A DNA stretch of 33,248 nt from contig JAAZUU010000014.1 in assembly GCA_018624035.1 (NCBI GenBank), positions 1 to 33,248 of the forward strand, in the 5' to 3' direction. The stretch is from Rhodobiaceae bacterium. GTDB taxonomy: Bacteria > Pseudomonadota > Alphaproteobacteria > Puniceispirillales > Puniceispirillaceae. Both the position numbers and the translations under genes were made by a program. Positions 1 to 33,248 of the stretch are shown piece after piece. Each line of letters begins with the position of its first letter. The stretch's first letter is position 1. The notes below the pieces were generated by a model. The model saw only the letters and a list, made by a program, of their open reading frames with translations, had not been told where the DNA came from and did no database searches.

Positions 1-778
1 AGGCAAGAAACCGGTCACGGTCGGCGGCAATCCGGTCCCAGGCGATATAGGCGGCATTGTCGCGCGCATAATATCCATGCGCGTAGGAGGGATGCGCCCC
101 GCCCGGCACATGCGCGATGGCATCCACCGTCCAGTGCGGCAGCACCAGCGCGTTCGGGTGCGACTCGAAGCTGTCCACGATTTCCTCGACCGTCACCACC
201 GCGGCCCCGGAGGCCAGCACCGCCTCTTTCTGCACGCCGACAATGCCCTCGATCAGAACATTGCCCTTGCGGTCCGCCTTTAGCGCGTGAATGAAGGCCA
301 CATCCGGATTGATCGCCGGCACGGCGGCCAGCTTCTGGCCGGTGAACGGACAGGTAATCTCCCTGACTTCGGGATTGACCCGCGGCATGTCGGTGCCGAC
401 ATAGCCGCGCAGCACGGCGAAGGGAAGCTTCGAGGCACCGGCCTCATAGGCATGCGCCAGCGCGGCATGCGAATGCTCGACAATCTCGATCCGGTGCGGC
501 CATCCATGTTCCAGCGAATCACGAAGCCGACGCAGCAACCCGACTCCGGGGTTGCCGGCATAGGAAAAAATCATCTTCGCCACACAGCCCATGCCGATCA
601 TCTGGTCATAGATCACGTCCGGGGTCATCCGCACGACGGTCAGGTCACGCCGCTGCTGGCGAATCACCTCATGCGCGGCGGCATAGGGCATCAGATGGGT
701 GAAGCCTTCGAAGGCCGCCATCATGCCATCCGACAGATGTGTGGCAACCGCGTCCCTGAGCGACATGAACTCTGCCAT
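1..778 (-). CDS. CoA-transferase subunit A family protein (3' end outside window)
   Basis: About 259 residues are visible from an ATG at 778; the C-terminus lies beyond base 1, so the gene is partial because of the window edge. The N-terminal pattern (SLRDAVATHLSDG near residues 6-18, then EGFTHLMPYAAAHEVIRQ) and the later NPDVAFIHALKADRKGN near residues 157-173 are typical of the alpha subunit of family I CoA-transferases, close to glutaconate CoA-transferase subunit A. These enzymes move CoA between carboxylic acids with a separate beta subunit carrying the catalytic glutamate. That partner would be expected immediately downstream, outside the window. The acid substrate cannot be told from this sequence. 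Confidence 0.8.
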   Translation of the reverse strand, partial: MAEFMSLRDAVATHLSDGMMAAFEGFTHLMPYAAAHEVIRQQRRDLTVVRMTPDVIYDQMIGMGCVAKMIFSYAGNPGVGLLRRLRDSLEHGWPHRIEIVEHSHAALAHAYEAGASKLPFAVLRGYVGTDMPRVNPEVREITCPFTGQKLAAVPAINPDVAFIHALKADRKGNVLIEGIVGVQKEAVLASGAAVVTVEEIVDSFESHPNALVLPHWTVDAIAHVPGGAHPSYAHGYYARDNAAYIAWDRIAADRDRFLA

Positions 779-901
779 AATGTTCGCAACCCTGAATTGA
801 CCCACACGTCCCCGATATCACAGGCAAGTGCGCGGATCATACCCCCTCGCCGCAACAAGTCAAAACAGGACGGACCGAAACAGCACCGCCGGCAGTGGCC
901 C

Positions 902-1303
902 TCATACGCCGAACAGCACCATATGCATCACCCGCCCGGGCCAGAAGGTGAAAATCCCGGTCAACACCAGCGCCAGCCAGAACAGCAGGATCATGACCCG
1001 CCGGTGGTCGGCGATATCGCGGCGGCGGGCCCGCGAGACGGCAATCCACAGGCTGGCAAGCGTGAACAGCGACAGCAGATGGATCGGGCTGAAAGCCCCG
1101 ACAATCCTGAGCTCATGGATGAACAGACCGGAAATGGCGACACTGGCCATCAGCGCCACCCACAGATAGCCAAGCTGGCGATGCATCCGCCCGCCTTTCG
1201 GTCGCCAGAGCTGCACCGCGCCAAGCCCGGCCGCGGCAAGCGCCGCAAGGGCATGAAAGGGAATCGGCGGGGCGGCGTCCAACAGCGGGGCTGGATTGAT
1301 CAT
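902..1303 (-). CDS. DUF2306-like small membrane protein
   Basis: 133 residues with about four hydrophobic segments (near 15-30, 45-62, 75-88 and 102-128). Short basic loops between them contain RMHRQLGYLW and RRRDIADHRRVMILL. The paired histidine-arginine loops (HRQLG and DHRRVM) in a four-helix membrane protein fit the DUF2306 family of predicted membrane proteins, whose function is unknown. The start ATG at 1303 is preceded by a weak AGG. It lies 123 bases upstream of the CoA-transferase on the same strand and is divergent from the methyltransferase. No enzymatic role can be inferred. Confidence 0.65.
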   Translation of the reverse strand: MINPAPLLDAAPPIPFHALAALAAAGLGAVQLWRPKGGRMHRQLGYLWVALMASVAISGLFIHELRIVGAFSPIHLLSLFTLASLWIAVSRARRRDIADHRRVMILLFWLALVLTGIFTFWPGRVMHMVLFGV

Positions 1304-1440
1304 GAGGGCCTGTCAGGGATGGTGGTCTCATAACACGATAGGATGTGCTTACCATTTTTTTCAAGGCTGCTATCCTGCCCGATGACAACACGCGACGACA
1401 CACAACAAGACGCGACAATCATTCAACCAGAGGATGCGCC

Positions 1441-2241
1441 GTGACCTCACCCGACGCCATCGAGACCTATTATCGGGGACAGGGCCTTGCCGAGCGGATC
1501 TTCACCGCGCTGGCAAAGGAGGGCCATGATATCAACCGTCTGACGCCCGAAATCCTGGCCCCCCATGATGAATTCCATGTTGGCGGCATGGCGGCGACAC
1601 ATCGGGTGGCGGCGCGGCTCGGCCTCAACCCGTCACACCATGTTCTGGATATAGGCTGCGGGGCCGGCGGGCCGGCGCGCGCCATCGCGGCGGCGCATCA
1701 ATGCCATGTCACCGGCATCGATCTGACCGCCGATTTCATCACCGCCGGCACCCGGCTGAACGCCGCCTGCGGGCTTGCAGCGCTGGTGAGTCTGCACCAT
1801 GGCAGCGCCCTCGACATGCCGTTCGAGGGCGGCGCGTTCGACCGTGCGGTGATGCTTCATGTCGGCATGAATATCACCGACAAACCGGCCCTTATGGCCG
1901 AGGCGGCGCGGGTTCTGGTGCCGGGCGGGCTGTTCTGCGTCTATGACGTGATGCGTGTCGGTGATGGCGAGATCACCTTCCCGCTTCCCTGGGCACCGGA
2001 CGTCTCTGTCAGCGCGGTGGAGACACCCGACACCTATGTCACCGCCGCTGAAAATGCCGGGCTCGCCGTCCTGGAACAGCATGACGGCACCGCCGCCGCG
2101 GCGGCCTTTATCGCACATGTGATCGCAACGAAACCGGCGCCGACCCCCGGCCAGCCACCCGACAGGTTCCGCAATCTGGCGGCGCATATCGAGTCCGGCA
2201 TCCTGGCGCCAACCGAACTTGTCTTCAGAAAGGCGGGGTGA
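1441..2241 (+). CDS. class I SAM-dependent methyltransferase
   Basis: 266 residues from a GTG at 1441, chosen because AGAGGA lies just upstream and homology begins with the AIETYYRGQGLAERIF region. Codons further upstream in this frame look non-coding. Motif I is VLDIGCGAGGPAR at about residues 68-80, followed by an acidic residue in GIDLTADFI and the post-motif III segment AARVLVPGGLFCVYDV. The HVGGMAATHRVAARLGL segment before motif I resembles the sarcosine/dimethylglycine and UbiE-like methyltransferases, so a small amine or a methylated lipid or quinone precursor is possible. The stop codon overlaps the region initiating the reductase gene, indicating a two-gene unit. The substrate is not determinable. 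Confidence 0.8.
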   Translation: MTSPDAIETYYRGQGLAERIFTALAKEGHDINRLTPEILAPHDEFHVGGMAATHRVAARLGLNPSHHVLDIGCGAGGPARAIAAAHQCHVTGIDLTADFITAGTRLNAACGLAALVSLHHGSALDMPFEGGAFDRAVMLHVGMNITDKPALMAEAARVLVPGGLFCVYDVMRVGDGEITFPLPWAPDVSVSAVETPDTYVTAAENAGLAVLEQHDGTAAAAAFIAHVIATKPAPTPGQPPDRFRNLAAHIESGILAPTELVFRKAG

Positions 2242-2243
2242 AT

Positions 2244-3203
2244 ATGACCACCATGAATCCGCGAAAGATCGCCATCATCGGTACCGGGTCCATGGGATCA
2301 ATCTATGCCGTCATGATGGCCGAGGCCGGCCATGATGTCTGGGCCATCGACAGCTGGGCCGACCATGTCGATGCCATCAACGCCAACGGGCTGCGGCTTG
2401 AGGGCGTCAGCGGTGACCGGAGCGTGACCGCGATCCGCGCCACCACCGATGTGGCCGAAGCCGGTGCGTGCGATCTCTATGTGATCGCGACAAAGGCCGG
2501 CGGCGTCGGCGAGGCGGCCCGCGCCGTGGCCGCGGTCATGCGTCCTGATTCGCTGGTGCTGACAATTCAGAACGGTCTTGGCGCCGCCGAGAGGATTGCC
2601 GCGCATATGCCGTTGGGCAATGTGCTGCTTGGCGTCGCCGACGGGTTCGGCGCCTCGATAAAGGGACCGGGTCACGCGCACCACAACGCCATGCGGATGA
2701 TCCGGCTTGGCGAGGTTGATGGCGGCATGACCGACCGCCTCCGCGACCTTGAATCGCTGTGGCAGCAGGCAGGCTTCAACGCCCGCGCCTTTGCCGACAT
2801 AACACAGCTGATCTGGGAGAAATTCGTCTGCAACGTCACGCTCAGCGCGCCCTGCACCGCCTTCGACTGCAATATCGGGGCGTTGATGGCGAATGCGGAA
2901 TCCTGGGCGGTAGCGCTTGGCTGCGCCGGCGAGGCCTTTCAGTGTGGTCTTGCCGAAGGGGTCAATTTCTCATTCGACGATGTCGAGGCTTATGTCACCG
3001 AGTTCGCCTCGCTGATGCCGGATGCCAGCCCGTCACTGCGGCTGGATCATCTTGCCGGACGCGCCTCGGAAATCGATGCCATCAACGGCATGGTGCCGGT
3101 GATCGGCGCGCGGCACGGGATCGGGACACCTTTCAACGAGACTCTCAGCGCCATCGTGCGGGCGCGCGAGGCGGCGTTCACCGGCGGATCGGGCTCAGAC
3201 TGA
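2244..3203 (+). CDS. ketopantoate reductase (ApbA/PanE) family oxidoreductase
   Basis: 319 residues from ATG 2244. A GTG at 2238 is in frame, but AGGCGGGG sits at better distance from 2244. The N-terminal Rossmann motif KIAIIGTGSMGS is followed by GHDVWAID, as in NADPH-dependent 2-dehydropantoate 2-reductases. IWEKFVCNVTLSAPCTA supplies the conserved helix lysine and asparagine of the family's C-terminal domain. Members reduce ketopantoate to pantoate, but many paralogues act on other 2-oxo acids. The gene is coupled to a methyltransferase rather than to panB or panC, so I leave the symbol blank. Its 3' end overlaps the convergent DadA-like gene by 9 bases. Confidence 0.8.
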   Translation: MTTMNPRKIAIIGTGSMGSIYAVMMAEAGHDVWAIDSWADHVDAINANGLRLEGVSGDRSVTAIRATTDVAEAGACDLYVIATKAGGVGEAARAVAAVMRPDSLVLTIQNGLGAAERIAAHMPLGNVLLGVADGFGASIKGPGHAHHNAMRMIRLGEVDGGMTDRLRDLESLWQQAGFNARAFADITQLIWEKFVCNVTLSAPCTAFDCNIGALMANAESWAVALGCAGEAFQCGLAEGVNFSFDDVEAYVTEFASLMPDASPSLRLDHLAGRASEIDAINGMVPVIGARHGIGTPFNETLSAIVRAREAAFTGGSGSD

Positions 3204-4472
3204 AAACCGTTCGGCGCGGAACGGCGTGGTGTCGAGCGGCGGCGCGGTGCCGTCCACCATCGCGGTGATGGCAAGTGCCGAGCCCGGCGCCATCGACAGG
3301 CCGACATGCTGGTGTCCGAAATTGAACCACAAGCCGCGATGCCGCGGGGCCGGACCGATCACCGGCAGCGAATCAACCATTGTCGGGCGCCGTCCCATCC
3401 AGGGTTCGGTTTCAATCTCCGCCTTCATGTCATGCGCCTCGCGGGCCATCGCGACCGATGCCCTGATCTGCGCGTCGTCTGGCGGCGCGTCGCGGTCGGT
3501 CAGCTCGACCCCGCTTGTAATCCGCACCCCCTGCTGCATCGGGGCGATGACAAATCCGCCATCCATGTCGTTCACGGCGCGCTTCAGCTGCGGACCGTCA
3601 GCCGGGACAAGATGGAGGTGATAGCCACGTTCCCACCCCAGCGGCAGATCATAGCCAAGCCAGCCTGCGATCTCGGCTGTCCAGGCGCCGGCGGCAAGTA
3701 CAACGCCATCGCCTTCAAGCGTGGATTCACCGTCACCGGCAAGCGTGGCAGCCCATCCTACACCCTGAGCGTTGCCTATCTGGCGCAGGCCGGCAACGCT
3801 GCCCTCGACCACGGTGCCGCCAGCGGCGGTGAACAGCGCCAGATAGGCATCTGTCAGGGCCGCCGGGTTGGACACACCGCAAGTGTCATCGAACAGCACC
3901 GCCTTTTCATAGATCGGTTTCAGGCCGGGTTCGACCTGCCGCAGCTGTTCACGGTCGAAAACCGTGTAGCGCACCCCGACCTCGTCGCACAGTGCCAGTT
4001 CGGCAGCATAACCGGCGAAGGAGGCTTCGCTGCGGAACACCTTCATCCAGCCGCCATGGCGAAGCAGGTCCTGAACCCCCGCCTCGGCGATCCAGTCCTT
4101 GTGCTGGGCCAGCGAGAGAACCTGCAATTCACGAAGCGCGCGGGCGGCGGCGCGCCAGTGCCGCGGCGTGCAATGGGCCAGAAAGCGCAGCATCCAGCCA
4201 AGCCGTTTCATAACGAAAAGCGGTGAATAACGAAGCCCGTTCGAGCGCCCGAGAAGAAGTTTCGGCAACGCTTTCAGCAGGCCGGGGCCGTTCAGCACCG
4301 CCACCGAGGATTCGGACAGCACACCGGCATTGCCGTAGGAGGTCTCGCGCCCCGGCGTGCCGCGGTCGATCAGACTGACCCGGTAGCCGGCGCGTTGCAG
4401 CGCCAGCGCATTGCACACCCCGACGATACCGCCGCCAATAACGAGCATCGTCTGTATCTTCCGGTCCGCCAT
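3195..4472 (-). CDS. D-amino-acid dehydrogenase-like FAD oxidoreductase (DadA family)
   Basis: 425 residues. The dinucleotide-binding motif VIGGGIVGVCNALALQRAGY is at about residues 11-30, followed by an acidic residue in SLIDRG. The segment GNAGVLSES, a central antiparallel substrate domain and the C-terminal FGHQHVGLSMAPGSALAI are characteristic of DadA and glycine-oxidase-like enzymes (DAO superfamily). DadA oxidatively deaminates D-amino acids and passes electrons to the membrane quinone pool. Length matches the roughly 430-residue family norm. It precedes no alanine racemase here, and it lies 24 bases downstream of the persulfide dioxygenase gene on the same strand. The exact substrate (D-alanine, hydroxyproline or other) is open. 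Confidence 0.82.
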   Translation of the reverse strand: MADRKIQTMLVIGGGIVGVCNALALQRAGYRVSLIDRGTPGRETSYGNAGVLSESSVAVLNGPGLLKALPKLLLGRSNGLRYSPLFVMKRLGWMLRFLAHCTPRHWRAAARALRELQVLSLAQHKDWIAEAGVQDLLRHGGWMKVFRSEASFAGYAAELALCDEVGVRYTVFDREQLRQVEPGLKPIYEKAVLFDDTCGVSNPAALTDAYLALFTAAGGTVVEGSVAGLRQIGNAQGVGWAATLAGDGESTLEGDGVVLAAGAWTAEIAGWLGYDLPLGWERGYHLHLVPADGPQLKRAVNDMDGGFVIAPMQQGVRITSGVELTDRDAPPDDAQIRASVAMAREAHDMKAEIETEPWMGRRPTMVDSLPVIGPAPRHRGLWFNFGHQHVGLSMAPGSALAITAMVDGTAPPLDTTPFRAERFSV

Positions 4473-4496
4473 ATTCCGTTCCGGCCCCCTGCCCGG

Positions 4497-5513
4497 TCAG
4501 ACCCGCGCAACGTTGCCACCTGCCTCGGTCCAGGCGACGAAACCACCCGGGATGTGGGCGCAGCCCTCGACCCCGTCATGACAGGCTATATCGACCGCCA
4601 TGGCTGACCTTTCGCCGACGGCGCAATAAAACACGACCTGCCTGTCGCCAGCCTGTTTCAGCATCGCAAGATGCTGGTCGAGGCGACTGTAGGGGGCATG
4701 GACCGATCCGGGGATCACGCCGGACTTTACCCGCTCGGCCTCCTCACGCAGATCGACAAGCAGCATGCCGTCGGCATTGTCCATAATGATGGATTCAGAG
4801 GTCACCGTCGCCACCTCGCGCTGGCGCTCAAGATTGATCCCCATGCGGATATTTTCCGGCACCGCAACATCCATCATCTTCGGGTTGGGCAGGTTCAGAT
4901 TCGCCATCAGCTCTATATATTCGGCGCGCGAGCCGACCTGGAGGCGCGGATTGAACGCCCGTTCCTCGGCGATGCTGGACACCATGTCCCCCTTGTAGTC
5001 ATGCGCCGGATAGACGAGCGTGCTGTCGGGAAGTTTCAGAAGATTGCCAAACAGCGAATCATACTGATCGCCGGCATCACCATTCTGGAAATCGGTGCGT
5101 CCAGTGCCCCTGATCAGCAACGTGTCACCGGTGAACACCCGGTCATCCATGCGGAAGCAATAGCTGTCATCGGTATGGCCCGGCGTATGCATCGCCGTCA
5201 TCGCCAGCCCCTCTATGGTCACTTTCTCGCCATCGGCAACGCGCATCGACACGACATCGACCGGCGACTGCTCGCCCATCACCGTGACACAGTTGGTGCG
5301 ATCCCGAAGCGCGCCCATGGCGGTGATGTGATCGGCATGGACATGCGTGTCCACGACCTTGACCAGCTTCAGGTCAAGCTCCTCGAGAAGCTTGAGATAG
5401 CGATCGGTCTTTTCGAACACCGGGTCGATCAGCAGCGCCTCGCCGCCAACACGACTTGCCAGAAGATATGTGTAGGTTGATGAAACCGAATCAAACAGCT
5501 GTCGAAAAATCAT
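4497..5513 (-). CDS. persulfide dioxygenase (ETHE1-like) fused to a rhodanese domain
   Basis: 338 residues in two parts. Residues 1 to about 235 are a metallo-beta-lactamase fold with THVHADH (H57, H59, D61, H62), H113, D130 in FTGDTLLIRGTGRTDFQ, and PAHDYKG. This is the ETHE1 signature, which uses a mononuclear iron bound by H57, H113 and D130 by analogy. Residues about 235-338 form a rhodanese domain with active-site C297 in YCAVGERSAM. The family oxidises glutathione persulfide to sulfite; the fused rhodanese can transfer the sulfane sulfur on to thiosulfate. Fusions of this type (PRF or CstB-like proteins) are known. It probably detoxifies sulfide or persulfide in the cytoplasm. Confidence 0.87.
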   Translation of the reverse strand: MIFRQLFDSVSSTYTYLLASRVGGEALLIDPVFEKTDRYLKLLEELDLKLVKVVDTHVHADHITAMGALRDRTNCVTVMGEQSPVDVVSMRVADGEKVTIEGLAMTAMHTPGHTDDSYCFRMDDRVFTGDTLLIRGTGRTDFQNGDAGDQYDSLFGNLLKLPDSTLVYPAHDYKGDMVSSIAEERAFNPRLQVGSRAEYIELMANLNLPNPKMMDVAVPENIRMGINLERQREVATVTSESIIMDNADGMLLVDLREEAERVKSGVIPGSVHAPYSRLDQHLAMLKQAGDRQVVFYCAVGERSAMAVDIACHDGVEGCAHIPGGFVAWTEAGGNVARV

Positions 5514-5578
5514 GATATCCCCCTCGCGTTCCCTTGAAATTGCAGAAATTTGCCAGTCAAGGCAACAGGCCAGATTGC

Positions 5579-6937
5579 TCAGCCATATCCCAGCATGAAA
5601 TTGAACACCACCAGCATCGCGCCGCCCAGCAGCGCATAGAGAAAGCCGCTCAGCATATTGTCACCAAGGACAAGCTGGCGTGTCGGCACCCGGTAGAGGC
5701 CGCCACATGACAGAACGGACAGCGAGGCCACCGAACTCATCGTCCCGGCACCCCAGCCGATCAGATGCGCCTGCACGAGAAGCGCCGGATGCACATCCGC
5801 CCCGCCACCGCTGAAGGTGGCGAGCAGCGCCGTGCTGGTGATCACCGGGTGAATGCCGACAACCGACAGCTTCATCATCGCCAACGGCGTCGCCATCAAC
5901 GCCACCCAGCCGGGAATCTGTCCCTGCCAGATATTCGCGACCAGGCCGGCCAGGCTGTCATTCTGCGTGGCGAAGAACGCGACAAGCATGGCTGCGGTAA
6001 TCACCACCAGATCATCCGCCGTGCTGTGCATCGCCTCGCGGGTCTGGCCGAGAATCTCCGCCGCCTTGTCGCGATGTCGGAACAGTTGCAACAGCACCAG
6101 CAACGGCATCACGACAACGACAGCCGACAGCGCGGTCAGCCCGAAGGCAAGCGCGACCAGAAGCACCGTCATCAGCACAATGACGAGCCGCCATGCCACC
6201 GGCCGCAGGCAATCCAGCGAGATCCGCAGACGTGCCAGCGAGAAGTCACGGTTCAGCCCGATAATGCTGCCGCAGGTAAAGAACAGCGCCGACAGCACCC
6301 CGATTGCAATCGCCATCCAGGCATATATCGGGGCGACAAAATTCTGTCCGATCGCAAAGGCGACGAAAAAGGGCGACCATGCAGAGGACGACACCATGCC
6401 GCGTATCACCGCCTCGGCGGCGGCGCGGCGGCGGGGCTGATCCGCATCCTCTGGCAGGGCCGCGGACAGCAGCGCGAAGGCGCCGGTATTGATGATGCCG
6501 CCAAAGACATGTGCCGCCAGCTGCTGGCCACCAGCCGAGGCGCTGGCAGGCAGCGCGCCAAGTCGACGCTGGGTGGCGTGAACCGATGGCATTGTCATCG
6601 CCGTCGCCCTGACAAGCGCCATCGTCGGCAGCAGGGCAGCGAAGATAAGGACCCGTCTGCCGCCTGAAAGAATGTCGGCAAAGCCCGGCAATTCATCAAG
6701 AAGCAGCCAGGTGACCGCCGCCAGAACCGCAAGGATCACCAGACTGTTCCAGCGCAGGCGCACCATTGTCAGCACAATGAACAGGCCGAAAGCCAGCGCG
6801 CCAATGCTGGCGACAAGACCGTCCGGTCGCACCGTCACAATGGCGCCGACAGCCGCCACCCAGGCGATGGTGAGACAGGCAAGCCGCGCCTGTCGCAGCG
6901 CGATGGTCAGAAATGTCAGGCTGGATCTTGCGATCAT
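5579..6937 (-). CDS. polytopic membrane protein, possible ion-transporter-superfamily carrier
   Basis: 452 residues with roughly ten to twelve hydrophobic segments. I do not recognise a named family. The C-terminal half contains a conserved-looking stretch MMKLSVVGIHPVITSTALL, then a glycine-rich GWGAGTMSSVASLS hairpin. This recalls the re-entrant, Ser/Thr/Gly-rich loops and GxHP-type motif of the IT superfamily (SLC13, gluconate and TRAP DctM-like permeases). A cytoplasmic loop LFRHRDKAAEILGQTREAMHSTADD separates two halves, consistent with internal symmetry. The ATG at 6937 has GGAAG five bases upstream. The neighbour is the persulfide dioxygenase, 65 bases downstream, so transport of a sulfur oxyanion is conceivable, but that is only context. 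Confidence 0.6.
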   Translation of the reverse strand: MIARSSLTFLTIALRQARLACLTIAWVAAVGAIVTVRPDGLVASIGALAFGLFIVLTMVRLRWNSLVILAVLAAVTWLLLDELPGFADILSGGRRVLIFAALLPTMALVRATAMTMPSVHATQRRLGALPASASAGGQQLAAHVFGGIINTGAFALLSAALPEDADQPRRRAAAEAVIRGMVSSSAWSPFFVAFAIGQNFVAPIYAWMAIAIGVLSALFFTCGSIIGLNRDFSLARLRISLDCLRPVAWRLVIVLMTVLLVALAFGLTALSAVVVVMPLLVLLQLFRHRDKAAEILGQTREAMHSTADDLVVITAAMLVAFFATQNDSLAGLVANIWQGQIPGWVALMATPLAMMKLSVVGIHPVITSTALLATFSGGGADVHPALLVQAHLIGWGAGTMSSVASLSVLSCGGLYRVPTRQLVLGDNMLSGFLYALLGGAMLVVFNFMLGYG

Positions 6938-6992
6938 CGGAGCTTCCGCGGATGGCGATGCCCGAGTATGACAGGTTTGACGATCCGGCCAA

Positions 6993-7022
6993 GACTTGAA
7001 TGGCCGGGACTTGAATGGCCGG
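6993..7022. repeat. 15-bp tandem duplication (2 copies)
   Basis: GACTTGAATGGCCGG occurs twice head to tail (6993-7007 and 7008-7022), and a third partial GAC follows. It lies in the noncoding gap upstream of the membrane protein gene and downstream of the VOC gene. Confidence 0.9.
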
Positions 7023-7098
7023 GACGTGCGCTCCGGGAAGGTCGGTTCGGGAATTCCAGCCGGATGATTCCCGTTCGGCCATCACATCGGCGTGCCGC

Positions 7099-7476
7099 TC
7101 AGCAATCCGACCAGACAGCGAATTCATTTCCCGCCGGTTCGGCGAAATGAAATCGGCGTCCGCCCGGAAATGAGAAGACCGGTCTGACAATGGCCGCGCC
7201 ATGCTGTTTGACAAGCCGCTCGCGCGCCGCCAGATCAAGGCTGTAGAAGACTATCAGCGCGCCGCCGGTACCGGATCTGCTGGCCGGATCGGCCGGATCG
7301 GCAGGGTGGATCCCGCCATCAATTCCGGCCCCGTGAAAGGCAAGATAGGAGCCATACGCCTCAAACTGCCAGCCGAAAGCGGCGGAAAAGAAGGCCCGTG
7401 TCGCCGCCATATCCGCCGAGGCGAATTCGACATAGTCAATCTTATGATGGGCCTCACGTCTCGGTGTGGTTGGCAT
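7099..7476 (-). CDS. VOC (glyoxalase/bleomycin-resistance) family protein
   Basis: 125 residues, one vicinal-oxygen-chelate module pair. It starts with KIDYVEFASADMAATRAFFSAAFGW, the usual first beta-strand and helix of the fold, and ends with HFAEPAGNEFAVWS, the usual metal-binding glutamate strand. An alternative reading is a YdcJ/PhnB-like glyoxalase relative without a defined activity. Between the two halves a 9-bp duplication (7282-7299) encodes an extended ADPADPADPAS loop. Substrate and metal cannot be assigned. The gene is monocistronic as far as visible, with its upstream region reaching into the long gap at 7477-7887. Confidence 0.8.
   Translation of the reverse strand: MPTTPRREAHHKIDYVEFASADMAATRAFFSAAFGWQFEAYGSYLAFHGAGIDGGIHPADPADPASRSGTGGALIVFYSLDLAARERLVKQHGAAIVRPVFSFPGGRRFHFAEPAGNEFAVWSDC
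7282..7299. repeat. 9-bp tandem duplication inside the VOC gene
   Basis: GGCCGGATC is present twice in direct succession. On the coding (minus) strand it lengthens a loop as DPA-DPA without changing frame. Confidence 0.85.
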
Positions 7477-7498
7477 GGCGCCTGATGCCCTCCGATTC

Positions 7499-7526
7499 TT
7501 CCGGGTCGATTATTCCGGGTCGATTG
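7499..7526. repeat. 14-bp tandem duplication (2 copies)
   Basis: TTCCGGGTCGATTA is followed directly by TTCCGGGTCGATTG. It is noncoding, upstream of the VOC gene start at 7476. Confidence 0.85.
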
Positions 7527-7626
7527 TGCGGGTGCTGCGTCGATGTCACGGGACAAAGTCTGGCCAGTCGCCATCCGCGCGGCAAATCACGTTTCCGATA
7601 TCCGGACGACAGGCAGGTTCGATGAC

Positions 7627-7655
7627 AAAAAAAGAGGCGCTTTCGCGCCTCTTTT
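7627..7655 (-). terminator. rho-independent terminator, minus strand
   Basis: Perfect 11-bp stem (AAAAGAGGCGC, 7630-7640, with 7645-7655). Read on the minus strand it has a GAAA tetraloop followed by seven T residues (7633-7627). The plus-strand reading has a shorter T tract, so termination of minus transcripts is favoured. It lies about 230 bases beyond the LysR stop, directly after the hairpins of the candidate RNA. Confidence 0.85.
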
Positions 7656-7768
7656 AGTGTGCTCCAACTGAAGGATGTGTCGGAGCTTTGTGTGGGTGCC
7701 ATCACACAAAGCCTTGGAGGATCGCGGGGACTGACCCGCGTCAAAATACAATCAAACGGTAACGTTTG
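7627..7768 (-). ncRNA. candidate structured small RNA or long structured 3' UTR
   Basis: Read on the minus strand, this stretch folds as several hairpins in a row and ends in the strong terminator. First comes CAAACG/CGTTTG (7768-7753), then CGCGGG/CCCGCG (7740-7723). An outer stem CTCCAA/TTGGAG (7719-7714 with 7667-7662) then encloses a 10-bp perfect stem GCTTTGTGTG/CACACAAAGC (7712-7703 with 7694-7685). A further small stem GGGAAAA/TTTTCCC lies upstream (7811-7795). A competing pairing, GCTCC (7686-7682) with GGAGC (7665-7661), would break the outer stem. It could be an independent sRNA or the processed 3' UTR of the LysR gene. I cannot match it to a known family, and no clear promoter is visible. 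Confidence 0.35.
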
Positions 7769-7887
7769 CCGGAATCACAATAAAGAGCCGGCAAGGGAAA
7801 AGATTTTTCCCGGACCATCAATAATGAACAGACACATTAAGGCACGAGATAGCGCTGGCACCCGCCGGCAATGTGCCGTGACAGGCC

Positions 7888-8802
7888 TCAGGCGTGGATC
7901 TTGTTCCAATAGGGGTCCATCCCATAGCGGGTCGCCATGAAATCGACAAAGGCACGGGTGCGTTTTGGCAGGATGGTCGTCTTCGGATAGACAGCATAGA
8001 CGTCATACTCTGCCCAGTCATAGTCGGTCAGAACCGGCTTCAGAAGGCCATTATTGATGGCGTCGTAATGCAGGAAATTGGGAAGGCAGGTAATGCCGAG
8101 CCCGGCGATTGCCGCCTCGCGCAGCACATCGCCATTATTGGCCGAGAGTTTCGGCGACACACGCAGCACCCCGGGCTTGCCGTCCGGCCCCCGATAACGC
8201 CAGTCATTGGGAGTCTTGTCATTCGAATAGACAAGCGCGGGTGCGGCTTCGAGATCTTCGGGCTTGGTGATTGGCTGATACTGCGCCAGGAAATCCGGCG
8301 ATGCGCAGGGAATGTTGCGGACGGTCGAGATCTTTTTCGCGATCAGGCTGGAATCGGACAGCACGCCGATCCTGATGGCAAGATCGAACCCCTCGGCAAC
8401 CAGATCAACACGCTTGTCGGACAGATCCATGTCAATCCGCACATCCGGATGCGCGTGCATGAATTGCGAAATGGCCGATGACATATGCGAAACACCAAAT
8501 GAAAGCGGCGTGCTGATCCTTAGCACACCGCCCAGGCCACCTCCGGAATTAAGCACTTCCTGTTGTGCCGCTTCCAATTCATCGAGTACCGCCTTACATC
8601 GCTCATAGAAGCCTTGACCAACCTCATTGAGGTACATCCGGCGGGTTGTACGTTGGATAAGAGGTGCACCCAACCTGAGCTCGAGGTCCTTCAGGCGCCT
8701 ACTGACAGCGGAAACGGCAATCCCCAGCCGCTCGGCAGCCTGAGTAAGGCTGCCAGTTTCGACCACCATGACGAATGCGCGGATTTCCTCAATCTGGCTC
8801 AT
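7888..8802 (-). CDS. LysR-family transcriptional regulator
   Basis: 304 residues. The N-terminal winged helix-turn-helix spans about residues 3-62 (IEEIRAFVMVVETGSLTQAAERLG, SAVSRRLKDLE, LIQRTTRR). The C-terminal effector domain starts near LRISTPLSFG and includes GVLSDSSLIAKK and AGLGITCLP, a usual LTTR pattern. Length fits the family. It is divergent from the azoreductase gene with 177 bases between starts, and an LTTR-like inverted repeat lies in that gap. It probably regulates that neighbour and itself; this is inferred from layout. The inducer is unknown, though quinones or other electrophiles are common for regulators paired with such reductases. Confidence 0.92.
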   Translation of the reverse strand: MSQIEEIRAFVMVVETGSLTQAAERLGIAVSAVSRRLKDLELRLGAPLIQRTTRRMYLNEVGQGFYERCKAVLDELEAAQQEVLNSGGGLGGVLRISTPLSFGVSHMSSAISQFMHAHPDVRIDMDLSDKRVDLVAEGFDLAIRIGVLSDSSLIAKKISTVRNIPCASPDFLAQYQPITKPEDLEAAPALVYSNDKTPNDWRYRGPDGKPGVLRVSPKLSANNGDVLREAAIAGLGITCLPNFLHYDAINNGLLKPVLTDYDWAEYDVYAVYPKTTILPKRTRAFVDFMATRYGMDPYWNKIHA

Positions 8803-8823
8803 AGTGTCGCACCTTACATTATT

Positions 8824-8840
8824 ATTCTGAAAATTAGAAT
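8824..8840. promoter_or_regulatory. possible LysR operator (inverted repeat with T-N11-A)
   Basis: ATTCT-N7-AGAAT, with T8826 and A8838 separated by 11 bases, lies in an A+T-rich patch 22 bases upstream of the LysR start. It matches the general LysR-type binding pattern. Confidence 0.45.
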
Positions 8841-8896
8841 TATATTTTCCCTACAGCCATCTTTTTACTTCGCTTGGCAATAATTAGCTTGAAAGC

Positions 8897-8927
8897 AGCC
8901 ATGGGGGACCTCCCCCCTCCCATGGCT
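8897..8927 (+). promoter_or_regulatory. GC-rich hairpin in the azoreductase leader
   Basis: AGCCATGGG (8897-8905) pairs perfectly with CCCATGGCT (8919-8927). Inner G and C runs allow alternative pairing. A CTCTTTCCTGTTG tract follows, T-rich but not a clean T run. It could act as a leader attenuator or merely be a palindrome; it ends 52 bases before the azoR start. Confidence 0.4.
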
Positions 8928-8979
8928 CTTTCCTGTTGTGGTTGACGACGCGGGAAAAATCGCCAAAAAGGCAGTCGTT

Positions 8980-9621
8980 ATGAGCGGATCACATCGCAAC
9001 ATTCTGAGAATTGACGCCAGCATGCGCCGCCAGAAATCCGTCAGCCGCATGCTGGCTGATGAGATGGTCGCGGCGCTTGGCGCCCGCAAATCCTCGGTCA
9101 ATGTAATCAATCGCGACCTCGCCGCCGGCATCGGCATCGTCAATGCCGCCTGGATCGAGGCCGAGCGGACGTCGGAGGAAAACCGCACCCCCGACCAGCG
9201 CGCGCTGTTGACCCAGTCCGACGCGCTTGTCGCCGAACTTCAGGCCGCAGACGACATTGTCATCGCGACACCAATCTACAATTTCAGCGTACCCGCCGCG
9301 CTCAAGGCCTGGATCGACCTGATCTGCCGCGACAAGATCACCTTCGTCTATGAGAACGATTCGCCACGCGGCCTGCTGTCGAACAAGCGTGCGACGGTCA
9401 TCGTAACGTCCGGCGGCACGCTTGCCGGCAGGGACATCGACTTCACCACCAGCTATATTCGGCATATCCTTGGTTTCATCGGGGTGGATGATGTGACGAT
9501 GATCGATGTCACCGGCCTGTCGAAGAACCGCAGCAGAGTGATTGCCGACGCACGCAAGGAAATCAGCGTGGTCAGCGCCAGGCAGCTTGCCGACGCGCGC
9601 AATCTGTCGGTCGCAGAGTAA
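8980..9621 (+). CDS. azoR: FMN-dependent NADH-azoreductase
   Basis: 213 residues from ATG 8980, preceded by an AAGGCA-type Shine-Dalgarno. A GTG at 8938 would add 14 poorly conserved residues. Flavodoxin-like fold: NILRIDASMRRQKSVSRMLADEM forms the first strand and phosphate loop, and TPIYNFSVPAALKAWIDLICR is the characteristic FMN-contact helix of AzoR. A later VIVTSGGT strand also contacts flavin in the family. These homodimers reduce azo compounds and quinones with NADH, and quinone detoxification is the more likely natural role. The gene is single and divergent from a LysR regulator. The following 234 bases (9622-9855) hold no gene I can support. Confidence 0.88.
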   Translation: MSGSHRNILRIDASMRRQKSVSRMLADEMVAALGARKSSVNVINRDLAAGIGIVNAAWIEAERTSEENRTPDQRALLTQSDALVAELQAADDIVIATPIYNFSVPAALKAWIDLICRDKITFVYENDSPRGLLSNKRATVIVTSGGTLAGRDIDFTTSYIRHILGFIGVDDVTMIDVTGLSKNRSRVIADARKEISVVSARQLADARNLSVAE

Positions 9622-9855
9622 CTCTTCCTGACGACACTTCTGTGCATCGCATGCCGGTCCGGCGCGCGAAACGCCCCGTTTGCCGAAATCCATGTTCTCT
9701 GCCGGCAGCCCGGGTGCCGGCAAGGCACTTGCCTTTGCCCATGCGAAGCCACATGCTGCGAGTCCGGGCACCGCGCCGCAGCAGGCGATGGTGAACGCGC
9801 CGCGACGTGACGGCTGAAAGACAGCGCCGGTGCCGCCGGTGCATGGAGGCGCCCG

Positions 9856-10944
9856 ATGGCGAACCCCATTCCCGAGACGATGCGCGCCATGGTGACAATG
9901 GGACATGGCGGGCTGGATCAGCTGACGTTTCGCGATGACTGGCCAACACCGGTGCCGGGGGCCGGTGACGTGCTTGTCAGGGTGGGGGCCTGCGGGCTCA
10001 ACAACACCGACGTCAACACGCGGTCAGGCTGGTATTCGAAGACGGTCAGCGGCGCCACGATCGGCGATGCCTATGACGAGGTCGGCACGGACGACCCGAG
10101 CTGGGGCGGACGGCCGATCAGTTTCCCGCGGATCCAGGGTGCCGATGTGTGCGGTGAGATCGTCGCCACCGGCAGCGCAATCGACCCGTCGCGGATCGGC
10201 GAGCGGGTAATCACCGACAACTGGATCCGCGACCCCGACGATCCGCTGAACAAGGACAGGACCGGCTATTACGGGTCGGAATGCGATGGCGGCTTTGCCG
10301 AATATGCGGCGATGCCGGCGCGCAACGCGCTGGCTGTCGACTCGCCTCTGAGCGATGCCGAACTGGCGACCTTTTCCTGCTCCTATTCCACCGCCGAGGG
10401 GATGCTGACCCGCGCCACCGTTACGGACAATGACACGGTGCTTGTTCCGGGTGCCTCGGGCGGTGTCGGCGGGGCGGTGGTGCAACTGGCAAAGCTTCGC
10501 GGTGCGCGCGTCGTCGCCATGGCGTCCGAGGCCAAGCATGAAGCCGTGGCCGCGCTTGGCGCCGACCTGGTGCTGCCGCGAAACCCGGACGATCTTGCCG
10601 GATCGCTGGCCGACGAGCGGATAACCGTTGTCGCCGATATCGTCGGCGGCGGTGGCTGGCAGGCATTGATCGAGGTGCTGCAGCGTGGCGGACGCTATAC
10701 CTGCTCGGGCGCCATCGCCGGCCCGATTGTCGATTTCGACCTTCGCACCTTCTATCTTCGCGACCTGACCTTCACCGGCTCGACAGTGATCGACCCGGCG
10801 GTGATGCCGCGCCTTGTCGGCTATATCGAATCCGGTGCTGTCAGGCCGGTTCTGGCGGGAAGCTATCCATTGCATGAACTGCGCGAGGCGCAGGCGGCTT
10901 TCATCGCGAAGACGCATACGGGCAATATCGTGGTCTGCCCATGA
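9856..10944 (+). CDS. medium-chain dehydrogenase/quinone oxidoreductase family protein
   Basis: 362 residues. An N-terminal GroES-like domain (PGAGDVLVRVGACGLNNTDV near residues 34-53, then IQGADVCGEIVATG near 94-106) precedes a Rossmann domain with VPGASGGVGGAVVQLAKLRGA near 197-217. The usual catalytic and structural zinc cysteine set is not evident, so it is nearer the zinc-free quinone oxidoreductase branch, though the insert with DRTGYYGSECDGGFAEY resembles some alcohol-dehydrogenase-like members. It probably uses NADPH. Its stop overlaps the ATG of an enolase-superfamily remnant (ATGA), so it was probably once part of an operon with that enzyme and the downstream aminotransferase. The substrate is unknown. 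Confidence 0.8.
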   Translation: MANPIPETMRAMVTMGHGGLDQLTFRDDWPTPVPGAGDVLVRVGACGLNNTDVNTRSGWYSKTVSGATIGDAYDEVGTDDPSWGGRPISFPRIQGADVCGEIVATGSAIDPSRIGERVITDNWIRDPDDPLNKDRTGYYGSECDGGFAEYAAMPARNALAVDSPLSDAELATFSCSYSTAEGMLTRATVTDNDTVLVPGASGGVGGAVVQLAKLRGARVVAMASEAKHEAVAALGADLVLPRNPDDLAGSLADERITVVADIVGGGGWQALIEVLQRGGRYTCSGAIAGPIVDFDLRTFYLRDLTFTGSTVIDPAVMPRLVGYIESGAVRPVLAGSYPLHELREAQAAFIAKTHTGNIVVCP

Positions 10945-11056
10945 AGATCAGCCGCATCGCGATCCTCAAGACCGACCCTGTTTCGGCGATACGCTGCGGC
11001 TCGGCGTGACACTGGATATTGACAGGTCGGGCATACCCGTTGCCATCTATGAATGA
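10941..11056 (+). pseudogene. remnant of an enolase-superfamily (mandelate racemase/MLE) gene
   Basis: An ATG overlapping the preceding stop opens MKISRIAILKTD, a typical start for mandelate racemase/muconate-lactonising enzyme family proteins. That frame closes after 22 codons. In another frame the next bases read LRLGVTLDIDRSGIPVAIYE and stop at 11054-11056, which looks like the usual C-terminus (GLGV..D.......PVA). I read this as head and tail of one gene joined by an internal deletion of about 1 kb. The rest of the enzyme, including all metal-binding and catalytic residues, is gone. The call rests on two short matches. Confidence 0.45.
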
Positions 11057-11110
11057 GATACCGGCCCCATGACGGCCCCACATTCTGACTGATCAATCCG
11101 GAAGGAGACC

Positions 11111-12406
11111 ATGATGCCATCCAGCACCCATATGGACCATCTTGCCGCCCGCGCCCGCGCCGTGCTGCCGGCTGGCGGTTTTGGCAATTTCGACGCTGAT
11201 GTCTTCATTCGCGAGGGTCACGGATCGCGCGTCATTGACGAGAATGGCCGCGAATTCATCGATTACCTGATCAGCTCGGGCCCGATGATACTCGGCCATG
11301 GCCATCCCGAGGTGAATGACGCCATCCGCGAACAGCTGGATCGCGGGATGACCTTTTTCGCCAACAACAGCGCCGGGCTTGAACTGGCCGAGGAAATCTG
11401 CCGCGCTACCGCCTGCGCCGACCAGCTTCGCTATGTCAGCACCGGCGGCGAGGCCGACATGTACGCCATGCGGCTGGCCCGCGCGCATACAGGCCGGTCG
11501 AAAATCCTGAAATTCGAGGGCGGCTATCACGGCATGTCGGCCGAGGCGCTGATGAGCCTTGCCCCGACCCGGCTGCAGAATTTTCCGAGCCCGGTTCCCG
11601 ATTCGGCCGGCATTCCCGACACGGTCGAGGACGGCATCCTCGTCGCGCCGTTCAATGACGCCGATTTCGCGGCGTCGCTGATCGATGAACATGCCGACGA
11701 CATTGCCGGCGTCATCGTCGAGCCTCTGCAGCGCCTGATTCCGCCGGCGCCGGGGTTCCTCGAGGCGTTACGCGAAAAGACCTCACAGCATGGCATCGTG
11801 CTGATCTTCGATGAGGTGGTGACCGGATTCCGCCTTGCCTATGGCAGCGCGCAGGAGGCCTATGGAGTCACCCCCGATCTGTGCACGCTTGGCAAGATCA
11901 TCGGCGGCGGCCTGCCATTGGCGGCGCTTGCCGGGCGCGAGGATATCATGCGCCATTTCGACAAGGATGCTGTCGGCGCCGACGGCTTCACCTTCCAGAT
12001 CGGCACGCTGAGCGGCAATCCACTGGCCGCCGTGGCCGGACTGAAGACACTGGAGGTGCTGCGCCGTGACGGAAGCTATGAGACGCTTCACGCCACTGGC
12101 AAGCGGTTGATGGCGGCGATGTCAGAGCCGCTCACCGCGCACGGAATCGCCCACCAGATCGTCGGCTCACCGGTTCTGTTTGACGTGATCTTCACCGCGA
12201 GGCCGGTGCTGAATTACCGCGATATTCAGACCGGCGATGCCAGGCTTGCCGGCATTTTCAACAAAGCCGTCCGCGATCGCGGTGTGCTGAAACCGGCGGC
12301 AAAGCTGTATCCGCATCTGGCGCTGAGCGAGATGGATCTGCAGGAAACCGAAGCCGCCTTCGCCCATGCCGCCGCGCAGGTTGCCGCCGCCGTCACCGCG
12401 GCGTAG
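11111..12406 (+). CDS. class III PLP-dependent aminotransferase (glutamate-1-semialdehyde aminomutase-like)
   Basis: 431 residues with an excellent Shine-Dalgarno (GGAAGGAG) before ATG 11111. Fold type I features in order: GPMILGHGHPEV near 57-68, STGGEADMYAMRLARAHTG near 110-128, GGYHG near 137-141, IFDEVVTGFR near 232-241 with D234 contacting the pyridine nitrogen, and TLGKIIGGGLPLAA near 259-272 with K262 as the PLP lysine. It resembles HemL paralogues, but the usual SGTEA signature is TGGEA, and no heme genes are nearby. A dedicated catabolic or beta-amino-acid aminotransferase is more likely than HemL. Neighbouring dehydrogenase and enolase remnant suggest a degraded sugar-acid or amino-acid pathway. 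Confidence 0.8.
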   Translation: MMPSSTHMDHLAARARAVLPAGGFGNFDADVFIREGHGSRVIDENGREFIDYLISSGPMILGHGHPEVNDAIREQLDRGMTFFANNSAGLELAEEICRATACADQLRYVSTGGEADMYAMRLARAHTGRSKILKFEGGYHGMSAEALMSLAPTRLQNFPSPVPDSAGIPDTVEDGILVAPFNDADFAASLIDEHADDIAGVIVEPLQRLIPPAPGFLEALREKTSQHGIVLIFDEVVTGFRLAYGSAQEAYGVTPDLCTLGKIIGGGLPLAALAGREDIMRHFDKDAVGADGFTFQIGTLSGNPLAAVAGLKTLEVLRRDGSYETLHATGKRLMAAMSEPLTAHGIAHQIVGSPVLFDVIFTARPVLNYRDIQTGDARLAGIFNKAVRDRGVLKPAAKLYPHLALSEMDLQETEAAFAHAAAQVAAAVTAA

Positions 12407-12416
12407 ACTCGCCTTC

Positions 12417-13118
12417 ATGACGCAGACACCCCCCGCCCCGCCCCGGAATGTGCGGATCGAGGCCAGCTGGGCGGCCCGGCTTGCCGGCCAGTTCACGGCA
12501 CCGCATATGATGTCGCTGAGTGCCTTTCTGCGCGCCGAAAAAGCCGCCGGCAAACGCATCTACCCGCCGGGAGACCGGATTTTCAGCGCCTTTGAGCTGA
12601 CACCTTTCGATGATGTGAAGGTGGTGATCCTCGGCCAGGACCCCTATCACGGGCCGGGACAGGCGCATGGGCTCAGCTTTTCCGTGGCGCGCGGCGTCTC
12701 CCCGCCGCCATCACTGCAGAACATCTATCGCGAGTTGCAGGCCGATCTTGGCATACCGCATCCCGGACATGGCAATCTGGAAGGATGGGCACGCCAGGGC
12801 GTGCTGCTTCTCAATGCCTGCCTCACCGTCGAGGATGGCCGTGCCGGATCGCATCAGGGCAAGGGATGGGAGCCCTTTACCGACGCGGTCATCGCGGCGC
12901 TGAACCGCGAGCGCGAACATCTTGTCTTCATACTGTGGGGCCGCAAGGCACAGGACAAGGGGGCGGTGATCGACCGGACACGTCATCTTGTGCTGACAAG
13001 TGTCCATCCCTCGCCGCTGTCCGCCTCGAACGGATTTTTCGGCAGCCGGCCCTTTTCGGCGGCAAATGCCTATCTCAAATCCCACGGCGTGACACCGGTG
13101 GACTGGACGCCGGCATGA
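12417..13118 (+). CDS. ung: uracil-DNA glycosylase, family 1
   Basis: 233 residues from ATG 12417, ten bases after the aminotransferase stop. The water-activating motif GQDPYHGPGQAHGLSFSV starts at residue 73, with D75 as the catalytic acid. The uracil-specificity loop LLNACLT is near 131-137, and the leucine-intercalation loop HPSPLSA (H197) is near the C-terminus. This is the complete Ung signature set. The enzyme removes uracil from DNA arising by cytosine deamination or dUTP incorporation and begins base-excision repair in the cytoplasm. The stop overlaps the start of the next gene (ATGA). Confidence 0.96.
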   Translation: MTQTPPAPPRNVRIEASWAARLAGQFTAPHMMSLSAFLRAEKAAGKRIYPPGDRIFSAFELTPFDDVKVVILGQDPYHGPGQAHGLSFSVARGVSPPPSLQNIYRELQADLGIPHPGHGNLEGWARQGVLLLNACLTVEDGRAGSHQGKGWEPFTDAVIAALNREREHLVFILWGRKAQDKGAVIDRTRHLVLTSVHPSPLSASNGFFGSRPFSAANAYLKSHGVTPVDWTPA

Positions 13119-14014
13119 GCGGGGCGCCGACGCCGCCCTCAAACCAGCTTGGCATCCTGTTGATGCTGGGGGCGGCCATCACCTTCGGCCTCCAGGACGG
13201 GCTGTCACGGCTGCTTGCCGAGGCCTATAACGTGATGAGCGTCATCACCATCCGCTATTGGGCCTTTGCGCTGTTCGTGCTTGCCTTCAGCGCCAGCCGC
13301 CGCGGCGGAATCCGCGCCGTGGCACAGACAAGGCGGCCTGTCCTGCAGACAGTGCGCAGCATTTTGCTAATCACCCAGATCTGCACCGCCACCTATGGGT
13401 TCACGGTCATCGGGCTTGTCGGCTGGCAGGTGATTTTCGCAAGCTACCCGCTGATGATCGCCGCGCTGTCGGTGCCCTTCCTTGGCGAGCGGGTTGGCTG
13501 GCGTCGCTGGTTGGCGATCCTGGCCGGCTTCGCCGGTGTGGTGGTGGCCCTTGATCCGGGCGGCGAGATTTTCGGCCTCACAATGCTGCTGCCGCTGTTC
13601 GGGGCGGCACAGTTCGCCCTCTATGGAATTCTGACCCGCATGGCCGGTCGCGGGGATTCCACTGAAACAAGCTTTTTCTGGACCGGCATTGTCGGCGCGG
13701 TGGCCATCACGCTGATCGCACCGCTTGCCTGGAATCCGCCCGCCGCCGGTGACTTGGGGTGGATGATGCTGCTCTGCGGCGCGGCGATCATCGGCCATTT
13801 CATGCTGATCAAGGCGTTCGAGATCGCCGAGGCCGGCGTTCTCCAGCCATTCGCCTATTTCGGCATCGCCACCTCGGCAGCCGTGGGATATTTCGGTTTT
13901 GGCGACGCGGTGACACCGGCGATGCTGGCCGGCGGCGGAATCATCGTCGCTGCCGGCCTGTTTACCCTGTGGCGTGAACGGGTGGTCGCGCGCCGCCGCG
14001 CCGCGGAAGGCTGA
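13115..14014 (+). CDS. DMT-superfamily (EamA) transporter
   Basis: 299 residues, about ten transmembrane helices in two repeated EamA halves (near 12-150 and 155-290). ATG 13115 overlaps the ung stop (ATGA), and this start places the first helix (LGILLMLGAAITFGLQDGL) at the N-terminus as expected. Characteristic segments are FGLQDGLSRLLAE, WQVIFASYPLMIAALSVPFLGERVGWRRWLAILAGFAGV and a C-terminal ILQPF-like GVLQPFAYFGI. Members export or import amino acids, nucleotides and other metabolites; no substrate can be assigned. The coupling to ung is probably positional. It converges on the DUF4864-like gene with no gap. Confidence 0.88.
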   Translation: MSGAPTPPSNQLGILLMLGAAITFGLQDGLSRLLAEAYNVMSVITIRYWAFALFVLAFSASRRGGIRAVAQTRRPVLQTVRSILLITQICTATYGFTVIGLVGWQVIFASYPLMIAALSVPFLGERVGWRRWLAILAGFAGVVVALDPGGEIFGLTMLLPLFGAAQFALYGILTRMAGRGDSTETSFFWTGIVGAVAITLIAPLAWNPPAAGDLGWMMLLCGAAIIGHFMLIKAFEIAEAGVLQPFAYFGIATSAAVGYFGFGDAVTPAMLAGGGIIVAAGLFTLWRERVVARRRAAEG

Positions 14015-14491
14015 TCAGCTTCCCTGGCCCGCAAGCCGCGGCATCGACACCGCCACTGTCATCCAGCAATTGTCGAATTCGCCGCCCTGCACCAGCTCGA
14101 CAGCCCAGTTGAAATACAACACCTTGCCGCCACCTGTTTCCATGAAGACATCGAACGTGGCGCGGCTGTCATTGCTCGGCACCGGTACGATCCGGTGGCT
14201 GGCATGGTTCAGCATCTGGCCATAGGCGGGCCCTTTGAGCATGCCGGCAAAACGCGGCAACGGGCCGGTCATCGCGCGGTTGCGCGGGTGCGCGAAATTC
14301 CAGGTCTGCGCGATTCCGAAATCCGGGCTTGGATTGTCGTTGAACTGCAGCGCCTTCATCTGGATGGCGACAACTTCTTCAGGCGCGATTGACGGATCGG
14401 GGACGACGAGGTCGGCGGCGCGGGCCATGAATCCCGGCAGGATCAGGCCAAGGCTCACCAGCAGGATCGGCAGGATCGATTTGATCTTCAT
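14015..14491 (-). CDS. exported DUF4864-like protein
   Basis: 158 residues from ATG 14491; the GTG three bases upstream is also possible, with GGGAG nearby. The N-terminus KIKSILPILLVSLGLILPGFMARAA is a clear signal peptide, probably cut after the ARA-A region. The mature part has VVAIQMKALQFNDNPSPDFGI, then FAHPRNRAMTGPLPRF and MLKGPAYGQMLNH. This layout is seen in DUF4864 and NTF2-like secreted proteins of unknown function. It is divergent from the SDR gene and sits beside the photolyase-containing region, so a role in photo-oxidative stress is possible but speculative. Confidence 0.65.
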   Translation of the reverse strand: MKIKSILPILLVSLGLILPGFMARAADLVVPDPSIAPEEVVAIQMKALQFNDNPSPDFGIAQTWNFAHPRNRAMTGPLPRFAGMLKGPAYGQMLNHASHRIVPVPSNDSRATFDVFMETGGGKVLYFNWAVELVQGGEFDNCWMTVAVSMPRLAGQGS

Positions 14492-14583
14492 CACTTCAAA
14501 CTCCCTTCATCCCCCTATTGTTGCGTCTTGTACAGATGGGGCGCCGCACCCACATCTGCAATCATGGCGGGCCATCACGCCTT

Positions 14584-14598
14584 GTGACATGGCGTCAC
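14584..14598. promoter_or_regulatory. short palindrome in the divergent DUF4864-SDR promoter region
   Basis: GTGAC-ATGGC-GTCAC is a 5-5-5 inverted repeat about 43 bases upstream of the SDR start and inside the 149-bp divergent gap. It could be an operator. The half-site spacing does not fit CRP. Confidence 0.25.
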
Positions 14599-14640
14599 GC
14601 CGTCATCATGTCGCCGCTGATGCGAATGGGAGTGTTTCTG

Positions 14641-15390
14641 ATGAATGTCCTGATTCAGGGCGGTGGACGCGGAATCGGCATGGCGCTGGCAGAGCGCGCC
14701 CTTGCGGCTGGCGCGAATCGGCTGTTCGTCACGGCGCGCGACCCGCAAGCCGCACCGGCGCATAGCAAGCTGGCCCATAGCAAGCTGGCATCGGATGATC
14801 GTGTCACCTTCCTGCCGCTTGATGTCACCGACGAGGCCAGTATCACGGCGGCCTGCGCGCAAATTGCCGACAGCGTGCCACAGCTTGACCGTGTGATCTG
14901 CACCGCCGGCATGCTGCAGCAGGGCGATATCCGGCCGGAAAAACGGGTCGCCGACCTGCGACAGGACAATCTGCTGCATCTCTATCAGGTCAACGCGCTG
15001 GGGCCGGTGCTGCTGGCGCGCGAGCTGTGGCCGCTTCTCAAGGGTGATCACAAGCTGCATTTCGCCGCCATCTCGGCGCGGGTAGGATCAATTTCCGATA
15101 ACCGGCTTGGTGGCTGGTACGCCTACCGGGCCAGCAAGGCGGCGCTGAACCAGCTGATGCGCACGCTGTCGATCGAACTGGCGCGGGTCAACCCGAATGG
15201 CTGCGTGGCGACATTGCATCCGGGGACCGTCGACACCAACCTGTCGAAACCGTTCCAGGGGGGTGTGCCGGCTGGCAAGCTGTTCACCGCGGACCATGCG
15301 GCCGACTGCCTGTGGCAGGTTCTTGACCGGCTTGGCCCCGAGGATACCGGCCTTCTGCATGCCTATGATGGCAGCGTCATTCCTTACTGA
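14641..15390 (+). CDS. short-chain dehydrogenase/reductase
   Basis: 249 residues from ATG 14641. The Rossmann motif is QGGGRGIGMALAERAL (residues 6-21), with a CTAG strand equivalent to NNAG at 87-90, S145 in FAAISARVGS, and the catalytic Y162-x3-K166 in YRASK. The C-factor/YbeE-like subgroup shares the compact GGGRGIG start and the LHPGTVDTNLSKPFQ motif. Residues 40-49 carry a duplicated HSKLA pentapeptide from a 15-bp tandem repeat. A related SDR is commonly found next to photolyase, DUF3833 and chalcone-isomerase-like genes in light-stress regulons, which fits the convergent cluster here. The substrate is unknown. Confidence 0.88.
   Translation: MNVLIQGGGRGIGMALAERALAAGANRLFVTARDPQAAPAHSKLAHSKLASDDRVTFLPLDVTDEASITAACAQIADSVPQLDRVICTAGMLQQGDIRPEKRVADLRQDNLLHLYQVNALGPVLLARELWPLLKGDHKLHFAAISARVGSISDNRLGGWYAYRASKAALNQLMRTLSIELARVNPNGCVATLHPGTVDTNLSKPFQGGVPAGKLFTADHAADCLWQVLDRLGPEDTGLLHAYDGSVIPY
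14761..14790. repeat. 15-bp tandem duplication inside the SDR gene
   Basis: CATAGCAAGCTGGCC is followed by CATAGCAAGCTGGCA. It repeats HSKLA in frame in the variable loop after the second beta-strand. Confidence 0.9.
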
Positions 15391-15928
15391 CCGGCCCGGC
15401 AGTGCGCCCGCGAAGCGTCAGCGGCAGCTGCGCCAGCATGAACAGCGCGCTTGCCGGTGCCGCGATGAAGGTTTTGTAGAAGACCCATTCGGCCTCGTCG
15501 AAGCCGCGCCAAACAATCTCGTTGGCGATCGCCAGCACCAGAAAGAAGCAGCCCCAGCGCAGGCTGAGCAGGCGCCAGGTATCATCTGTCAGCGAGAACT
15601 GGCCGGCGAAGAACAGCCGCATCATCGCCCGGCCGCCGATCAGGCCGCCAAGAAGCACCGCCGAGAACATGCCGTTGAAGATCGTCGGCTGAATCTTGAT
15701 GAACATCCCGTCACCAAGCGCCCAGGCGGCGGCGGTGAAGGCCGCCGACATCACCAGCGAGAACAGGGGGAAGGCCGCCAGCCGGCCTTCACGAAGCCAG
15801 GCCAGCATCATGACCAGCCCGCCAATGCCGACCGACAGGATCGCCGCCGCGATCAGTCCCAGATACTGATAGCCGACAAAGAAGGCCAGAAGTGGCAGGA
15901 TTTCGACAAGGAAAGCGCCAAGCTTCAC
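15377..15928 (-). CDS. YciB/IspZ (septation protein A) family membrane protein
   Basis: 183 residues from GTG 15928, chosen because GGGGGG-CAGG lies just upstream and the length then matches the roughly 180-residue family. An upstream ATG at 16033 would add a non-conserved arginine-rich leader overlapping the preceding gene. It has five to six membrane helices. Family marks include FLVEILPLLAFFVGYQY at the N-terminus, KIQPTIFNGMFSAVLLGG in the middle and LSLRWGCFFLVLAIANEIVWR with W-x-F near the end. YciB influences cell-envelope and division processes in enterobacteria; the biochemical role is unclear. It ends a five-gene minus-strand series and converges on the SDR gene with a 14-bp overlap. 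Confidence 0.85.
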   Translation of the reverse strand: MKLGAFLVEILPLLAFFVGYQYLGLIAAAILSVGIGGLVMMLAWLREGRLAAFPLFSLVMSAAFTAAAWALGDGMFIKIQPTIFNGMFSAVLLGGLIGGRAMMRLFFAGQFSLTDDTWRLLSLRWGCFFLVLAIANEIVWRGFDEAEWVFYKTFIAAPASALFMLAQLPLTLRGRTAGPVSKE

Positions 15929-15974
15929 AAGCCTGCCCCCCAGACATCCTTCGGCACGGTGACGTTCGGACGGG

Positions 15975-16523
15975 TCATTCGGCCCTGCCCAGAAGCGCCA
16001 GTTGGAACGCCGCATCCCGTACCTTTGGCCCAAGCCAGATATCCATCAGCGCGCGAATGAAACGCCGGTCGGTGATCTCGGCAATCACCCGGCCATCCGT
16101 GGCCAGCACAAGCCGGTCATCGGCGGTATGGATGAAATCGGCCGACGAGCCTTTCGGCATGTCGATGAAGGCCGCCTCCATCAAGGGCAACCAGCTCTCG
16201 ATCATGCTGTCGCTGGCGGCGCGCTGGCGCTTCATTTCCTTGACCGTCTGCTTGATGATCCGGTCCTTCTTGCCATTGATCAGATAGGTCAGCCGCAACG
16301 CATAGGGCGCGCCGCGGTCATAGACGCCCTGCGGCGCAAAAAGCGCGGCATCATAGATCTTGAAGAACAGCACCTGAAAGCGTGCCTTGCCAACAAGCCC
16401 GGCATCGGGAACAAGATCACGCATCACCTCGCCGCGCGCCATGCCCGGCAGGGCGACGAAGGCAAGCATGCCCACCAGCAACCGGCGGCGTGGAAGCAGT
16501 GTCATCAGGCGCGGCCCGTTCAT
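15975..16523 (-). CDS. exported chalcone-isomerase-like protein
   Basis: 182 residues from ATG 16523, 13 bases after the stop of the DUF3833 gene with AGGATA between. Longer starts would overlap that gene. The N-terminus PRRRLLVGMLAFVALPGMARGE is a signal peptide with a run of arginines, possibly Tat-like. The mature part (LVGKARFQVLFFKIYDAALFAP, later LMEAAFIDMPKGSSADFIHT) matches the bacterial chalcone isomerase-like fold, which binds fatty acids or unknown ligands rather than flavonoids. Such proteins sit next to DUF3833 and photolyase genes in several proteobacterial light-stress clusters, as here. Catalysis is not demonstrable from the sequence. Confidence 0.8.
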   Translation of the reverse strand: MNGPRLMTLLPRRRLLVGMLAFVALPGMARGEVMRDLVPDAGLVGKARFQVLFFKIYDAALFAPQGVYDRGAPYALRLTYLINGKKDRIIKQTVKEMKRQRAASDSMIESWLPLMEAAFIDMPKGSSADFIHTADDRLVLATDGRVIAEITDRRFIRALMDIWLGPKVRDAAFQLALLGRAE

Positions 16524-16536
16524 GTTTCCGTGTATC

Positions 16537-17169
16537 CTATTGCGGCCATGTCTCAAGGTCGAGCGGCCCGACCGCCGCCGCGGCACGGCCACGAAGAAAG
16601 ACGATCGTCACCGACCCGATCTCGACACCGAACTTGCTGATGAAGGCGCGGTTGATGGCGACATCCTCGTCCTGCCTGTAGATCCAGTCATCGAAATGCA
16701 CCGCAACCTCGCGCCCCGACATTTCCAGCACCACATCATATTCCCAGTTCAGCGCATTGCCGGCGATCCGGCCATTCGCCTTGCCACTGACATCGGCGGC
16801 GCTGCCTTCATAGACCACACTGCCGTCAGCCTCGGCTCCGGTCCGGCGGATCACCCAGGTACGGTCGGCACGCTCGCCATCATCATAGAGGAAATCCTCG
16901 ACCAGGGTCAGCGTGTCGCCCTCGACGGTGCCGGTCATATTGACCCGGAACTGGCGGCGCAGATTGCCGAATCTGTCCTCGAAAATGCCGTAGGCGACGC
17001 TGTCACCGGCAAAGAAGGCGGCAAGGTCGAGCGGCGGCCGGCGATCGGAAAGCGTGGCCACATCCTTGCGCGCGCAGGCCGACAGCCCGGCAAGAAGACC
17101 AATTGCCACGAGCGCGGTGAACATGAAGCCGGTCAGCCGGCGCATCATGGAAGGTGAAGATCGTCTCAT
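16537..17169 (-). CDS. DUF3833 family lipoprotein
   Basis: 210 residues. The N-terminal signal ends in a lipobox LSAC with C32 as the lipidated cysteine, so it is probably anchored in a membrane facing the periplasm. The mature domain has FFAGDSVAYGIFEDRFGNLRRQFRV, then LVEDFLYDDGERADRTW and a C-terminal MNRAF-like INRAFISKFGVEIGSVTIVF, a lipocalin-like beta-rich pattern matching DUF3833. ATG 17169 overlaps the stop of the upstream photolyase gene (ATGA). Function is unknown; recurrent linkage to photolyase and chalcone-isomerase-like genes points to membrane-lipid or photo-oxidative stress response. Confidence 0.85.
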   Translation of the reverse strand: MRRSSPSMMRRLTGFMFTALVAIGLLAGLSACARKDVATLSDRRPPLDLAAFFAGDSVAYGIFEDRFGNLRRQFRVNMTGTVEGDTLTLVEDFLYDDGERADRTWVIRRTGAEADGSVVYEGSAADVSGKANGRIAGNALNWEYDVVLEMSGREVAVHFDDWIYRQDEDVAINRAFISKFGVEIGSVTIVFLRGRAAAAVGPLDLETWPQ

Positions 17170-18716
17170 GTCGATGTCCTTTCGTCTGTCCGGTCGAGTG
17201 TGGCGAGAAACCGTGCCGCGTCATCGCGGATTTCCCCGACCCGTTCGTCCGCCATGCGATCAAGCGATTTATACATCATGCCAAGCCGGGCGTTGCCGCC
17301 AAGCCTGTCCCGGTTGCGGATCAGAAAGTCCCAATACAGATAGTTGAACGGGCAGGCCCCCTCGCCGGTTTTCTTCGCCACCCTGTAGCGACAACTGCCA
17401 CAATAGTTGGACATGCGGTTGATATAGGCACCGCCGGCGGCATAGGGCTTGCTGGCCAGATACCCGCCATCGGCAAACAGCACCATACCCGACACATTCG
17501 GCAACTCGACCCATTCATAGGCATCGGCATAGACGACAAGATACCATTCATTCACCTGCCGCGGGTCGAGGCCCGCCAGCAGCGCGAAATTGCCAAGAAC
17601 CATCAGGCGCTGGATGTGATGCGCATAGGCATAGCGCCGTGTCTGATCGATCGACTGCGCCATGCAGTTCATGTCGGTAGCACCGGTCCAGTAGAAATCG
17701 GGAAGCCGGCGGTCGGCGGCAAGGAAGTTCATGTCGGCATAGTCCGGCATCTTCAGCCAGTAGATACCGCGAACGAATTCACGCCAGCCAAGGATCTGGC
17801 GAATGAACCCCTCGACCGCGTTCAGCGGCGCATGGCCGGTGGCCCAGGCCGCCTCGGCGGCGCGCACAGCCTCGGCCGGCAGGATCAGCCCAGCGTTCAG
17901 ATAGAAGCCGATATGGCTATGATACATCCACGGCTCATCCGCTATCATCGCGTCCTGATAGGTGCCGAACAGCGGCAACCTCTCGGTTATGAAATGATCA
18001 AGCACCTGCAGCGCCTGATCGCGCGTTACGGCAAAGCCGAAATCGGCAAGGTCGCCAAAATGCCCGGCGCAGCGTGACTCCACCAGCGCCAGCACCTCGT
18101 CGGTGATCGCGTCAGGCCGGAATAGCAGCGGCTTCGGCACCGTCAGTGACAGGTCGGGAGGCTCGCGGTTGTCGGCATCATAGTTCCATTTGCCACCAAC
18201 CGGATCACCACCCTCCATCAGAATGTCATGGTGACGCCGCATCTCGCGATAGAAGAAATCCATGCGAAGCTGTTTGCGCCCCTCGGCCCAACCGGCAAAG
18301 AACCCCGGAGGACACATGAACCTGTCATCACCGCGAATCTCGACTGGGATGCCAAGGTCATCCTGCCAGTCACGCATAGCGGCCAGCACCCGGTATTCCC
18401 CCGGCTCGGTGGCAATCAGCCGGTCAGGAGCAAGACGCGCCATCGCGCGGGCGATCTCGCTAGTGATGCTGCCGCTGTTTTCCGGGTCATCAAGCCTTGT
18501 ATAATGGACCGTGATGCCCTCGGCCCGCAGGGATTCGGCGAAGTGCCGCATAGCGGCAAACAGGAAGGCGATCTTGCGTTTGTGATGGCGGACATAGGTG
18601 ACCTCCTCGATCACCTCGGCCATCAGCACGACATCCTGCGCCGGATCGAGATCGGCAAGGCCGGCAAGACCCCTCGTCAGCTGGTCACCCAGAACAAGCC
18701 GCAGCGCCCCGGCCAT
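17166..18716 (-). CDS. FeS-cluster cryptochrome/photolyase (FeS-BCP, PhrB-like)
   Basis: 516 residues. The N-terminal alpha/beta domain (LRLVLGDQLTRGL) is the photolyase-related protein type, and the C-terminal domain binds FAD. Four cysteines, C351 (MNCMAQ), C439 and C442 (YCGSC) and C455 (ACPFN), have the spacing of the [4Fe-4S] ligands of FeS-BCP proteins; Agrobacterium PhrB uses almost the same numbers. Members repair (6-4) photoproducts and carry a ribolumazine antenna. The ATG at 18716 overlaps the stop of the class I photolyase by one base and the 3' end overlaps the DUF3833 start, so translation is probably coupled. Confidence 0.9.
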   Translation of the reverse strand: MAGALRLVLGDQLTRGLAGLADLDPAQDVVLMAEVIEEVTYVRHHKRKIAFLFAAMRHFAESLRAEGITVHYTRLDDPENSGSITSEIARAMARLAPDRLIATEPGEYRVLAAMRDWQDDLGIPVEIRGDDRFMCPPGFFAGWAEGRKQLRMDFFYREMRRHHDILMEGGDPVGGKWNYDADNREPPDLSLTVPKPLLFRPDAITDEVLALVESRCAGHFGDLADFGFAVTRDQALQVLDHFITERLPLFGTYQDAMIADEPWMYHSHIGFYLNAGLILPAEAVRAAEAAWATGHAPLNAVEGFIRQILGWREFVRGIYWLKMPDYADMNFLAADRRLPDFYWTGATDMNCMAQSIDQTRRYAYAHHIQRLMVLGNFALLAGLDPRQVNEWYLVVYADAYEWVELPNVSGMVLFADGGYLASKPYAAGGAYINRMSNYCGSCRYRVAKKTGEGACPFNYLYWDFLIRNRDRLGGNARLGMMYKSLDRMADERVGEIRDDAARFLATLDRTDERTST

Positions 18717-20140
18717 CAGCCCGCCCCTTCACGAAGCGCGCTGAAGGCAGCCAGCGCGGACTCGCGCGATTCCTTCAGATCGACAACCGGGTGCGGATAG
18801 GTCTCGCCAAGCCGCACACCGGCCGCATCGAGAACATCGCACGGCGCGGTCCAGGGGGCGAACAGATATTTTTTCGGCAGTTTCGCCAGTTCGGGAAGAA
18901 AGCGACGCGTGTAGAGGCCGTCAGGGTCGAATTTCTCGCCCTGCGTTACCGGATTGAACACCCTGAAATAGGGTGCCGCATCGGCCCCGCAGCCGGCGAT
19001 CCACTGCCAGGACGCGCTGTTGCTGGCATGGTCGGCATCGACAAGACAGTCCCAGAACCAGGCCTCGCCATGATGCCAGTGAAGCCGCAGATTCTTCACC
19101 AGAAACGAGCCGGTCACCATGCGCATGCGGTTATGCATATAGCCTGTCTGCCACAGCTCGCGCATCGCCGCGTCGACAAAGGGGATGCCGGTGCGGCCAG
19201 TCTGCCAGGCGCGGAGCAGGCCGGCATCGTCGCGCCAGTCGAACCGGTCGAACTTGACCTGCAGATTGCGGCGCTTCAGTTCAGGGTTGAAATAGAGCAG
19301 CGAATGCGAGAATTCGCGCCAACCAAGCTCGGAACAGAAATTGTCGACATCGCCCTCGGGAAGGTCGACGCGGTCCCGCGCCGCGTGCCAGATCCGGTTG
19401 ACCGAAATCTCGCCCCAATGGATATGCGGCGACAGGCGCGAGACGTTCGGCGCCGCCGGCAGGTTCCGGCCATCCTTGTAGCCGGCAAGCCCGTGATCGA
19501 GAAACGCCGCCAGCCGGTCCCACGCGCCAGCCTCGCCGATCTGCCAGTGAGGTGCCAGAATTTCGCCCCAGTCCTGATCGGGAAGAAGGCCAAGCGATCC
19601 GATCTCGCTGGCCGGCGCATTCGGTGTCACGCTGACATCCGGAACAGGCAGAGGCGCGCGCGGCGGGGCGGCGGCAAGACAGCCACGCCGGTAAAAGGGC
19701 GTGAATACCTTGAACGGCGTGCCGTCACCCTTTTTCACTTCCCACGGCTCCCACAGCAGCGAGCCATTATGGCTTTCCGCCTCGATGCCGGCATCGGACA
19801 GCGCCGTTTTCAGCCTGGTGTCGCGTTCGATCCGCCAGGATTCATAGCTTCGGTTCCAGAACACCGCACCGGCCCCTGTTTCACGGGCCAGCGCCGGGAT
19901 CAGCGTCAGCGCGTCACCAGCCGCCACATGGAGCGTACCACCAAGCGAGTCCTTGAGAGCAGTGAGAGAGTGATGCAGCCACCAGCGGCTGGCCGCGCCC
20001 ATCGCATCCCGGCCGGCATTCACATCATCGAGTATATAGACAGGCAGCACATCGCCGCGCGCCGCGGCGGCGCACAATGCCGGATTGTCCGACAGACGAA
20101 GGTCCTGACGAAACCAGCAGATAGAGAGCGGGCGCGACAT
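18716..20140 (-). CDS. phr: class I CPD photolyase
   Basis: 474 residues. The N-terminal antenna domain begins LSICWFRQDLRLSDNPAL, and the FAD-binding domain includes SELGWREFSHSLLYF, TGIPFVDAAMRELW, GYMHNRMRMVTGSFLVKNL and the signature DADHASNSASWQWIAG. The enzyme splits cyclobutane pyrimidine dimers with blue light and reduced FAD. It is the first gene of a coupled series with the FeS photolyase, DUF3833, chalcone-isomerase-like and YciB genes. The 166 bases upstream contain TGATCC (20292-20287), the -35 sequence of the singlet-oxygen sigma factor RpoE/ChrR in Rhodobacter, but no good matching -10, so promoter type is unproven. Confidence 0.95.
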   Translation of the reverse strand: MSRPLSICWFRQDLRLSDNPALCAAAARGDVLPVYILDDVNAGRDAMGAASRWWLHHSLTALKDSLGGTLHVAAGDALTLIPALARETGAGAVFWNRSYESWRIERDTRLKTALSDAGIEAESHNGSLLWEPWEVKKGDGTPFKVFTPFYRRGCLAAAPPRAPLPVPDVSVTPNAPASEIGSLGLLPDQDWGEILAPHWQIGEAGAWDRLAAFLDHGLAGYKDGRNLPAAPNVSRLSPHIHWGEISVNRIWHAARDRVDLPEGDVDNFCSELGWREFSHSLLYFNPELKRRNLQVKFDRFDWRDDAGLLRAWQTGRTGIPFVDAAMRELWQTGYMHNRMRMVTGSFLVKNLRLHWHHGEAWFWDCLVDADHASNSASWQWIAGCGADAAPYFRVFNPVTQGEKFDPDGLYTRRFLPELAKLPKKYLFAPWTAPCDVLDAAGVRLGETYPHPVVDLKESRESALAAFSALREGAG

Positions 20141-20306
20141 TCAGCATCCTTTCCGCCACGCGCGGCGCGGCGAGTGCGTGCAAACGGCTCCCCCATCCCT
20201 TGCAGAAACATGGTTGCCGGGCGGCCTGCCCGACCCGCTGTTAGATCGCGTCACCGGGGCCGGCTTTCAAGCCCTGCGCGGTCTGTGGATCAATAAATCC
20301 GGCGTC

Positions 20307-21116
20307 TCAGAAAAAAACGAAACAACGGGTCTCGATACTTTGCCGCGGCGGCGCCTCCGGCGTTGATGCCGGGTCGGTGAAGGCGGTGTGGATGGTAAAG
20401 CGGGTCCGCCCGTCGGTTGCCGAGTCATAGGTCTTGATGAGCGCCACCTCATCCATCTCCATATGCGGGAAATAGACCCATTCATGGGCCGGGCTGAACC
20501 GCGCCATCTGGATTTGCCCGACGCGGTCCTGTGCCTGCCGGGTGACCTCTACCAGGTCGCCGGTGGCCAGGGTGCGGCTGTCACAGAAGGCCAGCGGACT
20601 GGTCTCGACCCGGCCGGCGATGGACCGCCAGATATTGATGATCGCGAAACGGCCGGCCAGCAGCGTCTCAGCCTCGTCGGGCAGGATATCACGAAGCCGG
20701 CGTTCGGCCGACCAGGGTGTGTAGTCATTATGGATCACCGATGACGGCTCGCGCATCACCTGTCGGCGGCGCAGGCTGTCGCTGGCGGCGCGGCGCGTAT
20801 GGTCGAAAACCTCGACCCGGCGCGCGCCGGTAACCCCCGCGACAAGTGACTTTGCCTCGGCGTCATAAACCGCCTCCAGCGCATCATCATCATGGAAATC
20901 GGTCATCGCGCTGACATGCGGTACCAGCATGAAGCCGGCACCATCCAGATCGAAATCGCGGCCTCGGCCGTCACAAATCGTCACCTCGCGCAGATCATAC
21001 CGGCCGTCATGATCGGCGGCGGCCCCGCCGGCCCGGGAGGCATGATAGACCGCGTCGCCGCCATCACTAGCGGCCAGATATTGCAATGTGGCGCGAACTG
21101 GCTGTGTGGCTGTCAT
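20307..21116 (-). CDS. CmcJ/NvfI-like putative Fe(II)/2-oxoglutarate oxygenase
   Basis: 269 residues. Recognised by VIHNDYTPWSAERRL (residues 127-141), IINIWRSIAGRVETSPLAFCDS (159-180) and WVYFPHMEMDEVALIKTYDS (213-232) followed by RFTIHTAF (239-246). This is the pattern of the CmcJ, AsaB and GA4-desaturase-like group. H129, D131 and H243 could form the 2-His-1-carboxylate iron site, and R239 the 2-oxoglutarate contact; this assignment is by analogy. It follows the ABC permease by 66 bases on the same strand and is probably cotranscribed, suggesting that it acts on the imported compound. Methyltransferase annotations attached to CmcJ homologues are probably misleading. Confidence 0.75.
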   Translation of the reverse strand: MTATQPVRATLQYLAASDGGDAVYHASRAGGAAADHDGRYDLREVTICDGRGRDFDLDGAGFMLVPHVSAMTDFHDDDALEAVYDAEAKSLVAGVTGARRVEVFDHTRRAASDSLRRRQVMREPSSVIHNDYTPWSAERRLRDILPDEAETLLAGRFAIINIWRSIAGRVETSPLAFCDSRTLATGDLVEVTRQAQDRVGQIQMARFSPAHEWVYFPHMEMDEVALIKTYDSATDGRTRFTIHTAFTDPASTPEAPPRQSIETRCFVFF

Positions 21117-21182
21117 GATCAGGATCTCCCCGGGCGATGGCGAAAGCTAACAGCAACAGGTGGTGGCGAATGAGGCAGGCGG

Positions 21183-21926
21183 TCAGCGTCGGTCGGACAT
21201 GCCCATACGCGATTCAAGCCACCTGACCCCGGCCGAAACCAACAGGATCAACACCAGATACTCCATCACAAGAACGGTGTAGATTTCAAGCGGCCGGTAT
21301 TCGGTGACAACAAGTTCATTGGCGCGGCGGGTCAGTTCCTCCATGCCGATGACCGAGACAAGCGACGACATCTTCAGCATGTAGACAAGCTGGTTGCCAA
21401 GCGCCGGCAGGATCCGCTTGATGGCCTGCGGCAGGATCACGAACCGCATCTTGTCGACATAGGACAGCGAGATCGAATGCGCCGCCTCATGCTGGCCGCG
21501 ATCGATCGACTGGATGCCGGCGCGGAAAATCTCGGCCTGGAAGGCGCTGTCGGAGATCGCTAGCGCCAGCACGCCGGCCCAGAACACCGAAATCGAAATA
21601 TCGGCGACCTGCGGCAGGCCATAATAGACCCAGAGGATCAGCACAAGGATCGGCACCGCCCGCACAAGCTCGACATAGACGCGGTTGATCACCCGCGGCG
21701 GGCGCTGGCGGGCCAGTCCCGGCAACGCGACCAGAAGACCAAGCAACACCGAGATGGCGATCGCCGTCACCGACAGGGCGATGGTGTAATACAGCCCATC
21801 GAGAAGGAACATCAGATTGCGCTGACCCGCCGGCGTCGTCGGATTGACGACATACCATCCCCAGTTTCCCGAACAGCCGGCCAGCGCGAAGAGGGTCAGC
21901 AACGGCCAGAATTTCAAAATCCGCAT
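21183..21926 (-). CDS. amino-acid-type ABC transporter permease (HisM/GlnP family)
   Basis: 247 residues, with about five to six membrane segments. The EAA loop EAAHSISLSYVDKMRFVILPQAIKRILPALGNQ (from near residue 147) contacts the ATPase. Family-typical LVRAVPILVLILWVYYGLP is present. Only one permease gene is visible, so a homodimer is likely. The N-terminus, LTLFALAGCSGNWGWYVVNP, looks like a lipoprotein signal (LAGC) joined to the permease. It starts 9 bases after the ATPase stop. Together with the binding protein encoded at 25949-26725 it would form a polar-amino-acid or related small-molecule importer. Confidence 0.88.
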   Translation of the reverse strand: MRILKFWPLLTLFALAGCSGNWGWYVVNPTTPAGQRNLMFLLDGLYYTIALSVTAIAISVLLGLLVALPGLARQRPPRVINRVYVELVRAVPILVLILWVYYGLPQVADISISVFWAGVLALAISDSAFQAEIFRAGIQSIDRGQHEAAHSISLSYVDKMRFVILPQAIKRILPALGNQLVYMLKMSSLVSVIGMEELTRRANELVVTEYRPLEIYTVLVMEYLVLILLVSAGVRWLESRMGMSDRR

Positions 21927-21935
21927 GATGCGCCC

Positions 21936-22709
21936 CTAATTCCGCAGGATCTGCTGCAGGAAGGTCTTGCAGCGATCGCTTTCAGGCTCCGAGAAAAAGC
22001 GTTTCGGCGGCGCCATCTCGACAATCCGGCCGTGATCCATGAACACCATCTTGTCGGCGACATGGCTGGCAAAGCCCATCTCGTGGGTGACCACGATCAT
22101 CGTCATGCCGGTGGCGGCGAGCTCTTCAATGACATCCAGCACCTCGGCGATCATTTCCGGATCGAGCGCCGAGGTCGGCTCGTCGAACAGCATGATCCGC
22201 GGTTCCATGCACAGCGCCCGCGCGATCGCCACCCGCTGCTGCTGGCCGCCTGACAGCTGGTCGGGGAATTTCTGCATCTGTTCGGGGATCCGCACCCGCT
22301 CGAGGTAATATTCAGCCAGTTCGCGCGCCGCCGCCGGTGCCAGACCGCGCGCCCGCAGCGGGCCAAGTGTCAGATTGTCGAGAATGGACAGATGCGGGAA
22401 CAGATTGAACTGCTGGAACACCATGCCGACATTGTTGCGAAGCACCGCCCGGGCGGCAGCGCTGTCATCAACCGTCACGCCGTCGATCATGATCTCGCCG
22501 GCATCATGCTGTTCCAGCCTGTTGATGCAGCGGATCAGGGTTGATTTGCCCGACCCGGACGGACCGCAGATCACAACCTTCTCGCTCATCCCGATATCGA
22601 GACTGACCTGGTCGAGCGCCTGAAACGCGCCAAAGAACTTGCTGACATCCCGCATGCGAATGAGGGGGGCCGCGTTGCCGTCCTGTGCTGCTGATTTTTT
22701 CGCTGGCAT
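21936..22709 (-). CDS. amino-acid-type ABC transporter ATP-binding protein
   Basis: 257 residues from ATG 22709, which has CAGGA seven bases upstream; a more distal start would add an unconserved leader. Walker A GPSGSGKST, Q-loop MVFQQFNLFPHLSILDN, signature LSGGQQQRVAIARAL, Walker B IMLFDEPTSALDPE and switch histidine VTHEMGFA are all present. This is the GlnQ/HisP type that pairs with HisM-like permeases. It is the promoter-proximal gene of the ATPase-permease-oxygenase series and is divergent from the AhpD-like gene. Confidence 0.94.
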   Translation of the reverse strand: MPAKKSAAQDGNAAPLIRMRDVSKFFGAFQALDQVSLDIGMSEKVVICGPSGSGKSTLIRCINRLEQHDAGEIMIDGVTVDDSAAARAVLRNNVGMVFQQFNLFPHLSILDNLTLGPLRARGLAPAAARELAEYYLERVRIPEQMQKFPDQLSGGQQQRVAIARALCMEPRIMLFDEPTSALDPEMIAEVLDVIEELAATGMTMIVVTHEMGFASHVADKMVFMDHGRIVEMAPPKRFFSEPESDRCKTFLQQILRN

Positions 22710-22840
22710 CAAATTGTCCTGATATGCAATGGCCCATCTGACCAGACAGCGCGCCACGACGCAATGCTGACAATGCGACCTTATCCCGTCATCCGGCATG
22801 ACTTTACAAGACCCTTTCCAAAAAGCGCTTGAAAACGCGC

Positions 22841-22859
22841 CTGCAAGGCCGCTTTGCAG
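22841..22859. promoter_or_regulatory. inverted repeat in the divergent transporter/oxygenase promoter region
   Basis: CTGCAA-N7-TTGCAG is a perfect 6-bp inverted repeat roughly central in the 249-bp gap between the ATPase and AhpD-like starts. It is a plausible operator shared by both transcription units. No regulator gene lies next to it. Confidence 0.35.
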
Positions 22860-22958
22860 AGAGCGAGTTTGCGATTGACGCCAGCGCCACCCAGGCCCAA
22901 CATGCATTAAGGAAATTGAATGTAGCCTGACGTGGCGTGCCTATTCCGGGGGGGATGC

Positions 22959-23534
22959 ATGGCAGCGTGGATTGAGATGATTGGCGATGCCGATGCCGGC
23001 CCCTCGTTGCGAGAGGCGCTGGACAACGCCAGAACACCGCATGGCACCGTCGACAATGTGATGCGTGTGCATTCGCTGCGCCCGAACACAATGACCGGGC
23101 ATGTTGTGCTTTACCGGGCAGCGCTTCACGACGATGCCAACACCTTGCCAACCTGGCTGCAGGAAACCATAAGCTCCTATGTCTCGGTGCTGAATGACTG
23201 CGCCTACTCCTTTGCCAACCACTGGAAGAACGCCGCGCATCTGATCGGTGACGCGCCCCGCGCCGCACAGATCGAGGCGGCCATTCATGCGCGCTCCCCG
23301 CAGAACGTGTTTGACGGCGCCGAACTGGCGCTGATGCGCTATGCCGAAAAACTGACTGTCGCACCGAATGAAATGGAAGAGGCGGATGTGATCGCCCTTC
23401 GCGAGGCCGGACTTGATGACGGTGCGATTCTCGAGGCCAACCAGATCATCTGTTACTTCAACTATGTGAACAGAAGCATCAACGGCCTTGGTGTGACGAC
23501 GGAAGGAGACGTCATCGGCTATTACGCCGACTGA
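22959..23534 (+). CDS. AhpD-like/carboxymuconolactone decarboxylase family protein
   Basis: 191 residues from ATG 22959. The fold marks are SYVSVLNDCAYSFANHWKN (73-91), DGAELALMRYAEKLTVAP and a C-terminal FNYVNRSINGLGV, typical of the peroxidase-related AhpD-like proteins. The usual CxxC redox pair is altered to C81-A-Y-S84, with H88 retained, so normal AhpD disulfide chemistry is doubtful. It is the first gene of a plus-strand series; the next gene starts 19 bases after its stop. It might be a hydrolase- or decarboxylase-like enzyme of the pathway, as in carboxymuconolactone decarboxylase, rather than a peroxidase. Confidence 0.8.
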   Translation: MAAWIEMIGDADAGPSLREALDNARTPHGTVDNVMRVHSLRPNTMTGHVVLYRAALHDDANTLPTWLQETISSYVSVLNDCAYSFANHWKNAAHLIGDAPRAAQIEAAIHARSPQNVFDGAELALMRYAEKLTVAPNEMEEADVIALREAGLDDGAILEANQIICYFNYVNRSINGLGVTTEGDVIGYYAD

Positions 23535-23553
23535 CCGGTCTTGGGGTGAGTGA

Positions 23554-24750
23554 ATGAATAATCAGATACATGGGTTCGGCGCGGCCAATCTGATCGACAA
23601 CTGCCTTGGCACTGTCGAGGGCATGACGATCCTGCTTGTCTGCGAGGACCCGCGGCATGGCTGGTATGACCACGCCGCCCCGGACCATGTTCATCACGAA
23701 CTGCTGGCCCGCGGTGCCACGGTCAGGCGGATGATGGTCGATCTGCCGGAAAACCGCCCGAACGACGCTGTGCAGGCGGCGATGAACAAAGTCGATCGTG
23801 TGATTTTCTTCTCGCGGCTTGGCGATCAGGGACGCTTTGACTGGCATTACACGGGCCCACCCTGCGTCATGAGCTATGCGCTGAATGAAGACATGCTCGA
23901 TGGTGGGTACGGATCACTCGACCATCTGTCCATGTGCCGGCTGAAGGCCGCCATCGACGAGGTGACACTTGGTGCAGACCACATCCGTGTAACCTGCCCG
24001 CTGGGAACATCGTTCGAGGGCAGCCCCGGCGCCACCGCGGCGAGCGGCAGCGAGGTCGTCATCCACCGCTTTCCAATGGGCATCCCGCAGCCTGTCCTTG
24101 CCAGGGGTTTCAGTGGCAAGGCCGTGCTTTCGCATTATCTGACGCCAACCGGCTCGAGGATCTACTCGCCGGACTATTTGCCACTTCGTGACCCCGTCAC
24201 CGCGCATTTCGAGGCAAGCCGCATCACCGGGTTTTCCGGCCAGGCCGACCTTGTGGCCGAAGTCGAGTCGCATTACGAACGGGTGGCGCGGGACTTTGGC
24301 CTTGATGGCTACAACATCGATTCCTGGCATGCCGGCATCCATCCGCTGATGTCCTATGACCGGCCGGCGGCGCTGGACCCGCTGCGCTGGTCCGGGACGG
24401 CGTTCCAGCATCCGCGGCTGCTGCATTTTCACACCTGCGGAAGTGGACCGCCAGGGGAAATCTGCTGGATGATCCTCGATCCGACAATCGAGGTTGACGG
24501 GATCGCGCTGTGGGAGCAGGGACGGCTTCACCCCGAGCGGTTCGCCACAACAAGGCAGGTTCTTGATGCCGACCCGGCGCTTGTCGCCGCCTTTCGGGCG
24601 CCAACAGGCCCGGTCGGGGTTGAACCTGTCCAGACAGTTGAACCTGTCCAGCCAAGGGCGGTATCAGAGCCGCCTGCGTCAAGAGCGGCAGAATCAAGAG
24701 CGGCGGAACCCGCCCTGACAGAACCGGCCCTCGCGTCACAAGGGGCGTGA
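23554..24750 (+). CDS. M29 aminopeptidase/NicX-like putative metal-dependent dioxygenase or hydrolase
   Basis: 398 residues. I recognise the M29-type (aminopeptidase T) superfamily from HIRVTCPLGTSFEGSPG (143-159), NIDSWHAGIHPLMSYDR (254-270) and LLHFHTCGSGPPGEICWMILD (289-309). The same architecture is used by 2,5-dihydroxypyridine dioxygenase (NicX), where a His in the first segment and an HxD in the second bind iron. Here H259 or H263 and H291-x-H293 are the likely ligands. The C-terminal 50 residues are low-complexity and built from two tandem duplications (VEPVQ and SRAAE). Placed one base before a Rieske oxygenase gene, a ring-opening role is attractive but unproven; a peptidase remains possible. 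Confidence 0.6.
   Translation: MNNQIHGFGAANLIDNCLGTVEGMTILLVCEDPRHGWYDHAAPDHVHHELLARGATVRRMMVDLPENRPNDAVQAAMNKVDRVIFFSRLGDQGRFDWHYTGPPCVMSYALNEDMLDGGYGSLDHLSMCRLKAAIDEVTLGADHIRVTCPLGTSFEGSPGATAASGSEVVIHRFPMGIPQPVLARGFSGKAVLSHYLTPTGSRIYSPDYLPLRDPVTAHFEASRITGFSGQADLVAEVESHYERVARDFGLDGYNIDSWHAGIHPLMSYDRPAALDPLRWSGTAFQHPRLLHFHTCGSGPPGEICWMILDPTIEVDGIALWEQGRLHPERFATTRQVLDADPALVAAFRAPTGPVGVEPVQTVEPVQPRAVSEPPASRAAESRAAEPALTEPALASQGA
24619..24654. repeat. 18-bp tandem duplication in the M29-like gene tail
   Basis: GTTGAACCTGTCCAGACA is followed by a copy differing in two of the last bases (GTTGAACCTGTCCAGCCA). It repeats VEPVQ in frame. Confidence 0.9.
24679..24708. repeat. 15-bp tandem duplication in the M29-like gene tail
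   Basis: TCAAGAGCGGCAGAA is followed by TCAAGAGCGGCGGAA, repeating SRAAE in frame. It is the second independent duplication within 100 bases. Confidence 0.9.
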
Positions 24751-24751
24751 G

Positions 24752-25798
24752 ATGGCTGATATCGAGACCCAGTTCATCCGCGACTGCTGGTATGTCGCCG
24801 GCTGGAGCACCGATTTCACGCACGCGCTGACACCGCTGCGGATCCTTGACGAGCCGGTCGTCATCTTCCGCACCGAGACCGGTGTGCCGGCGGCGCTGGA
24901 GGATGCCTGCCCGCACCGCAAACTTCCTTTGTCAAAGGGGCGACTCATCGGCGAGACGGTCGAGTGCGGCTATCATGGCCTGACCTTCGACTGCAGCGGC
25001 GCCTGTGTGAGGGCACCGACACAGGATGGGCCGCCGCCGACCGGTGTGACTGTCAGATCCTATCCGGTGGTTGATCGCTGGGGGATCCTGTGGATCTGGA
25101 TGGGTGATGAGGCGGCGGCAGACCCGGACAGCATCATCGAGATTCCGAATTATGACAACCCGGCCTGGGGCCGGACCCCCGGCGGCAGCATGGATATCGC
25201 CTGCCATTATCTTTACGTCATCGACAATCTGCTCGACCCGTCGCATGTCGCCTGGGTCCATGTCTCGTCCTTTGCCGGTGCCGGCACCGGCAATCTGCCG
25301 CTTGATATCGAGAAACTCGATGACGGGGTCATCGTGTCACGCTGGGTCATGGACGCACCGCCACCGCCCTATTACGAACCGATCCTGCCCTTCTCCGGCA
25401 ATTGCGACCGCAAGCAGCATTATGAGTGCCGGCTTCCCTCGACGGCGATCAACATGTCGGTCTACAGCCGCGCCGGCACCGGCGGCGACGATGCCAACCT
25501 GCCGGATGATGTCTTCCTGAACATCTCTTATAATTTCATGACCCCGGTCGATGCCGACAACACACGATATTTCTGGTTCCAGCACCGCAATTCCGACCCC
25601 GACAATGAAGAGATGTCCCGGCAGATGTTCGAGGGCGCCAAGGCCGCCTTCATCGAGGATCGTGACGTGCTGGTCGAGGTCCATCGCGGCATGAAGGAAA
25701 GTCGGACGCGGCATATCAATCTGGGAATCGACGCCGGCGCGATGCGGTTTCGCAAGATGGTCGAACGCCGGATCGACGGTGCCACCACGGTCGATTGA
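24752..25798 (+). CDS. Rieske non-heme iron oxygenase, VanA-like alpha subunit
   Basis: 348 residues. The Rieske [2Fe-2S] ligands are C53 and H55 (CPH) and C72 and H75 (CGYH). The mononuclear iron site fits D162-x2-H165-x4-H170 (LLDPSHVAWVH). The N-terminus FIRDCWYVAGWSTDF is typical of the vanillate O-demethylase/phenoxybenzoate-dioxygenase group, which hydroxylate or demethylate aromatic and heteroaromatic rings. The start is one base after the M29-like stop, with AAGGGGCG upstream. No VanB-type reductase is visible in the window, so electrons must come from a reductase encoded elsewhere. The pathway substrate is unknown. Confidence 0.9.
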   Translation: MADIETQFIRDCWYVAGWSTDFTHALTPLRILDEPVVIFRTETGVPAALEDACPHRKLPLSKGRLIGETVECGYHGLTFDCSGACVRAPTQDGPPPTGVTVRSYPVVDRWGILWIWMGDEAAADPDSIIEIPNYDNPAWGRTPGGSMDIACHYLYVIDNLLDPSHVAWVHVSSFAGAGTGNLPLDIEKLDDGVIVSRWVMDAPPPPYYEPILPFSGNCDRKQHYECRLPSTAINMSVYSRAGTGGDDANLPDDVFLNISYNFMTPVDADNTRYFWFQHRNSDPDNEEMSRQMFEGAKAAFIEDRDVLVEVHRGMKESRTRHINLGIDAGAMRFRKMVERRIDGATTVD

Positions 25799-25948
25799 TC
25801 GGCCCTGCGACGACATGGCACTGGCCGGAAATCGGCAAAACTGTCCAAAAAACGCGAGGAGCGGTTGCAGACACTTGATGTAATGGCCATCTGCGGTCTA
25901 CCCTTGAAGGACAGTTTGTCGCACCCGAACTCAGTAAGGAGTCGTTCC

Positions 25949-26725
25949 ATGAAGTTTTTTAAGTACGCGCTTACCGCCTTTGCGCTGGTCTGTGCCGCCA
26001 TTCCGGCGCACGCGCAAAACACCCTCCAGGATATTCTTTCAAACGGCGTTCTCAAGGTCGGCACGACCGGCGACTGGAACCCGATGACAATGAAGGATCC
26101 CGCCACCAACAGCTATACCGGCTATGACATCGATGTGATGACCGCGCTGGCCAAGGATCTCGACGTCAAGATCGAGTTCGTGCCGACTGACTGGAAGACG
26201 CTGGTCAGCGGTGTCGTTTCGGGCAAGTACCACATGACCGGATCGGCTTCGATCTCGCCGGCGCGCGCCAAGGCGGCAGGCTATTCGAACAGCTACTTCT
26301 CGCTTGCCACCGTGCCGCTGACGCTGAAGAAGAACGCCGGCAAGTTCAATGACTGGGCCGATCTGGACAAGGCAGACGTGACCGTCGCGGCAACGCTCGG
26401 CACGACGCAGGAAAAGCAGGTCAAGCAGTTCTTCCCGAACGCCAATCACAAGATTGTTGAAGCCCCGGCCCGTGACTTCCAGGAAGTTCTCGCCGGCCGC
26501 GCCGACGCGCACATCACCTCGAATGTCGAGGCGTACAAGCTTGTGGCGAAATATCCCGAGATGATGGTTGTGCCGGTATCCGCGCCGAAAGCACGGACTC
26601 CCATCGCCATGCTGTTGCCGCAGGGCGACCAGGTCTGGATCAATTATGTCAACACCTGGATCAAGCTGAAGACCGAGCGCGGTTTCTTCGACTCGCTTGG
26701 CAAGAAATGGCAATTGTCGAACTGA
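25949..26725 (+). CDS. periplasmic solute-binding protein (family 3, PheC-like)
   Basis: 258 residues from ATG 25949, with AAGGAG upstream. Signal peptide residues 1-22 (MKFFKYALTAFALVCAAIPAHA) are followed by QNTLQDILSNGVLKVGTTGDW. The domain matches family 3 binding proteins (GYDIDVMTALAKDL, FVPTDWKTLVSGVVSGK, EVLAGRADAHIT). The VGTTGDW start and the PQGDQVWINYVNTWI end resemble cyclohexadienyl dehydratase PheC, which shares this fold. The lack of nearby aromatic-amino-acid genes and the presence of an ATPase-permease pair at 21183-22709 favour transport. It sits 150 bases after the Rieske gene and ends in a strong terminator; the gap shows no clear promoter. Confidence 0.85.
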   Translation: MKFFKYALTAFALVCAAIPAHAQNTLQDILSNGVLKVGTTGDWNPMTMKDPATNSYTGYDIDVMTALAKDLDVKIEFVPTDWKTLVSGVVSGKYHMTGSASISPARAKAAGYSNSYFSLATVPLTLKKNAGKFNDWADLDKADVTVAATLGTTQEKQVKQFFPNANHKIVEAPARDFQEVLAGRADAHITSNVEAYKLVAKYPEMMVVPVSAPKARTPIAMLLPQGDQVWINYVNTWIKLKTERGFFDSLGKKWQLSN

Positions 26726-26744
26726 CACGGCCACAAAAACCGAC

Positions 26745-26773
26745 GGGCGGGAGATTGCTCCCGCCCTTTTTTT
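26745..26773 (+). terminator. rho-independent terminator after the binding protein gene
   Basis: Perfect 9-bp stem GGGCGGGAG/CTCCCGCCC with an ATTG loop and seven T residues. It begins 19 bases after the stop and closes the plus-strand unit before the GST gene. Confidence 0.93.
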
Positions 26774-26792
26774 GTCCACACCGGGGGCATCG

Positions 26793-27446
26793 ATGACGAT
26801 CACACTCTACAATGTCGCTGTCAGCAGCTATGGCGCGAAGGTGCGGATCATGCTGCGTCACAAGGCGCTGGAATGGACCGAGATCGCGCCGCCGGATGGC
26901 TATGGCAGCGATGCCTATCGCCGGATCGTACCGGCAGGCACGGTACCGGCGATCATCCATGACGGTCTGACACTCGCCGATTCCGAGGCCATCGCCGAAT
27001 ATCTGGATGAGCGGTTCCCGTCGCCAGCCATGATGCCCGGCGATATCGAGTCGCGGGCGCGGGCGCGTGAATTGTCGCGCTTCCACGACACGCGCCTCGA
27101 GCCGGTTCTGCGGTCCTTTTTCGGACAGGTCGCACCGCATGGTCGCGACGCCGATTTCATTGCCGGGAATGCGCGCCTTCTGCAGTCACGGCTTGACCAG
27201 CTTGCAATCATGGCGTCGCCGTCACCGCTGCTGACCGGTGGCGCGCTGGCGATCGCCGATTGCGGCTTTGTCGCCAGCTTCGCCATCCTCGATCTGCTGA
27301 AGGAATGCCTTGATCTGCCAGTGGCCATGCCGGACGATCTGACGAGCTACGCCGGGGCGCTGGCCATGCATCCGTCGGTCAGTGACGAGGATTCCCACTA
27401 TCGCGCGGCACTTCGTGACTGGGCGGAGGCAAAAGGCGCGCTTTGA
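26793..27446 (+). CDS. glutathione S-transferase family protein
   Basis: 217 residues from ATG 26793, in the short space after the terminator. The thioredoxin-like domain carries SSYGAKVRIMLRHK near residues 11-24, where the serine is the likely glutathione-activating residue, and the cis-proline segment GTVPAIIHDGLTLADSEAIAEYLDE near 49-73. A helical C-terminal domain follows (LLTGGALAIADCGFVAS). Family members conjugate glutathione or isomerise, dechlorinate or ring-cleave intermediates. A role in the adjacent oxygenase locus is possible, since GSTs often accompany aromatic degradation genes. The final codons lie inside the first unit of an 18-bp triplicate repeat. Confidence 0.88.
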   Translation: MTITLYNVAVSSYGAKVRIMLRHKALEWTEIAPPDGYGSDAYRRIVPAGTVPAIIHDGLTLADSEAIAEYLDERFPSPAMMPGDIESRARARELSRFHDTRLEPVLRSFFGQVAPHGRDADFIAGNARLLQSRLDQLAIMASPSPLLTGGALAIADCGFVASFAILDLLKECLDLPVAMPDDLTSYAGALAMHPSVSDEDSHYRAALRDWAEAKGAL

Positions 27447-27494
27447 CTTGCCGGGCTGCTTTGACTTGCCGGGCCACTTTGACTTGCCGGGCAA
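27441..27494. repeat. 18-bp tandem repeat, three copies, at the GST gene end
   Basis: CTTTGACTTGCCGGGC plus two variable bases is repeated at 27441, 27459 and 27477. The first copy contains the GST stop codon. The third copy's GCCGGGCAA (27486-27494) can pair with TTGCCCGGC at 27512-27520, and the earlier copies carry the same GCCGGGC core. Confidence 0.92.
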
Positions 27495-27565
27495 GATCCG
27501 GCATTTGCCTTTTGCCCGGCGCTGTGCGCTAATCCACACATGACCCCTCAGATACGAGCATCGTC

Positions 27566-28480
27566 GTGATCGCCAGATTCACGTCGCTTTCCCCAGCGCC
27601 GCAGGCGGCGCTGATGATGCTGCTGGCGATGCTGCTCTTCACCATGATGGGGATCTTCATCCGCCTGGCCTCGGCCTTCGTGCCGGTAATGGAAATCGTT
27701 TTCTTCCGCAATTTTCTGGCGCTTCTGATCCTCACACCCCTGCTGATCCGCAGCGGCGCACCCAGCATCCGGATGAACCGCCCGAAACTGTTCTTCGCGC
27801 GGGCCTCGGTGAATTTCATCGGCATGCTCAGCGGTTTCACCGCCGTCACGCTGATCCCTCTTGCCGACATGACGGCGCTGACCTTCACCAGCCCGATCTT
27901 CGTGACCATCGGTGCCGCGCTGTTCCTTGGCGAGGTCATCCGTGTGCGGCGGATGATGGCCATCGCGGTCGGGTTGCTCGGCGCGCTGATCATTCTTCGC
28001 CCCGGCTTTGTCGAGGTGTCGACAGGCGCCATGCTGGCACTCGTCAGCGCGCTGTCTATCGCCATCGCCAGCCTGATGGTGAAGAAGATGACAAAAACCG
28101 AGTCCGCCTCCGCCATCGTTTTCTGGATGGTGACGATGCAGGCACCCATCGCGCTGGTGCCGGCATTGTTCGTCTGGGAATGGCCAACCGCCGAAGCCTG
28201 GCTCTATCTGTGGGGCATGGCGCTTGCCGGCACAGCGGCGCATTTGTTGCTCACCCGCGCCCTGGGCATGGTCGAGATCACAAGCCTGCAACCGCTGGAG
28301 TTCGCCAAGCTTCCCTTTGCCGTCGTGCTGGCATGGATGGTGTTCGGCGAATGGCCGGATATCTGGATCTGGCTTGGCGGCGCGATCATCTTTGTCTCGA
28401 CCGCCTACATCACGCGTCGCGAGGCGCTGGCAAAACGCGGATCGCCGCCGCGGGATGTTGAAATCAGGGCACCGTTGTAA
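27566..28480 (+). CDS. DMT-superfamily (EamA) transporter
   Basis: 304 residues from GTG 27566. Ten predicted helices in two EamA repeats: first MMLLAMLLFTMMGIFIRLAS, later FTSPIFVTIGAALFLGEVIRVRRMM, and in the second half ALVSALSIAIASLMVKKM and ITSLQPLEFAKLPFAVVLAW. The second-half motif (LQPLEF...P.A..LAW..FGE) is typical of the family's C-terminal repeat. A nine-codon frame (27540-27569) ends on the GTG start and could be a leader, but this may be chance. No substrate can be assigned. The 3' end is 4 bases from the convergent pyrC stop. Confidence 0.88.
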   Translation: MIARFTSLSPAPQAALMMLLAMLLFTMMGIFIRLASAFVPVMEIVFFRNFLALLILTPLLIRSGAPSIRMNRPKLFFARASVNFIGMLSGFTAVTLIPLADMTALTFTSPIFVTIGAALFLGEVIRVRRMMAIAVGLLGALIILRPGFVEVSTGAMLALVSALSIAIASLMVKKMTKTESASAIVFWMVTMQAPIALVPALFVWEWPTAEAWLYLWGMALAGTAAHLLLTRALGMVEITSLQPLEFAKLPFAVVLAWMVFGEWPDIWIWLGGAIIFVSTAYITRREALAKRGSPPRDVEIRAPL

Positions 28481-28484
28481 TCGC

Positions 28485-29525
28485 TCAGCTGACCCGCCAG
28501 TGGATCGGAACCATCGGGTCGAAGACCGTCAACGCGCCCTCCTGCGTGGTCCGGTTCTGCGGCACCGGTTGCGGCGTGTCCTCGCGGACCAGCGTCACCG
28601 TCCCGTCATTTGGCGCAACGCCATAGAACGCCGCGCCATGGCGTGCCACGAAACCGTCCAGCCGGTCGAGGGCCCCGGCTTCCTCGAAGATCTGCGCAAG
28701 GCATGGCAGCGTGTTCGGCGCGGTATAGATACCCGCGCACCCGCATTCCGACAATTTGGCGGCGTCGAGATGCGGCGCGCTGTCGGTGCCGAGGAAAAAG
28801 GACGGGGCACCGGAGGTGGCTGCGGCGACAAGGGCACGTCGGTGCGTCTCGCGCTTGGCGACAGGAAGGCAGTAATAATGCGGCCTGATCCCGCCGGCAA
28901 GCATGTGGTTCCTGTTGATGAAGAGGTGATGCGTTGTCAGGGTGGCGCCGATATTCGCCCCGCCATCACGGACATAGTCGATACCATCGGCGGTGGTGAC
29001 ATGCTCCATCACCACCCGCAGCTGCGGCAGATCCTTGCGAAGCGGGTCAAGCACCCGTTCGATGAACACCGCCTCGCGATCAAAGATATCGACCTCGGGA
29101 TCGGTGACCTCACCATGAACGCACAGCGGGATCCCGGCCCCCGCCATCGCCTCAAGCACCGGCATCACGGCATTGACATCACGGACACCGGAGGCTGAAT
29201 TCGTGGTCGCGCCGGCCGGATACAGCTTCACCGCCATGATGATGCCGTCACGCGCCGCGGCAACCAGATCGTCGGCCTCCGTGGTCTCGGTCAGATAGAG
29301 TGTCATCAACGGCGTGAAGTCCGCGCCGACAGGCACCGCCGCCAGAATACGTTCACGATAGGACGCCGCATCGGCACCGGTGACAACCGGCGGCACCAGG
29401 TTCGGCATGATCAGCGCCCGCCCGAAATCGGCGGCGCTGTCAGGTGTCACCGCATCCAGCATGGAACCATCGCGAAGATGAAGATGCCAGTCATCCGGGC
29501 GGGTCAGGGTCAGGCGGCGGGTCAT
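28485..29525 (-). CDS. pyrC: dihydroorotase (class II)
   Basis: 346 residues from ATG 29525, nine bases after AGAGG. Amidohydrolase metal ligands are H14 and H16 (WHLHLRDG), carboxylated lysine K100 ([13 protein letters not shown]), H137 (CVHGEV), H175 (MEHVTT) and an aspartate in FLGTDSAPH. The spacing matches Escherichia coli PyrC with a constant offset of two. The enzyme interconverts carbamoyl aspartate and dihydroorotate in pyrimidine synthesis, using zinc. It is divergent from a Zur-type regulator; zinc-responsive pyrC paralogues are known in other bacteria, but I see no canonical Zur box in the 136-bp gap, only a 6-1-6 inverted repeat. Confidence 0.93.
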
Positions 29526-29602
29526 ATCTGGCATCCTCTGTGACATGTGACGGTGCGTGCCCTGTCTGCTAGCATTCCGGCCTGACGCAGGCAACCCACA
29601 CG

Positions 29603-29615
29603 GATTTGACAAATC
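29603..29615. promoter_or_regulatory. possible operator between pyrC and the Fur-family gene
   Basis: GATTTG-A-CAAATC is a perfect 6-bp inverted repeat with a one-base spacer, 47 bases upstream of the zur-like start. It does not match the usual Zur consensus, but is positioned for autoregulation. Confidence 0.35.
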
Positions 29616-29661
29616 GGCACCGGAACCGGCATCATGACGGGCATCTGGGAGGAGCCCGCCA

Positions 29662-30054
29662 GTGGACCGATCACGCAACGAAACGCTTGTCTTTGAGTTT
29701 CTCGAGGCCGCCGGCAAACCGGCCAGCGCCTACGAAATTCTGGGTGCGCTTCGCGAAGATGGGCTGCGCGCGCCGCTGCAGGTCTATCGCGCGCTGTCAA
29801 AACTGATCGATTCAGGCGCGGTGCACCGGATCGAGAGTCTGAACGCCTTTGTCGCCTGCAAGCACCATGGGTGCAGAGGCAAGGAGGTCAGCATCTTCAT
29901 GCTGTGCGAGCGCTGCGACAACGTCACCGAGGCTGTCGACAAAAGCACTGCGGCCGCGCTGACAGCGCTTTGCGCCGACCGAAATTTCAGCGGCACCCGC
30001 CAGATGATCGAGTTGACCGGTGTCTGCGCTTCCTGCCAGACAGCCCAGCATTAG
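29662..30054 (+). CDS. zur: Fur-family metalloregulator, Zur-like
   Basis: 130 residues from GTG 29662, preceded by GGGAGGAG. The winged helix ([19 protein letters not shown] near 13-31, [23 protein letters not shown] near 37-59) precedes a metal-binding domain. CERC (C82, C85) and CASC (C122, C125) form the structural zinc site, and CKHHGC (66-71) supplies likely regulatory ligands. The block [14 protein letters not shown] to ELTGVCASC is much closer to Zur than to Fur. It should repress zinc-uptake genes when zinc is sufficient. No znu genes are in the window; pyrC is its divergent neighbour. Confidence 0.8.
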
Positions 30055-30077
30055 GAAAAACCGGTCCGACTGCGCCC

Positions 30078-30101
30078 GAACCTTCAAAAACCCGAAGGTT
30101 C
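30078..30101. terminator. weak bidirectional terminator between convergent genes
   Basis: GAACCTTC/GAAGGTTC forms an 8-bp stem with an eight-base loop (30086-30093), midway between the zur and puuA-like stops. No long T tract is present, so efficiency is uncertain. Confidence 0.4.
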
Positions 30102-30107
30102 ATAAAG

Positions 30108-31448
30108 CTAGACATTCAAAAGAAGATATTCGCGCTCCCACGGGCTGATCACCTCGAGAAAGGCATCGGACTCACCGCGTTTGACCTCGATAAACAGTTT
30201 CACGAACTGCTCACCGAGAATTTCCTGGAGAGGGCCGGCCCTTTCCAGCGCGTCGAGCGCGATATCAAGGTTGCGTGGCAACGTCGTCAGATCCTCGCCG
30301 CTGACGGTACGTGGTCGGGTGGGGCGGCGCTGTTCGCGCAGCCCAAGCCAGATCGCCGCGAGGCTGGCGGCGATCGCCAGATAGGGGTTCGCATCCGCCC
30401 CGGGAACGCGGTTCTCGATTCGGCGGTTGGCCGGATCACCGGTCGGAACACGAAGACCGACCGTCCGGTTGTCCATGCCCCAGGCAAGGTTGGTGGGCGA
30501 ATCCTCGGTCAGCGAATGCCGGCGGTAGGAATTCACATAAGGCGCCATCAGGGCCATCGCCCCGGACAGGTAGCGTTGCATGCCGGCAAGCGCGTGAAAG
30601 AAGGCCTCGCTGTCCTCGCCATCCTCGGTGACGAACAGATTGCGTCCGGTTTCCAGATCACGCACCGACAGATGGACATGCATCGCGCTGCCCGGCTGGT
30701 CCTGCATCGGTTTTGCCATGAAGGTGGCGTGAAGATTATGGTTCAGTGCTGTCTGCCGCACCGTCCGCTTGAACAGGAAGGCCTGGTCGGCAAGTTCCAG
30801 CGCGTCACCATGGTTGAAATTGATCTCCATCTGCGCCGCCCCGGCCTCATGGCTCAGCGTGTCGATGTCGATCTTCTGCACCTCGCAGTGATCATAGATA
30901 TCCTCGAACAGCGGGTCGAATTCGTTGACCGCGTCGATGCCATAGGCCTGGCGCGCCTTCTCGGCCCGCCCCGATTTGCCTTTCGGGCTGACAAGCGGAT
31001 TGTTGGCGTCGGCGCTCTGCTCGACAAGGAAGAATTCCAGTTCCGGCGCGACGACGGGTTTCATGCCGGCATCCTCGAACAGCGCCAGCACGCGTTTCAG
31101 CACCGCGCGCGGCGTGAAGGGCACGATCCGGCCCTCATGGTCACAGGCGTCATGGATAATCTGCGCCGTCGGCTCATCATACCATGGCACCAGCCGACAG
31201 GAATTGGCGTCCGGGCGCAGGATCACATCGGCACCGATTTCGTTCAGCACCTCGCTGTCCAGATAGGCGCCGGTGACCGACTGGCCGAAGACATATTCAG
31301 GCAACCGCAAGCCACCCGATTCGGCAGCCGGGATGAATTTATGCACCGGCAGGATCTTGCCACGCGGAATGCCGGCAATATCGCTGACAAGGCATTCCAC
31401 CTCGGTGATCGACTGTTCGGTCAGCCAGCCATGCATGTCGAAAGTCAT
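30108..31448 (-). CDS. puuA: glutamine synthetase family protein, gamma-glutamylputrescine synthetase-like (PuuA)
   Basis: 446 residues. The beta-grasp start (VECLVSDIAGIPRGKILP near 17-34) is followed by the catalytic domain with PELEFFLV, HEAGAAQMEINFNHGDAL, SAMHVHLSVRD, NSYRRH, NRTVGLRVP and RIENRVPGADANPYLA. These match GS-like enzymes that glutamylate amines, rather than housekeeping GlnA: no adenylylation tyrosine loop of GlnA type is evident. PuuA-like function is supported by the neighbouring SpuC-like aminotransferase and PuuB-like oxidase. The reaction would be putrescine plus glutamate plus ATP to gamma-glutamylputrescine. The ATG at 31448 has AGGAG seven bases upstream, in the proximal unit of a triplicated repeat. 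Confidence 0.82.
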   Translation of the reverse strand: MTFDMHGWLTEQSITEVECLVSDIAGIPRGKILPVHKFIPAAESGGLRLPEYVFGQSVTGAYLDSEVLNEIGADVILRPDANSCRLVPWYDEPTAQIIHDACDHEGRIVPFTPRAVLKRVLALFEDAGMKPVVAPELEFFLVEQSADANNPLVSPKGKSGRAEKARQAYGIDAVNEFDPLFEDIYDHCEVQKIDIDTLSHEAGAAQMEINFNHGDALELADQAFLFKRTVRQTALNHNLHATFMAKPMQDQPGSAMHVHLSVRDLETGRNLFVTEDGEDSEAFFHALAGMQRYLSGAMALMAPYVNSYRRHSLTEDSPTNLAWGMDNRTVGLRVPTGDPANRRIENRVPGADANPYLAIAASLAAIWLGLREQRRPTRPRTVSGEDLTTLPRNLDIALDALERAGPLQEILGEQFVKLFIEVKRGESDAFLEVISPWEREYLLLNV

Positions 31449-31455
31449 GCAATAT

Positions 31456-31498
31456 CTCCTGTTGCGGGGGCTCCTGTTGCGGGGGCTCCTGTTGCGGG
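31456..31498 (-). repeat. 15-bp repeat, nearly three copies, carrying the puuA ribosome-binding site
   Basis: On the minus strand CCCCCGCAACAGGAG is repeated at period 15, with the distal copy missing two bases. Each copy ends in AGGAG. Only the proximal one is correctly spaced (7 bases) from the start codon at 31448. Confidence 0.93.
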
Positions 31499-31508
31499 CA
31501 AAATCACC

Positions 31509-32876
31509 TCAGAGCCCAAGCTCGTCCGCTGTCGCGTCGAGCGCCGCCGCCACCATGTTGACGGTGGCGTCGATATCATTCCGCCCGAAGGTCAGCGGCG
31601 GCGACAGGATCATGGCGTCGCGCACCGCGCGCATCATCAACCCGCCGGCGATGGCGTGATCGCGGCAGATCACGCCGGCAGCCCCGGTATCGGCGAACAT
31701 TTCCGGCCCGTCCCCGGATTTCACCAGCTCGATGGCCGCCAGCATGCCGAATGTCCGCACCTCGCCGACGATCCGGTGATCGGCCAGCGGCGCCAGTGCG
31801 GCGGCAAGATAGGGCCCGGTATCGGTGCGCACCCGTTCGATCAGGCCCTCGCGTTCGATCAGGTCGAGATTGGCCAGCGCCACCGCGGCGGCAACGGGAT
31901 GACCGGAATAGGTGAAGCCGTGATAGAACTCGCCGCCATCGGCGATCAGCCTGTTCGCCACCCGGTCTCCGACCATCACCGCCGACATCGGCACATAGCC
32001 CGAGGTCAGCCCCTTGGCCAGCGTCATCATGTCGGGCTGCAGACCCATCGTCTGGCTGGCGAACCATTCACCGGTGCGCCCGAACCCGGTGATCACCTCG
32101 TCGGCGATGAACAGGATGTCATGCTGACGGCATATTTCCTGAATATGGTCGAAATAGCCTTGCGGCGGGATGATCACCCCGCCGGCGCCCTGTACCGGCT
32201 CGGCGATGAAGGCGGCGACCCGGTCGGCACCGACCTCGTCAATCCGCTCGGCAAGCCAGGAGGCGGCATTGGCGGCAAAGGCGGCCTCGTCCTGATTGCC
32301 CTGATAGACAAAGCCATATGGCGGGCGGATATGTTCGAAATCGGCTTCATGCGCCGCCTGTTCATGCATGCCCGACATGCCGCCCATGCTGGCCGCCATC
32401 ACGGTGCTGCCGTGATAGCCATAGTCGCGGCCGATGATCACGCGCTTTTCGGGCCTGCCCTCCAGCGCCCAGAAATGGCGCACCATCCGGATGATGGTGT
32501 CGTTCGCCTCCGATCCGGAATTGGCATAGAAGACATTGTTCAGACCATCCGGCGTGATGGCGGCAAGCCGCGCCGAAAGTTCGGCAATCGGCCGGTTGCT
32601 GGTCTTGAAGAAATTGTTGTAATAGGGCAATTCGGTCATCTGGCGGGCGGCCGCCTCAACAAGTTCCTGCCTGCCATAGCCGACATTCACGCACCACAGG
32701 CCGGCCATGCCGTCGAGGATTCTGTTGCCCTCGCTGTCATGGATGTAATGACCGTCCGCATGGGTGATGATCCTGGCACCATGCCTGCGCTGTTCCGCGT
32801 AATCGGTGAAGGGTGCCATATGGTGCGCCGAATCCAGCGCCTGCCATTCGCCGGTCGAAAGATCCTCGAGTGTCAT
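31509..32876 (-). CDS. class III omega-aminotransferase, SpuC-like (putrescine/polyamine transaminase)
   Basis: 455 residues. PLP site: SGSEANDT near 120-127, YHGST near 154-158, FIADEVITGFGRTG near 256-269 with D259, and TLAKGLTSGYVPMSA near 285-299 with Schiff-base K288. The N-terminal HHMAPFTDY and GLWCVNVGYGRQEL match the putrescine-pyruvate and beta-alanine-pyruvate aminotransferase group. It lies upstream of the puuA-like gene on the same strand, 60 bases between, and is divergent from a puuB-like oxidase, so polyamine catabolism is the probable role. The start region is a 16-bp tandem duplication; the adjacent Shine-Dalgarno is poor. Confidence 0.85.
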   Translation of the reverse strand: MTLEDLSTGEWQALDSAHHMAPFTDYAEQRRHGARIITHADGHYIHDSEGNRILDGMAGLWCVNVGYGRQELVEAAARQMTELPYYNNFFKTSNRPIAELSARLAAITPDGLNNVFYANSGSEANDTIIRMVRHFWALEGRPEKRVIIGRDYGYHGSTVMAASMGGMSGMHEQAAHEADFEHIRPPYGFVYQGNQDEAAFAANAASWLAERIDEVGADRVAAFIAEPVQGAGGVIIPPQGYFDHIQEICRQHDILFIADEVITGFGRTGEWFASQTMGLQPDMMTLAKGLTSGYVPMSAVMVGDRVANRLIADGGEFYHGFTYSGHPVAAAVALANLDLIEREGLIERVRTDTGPYLAAALAPLADHRIVGEVRTFGMLAAIELVKSGDGPEMFADTGAAGVICRDHAIAGGLMMRAVRDAMILSPPLTFGRNDIDATVNMVAAALDATADELGL

Positions 32877-32905
32877 GTCAGCACCATTTCATGTCAGCAT
32901 CATTC
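32874..32905 (-). repeat. 16-bp tandem duplication covering the aminotransferase start
   Basis: CATGTCAGCACCATTT (32874-32889) is followed by CATGTCAGCATCATTC. On the minus strand the start codon at 32876 is copied upstream at 32892, where it opens a four-codon frame (MKWC) ending in TGA just before the real start. Confidence 0.88.
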
Positions 32906-32938
32906 ACAGCTTTGTTGAACCTGATTCACGCGCTTCGG

Positions 32939-32948
32939 CTTGATCAAG
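32939..32948. promoter_or_regulatory. palindrome in the divergent puu promoter region
   Basis: CTTGATCAAG is a perfect 10-bp palindrome 86 bases upstream of the puuB-like start and 63 bases upstream of the aminotransferase start. It is a candidate operator; half-sites recall FNR or HTH operators, but without the FNR spacer. Confidence 0.3.
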
Positions 32949-33033
32949 TGTGCGGCGTCAGCCTACCTTGAGGCAACGGGTTTCGCAAACAGTCGAGATC
33001 AACCTCTTCCAGATCATCAAAGGGCATCAACCG

Positions 33034-33248
33034 ATGACAGGCGGCAGCATCTACGAGACCGAGTATGGCGAGCGGCCGACCTATCCGCATCCCGATGGCC
33101 AGATCGACGCCGATATTGCCATCATCGGTGGCGGCCTGACCGGCATTTCTGCAGCGCTGACGCTTGCCGAGGCCGGTATCAGGGCTGTTGTTCTCGAGGC
33201 TGGCGCGGTCGGTGCCGGCGGTTCGGGCCGCAATGGTGGCCATCTGTG
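33034..33248 (+). CDS. puuB: gamma-glutamylputrescine oxidase-like FAD oxidoreductase (PuuB), 5' part
   Basis: The first 71 codons are visible; the rest lies beyond the window. ATG 33034 follows an AAAGGG Shine-Dalgarno. The N-terminus has YETEYGERPTYPHPDGQ, then the FAD-binding motif IAIIGGGLTGISAALTLAEAG and VVLEAGAVGAGGSGRNGGHL, the GxSGRNGG pattern of PuuB/OrdL-type DAO superfamily enzymes. PuuB oxidises gamma-glutamylputrescine to the aldehyde. Divergence from the puuA-spuC pair supports this, but sarcosine-oxidase-like relatives share the motif. Confidence 0.75.
   Translation, partial: MTGGSIYETEYGERPTYPHPDGQIDADIAIIGGGLTGISAALTLAEAGIRAVVLEAGAVGAGGSGRNGGHL

Follow-up and report, generated by a model that had tools for sequence, protein, structure and literature searches.

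The question raised by this locus is which metal site, and with it which chemistry, belongs to M29L, a protein of 398 aa encoded at 23554..24750 on the forward strand of the window, i.e., the whole stretch of 33,248 nucleotides from a Rhodobiaceae bacterium that was analysed. The gene begins with ATG, and the folded part of its product covers approximately residues 9-348; the four histidines on which an earlier note had built its proposal, H259, H263, H291 and H293, are all present in the translated reading frame. The first residues, MNNQ, are common to the two closest relatives aligned (L020 and L003), and about 19 residues near the N-terminus, between MNNQ-x-x-GF and GAANL, are absent from M29L (23554-23590) in comparison with these two proteins.

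The M29L sequence has no match in Pfam, NCBIfam or the PDB, and the PDB sequence search also returned no match for A1, L036, L038 or the profile of 22 family members; in the same search L071 matched NicX. No better profile match to an unrelated family, of the kind that the earlier note had set against its own assignment, emerged from the 22 members searched in Pfam at E values up to 10, where only chance-like names appeared, the best of them DASH_Duo1 in two members (E 0.0021) and PKAT_KLD in seven (E 0.11), none of them spanning the domain. The AlphaFold model of M29L, predicted from 22 sequences (mean pLDDT 86.5, pTM 0.83), finds NicX (7cn3) in Foldseek as the top of the matches listed (E 4.9e-13), followed by the M29 peptidases PepS and AmpS. 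VIA-align gives the same order, with NicX (7cn3_A; Z 22.6 over 300 aligned residues, rmsd 4.0 A) as the best among the matches listed, the M29 aminopeptidases at Z 14.8-16.4 (AmpT 16.4; AmpS and PepS 14.8-15.5), the crocagin proteins CgnE and CgnB at about 11, and the next unrelated row at 8.3. The M29/NicX fold claimed in the earlier note is thus well supported by the predicted structure.

The last 50 residues (349-398; 24598..24747, forward strand) form a low-complexity tail with two short tandem duplications. An exact direct repeat of 15 bases begins at 24619 and again at 24637, a spacing of 18, and encodes VEPVQT/VEPVQP, while an exact repeat of 11 bases begins at 24679 and 24694, where TRF reports a 15-base unit over 24679-24708 with a score of 53. 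The two duplications from which the tail had been said to be built are therefore real, and they account for only part of the 50 residues; the disorder expected for it agrees with a pLDDT of about 41 over residues 363-398. The tail is confined to the nearest relatives and differs among them, L020 having a different tail with a repeat of its own (SFPADSFPADP) and L003 a further tail, with L005 ending near residue 355. It is probably a fast-changing, disordered addition in the closest relatives, and it has no bearing on the active site. Further short arrays were detected by TRF at 27439-27492 (18-base unit, three copies) and 31456-31498 (15-base unit, 2.9 copies), so that short tandem duplication is common in the window.

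Conservation was followed in 37 members (35 plus L103 and L104, with L025, a C-terminal fragment, among them), which form 23 clusters at 70% identity. S257, H259, H291 and H293 are invariant in all members and in all clusters, and within the HFHTCG segment the HxH pair is accompanied by C295 in 34 of the 37 members. Position 302 is occupied by E in 32 members, D in four and H in one (19, three and one of the clusters), and this variation among E, D and H only fits a metal ligand. At position 304 the family has C in 23 members, S in nine and A in five (13, six and four clusters). Position 263 is H in 31 members and N in six (18 and five clusters); because of the Asn, H263 is disfavoured as a ligand and, judging by the alignments, is probably not one.

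Relatives of M29L were found in 19 of 61 near genomes. At the level of the class they occur in 13 of 385 genomes, with three distant cases (G438, G274 and G430), and in the phylum sample in four of 398, all four from the same class. Among the carriers are a bacterium of the SAR116 cluster and further alphaproteobacterial MAGs, the window genome itself (G000) being of 2.75 Mb. Twelve plasmid records of Leisingera, Ruegeria, Paracoccus, Alisedimentitalea and another Rhodobacteraceae strain also carry the gene, annotated in all twelve as a "hypothetical protein".

The position of the metal site depends on the register between M29L and its structural relatives. NicX holds its iron through His265, Ser302, His318 and Asp320, each of them essential according to passages of one report (PMC7910607), and His348 of AmpS is given as a metal ligand in a passage of another (PMC7023490). 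As a control, NicX and 17 homologues were aligned, and H265, S302 and H318 are kept in 18 of 18 sequences and D320 in 17, with one X. A NicX-type protein encoded elsewhere in the window genome (L105 6988-8037, on contig C178) also keeps H265, S302, H318 and D320; given the presence of this ordinary NicX-type protein, M29L is not simply the NicX of its genome. The C178 protein has Val at the position of NicX Glu177.

Seven profile alignments of the M29L family against NicX-type or L038-type sequences were compared, one from a first run and six from a further set of nine. In all seven, S257 of M29L falls on NicX His265. The His318 slot is taken by H293 in five alignments and by E302 in two. For the Asp320 slot the split is four alignments with C304 and three with C295, and H291-x-H293 falls on the NicX HxD in none of the seven. 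The structural register was obtained from residues 1-296 of M29L predicted alone (pLDDT 89.5) and was read from the end residues of the VIA ranges. Residue 296 of this model is matched to NicX 305 in each of the two NicX chains listed, which, given no gap at the end, equates H293 with Ser302; the same model ends on 353 in 1zjc, 4icr, 4icq and 4ics and on 350 in 2ayi, which, given no end gaps, equates H291 with AmpS His348 (the His348/345 position). Past H259, the strands of the full model follow in the order 289-294, 303-308, 311-314 and 317-321. The second of these would match HLDIPL, read from the NicX sequence, and would put E302 on His318 and C304 on Asp320. The structural and sequence registers partly disagree, since five of the seven alignments place H293, rather than E302, on His318. 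Under every register the NicX set of iron ligands is incomplete in M29L, the His265 slot being S257 in 37 of 37 members.

These results bear directly on the site proposed in the earlier note, in which M29L is a NicX with a conservative exchange of Asp for His, with H259/H263 at the NicX His and HxH in the place of HxD. The invariance of the HxH pair, and its location within the metal-site half of the fold, speak for this proposal. On the other hand, neither placement was recovered, given that S257 and not H259 lies on His265 in every alignment, that the position of H263 is Asn in six members, and that the HxH pair never falls on HxD, the structural ends placing H293 on Ser302, one strand earlier. 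A simple Asp-to-His exchange is therefore highly improbable. The metal or the reaction may still differ from those of NicX, as the note had suggested, and the register results make this more likely, not less.

The putative metal site of M29L would consist of H259, H291, H293 and E302, distributed over three segments of the forward strand. The first, S257-W-H259-A-G-I-H263 (24322..24342), carries S257 at the His265 slot. The second, H291-F-H293-T-C-G296 (24424..24441), lies on the strand matching NicX 300-302, with H293 at the Ser302 slot, and the third, E302-I-C304 (24457..24465), is the proposed equivalent of NicX His318-x-Asp320 in the register suggested by the model. Provided that the structural register holds, the site keeps a carboxylate, at position 302. 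Three histidines, or three histidines and a Glu, around a non-haem metal make up the set found in cupin-like centres.

The genes around M29L point to catabolism. Upstream, on the same strand, lies an AhpD/CMD-like gene of the "peroxidase-related" type (22932..23534; TIGR01926, 89.0 bits against a cut-off of 81.8), which probably starts at 22959, judging by homologues of 191 aa. Its product contains NDCAYSFANH, which, read against the two-Cys motif of AhpD-type proteins, keeps the first Cys and has Ser at the second. Downstream, the alpha subunit gene of a VanA-type Rieske oxygenase (24752..25798, forward) starts two bases past the last base of the M29L stop codon and is followed by the family-3 solute-binding protein of an amino-acid-type ABC importer (25865..26725, forward; start uncertain) and a glutathione S-transferase-like protein (26697..27446, forward). 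A divergent arm on the reverse strand comprises the amino-acid-type ABC permease (21183..21926), the ABC ATPase (21936..22907), whose domain begins at residue 82 and whose true start is probably further in, and a CmcJ/NvfI-family oxidoreductase (20307..21116; NF041278, 282.2 bits, cut-off 80). Two adjoining photolyase-type genes, one of the DPRP family and one DNA photolyase, lie at 17166-20140 on the reverse strand. The GS and class-III aminotransferase genes (30108-32876) keep their place only in the genus of the window and were left out of the cluster.

The neighbourhood was surveyed in 31 loci besides the window, i.e., six plus 20 chosen from the genome matches and five of the 12 plasmid matches, each family being represented by a single BLAST query (E no higher than 1e-12, more than 60 bits); G047, G044, G056, the three distant genomes, L103, L104 and the window itself were left out, as were G002, G004 and G007, whose contigs are equal in length to those of L020-L022. 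A CMD-like gene lies near M29L in 25 of the 31 loci. The Rieske oxygenase is present in 16 and a 2OG-Fe oxygenase in nine, so that 25 loci have one of the two queried families and no locus has both. When the six loci from the genus of the window are set aside, the CMD-like gene and one of the two oxygenases are each found in 19 of 25. Six of the 31 loci have neither queried oxygenase and six have no CMD-like gene, in some cases owing to contig ends, given that the contigs of L025, L042, L048, L050, L051 and L054 end close to M29L. The importer is represented by the solute-binding protein (SBP3) in 18 loci and the permease in 20, the ATPase tallies including unrelated ABC ATPases. Lower counts were obtained for GST (10/31), the XRE-cupin regulator (9/31), SoxA (9/31), HutH (5/31) and the NicX-type gene (2/31).

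SoxA accompanies the Rieske gene in eight of its nine loci, and never occurs with the 2OG-Fe gene or HutH. By NCBIfam, the Hut genes of L043 are named above the cut-offs, the Sox genes of L023 just below or below them, and the SoxA of L061 above. The annotations of the Rhodobacterales plasmids independently give a peroxidase-related enzyme, a ring-hydroxylating oxygenase, an amino-acid ABC importer, sarcosine oxidase subunits and hut genes. The either/or pattern of the oxygenases is limited to the two queried families, because a distant Rieske ORF (25% over 182 aa) is present in L046 and an annotated phytanoyl-CoA dioxygenase, of a family outside the census counts, adjoins the Rieske gene in L062 and L063. 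The two loci with a NicX-type gene beside M29L belong to one genus (L047 2641-3669, with a 60% homologue in L048), and ring cleavage there may be the work of that gene. The genes of one M29L cluster may serve different pathways. In Leisingera sp. M658 (L059 19185-24006), the genes adjoining M29L encode a flavin reductase, an LLM monooxygenase, an aldehyde dehydrogenase and an alpha/beta hydrolase, a set which presumably resembles the trigonelline (tgn) genes.

Compared with NicX (2,5-dihydroxypyridine 5,6-dioxygenase; 7cn3, 7cup), M29L shares the overall fold, the strand order of the C-terminal domain, the catabolic setting and, as predicted by the model, the likely position of the metal centre. 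It differs in being only 15% identical, in gene neighbours that are not the same, in a loop between the Ser302-type and His318-type positions that is 7 residues shorter, and in reading S257/H293/E302/C304 for H265/S302/H318/D320 if the structural register holds. The longer L036/L037-type ORFs (529-607 aa, from two genomes; L036 1039-2628, L037 805-2628) are matched by the M29L family profile (E 3e-17 and 2e-16, respectively) and have H259, H263 and the HxH pair in common with M29L. In these proteins, on the other hand, the surroundings of position 302 differ in sequence, and the position itself is His by gapless count from the last hairpin and Asn in the HMMER alignment. No Pfam model matches L036.

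The preference for ring opening has to be weighed against a metal-dependent hydrolase with chemistry like that of the M29 aminopeptidases (AmpT, AmpS and PepS; 2ayi, 1zjc, 4icq/4icr/4ics), which would open a lactam, a cyclic amide or an N-acyl bond without O2. The same fold holds both hydrolases and a dioxygenase, H291 falls by end residues on the His348/345 ligand position, and amidohydrolase genes of the creatininase family lie near M29L in six of the 31 loci. The EEHYHD set of the M29 enzymes nevertheless appears not to be kept, its first Glu slot, as located through the NicX-type alignments, reading S257 in all 37 members. In searches with E values of up to 10, PF02073 (M29) has no match in the 22 M29L members or in the whole window genome, with five of 14 control genomes matching, and no peptide-related genes were seen near M29L. 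Given also that NicX is the better fold match and that the neighbours are oxygenases, such a hydrolase is rather unlikely. Still less probable is a non-catalytic protein whose role would be to bind a partner or an intermediate of the pathway, for which the crocagin proteins CgnE and CgnB (6zsu, 6zsv), among the fold matches listed, provide the precedent. Their likeness to M29L is of fold only (identity 7-10%), their setting is unrelated and they are not known to have metal chemistry. A metal site in M29L is favoured by its three invariant histidines and by the restriction of position 302 to E, D or H over the 23 clusters.

The reading preferred here, which we hold at about an even chance, is metal-dependent ring opening with a rearranged site, in a marine catabolic cluster. 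M29L would be a cytoplasmic metalloenzyme forming its own branch of the NicX/M29 fold, with the metal, for which Fe(II) is a guess, sitting where the fold normally places it and held by the rearranged H259, H291 and H293 and the carboxylate of E302. The ABC importer would take up a small, amino-acid-like nitrogen compound, and one oxygenase, either Rieske or 2OG-Fe, would oxidise it. M29L would then open the oxidised product, a ring or a cyclic amide, the AhpD/CMD-like protein may act in the step that follows or in a related one, and the product may drain to an N-methyl amino acid or glutamate (or to glycine-type metabolism) through Sox- or Hut-type enzymes.

A bolder version adds M29L to the NicX/M29 fold as a third class of catalyst, i.e., a His3-Glu enzyme with H293 in the place of Ser302 and H291 in that of the M29 His, opening an N-methylated marine N-heterocycle; taken as a whole, this version is unlikely. 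Homarine would be an attractive candidate substrate. A NicX-like C5-C6 opening of oxidised homarine would give a product of the N-formyl-N-methylglutamate type, with N-methylglutamate one step away, which the Sox/Mgd-type enzymes adjoining M29L could demethylate. Mgd is kin to the heterotetrameric sarcosine oxidase. A role of Mgd in homarine catabolism is mentioned, as cited work, in a passage of PMC13390433, and the six pathway terms sought are absent from a paper on SAR116 (PMC12262181). For ergothioneine/hercynine and methylhistidine, considered as substrates in view of the Hut genes, the literature matches listed contain nothing specific.

Finally, in the searches run neither Pfam nor NCBIfam gave a name to the M29L branch, which nevertheless marks clusters of SAR116-like and Rhodobacterales bacteria whose probable role is to consume a nitrogen-rich metabolite. 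With M29L, a fold associated with a single ring-cleaving dioxygenase and with one family of peptidases would acquire a branch that draws its metal site from other positions, a test of the re-invention of metal chemistry inside one fold, and the identification of its substrate would turn the gene into a marker for the flux of that metabolite.
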